Shown in pieces: positions 1-64,000 of a stretch of 64,000 nt of DNA (position 1 is its first letter; every line of letters starts with the position of its first letter). Source of the stretch: Betaproteobacteria bacterium (GTDB lineage Bacteria > Pseudomonadota > Gammaproteobacteria > Burkholderiales > CAIKXV01); NCBI GenBank assembly GCA_947458265.1, contig CANGYF010000001.1, positions 62,001 to 126,000 of the forward strand. Reading direction: 5' to 3'. The position numbers and the translations under genes are program-made. The notes beneath the pieces are model-generated. The model did no database searches and had not been told where the DNA came from. It saw only the letters and a program-made list of their open reading frames with translations.

Positions 1-1
1 G

Positions 2-229
2 GAGCTGGCCTGGGACGAGGATGCCAAGGCGGCGTTCGACGAGCGCGTCGAGGCGTTCCCGGTGCTGGTGCGCATCTCTGCCGCCAAGCAGTTGCGCGAC
101 GAGGTCGAGCGCAACACGCGCCACGCGGGGGAGTCGCGGGTGACGCTTGCGCGCGTGCAGGGCGACGCCGCGAGAGCCCGCCCGACGCCGGCAGCAGCTG
201 CAGCAACGCCAGCGCAGGAGCCGGCATGA
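2..229 (+). CDS. bchZ: Chlorophyllide a reductase subunit Z, C-terminal fragment
   Basis: This open frame enters from the left edge and ends at a TGA at 227-229, giving the last 75 residues. It contains the segment [15 protein letters not shown], which matches the conserved C-terminal part of BchZ (P-V-L-x-R-I-S-A-A-K). BchXYZ is the nitrogenase-like enzyme that reduces ring B of chlorophyllide a in bacteriochlorophyll synthesis. An Ala/Pro/Thr-rich tail follows the conserved part. A bchZ end just before pufB is the usual superoperon order in purple bacteria, which supports the call. The catalytic part lies outside the window. Confidence 0.85.
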
Positions 230-311
230 CGGCGCGCCGGATCCAGCCCACAAGCAACAAGCGTCTTTCGACGCACACGCGCCCGTTCGGCGCGCCGTGC
301 GTTGCCACCGA

Positions 312-336
312 TTCTGTCCAGTCGTACCGGACGGAA
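312..336. promoter_or_regulatory. Inverted repeat upstream of pufB
   Basis: TTCTGTCC and GGACGGAA, 7 of 8 positions complementary, are separated by 9 bases in the 193-base gap between bchZ and pufB, about 87 bases before the pufB start. It could be an operator in the puf control region or a small RNA hairpin. It does not match the TGT-N12-ACA PpsR/CrtJ pattern. I cannot assign a regulator. Confidence 0.35.
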
Positions 337-370
337 GCGTTCGCCGCGACGAAGTGTCGCGGCGGTCCCG

Positions 371-393
371 CTGCAGGCCTCGAAAGCCTGCGG
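371..393 (+). promoter_or_regulatory. puf leader hairpin
   Basis: CTGCAGGC and GCCTGCGG can form an 8-bp stem (one G-U pair) around the 7-base loop CTCGAAA, 30 bases before the pufB start codon. A strong ribosome binding site, AGGAGG at 408-413, lies between hairpin and start. A 5' hairpin in this place could protect the puf transcript or affect its translation. The pairing is visible; the role is inferred. Confidence 0.4.
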
Positions 394-422
394 TAACAGC
401 CGTCATCAGGAGGTATCACCAA

Positions 423-566
423 ATGGCTGAACGAAGCTCCATCTCCGGCCTCACGGACAGCGAGGCACAGGAGTTCCACCAGTTCTACATTCAGGGAATG
501 ATCGCTTTCACGGCAGTCGCCGTCGTTGCGCATGTCCTGGTGTGGGCCTGGCGTCCCTGGCTCTAG
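423..566 (+). CDS. pufB: Light-harvesting LH1 beta polypeptide
   Basis: The product is a 47-residue single-span LH1 beta subunit that pairs with PufA and binds bacteriochlorophyll and carotenoid in the antenna ring around the reaction centre. The visible hallmarks are the polar N-terminus, one membrane helix (about residues 22-42), the A-x-x-x-H motif with ligand His37, and the C-terminal WAWRPWL. The ATG at 423 follows AGGAGG with 9-base spacing. A longer frame starting at 147 is spurious, because the family begins at MAERSS. The gene heads the pufB/pufB-like/pufA/L/M/C series. No pufQ is present upstream. Confidence 0.97.
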
Positions 567-584
567 AGCCTGAAAGGAATAGTG

Positions 585-809
585 ATGACCGACCTGACCG
601 CAGGTTCCGTGCAGAGGATCATGACGGGCGATTCGAAGTCCTTCAGGGTGATCTATACGGTGAGCTTCGCGACCATTCTCGCGATCGCCCTCGTCGCGCA
701 GAAGTTGGGCTGGCATTGGCGTTCCTGGCTTCCGGGGGCTGAAGGTGCCGAGTCGTTGAATGACGGCGTGAAGGTGGCGGTCTACAACTTCATGTCGCAA
801 TTACTTTAG
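585..809 (+). CDS. PufB-like membrane polypeptide lacking the bacteriochlorophyll-ligand histidine
   Basis: This 74-residue protein sits between pufB and pufA, 18 bases after pufB, with AGGA at 575-578 before the ATG (an in-frame GTG at 582 is too close to it). It has one membrane span (about residues 22-42). Its segment ALVAQKLGWHWRSWL lines up without gaps with the PufB segment [15 protein letters not shown], so it looks like a duplicated beta polypeptide. Gln39 occupies the place of the ligand His37, so normal chlorophyll binding is doubtful; His44 is nearby. Unlike PufB it has a C-terminal extension of about 25 residues after the WRSWL motif. In size, single span and extended C-terminus it recalls PufX, which opens the LH1 ring in Rhodobacter. 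That analogy is my inference; it could also be an accessory antenna or assembly subunit. Confidence 0.85.
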   Translation: MTDLTAGSVQRIMTGDSKSFRVIYTVSFATILAIALVAQKLGWHWRSWLPGAEGAESLNDGVKVAVYNFMSQLL

Positions 810-821
810 GAGAAAGAACTC

Positions 822-1010
822 ATGTGGAGAATCTGGCGTTTGTACGACCCATTGCGGGCCATGGTCGTCCAGGGTGTGTTCCTGTTCTCGCTGGCAGCAA
901 TGATTCACCTCGTCCTGCTGAGCACGAACAAGTTCAACTGGCTCGACGGTCCGAAGGCCGGTCCGGCAACCACGCAGAACGCGCCGATGCCGGCAGCAAC
1001 ACCCAAGTAG
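822..1010 (+). CDS. pufA: Light-harvesting LH1 alpha polypeptide
   Basis: The product is a 62-residue LH1 alpha subunit. It begins with the classic [10 protein letters not shown], has one transmembrane helix (about residues 13-35) with the ligand in AAMIH (His29), then the conserved FNWLDG. The last 20 residues form an Ala/Pro/Thr-rich tail. AGGAGA overlapping the stop codon of the upstream gene is the ribosome binding site, so the two genes are probably translated in turn from one transcript. The gene is followed by a strong hairpin before pufL, as in other puf operons. Confidence 0.96.
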
Positions 1011-1033
1011 CACGCAGCAGAAACACGTTGTAC

Positions 1034-1087
1034 CCCAGGGGGACGAGGCACCGGCGCTGTCTGCCGGGCCTCGTCCGCCGACCTGGG
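1034..1087 (+). promoter_or_regulatory. pufA-pufL intercistronic hairpin
   Basis: GGACGAGGC (1041-1049) pairs with GCCTCGTCC (1068-1076). Inside it CCGGC pairs with GCCGG around a 7-base loop, with a single bulged A. Outside it CCCAGG (1034-1039) pairs with CCTGGG (1082-1087). It lies in the 186-base gap between pufA and pufL. In Rhodobacter a hairpin at the same place blocks 3'-to-5' decay, so that pufBA mRNA outlasts pufLM and antenna exceeds reaction centre. The same job is inferred here. The rest of the gap shows only the pufL ribosome binding site GGGAGGA at 1184-1190. Confidence 0.75.
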
Positions 1088-1196
1088 CGGCAGGAGGGCT
1101 ACAGGCCCTACTGCACCGGCGTTATTCGTACCTGACCCCGATATCGATTTCGACCGCGATGGCGCAACGAGGCGCCGCACGGCGGGAGGACCCAAG

Positions 1197-2021
1197 ATGG
1201 CAATGCTGAGTTTCGAACGAAAGTACCGTGTCCGTGGCGGCACGCTCGTCGGGGGCGACCTCTTCGATTTCTGGATCGGGCCGTTCTACGTCGGCTTCTT
1301 CGGTGTGACGACGATGTTCTTCAGCATCCTCGGCACCGCGCTGATCCTCTGGGGCGCCTCGCAGGGCCCGACCTGGAACCTCTGGCAGATCAATATCGCG
1401 CCGCCTGACCTCAAGTACGGGCTGGGCCTCGCCCCGCTCCTTGAGGGCGGGCTGTGGCAGCTGATCACGGTCTGCGCGATCGGCGCCTTCGGTTCATGGG
1501 CGCTGCGCGAGGTCGAGATCTGCCGCAAGCTCGGCATGGGCTACCACGTACCCTTCGCGTTCTCCTTCGCGATCGGTGCCTATGTGACGCTGGTGGTGGT
1601 GCGCCCGGTGCTTCTGGGCGCATGGGGGCATGGATTCCCCTACGGCATCTTCAGCCACCTCGACTGGGTATCGAACGTCGGCTACCAGTACCTGCACTTC
1701 CACTACAACCCGGCGCACATGATCGCCGTCAGCTTCTTCTTCACCTGCACGTTCGCGCTGTCGCTGCACGGCGCGCTGGTGCTGTCGGCCACGAACCCGC
1801 CGAAGGGCGAGGCCGTCAAGACTCCCGAGCACGAGGACACGTTCTTCCGCGACACGATCGGCTACTCGATCGGAACGCTGGGCATCCACAGGCTCGGCCT
1901 GTTCCTCGCCCTGGCAGCGGTCTTCTGGAGCGCCGTGTGCATCGTGATCAGCGGCCCGTTCTGGACGCGCGGCTGGCCCGAGTGGTGGGGCTGGTGGCTC
2001 AACCTGCCGATCTGGTCGTAG
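1197..2021 (+). CDS. pufL: Photosynthetic reaction centre L subunit
   Basis: The product is 274 residues, the normal length for PufL. It begins [20 protein letters not shown], the standard cytoplasmic start, and has five hydrophobic segments. The H-x-x-P and H-M-I-A-V-S-F-F segments carry the His ligands of the special-pair bacteriochlorophyll and of the non-haem iron. L and M form the transmembrane heterodimer that holds the special pair, bacteriopheophytins and quinones. The ATG at 1197 follows GGGAGGA. PufM starts 27 bases downstream. Confidence 0.98.
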
Positions 2022-2048
2022 GCGAAAACGAGAAGCGAGGAGACACGA

Positions 2049-3026
2049 ATGTCTTACTATCAGAACATCTTCACCCAGATTCAGCCCACCGGGCCTGTTT
2101 CGCACGGCGTGCCCCTGGGCAAGGGCAACAGCCCGCGCACTGGCGAGCCGCTGGTCGTCCATCTCCTGGGCCGCATCGGCAACGCCCAGATCGGTCCGAT
2201 CTACCTGGGCGGGCTTGGCCTCGCCTCGCTGATGTGCGGGCTGCTCGCGTTCTGGATCATCGGCTTCAACATGCTGGCTTCGGTCGGCTGGGACCCGATC
2301 CAGTTCGTCCGGCAGCTGTTCTGGCTCGCGCTGGAACCGCCGCCACCGAGCTACGGGCTCAGCCTGCCCCCGCTGAACGACGGCGGCTGGTGGATGATGG
2401 CGGGCTTCTTCCTCACCGTGTCGTTGCTGCTCTGGTGGGCGCGCATGTATACCCGTGCCCGCGCCCTGGGAATGGGCACGCACGTGGCGTGGGCCTTCGC
2501 GGCTGCGATCTGGTTGTACCTGGTGCTGGGCTTCATCCGGCCGCTGCTGATGGGCAGCTGGGGCGAGGCGGTGCCGTTCGGCATCTTCCCGCACCTTGAC
2601 TGGACCGCTGCATTCTCGCTGCGCTACGGCAACCTGTTCTACAACCCGTTCCATGCACTGTCGATCGCCTTCCTCTACGGCTCTGCGTTGCTGTTCGCGA
2701 TGCACGGCGCGACCATCCTCGCGGTGACCCGTTTCGGCGGCGAGCGCGAGATCGAGCAGATCGTCGACCGGGGCACGGCCTCCGAGCGCGCCGCGCTGTT
2801 CTGGCGCTGGACGATGGGCTTCAACGCCACGATGGAGTCGATCCATCGCTGGGCCTGGTGGTTCGCGGTGCTGTGCCCGCTGACTGGCGGCATCGGCATC
2901 CTGCTCACCGGCACCGTGGTGGACAACTGGTACCTGTGGGCGGTGAAGCATGGCGTGGCGCCGATGTATCCGGCGGTGTTCCCGGCTGTCGTCGACCCGG
3001 CCACGCTCATCCAGGGGGTGAAATGA
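2049..3026 (+). CDS. pufM: Photosynthetic reaction centre M subunit
   Basis: The product is 325 residues, starting [12 protein letters not shown] as in other PufM proteins, with five membrane helices. The motifs [12 protein letters not shown] and [16 protein letters not shown] near the C-terminal half contain the conserved His and Glu that bind the non-haem iron, and the QA-site Trp. It pairs with PufL. The start follows GAAGCGAGGAGA. Its stop codon overlaps the pufC start (ATGA at 3023-3026), which implies translational coupling. Confidence 0.98.
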
Positions 3027-4405
3027 TGAAGGCCAGCAGCGGTTTCTTCCGAAGCATATCCATCGCCATGGCGGCGCTTGCCGCCAGCACACTGCTGACC
3101 GGATGCGAGCGGCCGCCGATCGACACCGTTCAGCACGGCTTCCGCGGCACGGGCATGGTGCAGGTGTACAACCCGCGCATCCTGGTGCCGGAGACGTACA
3201 AGAACGTCGTGCCGGATGCGCTCCCCGCGGTGCCGTCGGACGGCCCGCGGGCGAAGGATGTCTACAAGAACGTGCAGGTGCTCGGTGATGTCTCCACGGC
3301 CGAGTTCACCCGGCTGATGGTGGCGATCAGCCAGTGGGTTGCACCGAAAGAGCAGTGCGCCTACTGCCATGCGCCCGGCGAGGACTTCTCGTCGGACTCG
3401 ATGTACACCAAGGTCGTGGCGCGCCGGATGATCCAGATGACGCAGGCGATCAACAGCCGCTGGACTGCACACGTGTCCCAGACGGGGGTAACCTGCTACA
3501 CCTGCCACCGCGGCAACGCCAATCCGGAGGAAGTCTGGTTCCGGTCGCCGCAGCATCCGCAGGCCACGCGCGCCCTGGGCAACGATGCCGGACAGAACAA
3601 GGCGTCGCCGAACGTCGGGCTCTCCTCGCTGCCGTACGACGCACTGCGTGACTACCTGTCGAGCAATCCGAAGGAAATCCGCGCCAACGGCGCGACCGCG
3701 CTGCCGACCGGCAACCGTGCATCGATCAAGCAGGCCGAGTTCACCTACTCGCTGATGATGCACATGTCGGACGGGCTTGGCGTGAACTGCACCTATTGCC
3801 ACAACACGCAGAACTTCGCGAAGTGGGAAGGTGCGCCGCCTCAACGCGTGACCGCATGGCATGGCATCCGGATGGCTCGTGACATCAACGCGACTTATAT
3901 CGAGCCGCTGACCTCGGCGTTCCCGACCGCCAGGCTCGGTCCGGTTGGTGATGTCGCCAAGGTGAACTGCGCGACCTGCCACCAGGGTGCCTACAAGCCG
4001 CTGTACGGCGTGAGCATGCTGCGCGACTACCCGCAACTGGGCAGGGTCACGGGTGCAACGGGTGCGACTGGCCAGGCCGCGGCAGCGAAGCCGGGCATGC
4101 TCGGACGCGTGCTGTTCGATACCGGCAGGTCCGATCTTTCGGCGGCAGCGAAGGCCGAGATCGACAAGGCGGTGAAGGCAGCCATGGCTGATGCCTCGGT
4201 GAAGATCGCGCTGTCGGGCTTCACCGACCGCACGGGTAACCCGCAGGCCAACCTCGACCTGGCGCGCAATCGCGCCGTGGCGGTGCGCGATGCACTGACC
4301 GCGGCCGGCGTACCCGCGGCGCGCATCGACATGCGCAAGCCCGAGTTCGTGGTCGGCGGTGCCGACGCCAACTCGCGGCGCGTGGACCTGGTCGCCGCAA
4401 GGTGA
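3023..4405 (+). CDS. pufC: Reaction-centre tetrahaem cytochrome c subunit fused to an OmpA-like domain
   Basis: The product is 460 residues. It has a lipoprotein signal (LLTGC near residue 27-31) and four CxxCH haem sites at Cys112 (CAYCH), Cys158 (CYTCH), Cys256 (CTYCH) and Cys316 (CATCH), so it is the tetrahaem PufC that re-reduces the special pair from the periplasmic side. PufC proteins normally end soon after the fourth haem, at about 330-360 residues. Here about 100 residues follow (about 358-460) that read as an OmpA/MotB-type peptidoglycan-binding domain: [14 protein letters not shown], then SGFTDRTGN with the binding Asp, [13 protein letters not shown] with the binding Arg, and SRRVDL at the end. 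An Ala-rich linker joins the parts. The ATG at 3023 overlaps the pufM stop; ATG 3026 is the alternative. Confidence 0.95.
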
Positions 4406-4518
4406 ACCCGGGCTCGCTGCACCGGTCGCTGCCCTCGGCGGCGGCCGGTCCAGCGGTGCAGGGAACCGGCGGCGCACCAGGGGGCTCGCCGCTCCTGTCC
4501 AGCGAGCACACCGACCGC

Positions 4519-5211
4519 ATGTCCCCTGCAGACCCTGTCGTCGTGGTCGTGCTGGCGGACATCCAGCCCTCGTCGCGGCTCTGGGGGTACGGCCGCTTCG
4601 TGTTCGGCCGAGGCACGGTGCGCCGCCAGCCCGGCGTGCGCTTCGCCAAGGTGCTGGGCAGCGGTTTCGAAGGCGGCTTCGGCCTGAAGCCCAGCGCCTC
4701 CCGGCAGGGGCTGCTCTGCGCGTTCGACGATAGCGCCACGGCATGTGACTTTCTCGACCGTTCGACGCTGGTGCAGGCCTACCGGGATCACGCGCGCGAA
4801 TACCTGGAAGTGCGGCTGCGTCCGTTCTCGTGCCGCGGCAGCTGGGACGGTGTCCGCTTCGAGCCCGTGGCTTCGCCACCGCAGGAAGGACCGGTCGCCG
4901 GACTCACCCGCGCGTCGATCCGCCCGCGCCATGCGCGCGAGTTCTGGAGCAAGGCGCCCCCGGCGGAACGCTCGCTCGCCGGTGCCCGTGGCTGCCTGCT
5001 CGCGGTCGGGCTGGGCGAGGCGCCGCTGCTGCGCCAGGCCACCTTCACCGTCTGGGACAGCATCGCGTCCATGGATGGCTATGCGCGCACCGGTGCCCAC
5101 ATGGAAGCGATCCGTGCCTCGCGCGAGGGCAATTACTTCTCCGAATCGATGTTCGTCCGATTCGTGCCCGAAGGCCTTCGTGGCACCTGGAAGGGGCGCA
5201 CCTATGCCTGA
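4519..5211 (+). CDS. crtA: Spheroidene monooxygenase
   Basis: The product is 230 residues from the ATG at 4519. It begins with DPVVVVVLADIQPSSRLWGY, a CrtA-type N-terminus, and continues with SRLWGYGRFVFGR, GFEGGFGLKPS and TFTVWDSIASMDGYAR, all typical of CrtA. The enzyme puts a keto group at C-2 of spheroidene or spirilloxanthin using oxygen, so it works under semiaerobic conditions. The frame is open back to a GTG at 4402 that overlaps the pufC stop, but residues from there to 4518 do not look like the family. No clear ribosome binding site precedes 4519, so the start is uncertain. The 3' end overlaps crtD by 8 bases. Confidence 0.88.
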   Translation: MSPADPVVVVVLADIQPSSRLWGYGRFVFGRGTVRRQPGVRFAKVLGSGFEGGFGLKPSASRQGLLCAFDDSATACDFLDRSTLVQAYRDHAREYLEVRLRPFSCRGSWDGVRFEPVASPPQEGPVAGLTRASIRPRHAREFWSKAPPAERSLAGARGCLLAVGLGEAPLLRQATFTVWDSIASMDGYARTGAHMEAIRASREGNYFSESMFVRFVPEGLRGTWKGRTYA

Positions 5212-6862
5212 TGGCGCACCGCCCGCCGGCTCTGGTGGCATCGGATACGGCCGCGCCCTGAAGGACCATCGCACGGTCGTCGTCGGCGCAGGCGTCGGTG
5301 GGCTGGTCACGGCGCTGCAACTCGCCTGTGCCGGCGTGCAGGTCACCGTGGTCGAGCGGGCGGCGGTGCCAGGTGGCAAGATGCGGCGGGTCGAGGTCGG
5401 CGGTGCGTCGATCGATTCCGGACCCACCGTGTTCACGATGCGCTGGGTGTTCGAGCAGATCTTCGCGGGTGCCGGTGCTTCGATCGATGAGCGGCTGCGC
5501 CTCACGCCGCTGCCGGTGCTGGCGCGCCATGCCTGGCGCGACGGCAGCCGGCTTGACCTGTTCGCCGACCATGAGCGGTCGGTCGATGCGATCGGAGACT
5601 TCGCCGGCGCCGCCGAGGCGAAGCGGTTCCGCGCCTTCTGCGCGCAGGCCCGCGACGTCTACGATGCGCTCGAAGGGCCATACATACGCTCGTCGCGACC
5701 CAGCCTGGTCGGCATGGGTACCTCGCTCGGCATGCGCGGCATGAAGGAACTGCTCAAGCTCGGTCCCTTCACCTCCCTGGCTTCCAACCTGGTGCGCCAG
5801 TTCGCCGACCCCCGGCTGCGCCAGCTGTTCGGCCGCTACGCGACCTACTGCGGCAGTTCACCCTGGACTGCGCCTGCCACCCTGCTGCTGGTCGCGCAGG
5901 TCGAGATGGATGGCGTGTGGACGGTCGACGGCGGCATGCATGGGCTGGCTCGTGCGATCGCCGCGCTGGCGACCGAGCGCGGCGCCACGTTCCGCTACGA
6001 CACGGCGGTCGACGAGATCCTGGTGCACGGCGGCCGTGCATGCGGCGTGCGTCTGGCCGGCGGCGAACGGATCGAGGCGGACAGCGTCGTGTTCAACGGC
6101 GACGTACATGCCCTGGCCAGCGGCTGCCTCGGCGATGCAGCAGCCCTGTCGGTGGACCGCGTGCCCCACGCCGCGCGTTCGCTGTCGGCGGTCACCTGGT
6201 CGATGCATGCGCGCACCCGGGGTTTCCCGCTGGAGAACCACAACGTGTTCTTCGATGACGACTACGCGTCGGAGTTCCGCGACATCTTCGGTGCCGGCCG
6301 GCTGCCTTCGAAGCCGACCGTGTACATCTGCGCGCAGGACCGCGGCGCTCAAGGCGTCGACACTTTCGGCAGCGGACCTTCGGCGGCCGCACCGACACCG
6401 GGGCACGGCGGCCGCGAGCGCCTGCTGTGCCTCGTGAATGCACCGGCCAGCGGCGACAGCCGCCCCCTGGAAACTCTGGAGATCGACGCATGCGAACGAC
6501 GGATGCAGGCACTGCTTTCGCACTGTGGCCTGGAGATGGAAATCGACCCGGCCAGCACGGTGCGGACCAGTCCCAACGATTTCGAACGGCTGTTCCCGGC
6601 GACCGGGGGCTCGCTCTATGGAAGGGCGACGCAGGGGTGGATGGCCCTGTTCAAGCGGTCGTCGTCGAGCAGTCGGCTACCGGGGCTCTACCTCGCGGGG
6701 GGCAGCGTGCACCCGGGGCCGGGGGTACCGATGGCAGCAATGTCGGGGCAACTGGCGGCCGCGACGCTTCTGGGGCACCTCGCTTCGACCAGCCGGTCAT
6801 CCCGGGTGGTTATCTCTGGTGGTATGTCGACGCGCTCAGTGACGACGGCCGCCACGGCCTGA
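5204..6862 (+). CDS. crtD: 1-Hydroxycarotenoid 3,4-desaturase (methoxyneurosporene dehydrogenase)
   Basis: The product is 552 residues. An FAD-binding VVVGAGVGGLVTALQLA (about residues 25-41) is followed by ERAAVPGGKM, and a C-terminal LYLAGGSVHPGPGVPMAAMSG closes the flavin site; this is the phytoene-desaturase fold. The N-terminal half (SGPTVFTMRWVFEQIF) and its place next to crtA and crtC favour CrtD over CrtI. It introduces the 3,4 double bond in hydroxylated carotenoids. The ATG at 5204 overlaps the crtA end and follows GGAAGGGG. Similarity seems to stop near residue 530; the last 25 residues overlap the beginning of crtC. Confidence 0.9.
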   Translation: MPDGAPPAGSGGIGYGRALKDHRTVVVGAGVGGLVTALQLACAGVQVTVVERAAVPGGKMRRVEVGGASIDSGPTVFTMRWVFEQIFAGAGASIDERLRLTPLPVLARHAWRDGSRLDLFADHERSVDAIGDFAGAAEAKRFRAFCAQARDVYDALEGPYIRSSRPSLVGMGTSLGMRGMKELLKLGPFTSLASNLVRQFADPRLRQLFGRYATYCGSSPWTAPATLLLVAQVEMDGVWTVDGGMHGLARAIAALATERGATFRYDTAVDEILVHGGRACGVRLAGGERIEADSVVFNGDVHALASGCLGDAAALSVDRVPHAARSLSAVTWSMHARTRGFPLENHNVFFDDDYASEFRDIFGAGRLPSKPTVYICAQDRGAQGVDTFGSGPSAAAPTPGHGGRERLLCLVNAPASGDSRPLETLEIDACERRMQALLSHCGLEMEIDPASTVRTSPNDFERLFPATGGSLYGRATQGWMALFKRSSSSSRLPGLYLAGGSVHPGPGVPMAAMSGQLAAATLLGHLASTSRSSRVVISGGMSTRSVTTAATA

Positions 6863-7704
6863 CCATCATTGCCTTCGTCGGCAGCGTGTTCTCGCCGTAT
6901 TACCGGCGCGCGCTGTCGAAGGGCCCGGCCGACCCGGAGGACTTCTGCTCGATCAACGTGGCCCTGTACGGCGATGCCGGCCGGCGCTGGACGATGACCG
7001 AGCGGCGTCGCCCCTCGATGCAGCGCAGCCAGCATTCGTTCAGCGTCGGCCCCAGCAGCCTCGAATGGGACGGCAACTGCCTGACCATCAACATCGACGA
7101 GATCGGCGTGCCGCTGCCGCAGCGGGTGCGCGGGCGCGTGCGGGTGCACCCGCGGGCACTGTCGCCGTTCGTCACCGCGCTCGACGATGGCGGGTTGCAT
7201 CGCTGGGGACCGATCGCACCGGCCGCACGGGTCGAGGCCAGCTTCGACAAGCCCGGGGCGAGCTGGTCCGGTCACGGCTACTTCGACAGCAACGAGGGCG
7301 ACGAGCCGATCGAACGGCCGTTCCGCGAGTGGGACTGGTCGCGTGCCAGCCTGCGCGATGGCAGCACCGCGGTGATCTACGACGTTCGGCAGAAGGCTGG
7401 CGACGATCGCGTGCTCGCGCTGCGCTTCGACCACGACGCGAAGGTCGAAACCTTCGATCCGCCAGCGCGGCAGCCGCTGCCACGCACTGCCTGGCGCATC
7501 GACCGCACGATGCGCACCGATGCCGGCACGCCCGCGACGGTGACCCAGACGCTCGAAGACACGCCGTTCTACGTGCGCTCGGTGCTGTCCTCGGGGCTGC
7601 TCGGCGAGACCGTGGTGTCGATGCACGAGACGCTGAACGTGCCCAGGCTGACTTCCGCCGCCGTGCAGTGGATGCTGCCCTGGCGCATGCCGCGTACCGG
7701 CTGA
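6637..7704 (+). CDS. crtC: Hydroxyneurosporene synthase (carotenoid 1,2-hydratase)
   Basis: The product is up to 355 residues. The recognisable CrtC sequence starts at FDQPVIPGGYLWWYVDALS (about 6793) and runs through GLTIIAFVGSVFSPYY, NVALYG, SSLEWDG and the acidic HGYFDSNEGDEPIE segment. CrtC adds water across the 1,2 double bond of neurosporene or lycopene, the first step towards spheroidene and spirilloxanthin. No ATG lies upstream in this frame; the only conventional candidate is the GTG at 6637, which overlaps crtD by 226 bases. Non-standard initiation nearer 6790 is possible. The end is firm; the start is not. Confidence 0.88.
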   Translation: MDGPVQAVVVEQSATGALPRGGQRAPGAGGTDGSNVGATGGRDASGAPRFDQPVIPGGYLWWYVDALSDDGRHGLTIIAFVGSVFSPYYRRALSKGPADPEDFCSINVALYGDAGRRWTMTERRRPSMQRSQHSFSVGPSSLEWDGNCLTINIDEIGVPLPQRVRGRVRVHPRALSPFVTALDDGGLHRWGPIAPAARVEASFDKPGASWSGHGYFDSNEGDEPIERPFREWDWSRASLRDGSTAVIYDVRQKAGDDRVLALRFDHDAKVETFDPPARQPLPRTAWRIDRTMRTDAGTPATVTQTLEDTPFYVRSVLSSGLLGETVVSMHETLNVPRLTSAAVQWMLPWRMPRTG

Positions 7705-7740
7705 CCCCACCCTTGCCACCCATACGCAGGATCCACCGCA

Positions 7741-8649
7741 ATGCTGCCCTCGCACGACCGTTATCGCTATTCCGGCATCGACACCCGCCCTGTTTACGAA
7801 TGGCCGGACGGCAAGCGCCTGGCGGTGTACATAGCGGTGAACGTCGAACACTTCCCGTTCGGTGCGGGGGGCGGCATCGACCTCGATCGCGAGACGAAAC
7901 CGTGGAGCCAGCGCAGCTGGATGTGGCGCGAATACGGGAACCGGGTCGGGGGATGGCGGCTGGCGGAACTGTTCGACGAGCTCGGCATCAACGTCGGGGT
8001 CATCGTCAATGCCGAAAACTACGAGCATAGCCCGGAGCTCGTCGCCCGCTACCGCGACCGCGGCGACGAGATGATCGGACACGGTATCTCGAACGGCACC
8101 GAGCGGCCGATCGACATGTCGCCGGAGACCGAGGGACGCATGACGCGCGAGGTCACCGAGATGATGACCCGCGTGGACGGCGTGCGGCCGGAAGGCTGGC
8201 TGTCGCCCTACCTGACTCCGAGCCTGCAGACACCAGACTACCTGGTCGACAACGGCTACTCGTACGTGCTCGACTGGGGCACCTGCGACGAACAGCCGTT
8301 CTGGATGAAGGGCGGCAGCGATGGCCGCCGGGGACGGCTCCTGTCGATGCCCTATCCGATCGAGCTCAACGACCAGCCGGCGATCGTCGGTCGGCGCCAC
8401 ACCGCCGAGCAGTATGCCGACATGCTGATCGACCAGTTCGACGAGATGAAGCGCCGCTCGCGCAAGGCACCGCTGGTGTTCGGCATGTCCCTGCACACCT
8501 TCATCGTCGGCCAGCCGTTCCGCATCGTGCACCTGCGCCGCGCGCTCGAGCACATGCGCGCAAACAGCGAAGGCGTCTGGTGGCCGTTGCCGCGCGATAT
8601 CGCGCGCTACTACCGTACGCTGCCGGCCTCGGCGCAGCTCTCGGCCTAG
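7741..8649 (+). CDS. Polysaccharide deacetylase family protein (PuuE-like)
   Basis: The product is 302 residues and cytoplasmic (no signal peptide). It has the family layout of the carbohydrate esterase 4/allantoinase-like group: RLAVYIAVNVEHFPFG near the start, LFDELGINVGVIVNAE, then RGDEMIGHGISNGTERP and a C-terminal FGMSLHTFIVGQPFR. In classical NodB enzymes the metal is held by an Asp and an H-x-x-x-H motif. Here the second His position reads Asn (HGISN), and the MT1 Asp region reads NVEH or NAEN, so metal binding may differ. The substrate is unknown. It follows crtC by 36 bases and may be co-transcribed, though a link to carotenoids is not evident. Confidence 0.8.
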   Translation: MLPSHDRYRYSGIDTRPVYEWPDGKRLAVYIAVNVEHFPFGAGGGIDLDRETKPWSQRSWMWREYGNRVGGWRLAELFDELGINVGVIVNAENYEHSPELVARYRDRGDEMIGHGISNGTERPIDMSPETEGRMTREVTEMMTRVDGVRPEGWLSPYLTPSLQTPDYLVDNGYSYVLDWGTCDEQPFWMKGGSDGRRGRLLSMPYPIELNDQPAIVGRRHTAEQYADMLIDQFDEMKRRSRKAPLVFGMSLHTFIVGQPFRIVHLRRALEHMRANSEGVWWPLPRDIARYYRTLPASAQLSA

Positions 8650-8679
8650 TCGCAGGTGGGTCCCACCCCCCCCGCGGGG

Positions 8680-9447
8680 CTACCGCGCCAGGTCGCGCAC
8701 GATGTGCTGCTGCCGCCTCGAGATCGGCAGCTTGTCCGCGAGCCCATTGAGCAGCACTACCCAGTGTGCATCGGCCTCGGTGCCGGACAGCCGCTCGAAG
8801 CCGATGATCGCCTCGCGCGCGACCAGGCAGTTGCGGTGGATCCGGACGAAGCGCTTGGCGTACTCCTGCTCGAGCCGGGTGAGCGACTCCTCGATCAGGT
8901 ACTCGCGTTTTACCGTGCGGATCGTCACGTACTTCAGTTCGGCCTTGAAGTAGACGATATCCGCGATCGGTACCAGGTAGACCTTGCCGCCTTCGGTGAC
9001 CGACAGGTGCTGGCGTGGGGCTTCCGACAGGCCGCGCAGCAGGTCGGCCCGTAGCGGCGCAATCGCGCGTGCCTTCGCCAGTGCCTCTGCCAGCCGCGAT
9101 GCGCGGATCGGCTTCATCAGGTAGTCGATCGCGTTCAGCTCGAAGGCCTTCACCGCGTACTCCTGGTATGCGGTGACGAAGATCACCGATGGCGGATCCT
9201 GCAGCTTGAGCAGGTGCTCGGCCAGTTCGACGCCGTCCATCTCGGGCATGCGGATGTCGAGCAGCACCACGTCGGCATCCTGGCCCTGCAGCAGTTCCAG
9301 TGCCTCGCGGCCGGTGGCTGCCTCGCCAACCACCTGCAGGGGTACCTTGGCGGCGCAGTCGACCAGCAGGTCGCGCAGGCGGTTGCGAGCCGGCGCCTCG
9401 TCGTCGACGATCACCACGCGCAGCAGCGATTCGGAAGGCATGCTCAT
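8680..9447 (-). CDS. LytTR response regulator, AlgR-like
   Basis: The product is 255 residues. Its receiver domain (residues about 8-125) shows VVIVDDEAPARNRL, phospho-acceptor Asp in VVLLDIRMPEMDG, Thr in VIFVTAYQEYA and Lys in YLMKPI. A LytTR DNA-binding domain follows (VYLVPIADIVYFKAELKYV, RIHRNCLV). I chose the ATG at 9447 because GGGGA precedes it; a TTG at 9471 is also open. The partner kinase gene lies immediately upstream. The pair is next to argH, as algR/algZ (fimS) are in Pseudomonas. Its targets are unknown here. Confidence 0.88.
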   Translation of the reverse strand: MSMPSESLLRVVIVDDEAPARNRLRDLLVDCAAKVPLQVVGEAATGREALELLQGQDADVVLLDIRMPEMDGVELAEHLLKLQDPPSVIFVTAYQEYAVKAFELNAIDYLMKPIRASRLAEALAKARAIAPLRADLLRGLSEAPRQHLSVTEGGKVYLVPIADIVYFKAELKYVTIRTVKREYLIEESLTRLEQEYAKRFVRIHRNCLVAREAIIGFERLSGTEADAHWVVLLNGLADKLPISRRQQHIVRDLAR

Positions 9448-9495
9448 GGTCGTTCCCCAGGCTCTGTTCAAAGGTACCGGAGAACCCGGTCCGGG

Positions 9496-10578
9496 TCAGG
9501 CGCGGCGATCAGTGTCGGTGTAGGGTACCCGGATGACCACCTCATAGCGTCCTTCGTGTTCGCGGATGCGCATCCGTGCCTCGGCGTCGAAGAACAGCTG
9601 CAGGCGCTCGCGGATGTTCTCGACCGCGATCCGGTTGCCCTGCCTGCGCTCGCTACCGGCCGCGACAGGGTTGGACAGCAGCACGTGCACCTCGTTGCCG
9701 GTGCGGAAGATGCGGACTACCACGGTGCCCGGCGCCATAGACGGTTCTATGCCATGGTAGACCGCGTTCTCCAGCAGCGGCTGCAGGATCAGCGCGGGCA
9801 GTCGCGCCTCCCCCGGCATCTGGTCGATGTCCCATTCGACCTGCAGCCGATCGCCGAGGCGGATCGATTCGATCGCCAGGTACTGCCGCGCAAGCTCGAC
9901 CTCGCTGGCGAAGGTCGAAAGCGCACGGCTGTCGGCCATCAGCGCGCGGAACAGGTCAGCGAGGTCCTCCAGCACCTGCTCCGCGCGCCGGGGATCGGCG
10001 CGGATCAGCGACAGCACCGCATTCAGGCTGTTGAACAGGAAGTGTGGCTGGATGCGCGCCTGCAGCGCCTGCAGCCGTGCCTCCACCAGCGCCGGCGACA
10101 GCGCACGGCTGCGCAGGTCGAACCATGCGAGCAGCACGCCGACCATGATGATCGTGCAGAACAGGTGGCGCGGCAGCGCATCGCCAGCCATGCCGATCGG
10201 CGCGCCGTCGATCAGGTCGATGGCGGCGGTGACGCCCATCGCGGTCAGCAGCACGGCTGCCACGCCCAGCTCGTAGCGCATCCGGTCGAGCAGCGGTCGT
10301 GAACCCGCGAGGATCAGCAGCGTGAGAAACATCACCGGCTGCACCAGCGCCGAGACCTCGATCAGCGTCTCGCCGATCCCGGTGAGCGTGTCGGCCTTCA
10401 GCACGGCGGCGATCAGCGAGGCGGCGTTCACGCCGAGCAGGATGCGCAGCAGCACGCCGAGGTTGCGAAAGTCGGGCAGGCGCGCCGTGCTGTACGCGGC
10501 TGCGGCGGGTGCCTCGTGCGCGGGCTCCGTCCGGGCGGAGGATCCGGGGTTTTCGCCTATACTCGGTCCGCCGTTCAT
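9496..10578 (-). CDS. Sensor histidine kinase, AlgZ/LytS family
   Basis: The product is 360 residues from the ATG at 10578, which GGGAGG touches without a gap, so the real start may be slightly off. Four or so hydrophobic segments (residues about 45-155) are followed by the His_kinase motif [19 protein letters not shown] with phospho-His, and an ATPase part with [13 protein letters not shown] (N box) and [13 protein letters not shown] (G box). This is the AlgZ/YehU class that works with LytTR regulators. It starts 30 bases from argH, which runs the other way. The much longer frame reaching 12009 is antisense to argH and not real. Confidence 0.88.
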
Positions 10579-10608
10579 CCTCCCATTGTCGACGCCAGAC
10601 TGCGCCCG

Positions 10609-12072
10609 ATGCAACCCGAGATTCCGAACATGCCCGGCGCAGTGCCTCCCGCCTCCCAGACGGCTGCCGTCCCTGCCAGAGACACGGTCGGCGGCATCAG
10701 CGGCGGCAGCAGCTGGTCCGGCCGCTTCGACGAGCCGGTGTCCGAACTGGTCAAGCGCTACACCGCTTCGGTCGACTTCGACAAGCGGCTGGCCGAATAC
10801 GACATCCAGGGTTCGCTCGCGCATGCGCGCATGCTCGCCGGCTGCGGCATCCTGTCCGCACAAGACCTCGCCGACATCGAACGCGGCATGGGGCAGATCC
10901 TGCAGGAAGTGCAGTCCGGCGCCTTCACCTGGCGGCTCGACCTGGAAGACGTGCACCTGAACATCGAGCGCCGGCTGACCGAACTCGTCGGCGATGCTGG
11001 CAAGCGGCTGCATACCGGCCGCTCGCGCAACGACCAGGTCGCCACCGACGTGCGCCTGTGGCTGCGCGCATCCATCGATGCGATCGACGGTGCGTTGCGC
11101 GCGATGCAATCGGCGCTGCTCGGCCTCGCCGACCAGCATGTCGAGACCGCGATGCCCGGCTTCACCCACCTGCAGGTCGCGCAGCCGGTGTCGTTCGCGC
11201 ACCACCTGATGGCCTACTTCGAGATGCTCGCGCGCGACCGCGAGCGCTTTGCCGACTGCCGCAAGCGGGTGAACCGCCTGCCGCTGGGCGCCGCCGCGCT
11301 GGCCGGCACCAGTTTCCCGATCGACCGCGAGCGAGTCGCGCGCGAACTCGGCTTCGATGCGGTGTGCGCCAATTCGCTGGACGCAGTATCCGACCGCGAT
11401 TTCGCGATCGAGTTCTGCGCGGCCGCGTCGTTGACCATGACCCATCTGTCGCGCTTCTCCGAGGAACTGATCCTCTGGATGAGCCCGCGCTTCGGCTTCA
11501 TCGACCTCGCCGACCGCTTCTGCACCGGCTCCTCGATCATGCCGCAGAAGAAGAATCCCGACGTGCCGGAACTGGTACGCGGCAAGGTCGGCCGGGTCAA
11601 CGGCCACCTGGTCGCACTGCTCACCCTGATGAAGGGCCAGCCGCTCGCGTACAACAAGGACAATCAGGAAGACAAGGAGCCGCTGTTCGACACCGTCGAC
11701 ACGCTGCTGATGACGCTCACCATCTACGCCGACATGGTCGGCGGCATCCGGGTCAAGCCCGATGCGATGCGCGAGGCGCTGAAGCAGGGCTTCGCCACTG
11801 CCACCGACCTCGCCGACTACCTGGTGTGCAAGGGCGTACCGTTCCGCGATGCGCACGAGGCTGTTGCACGCGCGGTACGCCATGCCGAGCAGGCTGGCTG
11901 CGACCTGCCGGACCTGCCGCTGGCCGACCTGCAGGCGTTCTCGCCGTCGATCGGCAACGACGTCTACGCGGTGCTCACCGTCGAAGGTTCGATGGCAAGC
12001 CGCAGCCATGTCGGCGGTACCGCACCCTCGGCGGTGCGTGCGGCACTGGCCGCGGCACGCAGCCGGATCTGA
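10609..12072 (+). CDS. argH: Argininosuccinate lyase
   Basis: The product is 487 residues and has the fumarase/aspartase superfamily signature [11 protein letters not shown], plus [14 protein letters not shown] and [15 protein letters not shown], all typical of ArgH. It splits argininosuccinate into arginine and fumarate, the last step of arginine synthesis. The first 35 residues are a variable extension before [11 protein letters not shown], where ArgH proteins usually begin; ATG at 10609 is used here and 10630 is the alternative. It is divergent from the AlgZ-like kinase gene. Confidence 0.97.
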
Positions 12073-12792
12073 TCAGCGGTAGAGCGCGGCCAGCGCCGAG
12101 GCATCCAGCGCACCTGCGGGTGCGTCGAGCACCACGCGTCCGCCACGCAGCGCGACCACCCGGTCGGCATGCTCCAGTGCGAGCGCCGGCTGGTGCAGGC
12201 TGCATACCACTGCGGCCTGCCGGTCGCGGCAGCAGTCGCGCAGCAGTCGCAGTACCGTCGCGCCCGCCTCGGGGTCAAGGCTGGCCACCGGCTCGTCGGC
12301 CAGCAGCACTGCAGGCTGCTGGGCGAGCGCGCGGGCCAGGGCGATGCGCTGGCGCTCACCGCCGGACATCGTGTCCACGCGCCGCGTGGCATGCGCCAGC
12401 AGCCCGACCCGATCCAGGCAGTCGATCGCGAGCAGCCGGTCGTCGCGCGTGAAGCGACGCAGCCAGCCGCGCCAGCGCGGGTTGTAGCCAAGGCGGCCGG
12501 CCAGCACGTTGTCCAGCGCCGACAGGCGGTCGATCAGCACATGCGACTGGAACACCATCGCGATCGTGCGCCGGTCACCGTTGCCGCAGGAGCGGACTTC
12601 GCCCTGGTCGAAGGCGAGCAGGCCTGCCGCGCCGCGCAGCAACGTGGTCTTGCCTGATCCGCTGGCGCCGAGCAGCGCGATGAACTCGCCCGGGGCGCAC
12701 TCGAAGCTCACGTCTTCGAGCGCGGGATGGTCGCCATAGCGGTGGCCGATGCGGTCGAAGGCAAGGGCCGGAGCGAGGAAGCGGTCGTTCAT
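12073..12792 (-). CDS. phnC: Phosphonate-type ABC transporter ATP-binding protein
   Basis: The product is 239 residues and a complete ABC ATPase: Walker A GASGSGKTT (about residue 42), Q-loop VFQSHVL, signature MSGGERQRIALARAL, Walker B VLLADEP and switch His in CSLHQP. The segment VLAGRLGYNPRW is characteristic of PhnC, which is fed by PhnD and PhnE. Its stop codon abuts argH's (12072/12073), so the two genes converge. It is third in a phnD-phnE-phnC order on the minus strand. No C-P lyase genes are in the window, so the transported compound (phosphonate, phosphite or phosphate ester) is not fixed. Confidence 0.87.
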   Translation of the reverse strand: MNDRFLAPALAFDRIGHRYGDHPALEDVSFECAPGEFIALLGASGSGKTTLLRGAAGLLAFDQGEVRSCGNGDRRTIAMVFQSHVLIDRLSALDNVLAGRLGYNPRWRGWLRRFTRDDRLLAIDCLDRVGLLAHATRRVDTMSGGERQRIALARALAQQPAVLLADEPVASLDPEAGATVLRLLRDCCRDRQAAVVCSLHQPALALEHADRVVALRGGRVVLDAPAGALDASALAALYR

Positions 12793-12814
12793 CGGCGGGG
12801 GTCCGGCGGTGCGC

Positions 12815-13666
12815 TCACTTCAGCCGTGCCCGCAATGCACCGCTGGCCTGGTCGATCACCGTCACCACCAGCAGCATTACCGCCAGGATGGTGGCCAGTC
12901 GTGCGAAGTCGAGCAGGTCCATGCTGTTCTTCAGTTCCTGGCCGATGCCGCCGGCGCCGACCACGCCCAGCACCATCGAGGCGCGCACGTTGAACTCGAA
13001 CAGGTAGAGCGCGGTCGAGGCGGTGACCGGGGCGAGTTGCGGCACCAGCGCGTAGACCAGTGCGGTAGAGCGCGTCGCACCGGTGGTGCGCATCGCATCG
13101 ACGGTATCGAGCGATGCGCTCTCCACCTGGTCCGCGAACAGCTTGGCCGCGCTGCCCCAGGTATGCAGCGCGACGCCGAGCATGCCGGCGAACGGACCGA
13201 GCCCGACCGCCGCGACCAGGATCAGCGCGAACACGAACGCGTCGATGCCGCGCAGCGCGTTCAGGAACCCGCGCACCGGATGGTAGACCCAGCGCAGCGG
13301 CGTGATGTTGCGGCTGGCGAACACTGCGGTGGGCAGCGCCAGCAGCACGGCGACCGTGGTGCCCAGCGCCGCGATCGCGATCGTCTCGGCGGTGCGCAGC
13401 AGTATCACCGGCAGTTCGCCAGTCGCCGGCGGCCAGGCCTGGCCTATCCAGAAGAGCAGCTTCGGCAGCCCTTCGACCAGCCGGACCAGGTCGACCCGCG
13501 CGAGCCATGCACACAGCGCATAGAAGCCGATGATGCCGGCTGCGAGCAGCGTGAGTTTCAGCCAGCGCCAGCGTCCGCGCGAACCCGCCTCCAGGGCATC
13601 GCAGGCGGCGGCTACACGGGGGGAGATGGTGCGCGCAGGGGGTGGCATCGGAGGCGGGGGGCGCAC
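12815..13666 (-). CDS. phnE: Phosphonate-type ABC transporter permease
   Basis: The product is 283 residues with about six hydrophobic helices and the permease (EAA-type) loop around AMRTTGATRSTALVYALVPQ. TFRTVETL-like sequence (LLRTAETIAIAALGT) and the end LDFARLATILAVMLLVVTVID resemble PhnE. It lies 8 bases after phnD and 22 bases before phnC and is plainly in that operon. The N-terminus is rich in Pro and Arg; ATG at 13666 is the first start, with an ATG a few codons in as an alternative. Confidence 0.85.
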   Translation of the reverse strand: MRPPPPMPPPARTISPRVAAACDALEAGSRGRWRWLKLTLLAAGIIGFYALCAWLARVDLVRLVEGLPKLLFWIGQAWPPATGELPVILLRTAETIAIAALGTTVAVLLALPTAVFASRNITPLRWVYHPVRGFLNALRGIDAFVFALILVAAVGLGPFAGMLGVALHTWGSAAKLFADQVESASLDTVDAMRTTGATRSTALVYALVPQLAPVTASTALYLFEFNVRASMVLGVVGAGGIGQELKNSMDLLDFARLATILAVMLLVVTVIDQASGALRARLK

Positions 13667-13673
13667 GTCCGCG

Positions 13674-14576
13674 TCAGGCCGCCAGCTTCTTCAACCGGCC
13701 GACGGCGATGCCTGCGCGTTCGATGGTGGCGTAACTCGCATGGGTCGCCGGACTGAAGCCGGTGTAGCGGGCCGGCAGCAGTGCCTTCGCCTCCGCCGGA
13801 CCGATCGCCGCCAGGACGGCCCGGATACGTTCCACGTCGGCCGCCGGCATCGTCTTCGATACCGCGATCGCATCGTTCGGCAGGTCGGGCGAGGTCCAGA
13901 CGATGCGCGTCTGCTCGGGACGGATGCGGCCGGAGGCGATCATGGCGTTCCGGTTGCGGTCGAAGTCGGTCGCGAGGTCGACCTGTCCGGCGGCAACGGC
14001 GATCTGGTTGCCCGGGTGGGATGCGCCCTCGTTGTACTTCCAGAACGTCTTCGGGTCGATCTTCCATACTTCGCGCGCGAAGTAAGTGGGCACTAACCAT
14101 CCGGAAGTCGAACCGGGGTCCGCGAACGACATCGACAGCCCGCGCGTGTCGTCCGGGAAGGTGGTGATCGGCAGGCCGGGGCGTGCGACGATGATCGCGT
14201 TGTAGACCGGACGGTCGTCGTAGCGCACGGTGGCGATCGCCTGGCAACCGGAGGCATGGTGCGCCAGTACGTAGCCCCACGGGCCCATCCATGCGGCATC
14301 GAGGTTGCCGGTGGCCATCGCCACGGCGAGGCCTGCCCAGTCGGTGGTGACGTCCAGGGTGTGGTCCGATGCGCCGAGATGCTTCGCCAGGTGCGCGAAC
14401 AGCGGCGCGAACGCGCGGCGCGAGTCGTCCGGGGTCGGCAGGAACGGCCCGACCCCGAAGCGCAGGCGCCGCCGCGGCTGCCCGAAAGCCCGGTCCGGCA
14501 ACGCGGCGACCGAGCTGACGCCGGCGGCGGCGAGGGTGTGCAGGAAGCGGCGGCGGCCGCCGGAGTCGTCGAGCAT
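13674..14576 (-). CDS. phnD: Phosphonate-type ABC transporter periplasmic binding protein
   Basis: The product is 300 residues. The N-terminus GRRRFLHTLAAAGVSSVAA is a twin-arginine (Tat) signal peptide, so the protein is probably folded before export. The mature part has RRLRFGVGPFLPTPD, LDAAWMGPWGYVLAH and FADPGSTSGWLVP, the ligand-binding segments of the PhnD/phosphate-phosphonate family. The ATG at 14576 is the only suitable start near the signal peptide; the frame extending to 15635 is antisense to the next gene. First gene of the phnDEC operon. Confidence 0.87.
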   Translation of the reverse strand: MLDDSGGRRRFLHTLAAAGVSSVAALPDRAFGQPRRRLRFGVGPFLPTPDDSRRAFAPLFAHLAKHLGASDHTLDVTTDWAGLAVAMATGNLDAAWMGPWGYVLAHHASGCQAIATVRYDDRPVYNAIIVARPGLPITTFPDDTRGLSMSFADPGSTSGWLVPTYFAREVWKIDPKTFWKYNEGASHPGNQIAVAAGQVDLATDFDRNRNAMIASGRIRPEQTRIVWTSPDLPNDAIAVSKTMPAADVERIRAVLAAIGPAEAKALLPARYTGFSPATHASYATIERAGIAVGRLKKLAA

Positions 14577-14657
14577 CTCGGGCAAGGGTGGGTGGTGTCC
14601 GTTGTCATGATACGTGCGACCCCGGCTGCCGGATGCATCCGGTAGCATGCCCGGGCC

Positions 14658-15683
14658 ATGGACACCGCAGCCGCAGCAGCGAAGCTCACCGACCCAGACG
14701 AGGCGACAGGGCCCGGGCGCAGCTGTCCGATGGCCTATCGGTATCCGCCAGCGGTGTTCGCGCAACCCGCGAGCATCCACGCACGCGTGCTGTACGTGGT
14801 CGGCGGCGTGTACGGCAACCCGTACGCACTCGATGCGGTAGAGACACTGGCGGCTGCTGAAGCCGAGCCCCCGGTGCTGTTGTTCAACGGCGACTTCCAC
14901 TGGTTCGACACGGATCCGGCGACCTTTGCCACGATCGACCAGCGGGTCGCCAGGCATCCCGCGCTGCGCGGCAATGTCGAGACCGAACTGGCCGGCGACG
15001 ATGACGGCGCCGGCTGCGGCTGCGCCTACCCGGATTCGGTCGATGCCGAGGACGTCGAGCGGTCGAACCGCATCCTGCATCGGTTGCGTGGCACCGCGCT
15101 CGGGTTCCCGCAGGTGCGCGAACGGCTCGCCAGCCTGCCGAGGTACGCGGTGGCCGAGGTCGGCGGGCGGCGCATCGCGGTCGTGCATGGCGACCTGCAG
15201 TCGCTGTCCGGCTGGTCGCTGTCGGAGGACAGCCTGCGCGATCCGCTGAACTGCCGTGCGATGGCCGAGATCGCGCGCGGCGCCGCGATCGACATCGTCG
15301 CCAGCACCCATACCTGCCTGCCGGTCGCGCAGTGGCTGCATCCCGGGTCTGGCGCGCCGGTGCTCGCGATCAACAACGGCGCTGCGGGCATGCCGAACTT
15401 CCATGGCGAATCCGGCGGGTTGATCACCCGCATCTCGGTGCGGCCGCCGCCGTTTGCGGTGCGCTATGGCACGTGGATACCCAGCGCTACGCCTGCGGGA
15501 GACGAGGCGGGCGAGGGCGTCCATGTCCATGCGCTCGACCTGCACTGGCCTGCCGAGGCCTGGATGCAGCGTTTCCGCCATGACTGGCCGGCGGGCAGCG
15601 ATGGGCACCGCTCGTACTGGCAGCGCATCGCACACGGACCAGCGTTCTATCCTGCACAGGCGGATCGCCTCGCGCCCGGCTAG
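14658..15683 (+). CDS. Calcineurin-like metallophosphoesterase
   Basis: The product is 341 residues. It shows a degenerate set of metallophosphoesterase motifs in order: VVGGVYGNPYAL, LLFNGDFHWFD, RGNVETEL (GNHE-like), RIAVVHGDL, ASTHTC (GHTH-like) and AINNGAAGMPNF. These bind a two-metal centre that cleaves phosphate esters. It is divergent from the phnDEC importer with 81 bases between starts, so it may act on the imported compound; this is only positional inference. ATG 14730 is a possible alternative start, as the first 25 residues are low complexity. Confidence 0.75.
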   Translation: MDTAAAAAKLTDPDEATGPGRSCPMAYRYPPAVFAQPASIHARVLYVVGGVYGNPYALDAVETLAAAEAEPPVLLFNGDFHWFDTDPATFATIDQRVARHPALRGNVETELAGDDDGAGCGCAYPDSVDAEDVERSNRILHRLRGTALGFPQVRERLASLPRYAVAEVGGRRIAVVHGDLQSLSGWSLSEDSLRDPLNCRAMAEIARGAAIDIVASTHTCLPVAQWLHPGSGAPVLAINNGAAGMPNFHGESGGLITRISVRPPPFAVRYGTWIPSATPAGDEAGEGVHVHALDLHWPAEAWMQRFRHDWPAGSDGHRSYWQRIAHGPAFYPAQADRLAPG

Positions 15684-15697
15684 GGCGCGTCGGCCTC

Positions 15698-16564
15698 TCA
15701 GTCCGGCAACCGTCCGCCGGTGATCCGCTCGTGCCCCGCGAGGTCGCGGTCGCTGAACACGTCGGTGAAGCCGCTCCCGGCCAGGAGCTGGCGCACGATC
15801 GGGCCCTGTTCATGGCCGTGCTCGAGGATCAGCCAGCCGCCAGCGGCCAGTGCGGCCGGTGCCTGCAGGATGATCTCTCGCACCGCCGACAGGGCATCGT
15901 CGCCCGGCGTCAGTGCCGCACGCGGTTCGAAACGCAGGTCGCCCTGGCCCAGGTGTGCATCGTCCGCCGAGATGTATGGCGGATTGCCGACGATCATCGC
16001 CAGCCGGTGCCCATCGATGCCCTGAAGCCAGTCGCCGATCACGAAGTCGATGTTGGCGCATTGCAGGGCGGTGGCATTGCGCCGCGCGACGCCGATCGCG
16101 TCGACCGAGGCGTCGATCGCCAGCACACGCGACTGCGGACGCTCCAGTGCCAGCGTGATGCCGACGCAGCCGCTGCCGGTGCCCAGGTCGACCAGCCCGG
16201 CCATGCAGTCGACCGGCAGCCGCGCCAGTGCCGCGTCGACCAGGCCTTCGGTCTCCGGGCGCGGGATCAGCACCGCCGGGGTGACCACGAACGGACGGCT
16301 GTAGAACTCGCGCTCGCCCAGCAGGTAGGCGATCGGCTCGCCCGCGGCGCGCCGTGCGACCAACGATTCGAAGCGCATCCGGTCGATCGGGCCGAGCTGG
16401 CGGCCAGGATAGGAGACGATCTGTGCGATGGTCGCGCCGGTCACGTGCTGCAGCAGTAGCCGTGCATCGACCGCGGCCAGCGCGTGGCCGCGCGAGGCGA
16501 GCGTCAGCGCATCGCTGTAGGTCAGCGCAGGATACGAGGAGGAGGACGCCGGCGACGTGGCCAT
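15698..16564 (-). CDS. prmC: Peptide chain release factor N5-glutamine methyltransferase
   Basis: The product is 288 residues. It has an N-terminal helical domain, then the SAM-binding VDLGTGSGCVGITLAL and the catalytic MIVGNPPYISADD (NPPY), with IPRPETEGLVD before them, all PrmC/HemK marks. It methylates the GGQ glutamine of release factors. It starts 4 bases after the prfA stop in the usual hemA-prfA-prmC order. The first 14 residues are Ser/Ala-rich. Confidence 0.96.
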   Translation of the reverse strand: MATSPASSSSYPALTYSDALTLASRGHALAAVDARLLLQHVTGATIAQIVSYPGRQLGPIDRMRFESLVARRAAGEPIAYLLGEREFYSRPFVVTPAVLIPRPETEGLVDAALARLPVDCMAGLVDLGTGSGCVGITLALERPQSRVLAIDASVDAIGVARRNATALQCANIDFVIGDWLQGIDGHRLAMIVGNPPYISADDAHLGQGDLRFEPRAALTPGDDALSAVREIILQAPAALAAGGWLILEHGHEQGPIVRQLLAGSGFTDVFSDRDLAGHERITGGRLPD

Positions 16565-16567
16565 CGG

Positions 16568-17650
16568 TCAGGCCTCTTCCGACATCGCCGCCAGCTGCTC
16601 GGCCTGGTGTTCTGCGACCAGCGCCGACACCAGCGGTGCAATGTCGCCATCCATGATCTGGTCGATCTTGTACAAGGTGAGGTTGATCCGGTGGTCGGTG
16701 ACGCGCCCCTGCGGGAAGTTGTAGGTGCGAATGCGCTCGGAGCGGTCGCCGCTGCCGACCAGCGACTTGCGCTCGGCCGCCTGCTTCGCCTGCTGTGAAC
16801 GGACCTCGACATCCTTGATGCGCGCAGCCAGCACCGACATTGCCTGCGCCTTGTTGCGGTGTTGCGATCGGTCGTCCTGGCATTCGACCACGATGCCGGT
16901 GGGCAGGTGGGTGATGCGCACGGCCGAATCGGTCTTGTTGATGTGCTGGCCGCCAGCGCCCGATGCGCGGTAGGTGTCGATGCGCAGTTCGGACGGATTG
17001 AGCACCACGTCGCTGACCTCGTCCGCCTCGGGCAGCACCGCCACCGTGCAGGCCGAGGTGTGTATGCGGCCCTGGGTCTCGGTGGCGGGCACGCGCTGCA
17101 CGCGGTGGCCGCCCGATTCGAACTTGAGCTTCGAGAATGCACCGTGGCCGATGATCTTCGCGATCACTTCCTTGTAGCCACCGAGCTCGGCCGCGTTCTG
17201 CGAGATCACCTCGACCTTCCAGCCGTTGCGCTCGGCGTAGCGCACGTACATCCGGAACAGGTCGCCTGCGAACAGCGCCGACTCGTCGCCACCGGTGCCG
17301 GCGCGCACCTCGAGGAACAGGTTGCGCTCGTCGTTGGGGTCCTTCGGCAGCAGCGCCTGCTGCAGGTCCTGCTCGAGCGCGACGATGCGCTCTCGGCCTT
17401 CGCGCAGCTCGATCTCGGCCAGCTCGCGCATGTCCGGGTCGGCCAGCAACGCCTCGGCCTCTTGCAGCGACTGTGCGACCGCGCCGTGCTGGCGGTAAAG
17501 GTCGACCACGGTCTCCAGCTCCGAGCGCTCGCGGGTCAGCCGGCGGTACTGGTCGAGGTTGTCGGTCGCGTCGGCGCGGCCGAGGATCGCATTGACCTCG
17601 TCCAGACGCTCGGCGAGCTGCGCGAGCTTGGCAGCGATGCTCGGGTTCAT
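16568..17650 (-). CDS. prfA: Peptide chain release factor 1
   Basis: The product is 360 residues, the normal RF1 length. It contains the GGQ peptidyl-hydrolysis motif in [16 protein letters not shown] and the [14 protein letters not shown] segment. The stop-codon recognition tripeptide is in [14 protein letters not shown]. It reads UAA and UAG and is the substrate of PrmC downstream. It begins 9 bases after the hemA stop. Because it is RF1, it does not compete at UGA codons. Confidence 0.98.
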
Positions 17651-17659
17651 CGAGCGTCG

Positions 17660-18913
17660 CTACGAGCGGTCGCCGGCGCGCGCGCGTCCCGACAGCAGCT
17701 GGGCGAGCTCGTCCCGGCTGCCTTCACCCAGGTTGTTCAACGCATGCGAAGGCGCATGCAGCAGCTTGTTGGTGAGCGAACGCGACAGGCGGTCGATCAC
17801 CAGCTTCGGGTCGTCGCCAAGCGTCAGCCGGCGGATGGCCTGTTCGACCTCGCGCTGGCGCGATCGCTCGGCCTCGTCGCGCAGCGCGCGGATCGTCGGT
17901 ACGAGCTCGCGCGTGGATACCCAGTGCATGAAGTCGGACACGCCGAGCGAGATGATCGCCTCGGCATCGTGTACTGCGCCGGCACGCGACTCGCGGCCGA
18001 GCTTGACGATCTCGCCCAGATCGTCGACGGTGTAGAGGAACACGTCGTCCATGCGCGCGGCTTCGGCTTCCACGTCGCGCGGCACGGCCAGATCGACGAT
18101 GAACACCGGCTTGCGCCGCCGTGCCCTCAGCGTGCGCTCGAGCAGGCCCTTGCCGATGATCGGCAGCTGGCTCGCGGTGCAGGTGATGACGATGTCGTAT
18201 TCAGGCAGCCGGTCGGGGAGGTCCGCCAGGCCCATCGCGTTGCCGCCGTGCTTCTCGGCGAGCAGCTGGCCACGGGCCTGGGTGCGATTGGCGAAGCTGA
18301 CCATGCGCGGCTTGCGTGCGCAGAAGTGCGCAGCGCACAGCTCGATCATCTCGCCGGCGCCGATGAACAGCACGCGCTGCTCGGCGATCGACGGGAACAG
18401 CCGCTCGGCCAGCGCGACCGCCGCAGCGGCCATCGATACCGAACTGCCGCCGATCTCGGTCTCGGAACGCACCCGCTTGGCGATCGAGAAGGTACGCTGG
18501 AACAGCTTGTGCAGCAGCGACCCGAGCGTGCCGGCATTCTCGGCCGAGCGCACCGCCTGCTTCAGCTGGCCGAGGATCTGCGGTTCGCCCAGCACCATCG
18601 AGTCGAGGCCGGCGGCGACCCGGAACGCATGGCGCGCGGCGTCCTGCGAGGGCAGCGTGTAGACGTAGGGCTTGAGCGTGTCGCGCTCGAGCTTGTGGTA
18701 GTCGGCCAGCCAGCCGGTCGCGTATTGCGGATCGTTCGTGCTGCAGTAGATCTCGGTGCGGTTGCAGGTCGAGAGGATCGCCGCTTCCGATACCGGACCG
18801 GTCTCCACCAGGTTACGCAATGCCTCGGACATCGTCTCGCCGTTGAAGGCGACCCGCTCGCGCACCTTGACCGGTGCACTCTGGTGGTTGATGCCGACTG
18901 CGTATAGCTGCAT
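17660..18913 (-). CDS. hemA: Glutamyl-tRNA reductase
   Basis: The product is 417 residues, starting [20 protein letters not shown]. The catalytic Cys is in [12 protein letters not shown], the NADPH-binding part is [14 protein letters not shown], and [13 protein letters not shown] follows. It makes glutamate-1-semialdehyde from glutamyl-tRNA, the committed step of the C5 tetrapyrrole pathway for haem and bacteriochlorophyll. An upstream in-frame ATG/TTG extension to 18973 runs through the operator region and is not used. Two PpsR/CrtJ-type sites lie 40-85 bases upstream, so the gene is probably repressed with the photosynthesis genes. Confidence 0.97.
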
Positions 18914-18953
18914 GGATCGTGAACCCGTTGACTGGGGGGCGTGGTGCAGCGGT

Positions 18954-18973
18954 GTGTCAATAGAAATTAACAC
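18954..18973. promoter_or_regulatory. PpsR/CrtJ-type operator 1 upstream of hemA
   Basis: TGT (18955-18957), 12 bases, ACA (18970-18972). The dyad is much better than the minimal pattern: GTGTCAAT and ATTAACAC flank a 4-base centre with 7 of 8 positions complementary. This is the consensus bound by PpsR/CrtJ, the redox- and light-responsive repressor of bch, crt and puc genes. It is about 41 bases upstream of the hemA ATG. Confidence 0.7.
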
Positions 18974-18980
18974 ATCCGGG

Positions 18981-18998
18981 TGTCAATAAGGAAGTACA
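18981..18998. promoter_or_regulatory. PpsR/CrtJ-type operator 2 upstream of hemA
   Basis: TGT (18981-18983), 12 bases, ACA (18996-18998). The left arm TGTCAAT is perfect and the right arm weak. It is separated from the first site by exactly 8 bases (18973-18980), the spacing reported for cooperative CrtJ binding at the Rhodobacter bchC promoter. A TTGACA that could be the -35 element lies on the minus strand inside the site. Confidence 0.6.
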
Positions 18999-19001
18999 AC
19001 C

Positions 19002-19019
19002 GCCGGAAATTTGTCCGGC
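19002..19019. terminator. Small hairpin upstream of hemA
   Basis: GCCGGA and TCCGGC form a 6-bp stem around AATTTG. On the minus strand it sits between a possible small gene (19254-19102) and the hemA operators, and could end a transcript from that side. There is no clear T run, so termination is a guess. Confidence 0.25.
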
Positions 19020-19101
19020 CGACGCCCGGCGGCCGACGCGGATGCGCGCGCGCAACAGGGCCGGGCCCAGCGCATGCTACGCATTCCGTTCCTGACGGTC
19101 G

Positions 19102-19254
19102 CTACAGGCAGGTGCTGCCCAGGGCATCCAGGAACAGGGCCACGCCGGTCACCTGCCAGGCCGCGAAGGCTGCCAGCCCGCCAACGGCGAGCACCAGCAG
19201 CGCGGTGCGGTGTGGCACGACCGGGGCGATGGCGGAATCAGCGAGCCTGTCCAT
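19102..19254 (-). CDS. Possible small membrane protein
   Basis: An ATG at 19254 opens a 50-codon frame ending in TAG. The product has a polar N-terminus (MDRLADSAIAPVVPHRT) and one strongly hydrophobic helix of about 22 residues (LLVLAVGGLAAFAAW onwards), ending LGSTCL. A TATACT lies 10 bases before the ATG on the same strand. No ribosome binding site is evident, so the message may be nearly leaderless, or the frame may not be used. I do not recognise a family. It lies between the MFS transporter and hemA, in the same direction as both. Confidence 0.4.
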   Translation of the reverse strand: MDRLADSAIAPVVPHRTALLVLAVGGLAAFAAWQVTGVALFLDALGSTCL

Positions 19255-19284
19255 GGGCCAAGTATACAGCGGCGGAAATGCGCC

Positions 19285-20541
19285 TCAGCTGGCTCCTGCG
19301 GCGCGCACCCTGGCCGGCGACTCCTCGGCGACCGGCAGCAGCACCAGGGCGCCGAAGACCCCGAGCCCGATCGAGATCATCCAGGCGATGTCGTAGGAGC
19401 CGGTGCTGTCGAACAGGTAGCCGGCGAACCAGGCGCCGAGGAAGCCGCCGATCTGGTGGCTCATGAACACCACGCCGAACAGCGTGGCCAGGTAGCGGGT
19501 GCCGAACAGTTGCGCCACCAGCCCCGAGGTCGGGGGTACCGTCCCGAGCCAGAGGAAGCCGATCATGGCGCCGAACGCGAGCGCCAGCGCCGGGGTCATC
19601 GGCAGCATCAGCATCAGGACGAAAAGCAGCGCGCGCCCTGCGTAGATGCCCGACAGCAGGTGCTTCTTGGCGTAGCGGGAGCAGGCGGCGCCGAACAGGT
19701 AGGAGCCGAAGATGTTGCACAGCCCGATCAGGGCGAGGGCATTGGCCGCCACCGACGCCGAGATGCCGCGGTCGGCGAGGTAGGCCGGCAGGTGGGTTGC
19801 GACGAACGCCACATGGAAGCCGCAGACGAAGAACGACAGCGTGAGCAGCCAGTAGCCCGGGTGCCTGCCGGCCCGCGCGAGGGCGGCCCATGCGCTGCTG
19901 TCCTCGCCGGCCGCCGGTGTCGTGCCGCCGGCATTGGCCTTGTGCGCGAGGCCGAAGGACACCGCGAAGGCTACCGCCATCGCGATCGACAGCAGGATGA
20001 ACGCCCATTGCCAGTCGAAGGTCGATACCAGTGCCTGTGCGCCGGGGACCATCGCGAACTGTCCGAAGGATCCGCCTGCGGTAACCAGCCCGAACGCGGT
20101 GCCGCGCTGGGCCGGGGTCACCACCTGGCCGACCGCCCCCAGCACGACCGGCAGCGTGAGCAGGCTCATGCCCAGGCCGACCACGCCGCCGAGCGTGATC
20201 ACCAGGCTGTTCGGACCCTGCGCGAACCCGGTCAATACCAGCCCCAGGCCGTAGATCAGCGTTCCCGCCGCGATCACGCGGTTCGGGCCGAAGCGGTCGG
20301 ACAGCATCCCGGCCGCAGGCCCGAGCAGCCCGGTCAGCAGCGTCTGCAGCGCGATCGCCAGCCCGAACACCTGGCGTCCGATCTCGAGGTCGGCGGTCAC
20401 TGGCTTCAGGAAGATGCCGAACGACTGTCGCACCCCCATGCCGAGCGTGATCACGATCGCGCCGCACACCAGCACGGTGAGCGCGCCCGCCTGCAGCGGG
20501 CTCTTCTTCGCAACGGTTTGGTTCGAGGCCGTCTGGCTCAT
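19285..20541 (-). CDS. MFS transporter
   Basis: The product is 418 residues with twelve predicted membrane helices and MFS loop motifs (GMLSDRFGPNRVIAAG between helices 2 and 3). GMGVRQSFGIFLKPVTADL near the N-terminus is typical of the oxalate/formate-antiporter-like (OFA) and monocarboxylate branch of MFS found widely in Burkholderiales. It probably exchanges a small organic anion; the substrate cannot be read from sequence. It stands alone between the small frame upstream of hemA and a divergent gene. Confidence 0.85.
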   Translation of the reverse strand: MSQTASNQTVAKKSPLQAGALTVLVCGAIVITLGMGVRQSFGIFLKPVTADLEIGRQVFGLAIALQTLLTGLLGPAAGMLSDRFGPNRVIAAGTLIYGLGLVLTGFAQGPNSLVITLGGVVGLGMSLLTLPVVLGAVGQVVTPAQRGTAFGLVTAGGSFGQFAMVPGAQALVSTFDWQWAFILLSIAMAVAFAVSFGLAHKANAGGTTPAAGEDSSAWAALARAGRHPGYWLLTLSFFVCGFHVAFVATHLPAYLADRGISASVAANALALIGLCNIFGSYLFGAACSRYAKKHLLSGIYAGRALLFVLMLMLPMTPALALAFGAMIGFLWLGTVPPTSGLVAQLFGTRYLATLFGVVFMSHQIGGFLGAWFAGYLFDSTGSYDIAWMISIGLGVFGALVLLPVAEESPARVRAAGAS

Positions 20542-20855
20542 CGTTCAGCGCTCCGGGCACCGCGGCTCGTACCCAGTGTCCGCAGCAGTGCCAGCAGTGT
20601 AGCAAGCGGGGTGGCTGCCTGCGAATCGATGCCTGGCCTCGGTTGCCAACCGGCGGGTATCGCCGGGCCCGGTATTTGCCCTCCGGGCAGGGCAATAGTG
20701 CGCGGACCTTACGCCGCGTCCTCACTACAATACGCGCCGCACGTGCGACGGATACGGTACTGTCCGCCCTGCGTGCGGGCTTCGGTTCCACAAGCGTGTA
20801 GTCGCTGGCGGGCGGAGACGTCCCTGCGGCCCCATGCCAGCCATCGAGGGTAGCC
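20542..20855. other. Divergent intergenic region, no gene found
   Basis: These 314 bases separate the MFS transporter (minus) from the 20856 gene (plus). I see no coding frame worth calling. It holds a 7-bp inverted repeat, TTGCCCT (20676-20682) and AGGGCAA (20689-20695), and a TACAAT hexamer near 20735 that may be a -10 box for the plus-strand pair; a matching -35 is not clear. Confidence 0.4.
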
Positions 20856-21284
20856 ATGAGCGAAGAAGCGCAGCGCAACGTGAACAAGGTGGAGTGGTTG
20901 TGGTTGCTGATGCTCCTCGGCAACGTGATCACCGCCATGCTGGTGATCTGGATCGGACCCACCAACCTCGACGAGTCGTACCAGCGCTTCTCGACCATGG
21001 CATTGGTGGCCGGCGGCGCGCTCGCCCTGCCGACCATGTTCGTGTACCAGAAGTGGAACCAGTTCCGCTACCGCACGCCGCGGCCCGATCCCGAGAGCGA
21101 CACCGACCTGCAGTCGGCCCAGGTCTGGATGATGACCGGCGCGCTGGCGAGCAGTCTGCCGATGTACGTCGGCATCGGCTTCTACATGTTCAGCGGCAAC
21201 AGCACGGTGCTGATGGTGCTCACCGGCATCTCTCTGGGCATCATGATGAACTTCCGCCCGGCGACGCTGTTCGGGACGGCCTGA
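20856..21284 (+). CDS. Uncharacterised small membrane protein
   Basis: The product is 142 residues with four hydrophobic segments (residues about 13-33, 46-63, 90-108, 113-131) and a charged loop between the second and third (RYRTPRPDPESDTDLQSAQ). The start is the ATG at 20856 in the segment GGGTAGCCATG. I do not recognise the family. It ends 8 bases before the photolyase-like gene, so the two are probably one operon, and it may anchor or serve that flavoprotein. Confidence 0.7.
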   Translation: MSEEAQRNVNKVEWLWLLMLLGNVITAMLVIWIGPTNLDESYQRFSTMALVAGGALALPTMFVYQKWNQFRYRTPRPDPESDTDLQSAQVWMMTGALASSLPMYVGIGFYMFSGNSTVLMVLTGISLGIMMNFRPATLFGTA

Positions 21285-21292
21285 TCTCGCCT

Positions 21293-22618
<1,326 letters not shown>

Positions 22619-22701
22619 TTGTGACGGTCCTGCCGTCCCGAGGACCGTACCGTCGCTTCCGCCGGTATAGTCCACCGAACCCCGAGCCGCCTGGAGTCCC
22701 G

Positions 22702-23754
22702 ATGTCCGCGCCGTCCACCGCGTCCCTGCCCGCAGCCATCCCCGAATCGATCCACGTCCCCGGCGGCATGCGCCGGCGGCCGAGCAAGGCGCTGGCAACG
22801 GCCGGGCTGCTGTGCGCGGCTGCCGCTGCACTGCCGGTGCAGGCCGCCGAAGCGCCGTTCCCGGTGCGGCCCATCCGGATGGTGATCCCGCAGTCGCCCG
22901 GCGGCGGTTCCGACTCGATCGGCCGGCTCACCGCGCAGAAGCTGTCCGAGAACTTCGGCCAGACCTTCGTCGTCGACAACCGTCCCGGTGCCGCCGGCAT
23001 GCTCGGTGCCGAGCTGGTACGCCAGGCCACGCCTGACGGCTACACCATCCTGCTGTCGGCGATCGACACCATCACCGCGCCGCTGGTGACGAAGAACGCG
23101 CCGTTCGATCCGGTGAAGCATTTCGCGCCGATCACCCAGCTCACCACCTCGCCCAACGTGATCCTGGTCACGCCGTCGTTCCAGGCGAAGACGATGAAGG
23201 AGCTGGTCGACATCGCACGCGCGAAGCCGAAGCAGATCGACTACGCCTCCTCCGGCATCGGCAGCATGCAGCACCTCGGCGGTGAACTGCTGAACGTGCT
23301 GGCCAAGGTCGAACTGACCCACGTACCCTACAAGGGCGGCGGGCCAGCGCTGGTCGACCTGCTTGCCGGGCGCGTGCCGGTCATGGTGTCGGGGACGCAG
23401 GGCGCGCTGCCGTTCATCAAGTCGGGCAAGGCGCGGCCACTGGCGGTCACCAGCCCGAAGCGCAGCGGCGCGCTGCCCGACGTGCCGACGGTGGCCGAGG
23501 CGCTGGGGCTTCCGGCCTACGAAGCGCTGAACTGGCAGGGCCTGTTCGCGCCGGCCGGTACGCCTGGCCCGGTGGTCAAGCGTCTGGCCGACGAGACGAT
23601 CAAGGTGCTGAACGCCGCGGACGTGAAGGCTCGGCTGGCCGAGCTCGGCTTCGACCCGGTCGGCAACACCCCGGCTGCGTTCAGCGCACTGGTGCTGGCC
23701 GAGCAGCGCAAGTGGATCAAGCTGATCCAGGCGGCGGGCATCAAGCCCGAGTAG
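22702..23754 (+). CDS. Bug family tripartite tricarboxylate transporter binding protein
   Basis: The product is 350 residues. A long N-terminus ends in the signal peptide ALATAGLLCAAAAALPVQA. The mature part has FPVRPIRMVIPQSPGGGSD, the Bug/TctC start, then VDNRPGAAGMLG, THVPYKGGGPALVDLLAGR and a C-terminal alpha/beta lobe. Bug proteins bind small carboxylates in the periplasm; the family is greatly expanded in Burkholderiales, mostly without linked transporter genes, as here. ATG 22702 is preceded by GGAG; ATG 22768 (MRRRPSK) would give a more usual signal peptide. It heads a four-gene run with DUF1989, RidA-like and glutaredoxin-DinB genes. Confidence 0.85.
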   Translation: MSAPSTASLPAAIPESIHVPGGMRRRPSKALATAGLLCAAAAALPVQAAEAPFPVRPIRMVIPQSPGGGSDSIGRLTAQKLSENFGQTFVVDNRPGAAGMLGAELVRQATPDGYTILLSAIDTITAPLVTKNAPFDPVKHFAPITQLTTSPNVILVTPSFQAKTMKELVDIARAKPKQIDYASSGIGSMQHLGGELLNVLAKVELTHVPYKGGGPALVDLLAGRVPVMVSGTQGALPFIKSGKARPLAVTSPKRSGALPDVPTVAEALGLPAYEALNWQGLFAPAGTPGPVVKRLADETIKVLNAADVKARLAELGFDPVGNTPAAFSALVLAEQRKWIKLIQAAGIKPE

Positions 23755-23815
23755 CACCCGTACACGATTACACGTAAACCAGTCCACGCCGGACACAGCG
23801 AAGGGGAACGTCGCG

Positions 23816-24508
23816 ATGGCGAAGGCAACAGCAGCGAAGAAGGCGCCGGGGACGGCGGCCTTGCCCAGGCCGGTAGTGCCGAAGATCGTCGCACCGCGCG
23901 GCTACCGGCAGGTGTCCTCGATCCTGGTCGACGCTGGCGGTTCATGGGGCGCGAAGCTGCTCAAGGGGCAGGTGGTGCGCTTCATCGACCTCGAGGGCCA
24001 GCAGGCGGTCGACTTCCTCTGCTACAACGCCAGCGACACGCGCGACCGCTACAACGCGGCCAACACGATGAAGATGGCCGAGAACCTCTACCTGAACACC
24101 GGCACGGTGCTCTACGGCGAATATGCGACGCCGCTGATGAAGGTGGTCGCGTCTAACTGCCCGAACCACGACACCATCGGCGGCTGCTGCAGCGTCGAGA
24201 TCAACCAGCTGCGCTACAACCGGCGCACCCACAGCTGCCGCTCGAACTTCCTGCACGAACTGGGCAAGTTCCGCATGGGCGAGCCGGACGTGGTTGCCAA
24301 CGTCAACTGGTTCATGAGTGTGCCGATCGGTGCAGACGGCCACATGGCGATCTCGGACAGCCCGTCGAAGCCGGGTGCGTTCGTGGACGTCGAGGCGCTC
24401 ACCGATGTGCTGGCGGTGATCTCCAACTGCCCGCAGAAGTACAACCCGGCCTGCGGCTATAACCCGACGCCGGTGCAGGTCGAGGTCTATTCGAAGTCCG
24501 GGCGCTGA
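23816..24508 (+). CDS. DUF1989 (urea carboxylase-associated) family protein
   Basis: The product is 230 residues. After a basic, Ala-rich leader (about 20 residues) it has GQVVRFIDLEGQQAVDFLCYNA, NCPNHDTIGGCCS, NVNWFMSVPIG and ISNCPQKYNPACGYNPTPVQ, all DUF1989 marks. Members accompany urea carboxylase/allophanate hydrolase genes; their reaction is not well defined and a metal site of Cys and His is likely. The gene is 61 bases after the Bug gene and 43 before the RidA-like gene. Confidence 0.85.
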   Translation: MAKATAAKKAPGTAALPRPVVPKIVAPRGYRQVSSILVDAGGSWGAKLLKGQVVRFIDLEGQQAVDFLCYNASDTRDRYNAANTMKMAENLYLNTGTVLYGEYATPLMKVVASNCPNHDTIGGCCSVEINQLRYNRRTHSCRSNFLHELGKFRMGEPDVVANVNWFMSVPIGADGHMAISDSPSKPGAFVDVEALTDVLAVISNCPQKYNPACGYNPTPVQVEVYSKSGR

Positions 24509-24551
24509 GCGCGCGACGCGACCCACGCAACCACCGAACGAGGAGCGAACC

Positions 24552-24950
24552 ATGCCGATCACCCGCGGCAACCCGCCTAGCCACAAGCACATGCGGGCCA
24601 CCGTCTACAACCACTTCGTCCGGGTCGACCAGCCGAAGAGCATGATCTTCATCTCCGGCCAGCTCGCGCGCGGCGAAGACGGCCAGATGGTCGGCGGCAA
24701 CAGCATGCTCGAGCAGTCGCGCCAGGTGCTGCGCAACATCCAGATTGCGCTCGAGGCTGCAGGTGCGACGATGGCCGACGTCGTGTGGACCACCGTGTTC
24801 ACCACCGACATGCGCGAATTCCGCGAGATCGTCGCCGCGCGCGAGGAGTTCTGGCGCGACAACCTGCCCACGAGCACGATGATCGAGATCAACCATCTCA
24901 CCGAGCCGGCAGCCAAGATCGAAGTCCAGGTCATCGCGGCGGTCGCATGA
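24552..24950 (+). CDS. RidA (YjgF/YER057c/UK114) family protein
   Basis: The product is 132 residues, a normal Rid length, with FISGQLARGEDGQMVGG, QSRQVLRNIQIALEAAGA and VWTTVFTTDMREF. In true RidA imine deaminases a conserved Arg lies in the P-A-R-S-C-V-E-V stretch. The matching stretch here, PTSTMIEI, has no Arg, so this is a member of one of the divergent Rid subfamilies with unknown chemistry. AGGAG precedes the ATG. The stop overlaps the next gene's start (ATGA, 24947-24950). Confidence 0.88.
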   Translation: MPITRGNPPSHKHMRATVYNHFVRVDQPKSMIFISGQLARGEDGQMVGGNSMLEQSRQVLRNIQIALEAAGATMADVVWTTVFTTDMREFREIVAAREEFWRDNLPTSTMIEINHLTEPAAKIEVQVIAAVA

Positions 24951-25729
24951 GCGCCCCGTCGGCGGAACCGGGCTACGTCCTGTACGTCCAGCCTGGCTGA
25001 AGCAGCTGTCTCCGGGCGAAGGAGTTTCTTTCGCGACACCAGATTCCCTACCGGGTCGCCGATATCCGGCGCGACCCGGCCGACCTTGCCGCGCTGCATG
25101 CGTTCGGCGTGCGCAACCTGCCGGTGCTCGCGCGCGGCAGCGAATTCGTGTTCGGGCAGCAACTCGCCGACGTCGCGCGCTTCGTCGGCGTCACACTGGA
25201 AGCTCATGTGCCGCTGGCGCCAGAGGTGCTCATGCAGCGCTGGACGGCCATCCTGCGCAGCACGCGGCGCTTGTGCGAGCAGTTGCCGCCCCAGGCGATC
25301 GGCGAGCCGCCGATCGAGGGACGGCCGGGCACGCTGGGCGAACTCGCCTGGCATGTGTTCGGCATCGGCGATGGCTTCATCGAATGCGTCGAAGGCCGCG
25401 AGCGCGACTGGGTGGGCGTGTCGATGCGTTTTCCCGAAGGTGGCGTACCCGACGGACGCATCGCGCGCGACTATGGAGACGGCGTGATCGACCGGCTCGA
25501 ACAGTGGTGGCGGGCGGCCGATGCCGCGAAGCGCAGCGGTACCGGCGAGGTCGACACCCCCCAGGGCCGGGTCGAGCTCCATGCCTTCCTCGAGCGTCAG
25601 ACCTGGCACAGCGGCCAGCACGCCCGCCAGCTCGCCGACGTGATCGAACGCCACGGCGGCAAGCCCGAATGGCCCACCCGCGACCGCGAACTTCAGGGCC
25701 TGCCCATGCCTGTCGCCGTCTGGGGCTGA
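24947..25729 (+). CDS. Putative selenoprotein: glutaredoxin-like domain with in-frame UGA (UxxC) fused to DinB domain
   Basis: From the ATG at 24947 the frame reads M-S-A-P-S-A-E-P-G-Y-V-L-Y-V-Q-P-G, then TGA (24998-25000), then S-S-C-L-R-A-K-E-F-L and on without a stop to 25729: 260 residues if TGA is read through. The TGA falls exactly on the first residue of the redox motif, giving U18-S-S-C21 instead of CxxC. Both flanks fit a glutaredoxin fold (YVLYVQPG before; RVADIRRD, the cis-Pro region VRNLPVL and FGQQLADVARFVG after). Residues about 92-255 form a DinB-like four-helix domain with metal His in LAWHVFGIGDG and TWHSGQHARQL. The start overlaps the RidA-like stop. A SECIS-like hairpin follows the TGA. 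The alternative is a nonsense mutation of a TGC, or a sequence error. Confidence 0.7.
25016..25034 (+). promoter_or_regulatory. Candidate bacterial SECIS hairpin
   Basis: GCGAAGGA (25016-25023) can pair with TTTCTTTCGC-side bases down to 25034: five Watson-Crick pairs GCGAA/TTCGC, then G-U, G-C and A-U, leaving loop GTT; or, opened, loop GGAGTTTCT. Either way a G is at the start of the loop. The loop begins 20-23 bases after the TGA at 24998-25000, inside the 16-37 base window of bacterial SECIS elements read by SelB. Seen by hand only; folding energies were not computed. Confidence 0.55.
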
Positions 25730-25733
25730 CGCC

Positions 25734-25827
25734 GAAATCCGGGTCAGACACGGATTGAATCCGAAGCCCAGGTCGAAACCCGGGTCAGACACGCATTTGC
25801 AGGAAATCCGTGTCTGACCCGGATTTC
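25734..25827. repeat. GGGTCAGACACG inverted-repeat element
   Basis: The 23 bases at 25734-25756 are repeated as an exact reverse complement at 25805-25827. Between them, 25775-25797 is a third, imperfect direct copy. The shared core is GGGTCAGACACG. The right arm covers the MATE gene's stop codon, and the left arm begins 5 bases after the glutaredoxin-DinB stop, so the folded RNA could end transcripts from both sides. A related element lies at 39682-39736, so this is a dispersed family rather than a private terminator. Confidence 0.8.
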
Positions 25828-27253
25828 AGAGGTGGATGCGGCGCCAGGCGCCGGAGCGCCAGCGCAGCAGCAGGGTGAGGCCGAGCAGGCTGATGTAGGC
25901 GGTGATGGCGATCCAGCCGCCGGTGGCGCCGAGGCCGTACTGCGGCAGGCCGTCGACCCAGCCCTGTCCGGGGGCGAACGTCAGGGTGTGCGCGAGCGGG
26001 ACGAACAGGCCCCATGACAGCACCAGCAGCGCGAGGGCCGGGAAGCGGGTGTCGCCTGCGCCACGCAGGCAGAACGAGCTGCCCAGGTGCAGGGCATCGA
26101 AGGCCTGGTAGATGGCGGCGATCCAGACCAGCGAGGTTGCCAGCGCGACGGTGGCGGCGAAGTTCGGGTCGCTGCTCGAGACGAACAGCGGGATCAGCCA
26201 CGGGCCCGATGCAGCGATCGCCACGCCGACCACGCCCATGTAGGCGACCGACAGCCGGATCGTCGCATTGCCCACGCGCGCTGCCCAGTCGCGGTCGCCG
26301 GCGCCGATCGACTGCCCGACCAGCGTGGTACCGGCGATGCCGATGCCCACCGCCGGCATGAAGGCGATCGAGGTCAGCATCATCACGATCTGTGTCGCCG
26401 CGCCGTCGACCGGCCCGAGCTGCACCTGCATGATCTGGAACAGCGCCGCGCCGAGCACGTCCACCGAGATCGCGACGCCTATCGGCAGCCCCAGCAACAG
26501 CAATGCGCCGACACGGCGCAGCTCCGGCTGCCAGTCCTGATGCGAGCCGTACTCGTCGCGCACCCGCTTCGAGAGGAACAGCAGCAGCGCCAGTACGATG
26601 CCGCAGGCGAGCGCCAGGTTGGTCGCCCATGCTGCGCCGGCGATCCCCCAGCCGAGCCGGAACATCAGCAGTTCGTTCAGAGGTGCATTGAGCAGGGCGA
26701 CGGTGAGCATCAGGCCGAGCGTGACCCGGGTGCGCCCGATGCCGTTGAAGAAGCCCGACACTGCCCAGAGTGCGACGGCCAGCGGTGCGCCGAGCAGCCG
26801 CGGCCACCAGTACTCGACGGCCAGCGCCTCGATCGCCGGCGCCAGTGCGAAGGGCCGCAGCACCAGCGTGCCACAGGCGGCAAGCAGCACGAACAGCGGG
26901 CTGATCGCCAGCGCCACCCACAGCCCGGTCCACAGCGCGCGCGCTGCCTCGTGGCGACGCCCGGCGCCCTGGTTCTGCGCGACCAGCGTCTGCACGCCCA
27001 TGCCGACGCCGCCGAGCAGGAAGATCGCGCCCAGGATCAGCCAGTGGATCGCGCCCATCGCGGCCGTCGCCTCGGTCGACAACCGGCCGACGTACCAGGT
27101 GTCGGTCAGGTTCAGCGCGGCCTGCACGGCGCTGTTGGCGAACAGTGGCGCGGCGAGCAGGATGACCGCGCGATAGTCGACCCGCTCCCGACCATCGGCA
27201 TCGCGACGACTGGCCGGGCGCACCGGTTTCGTCGCTTGCACGGGCTCAGCCAT
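25826..27253 (-). CDS. MATE family efflux transporter
   Basis: The product is 475 residues with about twelve membrane helices and MATE signatures: ILLAAPLFANSAVQAALNLTD near the start, a second-half repeat of the fold (LGLPIGVAISVDVLGAALFQ) and AGTTLVGQSIGAGD. MATE proteins export cationic drugs or metabolites in exchange for Na+ or H+. The start is the ATG at 27253. It converges with the glutaredoxin-DinB gene across the inverted repeat. No regulator is next to it. Confidence 0.88.
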   Translation of the reverse strand: MAEPVQATKPVRPASRRDADGRERVDYRAVILLAAPLFANSAVQAALNLTDTWYVGRLSTEATAAMGAIHWLILGAIFLLGGVGMGVQTLVAQNQGAGRRHEAARALWTGLWVALAISPLFVLLAACGTLVLRPFALAPAIEALAVEYWWPRLLGAPLAVALWAVSGFFNGIGRTRVTLGLMLTVALLNAPLNELLMFRLGWGIAGAAWATNLALACGIVLALLLFLSKRVRDEYGSHQDWQPELRRVGALLLLGLPIGVAISVDVLGAALFQIMQVQLGPVDGAATQIVMMLTSIAFMPAVGIGIAGTTLVGQSIGAGDRDWAARVGNATIRLSVAYMGVVGVAIAASGPWLIPLFVSSSDPNFAATVALATSLVWIAAIYQAFDALHLGSSFCLRGAGDTRFPALALLVLSWGLFVPLAHTLTFAPGQGWVDGLPQYGLGATGGWIAITAYISLLGLTLLLRWRSGAWRRIHL

Positions 27254-27410
27254 CGCTGCCCCGCCCCGCAGACGCCTCGATATTCAGCTGCATCGACGGC
27301 GGTCGACCGGCGCGCGGTCGGCTACCATCCCCCCGCGGATCTCTGGTCCGCGCGCAGCGCGGCAGATCCACGGTCGTCAGAGTCTCGAAGCGATGGGCGA
27401 TCAGTGATGA

Positions 27411-27521
27411 TCAGTGGTGATCGTCATGCCCATGGGGCGAACGGGCCCAGAACACAATGATCGCGACCATGACGACGGCGACGACTGCCACCGCGATGCC
27501 TACCGTGTAGTGAGTGATCAT
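27411..27521 (-). CDS. Possible 36-residue membrane protein with His-rich tail
   Basis: The ATG at 27521, with GGAA about 7-10 bases before it, opens a 36-codon frame ending TGA. The product has one hydrophobic helix (VGIAVAVVAVVMVAIIVFW) and a tail rich in His and Asp, SPHGHDDHH. This looks like a real small inner-membrane protein, possibly metal-binding, but I do not know its family. It lies 157 bases upstream of the MATE gene on the same strand and is divergent from tamA. Confidence 0.5.
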   Translation of the reverse strand: MITHYTVGIAVAVVAVVMVAIIVFWARSPHGHDDHH

Positions 27522-27620
27522 GCTGGGTTTCCGTCAGTGAAGACCAAAAGGCCGCGAAGTGTACCCGTCGGCGCCGCCGTTCGCCACGGCGCAGCATACG
27601 TCGTCGGACGCGGGACACAC

Positions 27621-29423
27621 GTGAGCGGTCGGTGGGGCGGTTTCGCCGCACTCACGGCGGCGGTCTGGATGCTGCTGCCTGTCCTCCTGCCGACCGTCGC
27701 GATGCGTACGGCCCATGCTCAGGAAGCGCCGGTGGCGGCGCAGTCCGACGCCTACCGTGTCGAGATCGATGCGCCGTACCCGCTTGGCGGTCTGCTGCGT
27801 GCCGACCTCGACCTGCTGCGCTGGCGCACCTACGAAGGCATGAACCGCGACCTGCTGGAGCGGCTGGTGGCCGAGGCTCAGGCGCAGCTGGTCGAGACCC
27901 TCGCCACCGAAGGCTATTTCGAGCCGGTGATCGAGCGCTCGATCGCCGGCGACGAGCGGCCATGGACCGTGCGCTTCCAGGTCGATTCCGGCCCGGCCAC
28001 GCGCGTGTCGGAGGTACGCATCGCGATCGTCGGGTCGGTGATCGCCGACCCGGCCCGGGTCGCCCGCCAGCGTGACCGTATCCTGGAGCGCTGGCCCCTG
28101 CCGCAGGGGGCGCGGTTCCGCCAGGTCGACTGGGACATCGGCAAGCGGCTGGCGGTGGAATCGCTGGCCGCCGACCGCTTCGCCGGCGCCAGCCTGAAGC
28201 GCAGCCAGGCGACCATCGATCCGCAGACCGGCAGCGCCGTGCTCGAGGTCGAACTCGACAGCGGCCCGCCGTTCCGCTTCGGCGAGATCCAGGTACGCGG
28301 CCTGTCGAGCCATCCGGCCTCGCGCGTGCTCAACCTGGCGACCTTCGTACCCGGCGATCCGTTCGACGAGCGGGTCCTGCTGCTGTTCCAGCGCCGCCTG
28401 ACGGCCACCGGCTACTTCTCTGCCGTGCAGGTCGAGATGGAAGACGACCCGGCCAATGCCGCGGCCGCGCCGGTACGCGTGTCGGTGATAGAGGCCAACT
28501 CGCGCCGCATCGAAGCGGGCGTCGGCTACAGCACCGACACCCTGTACCGCGCGCAACTCGGCTACACCGACAACGACTTCCTCGATCGCGGCTGGCGCTG
28601 GCGCTCGGATGCGCGCGTCGAGAGCCGCTCTGCCCGGGCGACCTCGTCGATCGCGTTACCCGCGCGCGATGACGGATGGCAGCACGCGTACCTGCTGCAG
28701 TTCGACCAGAGCGATATCTCCGGCCTGTTCCAGCGCGAGGGCAGCTTCACCTTCAACCGCACCGCGATCGACGAGCGGCGGCAGCCGCAGTGGAGCCTGG
28801 GCGCCCACCTGCAGCAGCAGCAGCCCGACGGCAGCTCGAGCGACACGGTGCATGCGCTGTTCGGCGCTTACCGTTACACCCGGCGCATGACCGACGACCT
28901 GCTCTCGCCCAACAGGGGTACGAACTGGTCGGTGCAGGCCGGTGCGGCGCCGCCCGGGCTGTCTACCCGCACCTTCGGACGTGGCATTGCGCAGGTCGCG
29001 CACTGGATCCCGCTGGGCCGCACGGCGACGGTGATGCTGCGCGCCGAGGGCGGCGCGGTCGTTTCCAGCACCACCGACGGCATCCCCGAGAGCTTCCTGT
29101 TCCGCACCGGCGGCGACACCTCGATCCGCGGCTACGCCTACCAGAGCATCGGGGTGAACAAGGGCGCGGCGGTCACCGGCGGGCGCATGTATGCGCTGGC
29201 CAGCGTCGAGGCGACGCGCTGGGTCAATGAACGCTGGGGCATCGCCGCCTTCTACGATGCGGGCAACGCGGCCGACCGCGTGGCGGACCTGCGCGACGCG
29301 GCGCAGGGCGCGGGCTTCGGCGCGCGGGTACGCACGCCGCTCGGTCCGGTGCGCGTGGACATCGCCTATGGCGAGAAGTCGGAGCAAGTCCGGCTTCACC
29401 TGTCGCTGGGGGTGAACTTCTGA
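27621..29423 (+). CDS. tamA: Outer membrane TamA, Omp85 family
   Basis: The product is 600 residues from the GTG at 27621, which gives a good signal peptide (FAALTAAVWMLLPVLLPTVA, then AHAQ); GTG 27537 is an alternative. POTRA domains follow (residues about 40-270; FRFGEIQVRGL marks the third). The rest is a 16-strand barrel ending with aromatic Phe (LHLSLGVNF), with the Omp85 motif GGDTSIRGYAYQSIG. TamA works with TamB to insert outer-membrane proteins or move lipids between membranes. The stop overlaps tamB's start. Confidence 0.92.
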   Translation: MSGRWGGFAALTAAVWMLLPVLLPTVAMRTAHAQEAPVAAQSDAYRVEIDAPYPLGGLLRADLDLLRWRTYEGMNRDLLERLVAEAQAQLVETLATEGYFEPVIERSIAGDERPWTVRFQVDSGPATRVSEVRIAIVGSVIADPARVARQRDRILERWPLPQGARFRQVDWDIGKRLAVESLAADRFAGASLKRSQATIDPQTGSAVLEVELDSGPPFRFGEIQVRGLSSHPASRVLNLATFVPGDPFDERVLLLFQRRLTATGYFSAVQVEMEDDPANAAAAPVRVSVIEANSRRIEAGVGYSTDTLYRAQLGYTDNDFLDRGWRWRSDARVESRSARATSSIALPARDDGWQHAYLLQFDQSDISGLFQREGSFTFNRTAIDERRQPQWSLGAHLQQQQPDGSSSDTVHALFGAYRYTRRMTDDLLSPNRGTNWSVQAGAAPPGLSTRTFGRGIAQVAHWIPLGRTATVMLRAEGGAVVSSTTDGIPESFLFRTGGDTSIRGYAYQSIGVNKGAAVTGGRMYALASVEATRWVNERWGIAAFYDAGNAADRVADLRDAAQGAGFGARVRTPLGPVRVDIAYGEKSEQVRLHLSLGVNF

Positions 29424-32400
29424 TGGGCAGGCGCGCGCGTCGTGTTGGCTTCGGGGCCCTGCTCCTGCTGCTGGCGCTGGCGGTCGGCGTCGGGCTGTTC
29501 GCCCGCTCGACGCGCGCGCTGCAGTGGGCGGCCTCGCAACTGTCCGCGGCAGTCGAACAGGCAGGTGGCCGTCTCGTGTTCACCGACCTGTCCGGCTCGC
29601 TGTTCACTGCGATCGACGCAGCGCGCATCGACTATGAACAGGTCGACGGCACGCGCGCGACGCTCACTGGCGTCCAGATCGATCCGTCGCTGGCCGCGCT
29701 GTGGAACCGGCAGCTGGTGTTCGACCGCATCGCGATCGCCACGGCCGGCATCGAGCGGCCGGCATCGGATGAGCCAGCGGTCGAACCGCAAAGCCTGGCC
29801 TTGCCGATCGAGGTGCGCGTCGACCGTGCAACGGTCGATCGCCTGTCCTGGCGCAGCGGTACCACGGCGATCGAACTGGCCGGCCTCGATTTCGCCTACC
29901 GCGGCGGCCCTGACCGCCACGAGGTCGACGCGTTCAGCGTGCGCATGCCCGGGCTTGCCGGCCCGACCGAAGCGGGTACTGTGGTGCTTACGTTCGGCGG
30001 AAGCATCGACGCGCGCGCGCCGTTCGCGCTCGCGGCGAAGCTCGGGGTCTCGGCCGATGCGCTGGGCAGCGCCGAGGCCGTGCTCGGCGGACGGCTGGCC
30101 GAAGTGGGCGTCGAGGGCACGCTGGCCGGCAACGCTGCGCGCGAATGGCTGAAGGCGAGGGTGACCGCCACGATCGCACCGTTCTCGACGACGATGCTGC
30201 CCTCGCTGCGACTGGCTGCGGAAGGCATCGATGCGGCGGTCGTCTCGAAGGGCGCGCCGCGTACCGCCCTCGATGTCGAGGTCGAGGCGCGCGTTGCCAG
30301 CGGCGCACCGGTGCGCGGCCGCGTGCGCGTGGTGAACCGGCTGCCGGGCGAGGTCGGCGCAGGGCGCATCCCGGTGACCGGACTCGATACCGGCTTCGAG
30401 TTCGAACCGGCGGCGCGGCGCGGGGTGCTGACACCGCTGCGTGTAGCACTGGCAGGTGGCGGCAGCGTCGAAGGGCGCGGTACGGTCGCGCTGCCGGTCG
30501 ATGGCAAGGGTCCGGCGTTCGACACGACCTGGCAGTTATCCGTCGCGGGCCTCGACCTGAAGGCTCTCGACGCACGCCTGGTGCCGACCCGGCTCTCGGG
30601 CAAGGTCGGGCTCGCGCTGACGCCCGAGCGCCAGCGCTTCGATGTCGCCCTCGACCAGCGCGGCAGCAGCCGTCCTGGCGCGGTTGCGCCGAACGCGACC
30701 GTCGCAGCCACTGTCGCAGCCACTGCGCCCGATGCCGGCTCCCTGCATCTCGAAGCGGTGGGCCAGCGTACCGGTCCCGAGATCGTCCTCGACCGCCTGC
30801 TGCTGCGTGCAGGTGCGGTGGCGGCGGCAGCCGGCACTGCAGGCAGCGACGGCGGCGAGGCCAGCGGGCGCGCACGGATGCGTCTGGACGGCGAACGGGC
30901 GTTCGAGGGCGAACTCCAACTGCGTGCATTCGACCCTTCGCGCTTCATGGCTGCAGCCGGGGCGGCCGGTGCGCCGGGCGCAGCGGCGGCCGCGAAGGCG
31001 GGCGTGCCGCCAGCCTCGATCAACGCCACCGTCTCTGCACGGGGACGCCTGCAGCCGTCCTGGCAGGCGCGCATCGACGCGACGCTGGCGCCGAGCCGGA
31101 TCGCGTTGTCTGCGCCGACCGCGGCCGAACCCTCGCCACGGATGCTCGCGCTGCGCGGCCGTGTGCGTGGCCAGTTCTCCTCAGAGCGCATCGAAGACGC
31201 CGACATCCTGCTGTCGTCCGGCCGCAACACGCTGCGCGCGACCGGCTCCAACGGCACGCCGGCCAGCGTGCTCGAGGTCGTGCTCGATGCGAACGAGCCC
31301 TCGTTGTTCCTGCCTGGCGCCGCCGGCCAGCTCAGTGCCGTGGCGAGCCTCACCGGAAACCTGCGCGCACCGGTGGCGAAGTTCAGCCTGAAGGGCAACC
31401 GCCTGTCGTATGCGGGGCAGGCCGTCTCGCAGTTGGGTGGGAGCGGCGATGCCGACCTGTCGCGCAACCCGCCACGCTTCGATGTCGCGCTGGACGCGCG
31501 TTCACTGACGATCGCCGGTTCAGCCCTGTCGCAGGCGAACCTGCGCTTCGGTGGCACCACCACCGTGCATTCGCTGTCGCTGGCACTGCGCGGCAACGAC
31601 GTGGACGCGAAGCTGCTGCTCGAAGGCGGACTGACGACGTCGCCGTCGGCGGCACGCCCGCGCTGGGCCGGGCGCCTGGTCGAAGCACGCAACGACGGCC
31701 GCTACCCGGTGCAACTCGCGGCCCCGGCCGCGCTGGAGCTGTCGCCGGTGCTGGCGATGCTCGCCCCGGCACGGCTGCAGGTCGGCGAAGGCCGCGTGCA
31801 GGTCGACGAGCTGCGCTGGGAACCGGGACGCCTCGCCACCCGCGGTTCGCTGTCGGCCTTCCCTGCCGGCGGACTGGTCGACCTGCTGGTGTCGCCCTCC
31901 CCTTCCCCCTCGCCCGCACCCGGCGCTGCGCCAGCGCAGGCAGGCGCAGCCGCGAAGGGGAATGCGGCTGCTGCGGCGAAGGCGAAGACGAACGCGAGCA
32001 CGATCGCGGCGAACCCGAACCCGAAGACCGCGACACCTTCCGGACCCGGCTACGACTCGACCCTGCGCATCGGCGGCCAGTGGGCGCTGGCCTCGACGCC
32101 CCGGCTGAACGGCACGCTGACCCTGCGGCGCGAGGACGGCGATGTCGCGCTGCGCGGCAATCCACCGTTCGCCCTCGGCCTGAGCCGGGTCGAACTCGAC
32201 GCACGCTTCGTCGACGACCGCCTGCAGGCGCAGGCCCGGATCGAGGGCAGCGCACTGGGCGAAGCCACCGCAACGCTCGCGCTGGAGCCTTCGCCCGCGC
32301 TGTCGATGGCGTCGCCGATGGTGCTGCGCGCCGACCTCGCGATCCGCACGCTGAAGCCGTTCGAGCGGTATGTCGGCGCCTTCGCCGACATCGATGGTGC

Positions 32401-33580
32401 ACTGACGGCCCGCCTGGAGGCTACCGGAACGCCCTCGAAGCCACAGCTTTCCGGCAGCCTGCGCGGCGCGCGGCTGCGCTTCAATGCACCGCAGATCGGC
32501 GTGGCCCTGCGCGACGGCCGGCTCGATGCCCGCCTCGCGGACGGCGTGCTCGATATCGTCCAGCTCGAGGCGGTTGCCGGGGAGGGCACGTTCAGCGCGA
32601 AGGGACGCGTGCCGCTGCGCGAAGGCATCAGCGCGGCCACGCTCGCCTGGCGCGCGGACCGCATGACGCTGTTGTCGCGCCCCGACCGGCGCCTGGTGGT
32701 CGACGGCTCGGGCACGCTCGCGGCCGAGAAGAACCGGATGGTTCTGGCCGGACAGGTGGTCGCACGCGAGGGTTACGTCGAGTTCGGCCGCTCCACCCGC
32801 ACCGTGCTCGGTGAGGATGTGGTGGTGGTCGGGCGCAGCGCGAAGCCGGCCGCCGGCCCGGCGCGCAGCCCGCTGGCCGTGCGTCTGGACCTCGACCTGG
32901 GCAACGCGTTCCGCGTGGTCGGCAGCGGCCTCGATGCGCTGATCACCGGGAAGATCCGGATCGCGTCCGCCGACGATGGCGCGCTGCGTGCCGTCGGCAA
33001 CATTGCCACCGAGCGCGGCACCTTCGCCGCGTTCGGCCAGCGCCTGGACATCTCGCGCGGACAGCTGGTGTTCAACGGCCCGATCGACAACCCGGGCATC
33101 GAGGTGGTGGCGCTGCGCCGGCTGCCGTCGGTCGAGATCGGCGTCGAGATCACCGGCACCGTGCGCGCGCTGCGCGTGCGCACGACGTCCAATCCGCCGA
33201 TGAGCCAGGGCGAGCAGTTGTCCTGGCTGGTGCTCGGGCGCGGCCTGGAGAGTGCCTCGCAGGCCGATGTCGCCATGGTCGCAGGCATCGCCGGTTCGAT
33301 GATGGGCGGCGATGGCGTACCGATGACGCGCCGGATCGCCGAAGCCTTCGGGCTGGACAACATCGGCCTCGGGAACAGCAGCACCGGTGCGATCGCTGGA
33401 CAGGTCCTGACCGTCGGCAAGCGGCTGTCCGACCGCGTCTACATCGCCTACGAACAGGCGGTGACCACCGCGACCTACCTGCTGCGCGTGGAGCTGGAAC
33501 TGCGCCGCTTCGTGTCGTTGCGCGCGGAAGCGGGCGCAGTCAGCGGCTTCGGCATCTTCTACACTCGCACCCTGCGCTGA
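29423..33580 (+). CDS. tamB: Translocation and assembly module protein TamB
   Basis: The product is 1385 residues, the usual TamB size. One N-terminal membrane anchor (LLLLALAVGVGLFARS) is followed by a very long beta-rich periplasmic part. The C-terminal DUF490 region contains NPGIEVVALRRLPSVEIGV, SQGEQLSWLVLGRG and a terminal FGIFYTRTLR. A Pro/Ala/Lys-rich, low-complexity linker of about 55 residues starts near residue 825 and probably varies between strains. The ATG at 29423 shares a base with the tamA stop, so the two are translationally coupled. Confidence 0.95.
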   Translation: MGRRARRVGFGALLLLLALAVGVGLFARSTRALQWAASQLSAAVEQAGGRLVFTDLSGSLFTAIDAARIDYEQVDGTRATLTGVQIDPSLAALWNRQLVFDRIAIATAGIERPASDEPAVEPQSLALPIEVRVDRATVDRLSWRSGTTAIELAGLDFAYRGGPDRHEVDAFSVRMPGLAGPTEAGTVVLTFGGSIDARAPFALAAKLGVSADALGSAEAVLGGRLAEVGVEGTLAGNAAREWLKARVTATIAPFSTTMLPSLRLAAEGIDAAVVSKGAPRTALDVEVEARVASGAPVRGRVRVVNRLPGEVGAGRIPVTGLDTGFEFEPAARRGVLTPLRVALAGGGSVEGRGTVALPVDGKGPAFDTTWQLSVAGLDLKALDARLVPTRLSGKVGLALTPERQRFDVALDQRGSSRPGAVAPNATVAATVAATAPDAGSLHLEAVGQRTGPEIVLDRLLLRAGAVAAAAGTAGSDGGEASGRARMRLDGERAFEGELQLRAFDPSRFMAAAGAAGAPGAAAAAKAGVPPASINATVSARGRLQPSWQARIDATLAPSRIALSAPTAAEPSPRMLALRGRVRGQFSSERIEDADILLSSGRNTLRATGSNGTPASVLEVVLDANEPSLFLPGAAGQLSAVASLTGNLRAPVAKFSLKGNRLSYAGQAVSQLGGSGDADLSRNPPRFDVALDARSLTIAGSALSQANLRFGGTTTVHSLSLALRGNDVDAKLLLEGGLTTSPSAARPRWAGRLVEARNDGRYPVQLAAPAALELSPVLAMLAPARLQVGEGRVQVDELRWEPGRLATRGSLSAFPAGGLVDLLVSPSPSPSPAPGAAPAQAGAAAKGNAAAAAKAKTNASTIAANPNPKTATPSGPGYDSTLRIGGQWALASTPRLNGTLTLRREDGDVALRGNPPFALGLSRVELDARFVDDRLQAQARIEGSALGEATATLALEPSPALSMASPMVLRADLAIRTLKPFERYVGAFADIDGALTARLEATGTPSKPQLSGSLRGARLRFNAPQIGVALRDGRLDARLADGVLDIVQLEAVAGEGTFSAKGRVPLREGISAATLAWRADRMTLLSRPDRRLVVDGSGTLAAEKNRMVLAGQVVAREGYVEFGRSTRTVLGEDVVVVGRSAKPAAGPARSPLAVRLDLDLGNAFRVVGSGLDALITGKIRIASADDGALRAVGNIATERGTFAAFGQRLDISRGQLVFNGPIDNPGIEVVALRRLPSVEIGVEITGTVRALRVRTTSNPPMSQGEQLSWLVLGRGLESASQADVAMVAGIAGSMMGGDGVPMTRRIAEAFGLDNIGLGNSSTGAIAGQVLTVGKRLSDRVYIAYEQAVTTATYLLRVELELRRFVSLRAEAGAVSGFGIFYTRTLR

Positions 33581-33621
33581 ACGCGCATCGACCGGCCACT
33601 GGCCGAGGAAAGGACGCAGTG

Positions 33622-34638
33622 ATGGAGCAAGACCGGATGAAGGCGCTCGTCTGCCACGCCTTCGGCCCGTGGGACGGCCTGCGGCTGGAGGAAACCGATG
33701 CGCCCGGCCCGCTCGCCGCGGACGAGGTGCGCATCGCCGCCGAGTATTCCAGCGTGAGCTTCGCCACAGGCCTGATGGTCGAAGGCAAGTACCAGCGCCG
33801 GCCGCCGCTGCCGTTCGTGCCCGGCACGGAGTGCATCGGCATCGTGACCGAGGTCGGGCCGGCCGTGACCCGGGTGAAGCCGGGGCAGCGAGTGGCCGCG
33901 ACCCTCGACTGGGGCGGCCATGCGCAGCAGGTGGTGGTGGCCGAGTACACCGTGTATCCGATGCCCGACGGCATCGATCCGCGCGCGGCGATGCACCTGC
34001 CGCTGTCCTACGGCACCGCTTATGGTGCGCTGGCCTGGAGCGCGCGCCTGATGCCTGGCGAGACCCTGCTCGTCACCGGTGCAGCCGGTGGGGTGGGCAT
34101 CGCCGCGGTGCAGGTCGGCAAGGCACTGGGTACACGCGTGATCGCGGTTGCATCGACCGAGGAGAAGCGCGCGTTCGCGCTGTCGCAGGGCGCAGACATC
34201 GCGCTGCCCACCGACGGCTTCCGCGACGAGGTCAAGAAGCTCACCGGCGGGCGAGGTGTCGACGTGGTGTTCGACCCGGTCGGCGGGCCGGTGTTCGATG
34301 CCTGCCTGCGTGCCTGTGCCCAGTACGGCCGCATGGTGATCATCGGTTTTGCGCAGGGGCAGATCCAGCAGGTGCCGGCCAACCTGCTGCTGGTCAAGAA
34401 CATCGCGCTGCACGGCTTCTACTTCGGCGCGCATGCCGGCTGGGGGTTGGCCGACGAGCGTGCGCAGCGTGCACCGAAGGTGCAGGCGATGATGGACGAG
34501 CTGTTTGCCTGGACCGTGCAGGGCCGGCTCAAGCCGCATGTGTCGCACGCGTATCCGATGGAAGGCTATCGCGAGGCGATGGCCGCGCTGCAGGCGCGCG
34601 CGAGCCTGGGCAAGGTGGTACTCGAGATCGGACGATGA
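33622..34638 (+). CDS. NADPH:quinone reductase-like MDR oxidoreductase
   Basis: The product is 338 residues of the medium-chain dehydrogenase family without the structural zinc Cys cluster. FVPGTECIGIVTEVG marks the catalytic domain, and LLVTGAAGGVGIAAVQVGKALG the NADPH-binding Rossmann fold. VFDPVGGPVFDACLR and the C-terminal lobe fit the quinone reductase/ZTA1-like group. The ATG at 33622 follows AGGAAAGGA; a GTG at 33619 is possible. The physiological substrate is not visible. Confidence 0.88.
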   Translation: MEQDRMKALVCHAFGPWDGLRLEETDAPGPLAADEVRIAAEYSSVSFATGLMVEGKYQRRPPLPFVPGTECIGIVTEVGPAVTRVKPGQRVAATLDWGGHAQQVVVAEYTVYPMPDGIDPRAAMHLPLSYGTAYGALAWSARLMPGETLLVTGAAGGVGIAAVQVGKALGTRVIAVASTEEKRAFALSQGADIALPTDGFRDEVKKLTGGRGVDVVFDPVGGPVFDACLRACAQYGRMVIIGFAQGQIQQVPANLLLVKNIALHGFYFGAHAGWGLADERAQRAPKVQAMMDELFAWTVQGRLKPHVSHAYPMEGYREAMAALQARASLGKVVLEIGR

Positions 34639-34689
34639 CCTGCCCCTGTCCCTACCTCCGGCCTGCTGCCGGAGGCAGGGGCAGGCGGC

Positions 34690-35688
34690 TTACTCCGCCT
34701 TGGCGCCCGAGGCCTGGATGATCTTGCGCATCCGCTCGGTTTCGCTGCGCACGAACTTCGTGAACTCCTCCGGCGAGGACGGTGCCGGGTCGAGGCCGGA
34801 GTCGACCAGCCGCGCGCGCAGCGCCGGGATCTGCAGCGACTTGTTGATCTCGGCGTTGAGCCGGTTGACGATGTAGCGCGGCGTCTTCGCCGGTGCATGC
34901 GCCCCGTACCAGGTATCGAACTGGTAACCCGGCACGCCAGCTTCGGACAGCGTCGGCAGGTCGGGCAGTTGCGCCCAGCGCTTGACGCCGGTGGTGGCCA
35001 GGGCCACGAGGCGGTTGCCCTTGATGAAGCCGAGCGTTCCGGGCGCCGCCGAGATCATGAACTGGGTCGAGCCACCGACCAGGTCGGACAGCGCCGGCCC
35101 GGTGCCCTTGTAGGGGACGTGGACCATGTCGGTGCCGGTCATCTGCTTGAAGTACTCGGCGGCCAGGTGCGAGGTGCCGCCCGCGCCGGTGCTGGCATAG
35201 TTGAAGGCGCCCTTCTTGCTGCGCAGCAGCGCGATCAGGTCCTTCACGTTCTTGACGTTCATCGACGGATGCACGACCAGCACGTTGGTGGTCTCGGCGA
35301 TCAGTGCGACATGGGCGAAGTCGCGCACGCTGTAGGGCAGCTTGGTATACAGGCTCTCGTTGATGGCCATCGCATTGTGCGTGACCAGGATGGTGTGGCC
35401 GTCCGGCACCGCCTGCGCCGCGATCGCGGTGCCGAGCGTGCTGCCGGCGCCCGGGCGGTTGTCGACCAGGCCCTGCTGGCCGAAGGAGTCCTGGAACATC
35501 TGCGCCACGAAGCGGGCGGCGATGTCGTTGCCGCCACCAGGCGCGAACGGGACGATGATCCGGATGGGCCGCGTCGGGTAGGGCGCATCCGCCGCCCAGG
35601 TGCTGCCGGCTGCGGCGCAGAGCGCGGCTGCCACCAGCGCGGTGGTACCAGCGGCGGGTTTGCTACCGGGGGTTTTCCTTGGAGTCAT
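34690..35688 (-). CDS. Bug family tripartite tricarboxylate transporter binding protein
   Basis: The product is 332 residues starting MTPRKTPGS, with signal peptide ALVAAALCAAAGSTWA. The mature sequence has YPTRPIRIIVPFAPGGGND, VDNRPGAGSTLGTA and VHVPYKGTGPALSDLVGG, as in the Bug/TctC family. It is the second such protein in the window. An upstream extension to 35751 does not look like signal sequence. It converges with the MDR oxidoreductase; the 51-base gap holds an imperfect hairpin (CCTCCGGC...GCCGGAGG). Confidence 0.87.
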   Translation of the reverse strand: MTPRKTPGSKPAAGTTALVAAALCAAAGSTWAADAPYPTRPIRIIVPFAPGGGNDIAARFVAQMFQDSFGQQGLVDNRPGAGSTLGTAIAAQAVPDGHTILVTHNAMAINESLYTKLPYSVRDFAHVALIAETTNVLVVHPSMNVKNVKDLIALLRSKKGAFNYASTGAGGTSHLAAEYFKQMTGTDMVHVPYKGTGPALSDLVGGSTQFMISAAPGTLGFIKGNRLVALATTGVKRWAQLPDLPTLSEAGVPGYQFDTWYGAHAPAKTPRYIVNRLNAEINKSLQIPALRARLVDSGLDPAPSSPEEFTKFVRSETERMRKIIQASGAKAE

Positions 35689-35751
35689 GGCAGGCGTCCT
35701 GAATCGGGGGGCCGAAGGATACCGCGCGCAGCCCGGGTTGGGGCGCAGCAT

Positions 35752-36384
35752 TCAGTCGTCGGTCAGCGGCAGCTCGCCTGCCTCGGTGACGAGGCACTGC
35801 ACGCGCTGGTCGTGCGCCTCGAGCGGGACGCGCGGCACTACCTGGATCGAGAACGCGGCCGCCACCCGCAGGCAGCCCGGCCGCAGCGCTGGAAGCAGGC
35901 GGTCGTAGAAGCCGGCGCCGTAGCCTAGCCGGCCGCCGCGCAGATCGAAGGCGACGCCCGGCAGAAGGATCAGGTCTACGGCAAGGGGGTCGACTGCCGG
36001 ACACAGGGCGGCGTCGGGTTCGCGGATGCCCCAGCGCCCCGGGCGTGTATCCCGTTCGAGGTCACCGACCTGGTGCAGCACGAGGTGGCGCCGCTCGTGC
36101 GACCCGGCATCCACCACCCGTGGCAGCAGCAGGCGCTTGCCCTGCGCCAGCACCGCAGCCAGGAAAGGCAGGGTGTCGATCTCGGTGTCGAAGCCCACGT
36201 AGCCAGACACCGTCACGGCCGAGGACAGCGCCGGCAGGCCGAGCAGGCAGGCGTTGATCGCGGCGGTGGAGGTGGTGCGCTGCGCCGTGGACAGGCCCGC
36301 GCGCGAGGCCAGCATGCTCGTTCGCAGCGCGGCCTTGCTCTCGCGCCGGGCGCGTGCGTCGGGATCGATCGTCATCGGTGGCAT
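35752..36384 (-). CDS. fthC: 5-Formyltetrahydrofolate cyclo-ligase
   Basis: The product is 210 residues. ARRESKAALRTSMLASRAG near the start carries the conserved Lys/Arg of the family. The ATP/folate site is DLILLPGVAFDLRGGRLGYG followed by GAGFYDRLL. It converts 5-formyl-THF to methenyl-THF using ATP. ATG 36384 follows GGAAG; ATG 36375 is an alternative. The upstream frame to 36645 is antisense to the rhodanese gene and not real. Confidence 0.9.
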   Translation of the reverse strand: MPPMTIDPDARARRESKAALRTSMLASRAGLSTAQRTTSTAAINACLLGLPALSSAVTVSGYVGFDTEIDTLPFLAAVLAQGKRLLLPRVVDAGSHERRHLVLHQVGDLERDTRPGRWGIREPDAALCPAVDPLAVDLILLPGVAFDLRGGRLGYGAGFYDRLLPALRPGCLRVAAAFSIQVVPRVPLEAHDQRVQCLVTEAGELPLTDD

Positions 36385-36447
36385 GCGCTTCCGGTAGCGG
36401 GTGAACCTCCTGCCATGCACCCGCAGCAACCATACCTGTCGTTGCCA

Positions 36448-36469
36448 CGCGATGCCTGCCGGCATCGCG
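36448..36469. repeat. Perfect 9-bp inverted repeat
   Basis: CGCGATGCC and GGCATCGCG flank TGCC in the 128-base gap between the rhodanese gene and fthC (both minus strand). A second stem, TGCGAC and GTCGCA around a 7-base loop, follows near 36475-36493. Together they could be a terminator for the rhodanese transcript. The gap is too short for a typical 6S RNA, which often sits at this place. Confidence 0.4.
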
Positions 36470-36512
36470 GCGGATGCGACCTGCCCCGTCGCAACGCCGC
36501 CTTCGGCCGCGG

Positions 36513-36839
36513 TCAGTAACGCGCCAGGCCCGGATCGACTTCCTCGGCCCAGGCGTCGATGCCGCCGGTCAGGTTGTACACCCGGTCGAAGCCCTGGTTC
36601 TTGAGGAACTGGGCGACCTGGTAGCTGCGCATGCCGTGGTGGCACATCAGCACGTGTGGCTGGCCGGCGTCGAGTTCAGCCAGTCGCGACGGGATGGTCT
36701 GCATCGGCATGTGCAGCGTGCCGTCGACCTTGGCCAGCGCATGTTCCCAGGCCTCGCGCACGTCGATGACCACCGGCGACTCCCGGGTTTCGTCGTCCAG
36801 CCACGCTTTCAGCTCGTCGGGGGTAAGCGGCTCGATCAA
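36513..36839 (-). CDS. Single-domain rhodanese
   Basis: The product is 108 residues with one rhodanese domain: VVIDVREAWEHALA, the active-site loop CHHGMRS (catalytic Cys at about 66) and VYNLTGGIDAWAEEVD. It passes sulfur between donors and acceptors; the true substrate is not evident. It starts within the end of the PCMT-family gene (ATGA overlap at 36836-36839), so the two are translationally coupled. Confidence 0.9.
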   Translation of the reverse strand: MIEPLTPDELKAWLDDETRESPVVIDVREAWEHALAKVDGTLHMPMQTIPSRLAELDAGQPHVLMCHHGMRSYQVAQFLKNQGFDRVYNLTGGIDAWAEEVDPGLARY

Positions 36840-37486
36840 AACACGAACCTCGCAGGTTGCTGCGCGTTGCGCAGGGGATCGACCACGGTTTCAAACAGCG
36901 TGACCGCGGCGAACGCGGTCTCGCCCTCGCGCACGATCAGCCGGGCGGACATCACCGGGCGCTCGCCGACGATGGCGAACAGCCTGCCGCCGGGCTTGAG
37001 CTGCTTCTGGAACGTGTCGGGCAGGACCGGCAGCGAACCGGTGATCACGATGACGTCGTACGGGCCGCTGCCCCAGCCACGGGCGGCGTCGCCGGTCTCG
37101 ACCTTCGCGTTGTCGATGCCGAGCGCCGCCAGCCGCGCGCGGGCACCGGCCGCGAGGTCTTCGTGGATCTCGACGCTGGTCACCGTGGCACCGAGCTTCG
37201 CCAGCAGGGCGGTCAGGTAGCCGGTGCCGGTGCCGATTTCGAGGATCCGGTCGGTCGGGGCGACCATCACTTCCTGCAGGATGCGCGCCTGCAGCTTGGG
37301 CGCAAGCATCACCTCGCCATGTCCGACCGGCAGGTCGACGTCGGCGAAGGCCAGTTCGCGCCGGCCTTCGGGTACGAACTGTTCCCTGGGCAGCGTGCCG
37401 AGCAGTTCGAGCACCGCAGGATCGAGCACATCCCACGTGCGGATCTGCTGTTCGACCATGTTGAAGCGGGCTTGCTCGAAGTCCAT
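36836..37486 (-). CDS. Protein-L-isoaspartate O-methyltransferase family protein
   Basis: The product is 216 residues. NMVEQQIRTWDVLDPAVLEL, then LPREQFVPEG, the SAM-binding ILEIGTGTGYLTALLA and LKPGGRLFAIVGE all fit the Pcm family. True Pcm enzymes methylate isoaspartyl residues for repair, but their substrate motif is not clear here (ITGSLPVLPD is in its place), so this may be one of the Pcm-like proteins with another role. It heads the pair with the rhodanese gene and is divergent from thiC. Confidence 0.85.
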   Translation of the reverse strand: MDFEQARFNMVEQQIRTWDVLDPAVLELLGTLPREQFVPEGRRELAFADVDLPVGHGEVMLAPKLQARILQEVMVAPTDRILEIGTGTGYLTALLAKLGATVTSVEIHEDLAAGARARLAALGIDNAKVETGDAARGWGSGPYDVIVITGSLPVLPDTFQKQLKPGGRLFAIVGERPVMSARLIVREGETAFAAVTLFETVVDPLRNAQQPARFVF

Positions 37487-37530
37487 CCGGATGCCGATTG
37501 CCGATTAAGGGGAGACCGGATATTAACATG

Positions 37531-37554
37531 CACCCCCCGGCCGGCCGGGGGGTG
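37531..37554. repeat. Perfect 24-bp GC-only palindrome
   Basis: CACCCCCCGGCC is followed at once by its reverse complement, with no spacer. It lies between the divergent PCMT-family gene and the TPP riboswitch of thiC, about 45 bases from the former's start. It might be an operator for both promoters or a hairpin in one of the leaders. I cannot name a binding protein. Confidence 0.55.
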
Positions 37555-37607
37555 TGCGGGGCGCCCGCATTTGCAATCGGGGACTCGATCAAGTAGCGTT
37601 CGGGCAC

Positions 37608-37704
37608 ACGTTGGGGGTCCGGCCCGGCCGCGGCATGCCGCAGGCGTCGCCGGTGAGAGATACCCTTCGAACCTGATGCGGGTCATGCCGCCGTAGGGAA
37701 GCGT
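37608..37704 (+). promoter_or_regulatory. TPP riboswitch (THI element) of thiC
   Basis: The THI-box landmarks are all present in order: GGGGGTCC near the 5' side, GGTGAGAGATACCCTTCGAA (37651 onwards), CCTGATGCGGGTCATGCC, and the 3' CGTAGGGAAGCG; terminal ACG and CGT can pair as P1. It binds thiamine pyrophosphate and represses thiC when thiamine is plentiful. About 100 bases separate it from the thiC start, room for an expression platform. Confidence 0.95.
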
Positions 37705-37803
37705 TGCGTCGCCGCACACCGACCGCCCCCGCCTCCGTCGCGAGGCTGATCGTTCCCCGGCTCATGCAGTGTCTCCCGACGATACGAATCCATACGGGAG
37801 TGA

Positions 37804-39675
<1,872 letters not shown>

Positions 39676-39681
39676 AGAAAT

Positions 39682-39736
39682 CCGGGTCAGAGACGCTTTT
39701 CCGGATGCGCAACCCGGAAATTCGTCTCTGACCCGG
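39682..39736. repeat. GGGTCAGAGACG inverted-repeat element
   Basis: CCGGGTCAGAGACG (39682-39695) is repeated as an exact reverse complement at 39723-39736, with 27 bases between. It differs by one base from the core of the element at 25734-25827 (GACACG versus GAGACG) and sits likewise just after a stop codon, here thiC's. It may act as the thiC terminator. The remaining bases up to 39971 show no gene I would call. Confidence 0.75.
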
Positions 39737-39971
39737 AGGCTGCCCTGCTCGGAGCGGAGCCTGATGCCGGTTGGTGCCCGAGCCTGTGCGTGAACCAACG
39801 CACTGGGAATGTCATCGAGGGAAAGGGCGACCCGTTGCCATCGAGCACTCGCCAGACATCCATGACCGCCGGCAGTTTGAATCGGCCTGGGTTTTGCGAT
39901 CTCGATGAATCTGCATCGCCGGGCCGTTTTTGCGTCTTCCTTCCAGCTCGACGCGCAGTCACTCTGCGCGC

Positions 39972-40253
39972 ATGTCAATCGAGTTCGTCTGGGACGCGGC
40001 AAAGGCCCTGGCCAACCTCCACAAGCACCGGGTTTCTTTCCTGGAGGCTGTCACCGCATTCGAAGATTCCTTGTCGCTGACCGTCCCGGATCCTGAGCAT
40101 TCCAGCGGTGAGGCTCGCTACCTGTTGATCGGAATGACCAGAGCAGGGCGACTCGTCGTCGTGCTGCACACAGACCGTGGTAGTAGGCTACGCTTGATCA
40201 GCGCGCGACTTCCGACCCGGCGCGAGCGGGAGTGCTGTGAAAAAGGTACCTGA
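39972..40253 (+). CDS. brnT: BrnT family toxin
   Basis: The product is 93 residues and starts MSIEFVWDAAKALANLHKHR, the BrnT opening, followed by VSFLEAVTAFEDSLS, a DPEHSSGEARYLLIG stretch and the RNase-fold end GSRLRLISARLPTRRERE. BrnT is an RNase E/ParE-like fold ribonuclease that is checked by BrnA, encoded next to it. The ATG at 39972 fits the family; an upstream extension to 39930 does not. It overlaps the antitoxin gene by 17 bases. Confidence 0.88.
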   Translation: MSIEFVWDAAKALANLHKHRVSFLEAVTAFEDSLSLTVPDPEHSSGEARYLLIGMTRAGRLVVVLHTDRGSRLRLISARLPTRRERECCEKGT

Positions 40254-40482
40254 CGATCCCATGCGGCCCGAGTACGACTTTTCGGCAGGAGTCCGTGGAA
40301 AGTATGCTGACCGCCTTGCTGGCAAGCCCTGCCTGATAGAGCTTGACGAAGATGTGCGGAAGGTGTTCCCCGATGCTGCTGCGGTGAACGCTGCGCTGAG
40401 GGCGCTCGTTGCCGTGGTGGCGGCTGCAAAGCCGATCCGGCGCTCCTCTGCCATTCGCCGCAAGACGCCGCGCATGTCGTAA
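40237..40482 (+). CDS. BrnA-like antitoxin
   Basis: The product is 81 residues from the GTG at 40237 (ATG 40261 is an alternative). RPEYDFSAGVRGKYADRLAG and ELDEDVRKVFPDAAAVNAALRAL are features of the short antitoxins that accompany BrnT-type toxins; the second part is a likely ribbon-helix-helix-like or helical DNA-binding tail. The overlap with brnT supports co-translation. The C-terminal tail is basic (RRSSAIRRKTPR). Confidence 0.8.
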   Translation: MKKVPDDPMRPEYDFSAGVRGKYADRLAGKPCLIELDEDVRKVFPDAAAVNAALRALVAVVAAAKPIRRSSAIRRKTPRMS

Positions 40483-40563
40483 AGAAGGGACCACTCTCTC
40501 GCACTGTACGCAGCAGGCCGGTTGGCGTACCGCCGGGCCGCCGGTGCCCGACCAGCGCTCGGG

Positions 40564-41934
40564 TCACTGAATCTCCCAGCCTCCGCCGAGCGCGCGATAG
40601 GCCTGTACCAGCGCGAGCTGGCGATTGAGCTTCGAGTTGACCAGTTCGGTCTCGGCGGCGAGCAGTTGCCGTTGTGCATCGAGTACTTCGAGGTAGCTGA
40701 TCACGCCAGCCGCGAAACGCCGGTCGGCCAGCCGCAGCGCCTCACGGGTGGCGGCTGCGCGCTTGACCTGCTGTTCGAATTCCGCGCCGCTGAGTTCGTA
40801 GGAGATCAGCGCATCGGACACCTCGCGCAGTGCATTGAGCACGGCCGAGCGATAGGCGAGCACGGCCTGCTCGCTGCGCGCGACGGCCGCATCGCGGTTG
40901 GCCACCAGCGCACCGCCCGCATAGAGCGCCTGCGAGACGTTCGGGCCCAGCGAGGCCACGTCCTGCGCGCCACCCCGCAACAGCTGGTCGAGCTGGCCGC
41001 TGATCGCACCGAAGGCACCGGTGATCGACAGGCTGGGCAGGAACAGCGCCTTCGCCTCGCCCACGCGCGCATTGGCCGCCACCATCCGCTGCTCTGCCTG
41101 TCGCAGGTCCGGCCGCCGTTCGAGCATCGACGACGGCAGCCCTGCCGGCAGTGCCGCGGGCAGCTGAAGAACCGCGGGCAGCGCGGGGCCCGGGCCGGGC
41201 GGTCGCCCCTGCAGCAGCGAGAGCACGTTCTCGAGCGCCGCCGCCTGGCGCTGGATCGAAGGCAACCGTGCCTCGGTGGAGGCCAGCTGTCCTTCGGCCT
41301 GCCGGACTTCCGCTGCCGACACGATGCCGGCCTTGTTGCGTCTCTGCATGAGGCGCAGTGCATCGCGCTGCAGTTGCGCGCTGCGTTCGGTGGTATCGAG
41401 CAGCTCGCGCGCGCCGCCCAGTTCGAAGTAGCGGCTGGCGGTCTCGGCCACCAGCGAAACACGCGCGCCCGCCATTGCGGCGCGCTGCCCGGCGAGATCC
41501 GCTGCGCTCGCCTCGACCCGGCGCTCGATGCGGCCCCAGAGGTCGATCTCCCAGGACAGCAGGCCCGCTGCGAGGAAACGCGAGGTGAGCGCGTCGCCCG
41601 GGTTGCGTGGCACCACCTGCGTGCTCAGCCCCAATGATGCCTGCGGCAGGCGCTCCGAACGCACCAGCGCGAGCGTGGCCTGCGCCTCGCGTACACGGGC
41701 TGCCGCGGACTGCAGGTCGAGGTTGCCGGCGAGTACCTGCTCGACCATCGCCTGCAACTGCGCATCGGTGAACACGCTGCGCCAGTCGGCCTCGCCCAGC
41801 GAATCGCCTGCCGCAGCAGGCCCGCGGAAGGCGCCGGGAAGTTCGACTGCGGGACGCGTGTAATCGTCACCGACGACCTTGCATCCCGCGACGGCCAGCA
41901 GCATCGCGAGCGCGACTGCGCCTGGGGTACGCAT
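40564..41934 (-). CDS. RND efflux outer membrane lipoprotein (OprM/NodT type)
   Basis: The product is 456 residues. The signal ALAMLLAVAGC ends in a lipobox Cys, followed by an OMF fold with two repeats: WRSVFTDAQLQAMVEQVLAGN, LLSWEIDLWGRIERRVEAS, LERRPDLRQAEQRMVAANA and RRFAAGVISYLEVLDAQRQL. It forms the channel of the three-part pump encoded here. Its ATG overlaps the stop of the RND gene. Reading frames upstream of 41934 are antisense or shadow to the transporter gene. Confidence 0.93.
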   Translation of the reverse strand: MRTPGAVALAMLLAVAGCKVVGDDYTRPAVELPGAFRGPAAAGDSLGEADWRSVFTDAQLQAMVEQVLAGNLDLQSAAARVREAQATLALVRSERLPQASLGLSTQVVPRNPGDALTSRFLAAGLLSWEIDLWGRIERRVEASAADLAGQRAAMAGARVSLVAETASRYFELGGARELLDTTERSAQLQRDALRLMQRRNKAGIVSAAEVRQAEGQLASTEARLPSIQRQAAALENVLSLLQGRPPGPGPALPAVLQLPAALPAGLPSSMLERRPDLRQAEQRMVAANARVGEAKALFLPSLSITGAFGAISGQLDQLLRGGAQDVASLGPNVSQALYAGGALVANRDAAVARSEQAVLAYRSAVLNALREVSDALISYELSGAEFEQQVKRAAATREALRLADRRFAAGVISYLEVLDAQRQLLAAETELVNSKLNRQLALVQAYRALGGGWEIQ

Positions 41935-44900
41935 CACTTCGAGGCCTCGTTTCCTGCGCCGGCAGGCAGCGCGGTCGCCGCGCCGACTGCCCGGCGCTTG
42001 CCACCGAAGCGCGCGACCAGCCGCTCGACGGTGACATACAGCACCGGTACGAAGAAGATCGCCAGCAGCGTCGCGGCGATCATGCCGCTGAACACGGTGA
42101 TACCCATCGATACGCGCGACGCCGCACCCGCGCCGCTGGAGAGGATCAGCGGCACGACGCCCAGGATGAATGCGAACGAAGTCATGATGATCGGCCGCAG
42201 CCGAAGCTTCGACGCCTCGATCGCCGCGCTGACTGGATCTGCACCCTGGTCGCGGCGCATCTTCGCGAACTCGACGATCAGGATGGCGTTCTTCGCCGCG
42301 AGGCCGATCAGCAGCACGATACCGATCTGCGCATAGATGTTGTTGGTGAGCCCGGTCAGGAACAGGCCGAGCATCGCGCCGAAGATGCCCAGCGGCACCG
42401 CGAACAGGACGGCGAACGGCACCGTCCAGCTTTCGTACAGTGCGGCGAGGAACAGGAACACGAACACGATCGCAAAGGCGAAGATGACCGGCGCCTGCCC
42501 GGCCGAGGCCTTTTCCTGGAGGCTGATACCGGACCACTCGAAACCGTAGCCGGTGGGCAGCACCTCGCGCGCCACCTCCTCCAGCGCCGCGATCGCCTGC
42601 CCCGAACTGTAGCCCGGCGCCGAATCGCCGCCGATGTCGGCTGTGCGGAAGAGGTTGTAGCGCTGGATCACCGTCGGCGCACTGATCGGCGTCGGCACGA
42701 TCAGCGTCGACAGCGGCACCATCTCGCCCTTCTGGTTGCGCACGTACATCAGGCCGAGCGACTTGATGTCTGCGCGGAACTCCGGCTCGGCCTGCAGCGA
42801 CACCTTGAAGTTGCGGCCGAAGCGCGAGAACTCGTTGACATTGACGCCGCCGAGGAAGGTCTGCAGCGCAGTCGAGATATCGTTGATCGGCACGCCGAGT
42901 TTCTTCGCCTTCTCGCGGTCTATCTCCAGGCGGATCGCCGGCGTGCGCGGGTCGAACTTCGAATAGATGCTGCCGATCTCGGGACGCTTCCGTGCTGCAT
43001 CGGTGAACTCCTGCGCGACACGGGCAAGGTCCTGCGGCGTGTTGCCGGTACGGTCCTGCAGCTTGAACGAGAAGCCGCCGGTCGCGCCCATGCCGGGGAT
43101 CGGCGGCGGGTTGAACGGCAGCACGGTGGCGTCGCGCAGCCCCTGCGCCCGCGTGTAGAAGTCGCGGATGATGCTGCGCAGGCCGAGTTCCGGCGTCGTG
43201 CGCTCCTCCCACGGCTTCAGCGCGATCACCACCAGCGCACTGTCGGACTGCACGCTGCCGGTGAGCAGGTTGTAGCCGTTGATGATCAGCGAGCGTTCAG
43301 CGCCCGGCGTCGCTTCGATCAGCTTCTGCAAGTCGGCCGTCACCGCGCGGGTGCGGTTGAGCGATGCCGCCGGCGGCAACTGCACCGCGGCGAAGAAGTA
43401 CCCCTGGTCTTCCGGCGGCACGAAACCGCCCGGCACCTTCTGCATCAGCGCGACTGCGGCGCCGATCAGGATTCCGAGCACCAGCAGCACGAGCACGCTG
43501 CAGCGGATCGCACGCGCGACACCGGCACCATACCGCTCGGTGATCGCGTTGAACACGGTGTTGAATCCGTTGAAGAAGCGTCCGAGCAGGCCGGGCTTTG
43601 CGTGAGGGTCCTTCGGCTGCAGCAGCAGCGCGCACAGCGCCGGAGTCAGCGTCAATGCGACCACCGCCGACAGCAGCGTCGAGACGGCAACGGTGATCGC
43701 GAACTGCTGGTACATGACGCCGGCGATGCCGCCGAGGAAGCCCACCGGAACGAACACCGCGGCCAGGATCAGCGCGATCGCGATCACCGGACCGGTCACC
43801 TCCTCCATCGCCTTGATCGTCGCATCGCGCGGCGACAGGCCGTTGGCGTGCATGTGGTGTTCGACTGCCTCGACCACCACGATCGCATCGTCGACGACGA
43901 TGCCGATCGCCAGCACCATGCCGAACAGCGTCAGCGTGTTGATCGTGAAGCCGAGCAGCACGAACGCCGCGAACGTCGCCACCAGCGATACCGGCACCGC
44001 GATCATCGGGATGACCGTCGCACGCCAGCTCTGCAGGAACAGGAACACGACGACCAGCACCAGCAGCAGCGCCTCCACGAACGTGTGCACCACTTCTTCC
44101 AGCGACGCCTTCACGAAGATCGTGTTGTCGATCACGACCTCGTGCGCGAGGTCGGCCGGATAGGCGGCGGCCAGTTCCCGCAGCTGTGCCTGGATCAGCG
44201 CCGAGGTCTCGATCGCGCTGGCGTCCGGCGTGAGGCTGATCGAGAACGCGGTAGCCGGCTTGCCGTTGTAGCGCGTGCTGAAGAAGTAGTCCTTCGAACC
44301 CAGCTCCACCCGCCCGATGTCCTTCACCCGGATCACCGAGCCATCGGGCTGCGCGCGGATGATGATGTTGGCGAATTCTTCGGCCTGCTCGAGCTGGCCG
44401 CGCACCTGCAGGCCGTACTGGAACTGCTGCGACGGCGGCGATGGCTCGGCGCCGATCTGGCCGGCCGGCGCCTGCACGTTCTGCTCCTGCACCGCGCGGT
44501 AGACGTCTGTCGACGTGATGCCCAGGCGCGACATCCGGTCGGGGCGCAGCCACAGGCGCATGCCGAATTCCGACCCGAACACCTGCACGGTGCCGACGCC
44601 CTTGATCCGCTTGATCGCCTCGACGACGTTGATCGACAGGTAGTTGTTGACGAACAGCTCGTCGTAGGTGCCGTTGGGCGAGAACAGCGCCACGTACATC
44701 AGCACGTCGGGCGTGCTCTTGGTCGTCGACAGGCCCGCCGACAGCACCTCGGACGGCAGCTGCGCATTGGCCTGCGACACCCGGTTCTGAACCTGCACCG
44801 CTGCGATATCCGCGTTGCGATCGAGGCCGAAGGTCACGTCGAGTGCATAGGCGCCGTTGCCGGCGGCGCTGGAGGACATGTACAGCATGCCTTCGACGCC

Positions 44901-45110
44901 GTTGACCTGCTTCTCGATCGCCTGCGACACCGCGCGCTCGACCACCTCGGCGTTCGCGCCGGGGTAGGCTGCGCTGACACGGATCGTCGGCAGCGTGATC
45001 TGCGGGAACTGCGCGATCGGCAGGCTCAGGCCGGCCACCGCGCCGGCGATGGTCATGACCAGCGCGATCACGATCGCGAGGACCGGGCGGTCGATGAAGA
45101 TCCTCACCAT
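41934..45110 (-). CDS. RND multidrug efflux transporter (HAE1 family)
   Basis: The product is 1058 residues, the standard AcrB/MexB size, with twelve membrane helices and two large periplasmic loops. It shows MVRIFIDRPVLAIVIALVMT at the start, FPQITLPTIRVSAAYPGA, VVDDAIVVVEAVEHHM in helix 4 (proton-relay Asp residues) and GLAAKNAILIVEFAKMRRD in helix 10. It exports hydrophobic compounds using the proton gradient. It is flanked by its adaptor and channel genes; no repressor gene is alongside. Confidence 0.96.
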   Translation of the reverse strand: MVRIFIDRPVLAIVIALVMTIAGAVAGLSLPIAQFPQITLPTIRVSAAYPGANAEVVERAVSQAIEKQVNGVEGMLYMSSSAAGNGAYALDVTFGLDRNADIAAVQVQNRVSQANAQLPSEVLSAGLSTTKSTPDVLMYVALFSPNGTYDELFVNNYLSINVVEAIKRIKGVGTVQVFGSEFGMRLWLRPDRMSRLGITSTDVYRAVQEQNVQAPAGQIGAEPSPPSQQFQYGLQVRGQLEQAEEFANIIIRAQPDGSVIRVKDIGRVELGSKDYFFSTRYNGKPATAFSISLTPDASAIETSALIQAQLRELAAAYPADLAHEVVIDNTIFVKASLEEVVHTFVEALLLVLVVVFLFLQSWRATVIPMIAVPVSLVATFAAFVLLGFTINTLTLFGMVLAIGIVVDDAIVVVEAVEHHMHANGLSPRDATIKAMEEVTGPVIAIALILAAVFVPVGFLGGIAGVMYQQFAITVAVSTLLSAVVALTLTPALCALLLQPKDPHAKPGLLGRFFNGFNTVFNAITERYGAGVARAIRCSVLVLLVLGILIGAAVALMQKVPGGFVPPEDQGYFFAAVQLPPAASLNRTRAVTADLQKLIEATPGAERSLIINGYNLLTGSVQSDSALVVIALKPWEERTTPELGLRSIIRDFYTRAQGLRDATVLPFNPPPIPGMGATGGFSFKLQDRTGNTPQDLARVAQEFTDAARKRPEIGSIYSKFDPRTPAIRLEIDREKAKKLGVPINDISTALQTFLGGVNVNEFSRFGRNFKVSLQAEPEFRADIKSLGLMYVRNQKGEMVPLSTLIVPTPISAPTVIQRYNLFRTADIGGDSAPGYSSGQAIAALEEVAREVLPTGYGFEWSGISLQEKASAGQAPVIFAFAIVFVFLFLAALYESWTVPFAVLFAVPLGIFGAMLGLFLTGLTNNIYAQIGIVLLIGLAAKNAILIVEFAKMRRDQGADPVSAAIEASKLRLRPIIMTSFAFILGVVPLILSSGAGAASRVSMGITVFSGMIAATLLAIFFVPVLYVTVERLVARFGGKRRAVGAATALPAGAGNEASK

Positions 45111-45118
45111 GGCTGGCG

Positions 45119-46402
45119 CTACTTCTTCGCGGCGGTGGCAGCCGCACCCGGCGCGGCTGCACCGGCACCTGCGGAGGCCGCCAGCGGCATCGGCTTCACG
45201 GTGCTGCCGGGACGCGCCTTCTGCAGGCCCTCGACGATCACGGTATCCCCGGGCTTCAGGCCTTCACGGATCAGCCACTGGTCGCCGATGCGATCGCCGG
45301 TGACGACCGGCCGCTGCTCGACCTTGCCGTCGGCCAGCACGACGCTCACGAACGCGCGCCCGAGCAGTTCCGACACCGCCTTCTGCGGAATGACGATCGC
45401 CTCCTTCGCTACATCGTGGACGACGCGTACCCGCCCGGTCATGCCCGGGCGCAGGAGGTCTGCCGGGTTTGCAAACACTGCGCGCAGCGTGAGCGTGCCG
45501 GTCGTGGAGCTGACCTCGCGGTCGGCAAAGTCGAAGCGGCCGGTCTGCTCGTACTTCGTGCCATCGGACAGCATGAGTTCGACCGGCATCTGCCTGCGCA
45601 GTCGCTCGTCAGGCTGGTTCGTCGCTATCCGGCGCGAGAACGCAAGATATTCCGCCTCGGGCACGCTCACATAGGCGAACACCGGATCGAGCGTCGAGAC
45701 GACTGCAAGTACCGTCTGGCCCGCGCTTGCGAGGCCGCCGACCTCGACCTTCTGCAGGCCGACCTGGCCGCTCACCGGCGCCTTCACCTCGGCATAGCCG
45801 CGATCGATGCGTGCGCGGTTGACGCCTTCCCTGCGTGAATCGACGGTCGATGCCGCCTGCTTGAGCGCCGATACTGCCTGGTCGTAGGTCTGCCGCGGAA
45901 TGGCGTCGTCCACCAGCAGTGGCTCATAGCGCGCGACATCCTGCTTCGCGCGATCGTACTGCGCCTCTGCTTCGACCAGTTTCGCCCGTGCGTCGGCTAC
46001 TGCCGAATCGAGCGCTCGCGTGTCGATGATGAACAGCGTCTGGCCCTCGCGCACGAGCTGCCCCGGCTTGAACAGCTGCTTCTCGACGATGCCGCTGACG
46101 AGCGGGCGCAGTTCCACCTCTCGATAGGCGCGGATGTCGGCGACCAGATCGACGGTGAGTGGCGTCGTGCGGCCGCTGACCTGCATCACACCGACCTCCG
46201 GTACCGGCGGCGCGGGGCGCACTGCAGGCTTGTCACAGGCTGCGACAGCGAGCAGGACCGTGCACAGCGCGGAGCGCCGGAGTACTGCCGTGATCCGATC
46301 TCGGGCAGACGTGGCACCAGTGCGCCCCAGACCAGCCCCGCTTGCGGCGTTGGATCCGCCCATGGCGGCGGGTACGGCAATCAGCGGGGCAAGCGAGCGC
46401 AT
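45119..46402 (-). CDS. RND efflux periplasmic adaptor (membrane fusion protein)
   Basis: The product is about 427 residues. A lipoprotein signal (SALCTVLLAVAAC) is preceded by a long N-terminus, so the start is unsure: ATG 46402 has AGGAAG 9 bases before it; ATG 46438 and ATG 46363 are also open. The mature part has RAYREVELRPLVSGIVEKQL (lipoyl half), a coiled-coil hairpin, the second lipoyl half VKAPVSGQVGLQ, and beta-barrel and membrane-proximal domains. It links the RND pump and the outer-membrane channel. The C-terminus is Ala-rich. Confidence 0.93.
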   Translation of the reverse strand: MRSLAPLIAVPAAMGGSNAASGAGLGRTGATSARDRITAVLRRSALCTVLLAVAACDKPAVRPAPPVPEVGVMQVSGRTTPLTVDLVADIRAYREVELRPLVSGIVEKQLFKPGQLVREGQTLFIIDTRALDSAVADARAKLVEAEAQYDRAKQDVARYEPLLVDDAIPRQTYDQAVSALKQAASTVDSRREGVNRARIDRGYAEVKAPVSGQVGLQKVEVGGLASAGQTVLAVVSTLDPVFAYVSVPEAEYLAFSRRIATNQPDERLRRQMPVELMLSDGTKYEQTGRFDFADREVSSTTGTLTLRAVFANPADLLRPGMTGRVRVVHDVAKEAIVIPQKAVSELLGRAFVSVVLADGKVEQRPVVTGDRIGDQWLIREGLKPGDTVIVEGLQKARPGSTVKPMPLAASAGAGAAAPGAAATAAKK

Positions 46403-46574
46403 CTGCGAGGTCTTCCTGGTCAGTGGGGTTCCGGCCATCAACCCCGGCAAAGTCTATCACTCGTTGATGACAGCGCTGCGCGTGGCGAAGGCGCGCCCGA
46501 GGGGCGGCGTCGCGCGTCGTCAGCGCAGTCAGGTCCAGCTCGGTGCAGGCAGGGCAGCGTACGTATCTGCCCGG

Positions 46575-50195
<3,621 letters not shown>

Positions 50196-50702
50196 GCAGT
50201 TGATCCGTTCGTTCCGTGGTCTTCTCGGTACAGTCGTCCGGCATCTGCCCGGTCGGGCAGCCAGATTGGCGAAGGACTGCGTTGGAGCCAGGGTGCGTCC
50301 AGTTCGTGGATGCACCGGGCGGGATCGCCGGGCGGGTTTCGGCGTACCGCGTTTCCGGGGTTGGACAGCAGAAATTGAAATCCGCAGTGGGCGCTGCTGC
50401 GACTGCGGGGTCTTCCGCGTGTTTCGTGCTGTACGCGTGTCGCGCGGACCGGCGACACGGGTGCAGCTCGATCACCGCATGTTGTTCTGGACATCCGGAA
50501 GGATTCCTCGGACGTGATTCATTGTAACTCCAGCCGGGCAACATGACCAGTCCCCCGCCGGGACACCGTCGATCCGTGCACCCTTCCTGCGTCCGGATCG
50601 GGAAAACTGCAGGGGAGCCGGGGCGGGCGCTTGCTACCATGCTGGATGACGACGGCATCGCCGATGCCGTCGTGCACCCAGCTGAAGCAGGAGTGGTCGA
50701 CG
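50196..50702. other. Divergent intergenic region between SNF2 helicase and uppP
   Basis: This 507-base gap holds no frame that I believe is a gene: all long frames here are GC-rich shadows without family resemblance. It includes a possible minus-strand promoter at 50521-50549 and the ribosome binding site AGGAG about 10 bases before the uppP GTG. No tRNA or other RNA fold was recognised. Confidence 0.5.
50521..50549 (-). promoter_or_regulatory. Possible promoter of the SNF2 helicase gene
   Basis: On the minus strand TGGTCA (50549-50544), a 17-base spacer and TACAAT (50526-50521) resemble sigma-70 -35 and -10 boxes, matching 4 and 5 of 6 consensus positions. It would give a leader of over 300 bases. 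Weak evidence. Confidence 0.3.
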
Positions 50703-51503
50703 GTGGAGTCTCTCGGTCTGTGGCATGCGGTCATCCTTGGCGTCCTTGAAGGACTGACCGAATTCCTGCCGGTCTCGAGCACCGGGCACCTGATCATCGC
50801 CGAGGACGCGATGGGCGTGAACGACGCGCGCGGCAAGGTGTTCGCGATATTCATCCAGCTCGGGGCGATCCTCGCTGTGTGCGTGGCCTACCGCGCCAAG
50901 CTGTTCGAGGTGGCCGGCGGCCTGCTCGGCGGCGATGCGTCCGCGCGCCGCTTCGTGATCAACGTGCTGATCGCATTCCTCCCGGCGATGGCGTTCGGTT
51001 TCGTCCTGCACGGCCTGATCAAGACCCATCTGTTCTCGCCGCTGACCGTGGCCGTGGCCCTGATCATTGGCGGCGTGGTCATCATCTGGGTCGAGGCAAG
51101 GCCGCGGCGGCCCCGGGTGCGCGACATCGACGACATGACCTGGCTCGATGCGCTGAAGGTCGGGCTGTGCCAGTGCGTTGCCCTGTTCCCCGGTGCCTCG
51201 CGCGCCGGCTCGACGATCATCGGTGGCATGCTGGTCGGTCTTTCGCGCGAGACCGCGACCCGCTTCTCGTTCTTTCTGGCGATGCCGACGATGGCCGCCG
51301 CGGTCACCTACGACCTGTACAAGAACGCAGCGATCCTGTCCTGGGACGATGCCGGCGTGTTCGCCGTCGGCTTCGTGGCGGCCTTCGTCACTGCGCTGGT
51401 GACGGTGCAGGCGCTGCTGGCCTATGTGTCGCGGCACAGCTTCACGCCCTTCGGCTGGTACCGGATCGTGCTCGGCGTCGTCGTGCTCTGGTACTTCTGG
51501 TAG
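50703..51503 (+). CDS. uppP: Undecaprenyl-diphosphatase
   Basis: The product is 266 residues from the GTG at 50703, preceded by AGGAG. GVLEGLTEFLPVSSTGHLII and FPGASRAGSTIIGGML are the two catalytic motifs of the UppP/BacA family, with about eight membrane helices. It regenerates undecaprenyl phosphate for cell-wall synthesis and gives bacitracin resistance when abundant. Upstream in-frame ATGs give non-homologous extensions. Confidence 0.94.
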   Translation: MESLGLWHAVILGVLEGLTEFLPVSSTGHLIIAEDAMGVNDARGKVFAIFIQLGAILAVCVAYRAKLFEVAGGLLGGDASARRFVINVLIAFLPAMAFGFVLHGLIKTHLFSPLTVAVALIIGGVVIIWVEARPRRPRVRDIDDMTWLDALKVGLCQCVALFPGASRAGSTIIGGMLVGLSRETATRFSFFLAMPTMAAAVTYDLYKNAAILSWDDAGVFAVGFVAAFVTALVTVQALLAYVSRHSFTPFGWYRIVLGVVVLWYFW

Positions 51504-51624
51504 CACTGCCGGCACCGCTGCGATGCTGCAATCAGGGCGGGCCGGCAGCGAGCAAGCCGCTGCCGCGCCTGCTGTGGCATCCTGAGCGTGTCCGACATCG
51601 CAACCATCGCCGAGGCTGTCGCGC

Positions 51625-52053
51625 GTGCGCCCGATTCTCCTTGTCCTTCTGCTGCTCGTCCCCCTGACCCTCGCCGGGCATGTCGCGGCGCAGACCACGC
51701 GTGAGTATGACGCGCAAGGTCGCTCGGTCGGCCGCAACGAACAGCGCGGCGACACCGTCCGCGAATACGATGCCCAGGGTCGCTCGGTCGGCCGTGCGGA
51801 GCAGCGCGGCGACACCATCCGGCGCTATGACGCCCAGGGCCGCGCGGTCGGGCGCAGCGAGCAGCGCGACGACACGACGCGCCACTACGATGCCCAGGGA
51901 CGGTCTACGGGGCGCAGTGAAGAGCGAGGCGGCACCATCCGCCACTACGACGCGCAGGGACGCGCCACCGGCCGATCCGAGACATCCGGCGGCGTGACGC
52001 GCCACTACGACGCGCAGGGCCGGCAGGTCGGTCGCACCGAACAGTCGCGCTGA
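51625..52053 (+). CDS. Exported protein made of six 20-residue YD-type repeats
   Basis: The product is 142 residues from the GTG at 51625. The signal peptide is PILLVLLLLVPLTLAG, cleaved near HVAAQ. The whole mature protein is six copies of a 20-residue unit of the form R-x-Y-D-A-Q-G-R-x-x-G-R-x-E-x-R-G-D-T. The DNA repeats with a strict 60-base period from about 51697 to 52050. The Y-D-x-x-G-R core recalls RHS/YD repeats, which form beta-shells in much larger proteins. The function is unknown. Copy number may vary by slippage. Confidence 0.75.
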   Translation: MRPILLVLLLLVPLTLAGHVAAQTTREYDAQGRSVGRNEQRGDTVREYDAQGRSVGRAEQRGDTIRRYDAQGRAVGRSEQRDDTTRHYDAQGRSTGRSEERGGTIRHYDAQGRATGRSETSGGVTRHYDAQGRQVGRTEQSR

Positions 52054-52126
52054 GCGTCTACGCGGCAGGAAGCGTGGCAGGGGGGGCTGCCGGATGGCCG
52101 CAGGGCTTACGAGGTACGGCGCCGTC

Positions 52127-52585
52127 TCAGCTCTGTGACCAGGGCAGCCCGGCCGCACGCCAGCCGCCGACGGTGTTGCGGTGGGCGTCCGGGTCGCGGT
52201 CACCCTCGAAGCCCTGCAGCACGTTGTAGCAGGCGCCGAAGCCGGCTGCGGTCGCCGCCACCGCCGCATCGTGCGATCGGCCGCCGCTGCGGCAGAGGAA
52301 CAGCACCGGCGCCGCGCGGTCGACCTTCTCGGTCAGCATGTCGAGGAAGGCGCCGTTGGGCACCATGCCCGGCCAGCTCTTCCACTCGATCTCCACTGCG
52401 CCGGGCGCCCTGCCGACGAATTCCCATTCGGCGCGCGAACGCACGTCTACCAGCCGCGCGGCGGCGTCATGCTGCAGCAGCGCCCAGGCTTCGGCGGGTT
52501 CCAGCGAACCGGCATAGGGGGCATTCAGGGCCCGGGCCCGTTCGCGGGCCCGCTCGAGCAGTGCGTCGATGGTGGGAAGGCTCAC
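52127..52585 (-). CDS. Rhodanese-like protein
   Basis: The product is 152 residues from the GTG at 52585, which GGAGGA precedes at proper spacing; ATG 52597 and 52612 are alternatives. The single rhodanese domain has ARLVDVRSRAEWEFVGRAPG, the active-site loop CRSGGRS and a variant ending with NVLQGFEGDRDPDAHRNTVG, as in the molybdopterin/thiosulfate sulfurtransferase-like subgroup. It lies between the YD-repeat gene and the glnA control region, and is divergent from glnA. Confidence 0.87.
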   Translation of the reverse strand: MSLPTIDALLERARERARALNAPYAGSLEPAEAWALLQHDAAARLVDVRSRAEWEFVGRAPGAVEIEWKSWPGMVPNGAFLDMLTEKVDRAAPVLFLCRSGGRSHDAAVAATAAGFGACYNVLQGFEGDRDPDAHRNTVGGWRAAGLPWSQS

Positions 52586-52721
52586 GGGTTCCTCCATGGA
52601 TGTGTCTGGCATCGGTCGTGCGACCTTGCCGTTGCACAGTCTACCCCGGCCGATTTCGGTGCAGGAAGGGCGGTGCGGGCGCTGCCGGGTGGCTTCGTGC
52701 ACCCGATGGCGCCGGAATGAA

Positions 52722-52738
52722 TGCACCATGGTCGTGCA
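52722..52738. promoter_or_regulatory. NtrC-binding site 1 upstream of glnA
   Basis: TGCACCATGGTCGTGCA closely matches the NtrC dyad TGCACC-N5-GGTGCA. It is about 125 bases before the sigma-54 -12 box, a position like that of the strong NtrC sites of enteric glnA. Confidence 0.75.
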
Positions 52739-52751
52739 TAATGCGCCACCG

Positions 52752-52768
52752 TGCACCGAAAGGATGCG
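52752..52768. promoter_or_regulatory. NtrC-binding site 2 upstream of glnA
   Basis: TGCACCGAAAGGATGCG is a weaker NtrC dyad (left half perfect, right half 4 of 6), starting exactly 30 bases after site 1. Three helical turns between the two sites would let NtrC dimers bind side by side and form an active oligomer. Confidence 0.55.
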
Positions 52769-52839
52769 GCCGCCCGGTGCGAGTGCGCCCGCGTGGCGGT
52801 AACGCCCTGTTTTGAAATGATTTCGGGTCTGGGATGATT

Positions 52840-52855
52840 TGGCACGTTTCATGCT
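52840..52855 (+). promoter_or_regulatory. Sigma-54 promoter of glnA
   Basis: TGGCAC-GTTTC-ATGCT matches the -24/-12 consensus TGGCAC-N5-TTGCW in all but one base, with the key GG and GC at exact 10-base separation. It predicts a start of transcription near 52866, about 80 bases before the glnA ATG. NtrC is encoded nearby at 56405. Confidence 0.8.
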
Positions 52856-52946
52856 GTCATGAAGCCCGCTGTCTTCCCCCTGCCGCATCCGCATTTTCGC
52901 GACACATTCACTTCCTGCAAGCGTTGACGAAGAAACGAGGAGAACC

Positions 52947-54359
52947 ATGGCCGCTGCCGACGACGTACTTAAAATGATCAAGGACCACGACGTGAAGTTC
53001 GTGGACTACCGCTTCACCGACTTCCGCGGCAAGGAACAGCACGTCTCGGTGCCGTCGCACACGGTCGACCTGGCCAAGTTCGACGACGGCCACGCCTTCG
53101 ATGGCTCGTCGATCGCCGGCTGGAAGGGCATCCAGGCATCCGACATGCTGTTGATGCCCGATCCGGTCACCGCCCGCATGGATCCGTTCACCGACGAGCC
53201 GACCCTGATCGTCACCTGCGACGTGATCGAGCCGGCCGACGGCAAGGGCTACGACCGCGACCCGCGCTCGCTCGCCAAGCGCGCCGAGTCGTACCTGAAG
53301 GCGACCGGCATCGGCGACGTGGCCTACTTCGGCCCGGAACCCGAATTCTTCGTGTTCGACTCGGTCACCTGGCATGTCGACATGGCCGGTGCCATGTGCA
53401 AGGTGGTGTCCGAAGAGGCCCCGTGGGCCAGCGGCCATGAATTCGAGGGCGGCAACCGCGCCCACCGTCCGGCGGTCAAGGGCGGCTACTTCCCGGTGCC
53501 CCCGGTCGACTCGCTGCAGGACATCCGTTCGGCGATGTGCCTGGCGCTCGAAGAGCAGGGCGTCGAAGTCGAGGTCCACCACCATGAAGTCGCGGCCCCC
53601 GGCCAGTGCGAGATCGGCACCAAGTTCGCACCGCTGGTCCAGCGCGCCGACTGGATCCAGATCCTCAAGTACACGGTCCACAACGTCGCGCACGGCTACG
53701 GCAAGACCGCCACGTTCATGCCGAAGCCGATCGTGGGCGACAACGGTTCAGGCATGCACGTGCACCAGTCGATCTGGAAGGACGGCGCCAACCTGTTCGC
53801 CGGCAACGGCTACGCAGGTCTGTCCGAGTTCGCGCTGTATTACATCGGCGGCATCATCAAGCACGCCCGTGCGCTGAACGCGATCACCAACCCGGGCACG
53901 AACTCGTACAAGCGTCTGGTCCCCGGATTCGAGGCCCCGGTACACCTCGCCTACTCGGCGCGCAACCGTTCGGCGTCGATCCGCATCCCGCACGTTTCGA
54001 ACCCGAAGGGCCGCCGTATCGAAGTGCGCTTCCCGGATCCGACCGCCAACCCCTACCTGGCCTTCGCAGCGATGATGATGGCCGGCCTGGACGGCGTTCA
54101 GAACAAGATCCACCCGGGCGATCCGATCGACAAGAACCTGTACGACCTGGAGCCGGAAGAGGCGAAGAACGTGCCGTCGGTGTGCTCGTCGCTCGACCAG
54201 GCACTCGATTACCTCGACAAGGACCGCGAGTTCCTGACCCGCGGCGGCGTGTTCTCGAACGACATGATCGATGCCTACATCGCGCTGAAGATGGAAGAGG
54301 TCACCACCTTCCGCATGACCACGCACCCGGTCGAGTTCCAGATGTACTACAGCTGCTGA
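52947..54359 (+). CDS. glnA: Glutamine synthetase type I
   Basis: The product is 470 residues, the usual length of GSI-beta. It has [56 protein letters not shown] and [20 protein letters not shown]. The adenylylation-site Tyr is in [13 protein letters not shown]. It assimilates ammonia into glutamine. A sigma-54 promoter with NtrC sites drives it, and a strong hairpin closes the transcript at 54393-54416. ATG 52947 follows GAGGAGA. Confidence 0.98.
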
Positions 54360-54392
54360 CCGGATACCGTCCGACAGGCAGTTCGAGCATGC

Positions 54393-54416
54393 ACGGGGCG
54401 AGGCGACTCGCCCCGT
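54393..54416 (+). terminator. Terminator hairpin after glnA
   Basis: ACGGGGCGAG and CTCGCCCCGT form a perfect 10-bp stem with a GCGA tetraloop, 34 bases after the glnA stop. A short T-containing stretch (TGTACTC) follows. It probably ends most glnA transcripts and separates glnA from the genes downstream. Confidence 0.7.
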
Positions 54417-54515
54417 TGTACTCAAGGGGCAGGACGATGGCTCGTTGCGGTTGCCCACCGCGTCAACTAGACTCCGGCCGACTGCGCAATTGCGCTGCGC
54501 GATCGGGATTCCCGG

Positions 54516-55085
54516 ATGAGATGGCATTCCAGTGCGCCCCGGCCGGGGATGAGCCGCCGGGCGACTACGTTGTCGATGCTGCTTGCCGCGCTGGTGGCCC
54601 TGCCGCCCATGGCAGCGCTCGCCGACATCCATCGCTGCATCGATGCCGACGGGCTGGTGACCTTCACCGACAGCCCCTCGCGCAAGTTCAAGGAATGCAC
54701 GCTGCTGTACCGCGACGCCGCGGCCGCAGCATCACCTGCACGTGGTGCAGGCGCGCCTGCGCAGGGACAAGCGCCGGGCCAGGCTGCGTCGCGTCCGCGC
54801 GCCGAGTCGCCGGGCAATGCCACGCGCGCCAACCCCGGGCCGGAGAACTTCCCGCGCGTGGAGCGCAGCGAGCAGCGCGATCGCGACCTCAAGGCGCGCC
54901 AGATCGTCGAACGCGAACTGTCGAGCGAGCAGCGCCAGCTCGAGGAGGCCCGGCGGCAGATGAGCGCTCTGGGTCCTGCCGCCGCCGATCGCACCGATCC
55001 GCGCGTGCGCGAATGGCAGGGCGCCGTCTCCAGGCACGAACGCAACATCGCCGAGATCCAGCGACAGCTCGCCGTGATGAAGTAG
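54516..55085 (+). CDS. DUF4124 domain protein
   Basis: The product is 189 residues. A signal peptide (LSMLLAALVALPPMAALA) is followed by the DUF4124 core DIHRCIDADGLVTFTDSPS. A flexible Ala/Pro/Gly stretch comes next, then a charged helical or coiled-coil end (residues about 120-186; ERELSSEQRQLEEARRQM). The role is unknown; the family is periplasmic. Such a gene between glnA and ntrB is common in betaproteobacteria. Two or three ATGs precede the signal peptide; 54516 is the first. Confidence 0.75.
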   Translation: MRWHSSAPRPGMSRRATTLSMLLAALVALPPMAALADIHRCIDADGLVTFTDSPSRKFKECTLLYRDAAAAASPARGAGAPAQGQAPGQAASRPRAESPGNATRANPGPENFPRVERSEQRDRDLKARQIVERELSSEQRQLEEARRQMSALGPAAADRTDPRVREWQGAVSRHERNIAEIQRQLAVMK

Positions 55086-55113
55086 GCCAGGCACGTCCGG
55101 CCTGCGTTGCGGC

Positions 55114-55167
55114 GCGGCCTGTATCGCGGCCTGCATCGAGGCCTGGATCACAGCCTGCATCGCGGCC
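55114..55167. repeat. 12-base tandem repeat, about 4.5 copies
   Basis: The unit GCGGCCTGCATC occurs four times in a row with 1-3 changes each (55114, 55126, 55138, 55150), then a half unit. It lies in the 172-base gap between the DUF4124 gene and ntrB. It looks like a short sequence grown by slippage and may differ in length between strains. I see no hairpin or promoter in it. Confidence 0.7.
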
Positions 55168-55257
55168 GCGCGTGGCCTGGGGCTGGCATCCGGTGGCGCG
55201 CTTCTTGCTGAACCACCAGGCATGCGGACGTCAACTCGGAAACCCACTGGCGGGCCA

Positions 55258-56397
55258 ATGAACGAATCGCGCGTTCCACTCGACGCGTTCCCGTCCGGCA
55301 CGTCCTTCGCCGGCATGGACCTGCTCGTCACCGCGGTACTCATCCTCGACGAGCGCTTCATCATCCGCTACGCCAACCCGGCGGCGGAGAACCTGTTCGC
55401 ACTGTCCCGCAACCTGATGCTGCAGCACGCCCTCGAAGATGTGTTCACCCTTGACGAGGCGCTCGCTGCAGCACTCGATTCCGCGCGCACGAACAAGGCT
55501 GGCTATTCGGACTACGACGTGAAGCTCTGTGCGCTCGGCCGCGCCGACATGCACCACCTGATCTGCTCGGTGATGCCGGTCGACCTGCCGGGCGATCCAT
55601 CGGTCGACCAGGGCTACCTGCTCGAAATGCGCCCGATCACCCAGCAGATCAAGGCCGCGCGGGAGGAGCGCATCCTCGACCAGACGCAGGCCAACCGGGA
55701 ACTGGTGCGCAACCTGGCGCACGAGATCCGCAATCCGCTCGGTGGCATCCGTGGGGCGGCCCAGTTGCTCGATGCCGAACTCGACCGAGCCGACCTGCGC
55801 GAGTACACGCGCGTGGTGATGCATGAGGCCGACCGCCTGCAGTCGCTGATGGATCGCATGCTCACGCCGCACCGGCTGCCACAGGTCGGTGCGCTCAACA
55901 TCCACGAGGTGATCGAGCGTGTGCGAAGCGTGATGCTCGCCGAGTATCCCGAGGGCCTGCGCGTGCGGCGCGACTACGACACCAGCCTGCCGCTGCTCAC
56001 TGGCGACAGGGAGCAGATCCTGCAGGCCGTCCTGAACATCGTGCGTAATGCCGCGCAGGCGATGGACGGGCAGGGCGAGATCGTGCTGCGCACGCGCATC
56101 GCGCGCTCGGTCACGCTGGCGCGGCGCCGCTACCGGCAGGCGATCACCCTGCAGGTGATCGACAACGGCCCGGGCATCCCCGACTCGGTGCGCGAGCGCG
56201 TGTTCTATCCGCTGGTGTCGGCACGCGAAGGCGGCAGCGGGCTCGGGCTCACGCTTGCGCAGACCTTCGTCAACCAGCACCACGGCACCATCGAATTCGA
56301 GAGCGCGCCGGGTCGTACCTGCTTCTCGGTGACCCTGCCGATCGGCGCGGACGCCGGCACTTCTCACCCCGCATCCCACATCAACGCAGCGAAATGA
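55258..56397 (+). CDS. glnL: Nitrogen regulation sensor kinase NtrB
   Basis: The product is 379 residues with no membrane helix. A PAS domain (LVTAVLILDERFIIRYANPAAENLF) is followed by the phospho-His in LAHEIRNPLGGIRGAAQLL, the N box NIVRNAAQAMD and the G boxes DNGPGIPDSVRERVFYPLV and GSGLGLTLAQ. It phosphorylates or dephosphorylates NtrC according to PII and glutamine state. ATG 55258 is chosen by family length; ATG 55222 is an alternative. NtrC begins 7 bases downstream. Confidence 0.95.
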   Translation: MNESRVPLDAFPSGTSFAGMDLLVTAVLILDERFIIRYANPAAENLFALSRNLMLQHALEDVFTLDEALAAALDSARTNKAGYSDYDVKLCALGRADMHHLICSVMPVDLPGDPSVDQGYLLEMRPITQQIKAAREERILDQTQANRELVRNLAHEIRNPLGGIRGAAQLLDAELDRADLREYTRVVMHEADRLQSLMDRMLTPHRLPQVGALNIHEVIERVRSVMLAEYPEGLRVRRDYDTSLPLLTGDREQILQAVLNIVRNAAQAMDGQGEIVLRTRIARSVTLARRRYRQAITLQVIDNGPGIPDSVRERVFYPLVSAREGGSGLGLTLAQTFVNQHHGTIEFESAPGRTCFSVTLPIGADAGTSHPASHINAAK

Positions 56398-56404
56398 GTA
56401 GACC

Positions 56405-57808
<1,404 letters not shown>

Positions 57809-57873
57809 CCGGCGCCAGCACCGGCACTGGCAGCGTCGCCGGCAGCGGCGCCGGCACCGGCGCGGCGTGCCGT

Positions 57874-57889
57874 CCGCCCGATCGGGCGG
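57874..57889. terminator. Palindrome after ntrC
   Basis: CCGCCCGATCGGGCGG is a perfect 16-bp palindrome, 66 bases after the ntrC stop and 104 before aceB. It can make a short GC stem and may end the ntrBC transcript. Before it lies a low-complexity tract of imperfect GGCACCGGC-like repeats (57809-57866), which codes for nothing recognisable. Confidence 0.4.
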
Positions 57890-57992
57890 CGGTCCAGCAT
57901 TATCATGGAGTGGCGCGTTGCAAGGCGCCGGGCGCTCGGCTAGGCTGTCGGTCGGTCGCTTTCCGAACAACTGTCGACACACGAGTCCGCCC

Positions 57993-59585
57993 ATGAGCAC
58001 ACAGTTCCCCGCAGGCATCGAGGTCAGTGGTGCCATCCTTCCCGGATTCGAGGCGATCCTCACTCCCGAGGCGCTCGCCTTCGTCGCGAAGCTGCACCGC
58101 AGCTTCGAGCCGCGGCGGCAGGAACTGCTGGCGAAGCGGGCCGAGCGGCAGAAGGCGTTCGATGCCGGCACGCTGCCCGATTTTCTGCCCGAGACCAGGG
58201 CCATCCGCGAAGGCAACTGGACGATCGCGCCGCAGCCGAAGGACCTGCTCGACCGCCGCGTCGAGATCACGGGGCCGACGGACCGCAAGATGGTGATCAA
58301 TGCACTGAACTGCGGCGCGTCCACCTTCATGGCCGACTTCGAGGATGCGAACTGCCCGAAGTGGGACATGATGATCGACGGGCAGATCAACCTGCGCGAC
58401 GCGGTGCGCCGGACGATCACCTTCACCCAGGGCGAGAAGCGGTACGCGCTGGGCGAGAAGACGGCGGTGCTGCTGCCGCGCCCGCGCGGCTGGCACATGA
58501 ACGAGAAACATGTGAAGGTCGATGGCGCCGAGGTTTCGGGCGGCGTCTTCGACTTCGCGCTGTTCTTCTTCCACAATGCGAAAGAACTGCTCGCGCGCGG
58601 ATCCGGGCCGTACTTCTACCTGCCGAAGATGGAGTCCCACCTCGAGGCGCGGCTCTGGAACGACATCTTCACGATGGCGCAGAAGGAAGTCGGCGTACCG
58701 CACGGCTCGATCAAGGCGACCGTGCTGATCGAGACCATCCCCGCCGCCTTCGAGATGGACGAGATCCTGTACGAGATGAAGGACCACTCCGCGGGCCTCA
58801 ACATCGGCCGCTGGGACTACATCTTCTCCTGCATCAAGAAGTTCCGCGTCAACACCGACTTCTGCCTCGCCGACCGCAGCCAGGTGACGATGACTGCGCC
58901 CTTCCTGCGCGCCTATGCGCTGACGCTGGTCAAGACCTGCCACAAGCGCGGCGCACCGGCGATGGGCGGCATGGCCGCGCAGATCCCGATCAAGAACGAC
59001 CCGGTCGCCAACGAGGCGGCGATGGAGAAGGTGCGCGCCGACAAGCTGCGCGAGGTCACCGACGGCTGCGACGGCACCTGGGTCGCGCACCCGGCGCTGG
59101 TACCGATCGCCAAGGCGGTGTTCGACCAGTACATGCCGACGCCGAACCAGTACGACAAGCAGCTGCCCAACGTTGACTTCGGCGCGAAGGACCTGCTCGA
59201 CTTCCGTCCCGAGGCACCGATCACCGAGGGCGGCCTGCGCAACAACATCTCGGTCGGCATCCAGTACCTGGGTGCCTGGCTTGCCGGCAACGGCTGCGTG
59301 CCGGTGTTCAACCTGATGGAAGATGCCGCCACCGCCGAGATCTCGCGCTCGCAGATCTGGCAGTGGATCCGTTCACCGAAGGGCAAGCTCGACGACGGGC
59401 GCAAGGTCACCGCCGACCTGGTGAAGGCGCTGGTGGCCGAGGAGTTGCCGAAGGTGAAGACGTACCTGGGCGACGAAGCCTATGCGGCGGGCAAGTATCC
59501 GGAAGCAGCGGTCATGTTCGAGAAGATGTGCACCGGCGACTACAACGAGTTCCTGACCCTGCCGGCGTACGAACTGATCGACTGA
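57993..59585 (+). CDS. aceB: Malate synthase A
   Basis: The product is 530 residues, the normal size of malate synthase A. It has [52 protein letters not shown], the [19 protein letters not shown] signature, and [14 protein letters not shown] near the C-terminus. It condenses glyoxylate with acetyl-CoA in the glyoxylate shunt, allowing growth on acetate and other C2 units, common photoheterotrophic substrates. No aceA lies beside it. ATG 57993 begins MSTQFPAG. Confidence 0.97.
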
Positions 59586-59639
59586 AGCCGGAATTCAGTT
59601 GCAGCGGCTGGCGCAGGGCATCGGCCAGCGCCGCGCTGC

Positions 59640-60404
59640 TCAGGCCAGTTCGCACACCACCGGCGCGTGGTCCGACGGCCGTTCCGCGGCGCGCGGCGCG
59701 CTGTCGATCGTGCAGCTCGTGCAGCGGGCAGCCAGCGGCGACGACAGCAGTACATGGTCGATGCGCAGGCCGAGCTTGCGGCGGAACATGTTCATCCGGT
59801 AATCCCACCAGCTCCAGCTGCGCTCGGGCTGTTCGAACATGCGGAACGAATCGGCCAGGCCCAGCGCGACCAGGCCCTGGAACGCACTGCGCTCCGGCTC
59901 GCTGCACAGCACCTTGCCGGCCCAGCCTGCCGGGTCGTACACGTCGCGGTCGTCCGGGGCGATGTTGTAGTCGCCCAGCACCGCCAGCGATGGATGCTGC
60001 GCCATCTCCTGCTGCAGCCAGGCGGTGAAGCGCGCCAGCCAGTCGAGCTTGTAGGGATACTTGGCCGAGTCGACCGATTCGCCGTTGGGGATGTAGGCGC
60101 AGACCAGGCGCACGCCGTCCACCGTTGCCGCGATCACCCGCTTCTGTGGATCGTCGAAGCCGGGGATGCCCATCACGACGTCGACCGGCTCGCTGCGCGC
60201 GATGATCGCCACGCCGTTGTAGGTCTTCTGCCCGGAGAACACGACCTTGTAGCCGGCAGCCTCGATCGCGGCGGCGGGAAACTTCGTGTCTTCCAGCTTG
60301 GTCTCCTGCAGGCACAGCGCGTCGGGCTGGTGCGTGGCGAGCCAGTCGAGCACATGCGGCAGGCGCACGTTGAGGGAGTTGACGTTCCAGGTGGCGATCT
60401 TCAC
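59640..60404 (-). CDS. xthA: Exodeoxyribonuclease III
   Basis: The product is 254 residues beginning MKIATWNVNSLNVRLPHVLD. It contains LCLQETKLED (metal-binding Glu), YIPNGESVDS, LGDYNIAPDDRDVYDP and the C-terminal RIDHVLLS and SDHAPVVCEL with the catalytic Asp-His pair. It cleaves DNA at abasic sites and trims 3' ends in base-excision repair. It converges with aceB and is divergent from the ABC operon. Confidence 0.96.
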   Translation of the reverse strand: MKIATWNVNSLNVRLPHVLDWLATHQPDALCLQETKLEDTKFPAAAIEAAGYKVVFSGQKTYNGVAIIARSEPVDVVMGIPGFDDPQKRVIAATVDGVRLVCAYIPNGESVDSAKYPYKLDWLARFTAWLQQEMAQHPSLAVLGDYNIAPDDRDVYDPAGWAGKVLCSEPERSAFQGLVALGLADSFRMFEQPERSWSWWDYRMNMFRRKLGLRIDHVLLSSPLAARCTSCTIDSAPRAAERPSDHAPVVCELA

Positions 60405-60607
60405 GGTGCGCGCGGCTTACGTTTCATGAACGGTTCGGAGCCGCGAGTCTAGCGCACCGGAACCGGTGCACCGCCGCCGCCCCCCGGCGGACGCAGGGCG
60501 GGGGATAATCGCGCCCGCGCCACTGCGCTGGCGGAACTTCGGCGCGTTGCGCCGGTCTGAGGCGCAGATGATCCGCCGCGTTGCTCCACCAACCAGAAAA
60601 ACAGCCG
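60405..60607. other. Divergent intergenic region between xthA and the ABC operon
   Basis: These 203 bases hold a 7-bp inverted repeat, GCACCGG (60454-60460) and CCGGTGC (60463-60469) around AA, and a GATAAT hexamer near 60504 that may be a -10 box for the plus-strand operon. No gene is apparent. Confidence 0.4.
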
Positions 60608-61591
60608 ATGATCCGGGTAGAGAATCTCGTCAAGCAGTTCGGCGCCAAGCGCGCCGTGAACGGCGTCTCGTTCTCCGTCGAGCGCGGTGAAGTGCTCGGG
60701 CTGCTCGGCCCGAACGGTGCCGGCAAATCGACCACGATGCGCATCATCACCGGCTTCTATCCGGCCACCTCGGGCCGGGTGACGGTCGGCGGCCACGATG
60801 TGGCACTGGATCCGATCCGCACCAAGGCGCTGATCGGCTACCTTCCCGAGAGCGCGCCGTCCTACGGCGACATGACGGTGCACGGCTTCCTGTCCTTCAT
60901 CGCCGACCTGCGCGGCCTGTCCGGCAGCGCGAAGAAGGCCGCCGTGCACGGTGCGGTGGAGACCTGTCTGCTCGACAGCGTGCTCTACCAGCCGATCGAC
61001 ACGCTGTCCAAGGGCTACCGGCACCGCACCTGCCTGGCGCAGGCGATCCTGCACGACCCTGACGTGCTGATCCTGGACGAGCCGACCGACGGTCTCGACC
61101 CGAACCAGAAGCATGCGGCGCGCGAACTCATCCGCCGGATGGGCGAGACGAAGGCGATCGTGTTCTCGACCCACATCCTGGAAGAGGTCGAGGCGGCCTG
61201 CACGCGCGCGGTGATCATCGACCGTGGCTCGGTGGTCGCTAACGGCACCCCGGCGGAACTGAAGGCCCGCTCCGTGACTGCCGGCTGCGTGCGGGTGACG
61301 CTGGCCGGCACCGCGCCGGAGGCCGCCGTGGCGCAGTTCGGGCAGCTGCCCGGTGCGGCGCGCGCTGAGCTGCTGCCCAGCGACAATGGTACGCAGGGCC
61401 GCGTCACGGTGCGTGTCTACCCGCAACGCGACGAGGCCGGCGCGATCGGTGCGGCCGGCGCCGCATTGACCGTGGCGGTCGCGCAGGCAGCACAGGCGGG
61501 CGGCTGGCAGGTGCAGGCACTGTCCACCGAGGAAGGCCGCCTGGAGGACGTATTCCGCTCGATTACCCTGCCCGACACGGTGGCGCGATGA
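60608..61591 (+). CDS. ABC transporter ATP-binding protein (GldA-like)
   Basis: The product is 327 residues from the ATG at 60608. It has Walker A LLGPNGAGKST, signature LSKGYRHRTCLAQAI (LSGGQ-like), Walker B VLILDEPTDGLDPNQ and switch His in FSTHILEEVEAAC. A C-terminal domain of about 110 residues follows, as in GldA/CcmA-type exporters. With the next two genes it forms an ABC system like GldAFG (Bacteroidetes gliding) or the proteobacterial homologues of unknown substrate. Its stop overlaps the permease start (ATGA). Confidence 0.88.
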   Translation: MIRVENLVKQFGAKRAVNGVSFSVERGEVLGLLGPNGAGKSTTMRIITGFYPATSGRVTVGGHDVALDPIRTKALIGYLPESAPSYGDMTVHGFLSFIADLRGLSGSAKKAAVHGAVETCLLDSVLYQPIDTLSKGYRHRTCLAQAILHDPDVLILDEPTDGLDPNQKHAARELIRRMGETKAIVFSTHILEEVEAACTRAVIIDRGSVVANGTPAELKARSVTAGCVRVTLAGTAPEAAVAQFGQLPGAARAELLPSDNGTQGRVTVRVYPQRDEAGAIGAAGAALTVAVAQAAQAGGWQVQALSTEEGRLEDVFRSITLPDTVAR

Positions 61592-62361
61592 ACGGCGAGG
61601 CTGCAATGAAGAAGCACGGGTCTGCATTCACCAACATCTCGGGCATCGTGAGGCGAGAACTGTCGGGCTACTTCGGCTCGCCGGTGGCCTACGTGTTCCT
61701 GGTCATCTTCCTGCTGATGGCAGGCTTCCTCACCTTCACCGTCGGTCGCTTCTTCGAGCGTGCCGAGGCTTCCCTGGTGTCGTTCTTCACTTGGCATCCG
61801 TGGATGTACCTTTTCCTGGTTCCAGCGGTCGGCATGCGCCTGTGGTCGGAAGAGCGGCGGCTGGGCACGCTGGAGCTGCTGCTCACGCTGCCGGTCACCC
61901 TGCCGCAGGTGATCATCGGCAAGTTCCTCGCGTCCTGGATCTTCCTGGCGATCGCGCTGGCGCTGACCTGCCCGGTGTGGCTGACGGTGAACGTGCTCGG
62001 CTCGCCGGACAACGGTGCGATCCTCACGGCCTACCTGGGCAGCCTGCTGCTCGCCGGCAGCTTCCTCGCGATCACCTCGATGACTTCGGCGATGACCCGC
62101 AACCAGGCGGTGAGCTTCATCCTGTCGGTGATGATCTGCCTGCTGCTGGTGATCGCCGGCTACAGCCCGGTGACCGACCTGCTCACCCGCTGGACCAGCC
62201 CGGCGGTGGTGAGCGCGGTCGCCTCGTTCTCGGTGATGACCCATTTCGATGCGCTCCAGCGCGGCGTGATCGACCTGCGCGACGTCGGCTTCTTCCTGTC
62301 GGTGATCGGCTTCGCGCTGTTCGGCAACGCGGTGATCGTGCGCGGCCTGCGGGCCGGCTGA
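61588..62361 (+). CDS. ABC transporter permease (GldF-like)
   Basis: The product is 257 residues with six membrane helices: GSPVAYVFLVIFLLMAGFL, then WMYLFLVPAVGMRLWSEERR, a cytoplasmic GTLELLLTLPVTLPQVIIGK motif typical of ABC-2 permeases, and four more. The ATG at 61588 overlaps the ATPase stop; ATG 61606 (MKKHG) is an alternative. It serves with the ATPase and the following auxiliary protein. Confidence 0.88.
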   Translation: MNGEAAMKKHGSAFTNISGIVRRELSGYFGSPVAYVFLVIFLLMAGFLTFTVGRFFERAEASLVSFFTWHPWMYLFLVPAVGMRLWSEERRLGTLELLLTLPVTLPQVIIGKFLASWIFLAIALALTCPVWLTVNVLGSPDNGAILTAYLGSLLLAGSFLAITSMTSAMTRNQAVSFILSVMICLLLVIAGYSPVTDLLTRWTSPAVVSAVASFSVMTHFDALQRGVIDLRDVGFFLSVIGFALFGNAVIVRGLRAG

Positions 62362-62373
62362 AGGACTTTGACG

Positions 62374-64000
62374 ATGACCTCCGGAAACCTCGTGAAGCGA
62401 CTGATGTCCCCCGCTGGCCTCGCGCTGCTGTTCGTCGCGCTGGTCGCCTTCAATATCGTGCTGTCTGCAGTGCCGGCGCGCATCGACCTCACCGAAGGAC
62501 GCGTCTACACGCTGTCCGACGGTACCCGCCAGGTGCTGGCGAAGCTCGATGCACCGGTGGTGCTGCGCTTCTACTACACGCAGAGCGGCGACACCTCGGT
62601 GCCGGTGGCGCTCAACACCTTCGCCAAGCGGGTGCAGGACCTGCTCGCCGAGTACGTCGCCGCGTCCAACGGGCGGCTGGTGCTCGAGCGGCTTAATCCC
62701 GAGCCCGATTCCGATGCCGAGGACGCTGCTACCCGCGATGGCATCGATGCGCTGGTGACGCCGAACCAGGAGAAGTTCTACCTCGGCCTGGCGATCGCGC
62801 GGCGCGACGCGGCGTCGGCTGCAGCGACCCAGGGTGGCGGCGCAGCGAAGGGCGACGGCGCGAAGGCCTCGCATGTGGTCGCCATCCCGGTGCTCTCGCC
62901 CGAGCGCGAGCGTCTGCTCGAGTACGACATCACGCGTGCGATCGCGCAGGCGATGCAGGCGCAGCGGCCGGTGATCGGCGTGATGAGCGCGATCCCGGTG
63001 TTCGGCCGACCGATGGAGCTGATGCTCGGTCGCCTGCCGACCGGGCCGTGGATCGCGATCCAGGAACTTCAGCGCAACTTCGACGTGCGCCCGGTGCCGA
63101 TGGAGAGCACGCGCATCCCCGACGAGGTGAAGGTGCTGCTGGTGATCCACCCGCGCGACATCAGCGAGGCCGGCGAGTACGCGATCGACCAGTTCCTGAT
63201 GCGCGGCGGCCGGCTGATTGCGTTCGTCGATCCGTATGCGTACTTCGACCAGCAGCGTAACCTGGAGAATCCGCTGGCCGGCAACACCGCGAGCGAATCG
63301 ACGTTCCGGAAGCTGCTCGGCGCCTGGGGCTACACGATGCCCACCGGCAAGATCGCGGCCGACCTCACGCTGGCCAGTAACCAGAACGGGCGCACGATGC
63401 CGACCCTGCTGAACGTGCAGGGCGACGCGATGAACAAGGACGACCTGGTGATCGGGCAGGTGGGTGCCCTCACGATCCCGTTCCCCGGCTGGTTCGATCC
63501 GATCGAAGGCAAGTCGGTCCCAGGCCTCACGGCGACCGTGCTCGCGCGCACGTCTCCCAACTCGATGCTGATCGATCCGATCATCGCGACGCTGACCGGC
63601 GTGGACGCCGCGCGCGGCTTCCAGCCCTCGGGCAAGGCGCATGCGCTCGCGCTGCGCCTGACCGGCCGCTTCCCGACGGCATTCCCGGACGGCCCGCCGA
63701 AGGTGGAAGCGACCGCCCCGGTACCGCTGCGCGACGGTGCACCGTCGGATCCCGCACCCACCCCGCCTCCGCCGGCCGACCCTGCCGCGCACCTGGCCAA
63801 GGCCACCGCCGATGCACAGGTGGTGCTGGTGTCTGACATCGACATGCTGGCCGATGGCGTGGTCGTGCAGATCCAGGAGTCGTTCGGTCAGCAGGTGCGG
63901 GTGCCGATCAACGGCAACCTCGACTTCCTGCAGAGCCTGGTCGAGGCCTTCGCCGGCGACACCGCGCTCGGCGCGTTGCGCAGCCGTGCCGCCTTCTCGC
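62374..64000 (+). CDS. ABC system auxiliary protein (GldG-like), cut by the window edge
   Basis: At least 542 residues are seen, with no stop before the right edge. One N-terminal membrane anchor (GLALLFVALVAFNIVLSAV) is followed by RIDLTEGRVYTLSDGTRQVL, the typical opening of the GldG/ABC_transp_aux family, then YDITRAIAQAMQAQRPVIGVMS and a large extracytoplasmic region. A Pro/Ala-rich loop (about residues 445-470) interrupts it. A second C-terminal helix is expected beyond the edge. It starts 12 bases after the permease gene. Confidence 0.87.
   Translation, partial: MTSGNLVKRLMSPAGLALLFVALVAFNIVLSAVPARIDLTEGRVYTLSDGTRQVLAKLDAPVVLRFYYTQSGDTSVPVALNTFAKRVQDLLAEYVAASNGRLVLERLNPEPDSDAEDAATRDGIDALVTPNQEKFYLGLAIARRDAASAAATQGGGAAKGDGAKASHVVAIPVLSPERERLLEYDITRAIAQAMQAQRPVIGVMSAIPVFGRPMELMLGRLPTGPWIAIQELQRNFDVRPVPMESTRIPDEVKVLLVIHPRDISEAGEYAIDQFLMRGGRLIAFVDPYAYFDQQRNLENPLAGNTASESTFRKLLGAWGYTMPTGKIAADLTLASNQNGRTMPTLLNVQGDAMNKDDLVIGQVGALTIPFPGWFDPIEGKSVPGLTATVLARTSPNSMLIDPIIATLTGVDAARGFQPSGKAHALALRLTGRFPTAFPDGPPKVEATAPVPLRDGAPSDPAPTPPPPADPAAHLAKATADAQVVLVSDIDMLADGVVVQIQESFGQQVRVPINGNLDFLQSLVEAFAGDTALGALRSRAAFS

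Follow-up and report, generated by a model that had tools for sequence, protein, structure and literature searches.

Does the in-frame TGA at positions 24998-25000 of the window end a gene, or is it read as selenocysteine (Sec)? The window is a stretch of 64,000 nucleotides from a Betaproteobacteria bacterium of the order Burkholderiales. A first-pass annotation, made from the letters alone, proposed Sec at this codon in a protein joining a glutaredoxin domain to a DinB domain, referred to here as Grx-DinB. Comparison between genomes strongly supports both the recoding of this UGA as Sec and the fused architecture, and we put the probability of this reading at about 93%.

The reading frame and its homologues

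The Grx-DinB gene is complete at 24947-25729 on the forward strand and would encode 260 amino acids with the TGA read as Sec. Its start ATG at 24947 overlaps the TGA stop of an upstream RidA-like gene (24552-24950). The in-frame TGA is codon 18, it is followed by codons for Ser-Ser-Cys, and the frame is then open through to the TGA stop at 25727-25729. The TGA thus occupies the first-Cys position of a CxSC motif, giving a proposed U-S-S-C. A Pfam Glutaredoxin domain (PF00462, 36.6 bits, cut-off 22.9) spans the TGA at residues 11-68 (24977-25150), and this half of the protein has both Glutaredoxin and NrdH-like profile matches. A DinB_2 domain of the S-transferase-like type (PF12867, 36.1 bits, cut-off 24.8) is found at residues 103-229 (25253-25633). 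The predicted DinB identity is based on this Pfam match and on a pattern of histidines; a direct sequence search of the PDB with the DinB half gave a weak match to 3di5 (E 0.068), ranked behind two WYL-domain chains.

A default ORF caller reports a 206-aa ORF from GTG 25109, a start that lies within the glutaredoxin domain, and gene callers would in general truncate a Grx-DinB selenoprotein at the UGA. The first-pass annotation had described the overlapping ATG, the TGA at codon 18 with S-S-C next, its place at the first redox Cys with flanks that fit glutaredoxin, and the likelihood that ordinary annotation would call only DinB from about 25109; all of this agrees with the sequence and the profile matches. 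It had also held that homologues without the glutaredoxin N-terminus would count against the joined protein. In an alignment of 58 rows, which draws on 42 of the 80 named loci described below, every member matches PF00462 (E<=0.01); DinB_2 is matched at the same threshold by 50 of the 58 and the other eight fall below it.

Relatives were collected by a scan of one genome per species in 84,980 species. The scan found 124; the best 80 became the named loci, and TGA is present at the codon-18 position in 80/80 of these best 80 of 124. A second scan pattern, LRxKEFLS-like in all codons, selects residues and not codons and may miss Cys forms that do not have KEFLS. Many of the relatives come from metagenome bins, and they are not independent of one another. 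Relatives with as little as 36% identity still have the TGA; it is therefore not a sequencing error, and the TGC that re-sequencing might have revealed is rejected. Among 60 relatives searched there are 21 full-length matches; 20 have a single internal stop, a TGA, and the one in G025 has no internal stop.

The family is present in 35 of 399 genomes of the order (E <= 1e-20; one C-terminal fragment, G295:C51, is left out of this count). The TGA form occurs in 27 of these, and the eight others all have a Cys codon at the TGA position. Cys is likewise found there in the five plasmid homologues read, from 13 plasmid records matched. A draw across the phylum is sparser, with the family in 2/398 genomes (E <= 1e-15), the window's own among the two. 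Residue 18, as Sec or Cys, and C21 are invariant in all 58 alignment rows, eight Cys forms included. This is the pattern that the first-pass annotation had said would support Sec, with Cys in some relatives and UGA in others.

In phylogenetic trees the Sec forms need two changes, corresponding to one large Sec group and to L138, from genome G533. This distant TGA form, found in a different family of the phylum, clusters with Cys forms, and its hairpin differs. When the Sec rows are constrained to form one group, p-AU is 0.04 and branches are long; a second origin of Sec in L138 is therefore only suggested. The first tree has 59 rows and covers 38 of the 80 named loci; the second has 38 rows and covers 19, with L021 and L150 also left out.

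A bSECIS-like hairpin and the Sec machinery

A bSECIS-like hairpin is present at 25016-25034 on the forward strand. It has an 8 bp stem (25016-25023 with 25027-25034) and a GUU loop (25024-25026). The loop lies 23 nt from the TGA and the stem begins 15 nt after it; the first-pass annotation had started a hairpin with a G-led loop 20-23 bases after the TGA, which holds for the loop and is wrong for the stem. Section 5 of a 2026 catalogue of selenoproteins (PMC13188914) gives limits for bSECIS elements of a 3-9 nt loop, a 4-16 bp stem, G in the first two loop bases, a spacing of 16-37 nt and a minimum free energy of at most -7.5 kcal/mol. The window hairpin lies within them (GUU, 8 bp, 23 nt, -12.2 kcal/mol for 53 nt). 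A fitting stem of at least 7 bp is found at 137/1232 window TGAs, and one of at least 8 bp at 60/1232 (both strands, Sec TGA included), so the weight of the hairpin rests on its conservation. The energy limit is satisfied at 1226/1232 window TGAs, and the folding z of 0.23 (window, 53-nt fold) or 1.05 (a paralogue in the same genome) is not significant for single sequences; codon constraint, not energy, is therefore used here as evidence.

A fitting stem of at least 7 bp is present in 88/88 Sec forms against 1/13 Cys forms. The Sec forms counted are the 80 named loci, seven others and the window, and many of these rows are close kin. Six of the 88 miss the -7.5 kcal/mol limit in a 60-nt window, and in L050 the minimum-energy fold favours a different pairing. 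L138 has a fitting stem, but its loop and spacing differ and the hairpin there is uncertain. Codons 26-29 are GAG, TTT, CTT and TCG in 81/81 Sec-form genes; at codon 25, 77 genes have AAA and four have AAG, which keeps the pair as G-U. Elsewhere in the same genes TTT makes up 22% of Phe codons and CTT 9% of Leu codons. Beyond the hairpin, no residue kept in at least 95% of the 81 genes is always encoded by one codon; the top share is 0.91 (Met and Trp excluded). This comparison does not include L138, whose codons depart (CTA for CTT). The stem hardly varies. A search of the 4.0-Mb genome for TGA-N16-hairpin with up to three mismatches gives two occurrences, both in Grx-DinB genes, and none for a reversed-pattern control. 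As a family feature the predicted hairpin is very strong evidence, far beyond chance, while alone it proves little.

One Cys form, on a Caballeronia plasmid (L149 4001-4750), retains AAA-GAG-TTT-CTT right after the Cys motif, close to the hairpin codons of the Sec forms. It is possibly a Sec-to-Cys conversion.

The window's genome (4.01 Mb, 33 contigs) contains selA, selB and selC, genes whose absence the first-pass annotation had named as grounds for giving up Sec, and also selD, which itself has an in-frame TGA. The paralogue, a second Grx-DinB gene with a TGA, is located on contig C18 at 21780-22523, directly upstream of selA (20392-21729), selB (18472-20367) and selC (18315-18406) and on the same strand. 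Across the order, selB over cut-off is found in 25/27 TGA-form genomes, 3/8 Cys-form genomes and 74/364 genomes that do not have the family (Fisher p 2e-14 for TGA-form against family-less and 0.003 for TGA-form against Cys-form, kinship ignored). The two TGA-form genomes without selB, G009 and G061, are both 83-84% complete. Of the 25 TGA-form genomes with selB, 22 carry a family copy within 7 kb of it on one contig, and the remaining three have the two genes on different contigs. None of the three Cys-form genomes with selB has a family copy on the selB contig, and selA was not found in any of the five Cys-form genomes without selB. G533, the only distant genome with the TGA form that the phylum search gave, has selA. 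Grx-DinB appears to be a selenoprotein resident in the Sec loci of Burkholderiales.

Two other readings of the codon are both very improbable. A UGA that is suppressed or read through with another amino acid, such as Trp, has in its favour that the inserted residue cannot be told by comparison alone, but it is rejected because the exchange partner is Cys and not Trp, Grx-DinB is linked to selA, selB and selC, the hairpin geometry fits a bSECIS and the TGA with hairpin is restricted to two family genes in the genome. A true stop, with a short N-terminal peptide ahead of it and an independent DinB protein from GTG 25109, or else a pseudogene, would suit a genome in which TGA is a normal stop (as in the RidA-like gene) and in which a 206-aa ORF begins at that GTG; it is rejected because the glutaredoxin domain is conserved on either side of the TGA in 80/80 kept loci (best 80 of 124), Cys replaces TGA in genomes of which 5/8 do not have selB, the hairpin codons are frozen and the GTG falls within the glutaredoxin domain. 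Insertion of Sec at codon 18, as first proposed, is supported by conservation, by the Sec machinery and by the hairpin.

Genomic neighbourhoods and the Sec trait

The window copy is preceded on the same strand by three probable operon partners. These are the RidA-like gene (24552-24950; PF01042, 91.4 bits), a DUF1989 gene of the urea-amidolyase-associated type (23816-24508; PF09347, 180.6 bits; TIGR03424 230.8 bits, below its cut-off of 284.7) and a TctC/Bug solute-binding protein gene (22702-23754, start chosen by eye; PF03401, 233.6 bits). A convergent MATE transporter gene lies downstream. The window copy probably serves this catabolic operon (TctC-DUF1989-RidA). RidA occurs near Grx-DinB in 7/80 and DUF1989 in 5/80 of the named loci (best 80 of 124). 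Four of these loci are close kin of the window, but both genes also occur, in another orientation, in L062, where the protein shares 44% identity with that of the window. A palindromic motif, GTGTCTGACCCGGATT, is repeated at 25736-25825 and 39679-39739 of the window; allowing up to three mismatches, the window has seven matches where 0.38 are expected, and five of the seven lie immediately downstream of the Grx-DinB gene.

The more common setting is a Sec locus. Among the named loci (best 80 of 124), MnmA is found upstream on the same strand in at least 55, and downstream on the same strand selA is found in at least 46 and selB in at least 41; a TrxR-like gene follows selB in at least 36 and a UGSC-family gene is nearby in at least 20. 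These counts are lower bounds because contig ends cut loci. Neighbouring ORFs come from a mechanical caller, shadow frames included; MnmA, SelA and SelB were first named by eye, and one representative of each is over its NCBIfam cut-off, while RsuA and Nudix were named by eye only. The UGSC representative matches PF24696, and the TrxR-like representative matches TIGR01292 with E 1.7e-63, below its cut-off. Rfam identifies tRNA-Sec in three of eight named loci examined. The TrxR-like flavoprotein is divergent and has a CADC motif (L050 14285-15190). It may feed electrons to the Grx-DinB selenoprotein; the ORFs read in the 1.8 kb past selC in the window's genome do not include it.

The UGSC-family gene is a candidate second selenoprotein of the cluster. 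Of 20 UGSC frames beside Grx-DinB, 19 carry a TGA within the frame at UG[A/S]C, in many cases UGAC, mostly in a protein with a long C-terminal part (L047, L048, L050, L051, L059, L071, L076, L077, L080, L085, L089, L103, L106, L107, L113 and others). In L054 two tandem UGSC-type units lie directly upstream of Grx-DinB, from -3350 to -58 relative to the gene; the first has a TGA (GD-U-GSC) and, judging by the ORF list, the second seems interrupted too. Several loci (L042, L051, L054, L063, L070, L071, L076, L078, L079, L083 and L103) come from metagenome bins titled Bordetella parapertussis or Chitinophaga pinensis; the family proteins in these bins are like those of uncultured Betaproteobacteria, and the names look wrong.

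The 13 plasmid records with Cys homologues, five of them read, are from Roseomonas, Variovorax, Caballeronia and Rhizobium; where annotated, these homologues are called DinB or glutaredoxin-domain proteins. The Roseomonas Cys form is beside amidase, isochorismatase and ABC-transporter genes, and the Variovorax form is beside a TctC-type binding protein. The surroundings in Caballeronia and Rhizobium (regulators, chemotaxis, esterase fragments) are less informative.

In a 2006 account (PMC1794560), the alpha-, beta- and pseudomonad Sec users known at that time are described with selA-selB-selC and a neighbouring fdhA, their only selenoprotein gene. This picture contrasts with the 22/27 TGA-form genomes in which a Grx-DinB copy lies within 7 kb of selB. 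FdhA of the TIGR01553 type, the only type searched for, is over cut-off in 6/27 TGA-form genomes, each time with a TGA, and in 21/27 it is not. Ten more of the genomes have only partial matches, below cut-off and with no stops, and the window's genome has no TIGR01553 match at 1e-40. SelD contains a TGA in 25/27 TGA-form genomes; the SelD of G061 has no stop and none was found in G012. Genome G001 has two selB genes, one (C282) 3 kb from a TGA-containing fdhA and the other (C223) beside Grx-DinB, an arrangement that would fit cassettes moving with their own selenoprotein.

Proposed function and comparison with known systems

Three histidines of the DinB half are proposed metal ligands, His136 (25352-25354) and the HxxxH pair His221 (25607-25609) and His225 (25619-25621). 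All three are invariant in the 58 alignment rows, eight Cys forms included, which argues for a catalytic metal site. By pattern they correspond to the putative ligands of the S-transferase-like/DinB superfamily. This superfamily is said, in the title of one study, to include glutathione S-transferases. Glutathione would be a likely thiol partner in Proteobacteria. The same three-His pattern is present in the bacillithiol transferase BstA as H67, H160 and H164 (PMC5815605). In that work, eight bacillithiol transferases of the DinB superfamily are metal-dependent by an EDTA test, and their three conserved His might hold the metal.

We suggest the following scheme. Codon 18 would be read as Sec by the genome's own SelA, SelB, tRNA-Sec and SelD, directed by the stem-loop with its GUU loop 23 nt downstream of the UGA. 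The product would have an N-terminal NrdH/YruB-like glutaredoxin domain with a Sec-Ser-Ser-Cys site, and a C-terminal DinB domain with a putative three-His metal site. This metal site would activate a thiol, probably glutathione, or else bind an electrophile or thiol adduct arising in a catabolic pathway. The Sec-Cys pair would reduce or resolve the resulting adduct with electrons from glutathione or, where present, from the TrxR-like flavoprotein encoded after selB. The protein would act in pathways that make reactive intermediates; the paralogue travels with selA-selB-selC. Coupling of metal-site thiol chemistry in DinB to Sec-Cys reduction in the glutaredoxin domain is a tentative proposal, to which we give somewhat less than even odds. 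The function would be thiol/selenol chemistry, perhaps catabolic or detoxifying.

The strongest competitor is that Grx-DinB works as a general thiol-disulfide or peroxide reductase, its DinB domain serving only to bind metal or dimerise. The Glutaredoxin and NrdH-like matches are consistent with it, and section 7 of PMC13188914 states that most uncharacterised selenoproteins are thought to be redox-functional. The invariance of the His triad in 58/58 rows, Cys forms among them, argues against a passive DinB domain, and we regard this alternative as possible and rather less probable than the coupled chemistry. Less probable again, and in our view unlikely, is a role in selenium metabolism and not catabolism, through delivery or reduction of selenium for SelD or sensing of Sec supply. 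It would account for the copy within 7 kb of selB in 22/25 selB-positive TGA-form genomes, and for MnmA upstream (55/80) and the TrxR-like gene downstream of selB (36/80; best 80 of 124). Yet selB is present in 102/399 genomes of the order and 74 of these 102 do not have the family, Cys forms occur without selA (5/5 tested), and the window copy and the Roseomonas and Variovorax plasmid Cys forms lie amid transport and catabolic genes, as do, judged by eye, several Sec loci without a nearby selA.

Grx-DinB could be a self-contained selenol enzyme, with fused Sec and DinB metal acting in cis and not only through a diffusible thiol, and a cassette of Grx-DinB with selA, selB and selC, not FdhA, could sustain the Sec trait in these Burkholderiales alongside Sec-SelD. 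This broader proposal is speculative and we consider it unlikely as it stands. The family also offers a natural Sec/Cys pair for asking what Sec gains in a redox domain tied to a metal-dependent, thiol-transferase-like domain.

Grx-DinB is apparently an undescribed selenoprotein architecture, as the first-pass annotation had supposed, within the searches made of NCBIfam, the catalogue and the open literature. No NCBIfam 20.0 model is over cut-off for the window protein or the paralogue (paralogue matches listed to 1e-5). Table 1 of the catalogue (PMC13188914; 119 families or subfamilies) lists Grx, UXX-star and a HUGP/GUXX-star fusion and no DinB, and the word DinB is absent from its main text and from that of the deep-Sep paper. 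Searches of the open literature that paired selenoprotein with DinB found no Grx-DinB selenoprotein, the matches being unrelated by title and abstract; those on selenocysteine, Burkholderiales and glutaredoxin gave nothing on Grx-DinB and, by title, plant genomes.

Selenoprotein glutaredoxins are generally known as stand-alone Grx proteins. Like Grx-DinB, the selenoprotein glutaredoxin of the catalogue's Table 1 (PMC13188914) is a PF00462 protein with Sec for the first Cys of CxxC; Grx-DinB differs in its DinB fusion, its location in Burkholderiales Sec loci and its frozen hairpin. The UXX-star families (NF041212, NF041211, NF041114, and the HUGP/GUXX-star fusion NF045501) are also Grx-like with Sec, one of them a fusion, whereas Grx-DinB has a UxSC motif and a DinB partner. 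Membership of UXX-star is rejected at 27.7, 20.4 and 14.6 bits against cut-offs of 66 (NF041212), 100 (NF041211) and 72 (NF041114), and the window protein is also below the NF045501 cut-off. The selA-selB-selC loci with fdhA in Betaproteobacteria, as described in PMC1794560, have a selenoprotein gene beside the Sec machinery, as here, where the neighbour is Grx-DinB. The bacillithiol transferases BstA-H described in PMC5815605 share with Grx-DinB the DinB domain and three His including HxxxH; they use diffusible bacillithiol, whereas Grx-DinB has a fused domain with a predicted Sec redox site.
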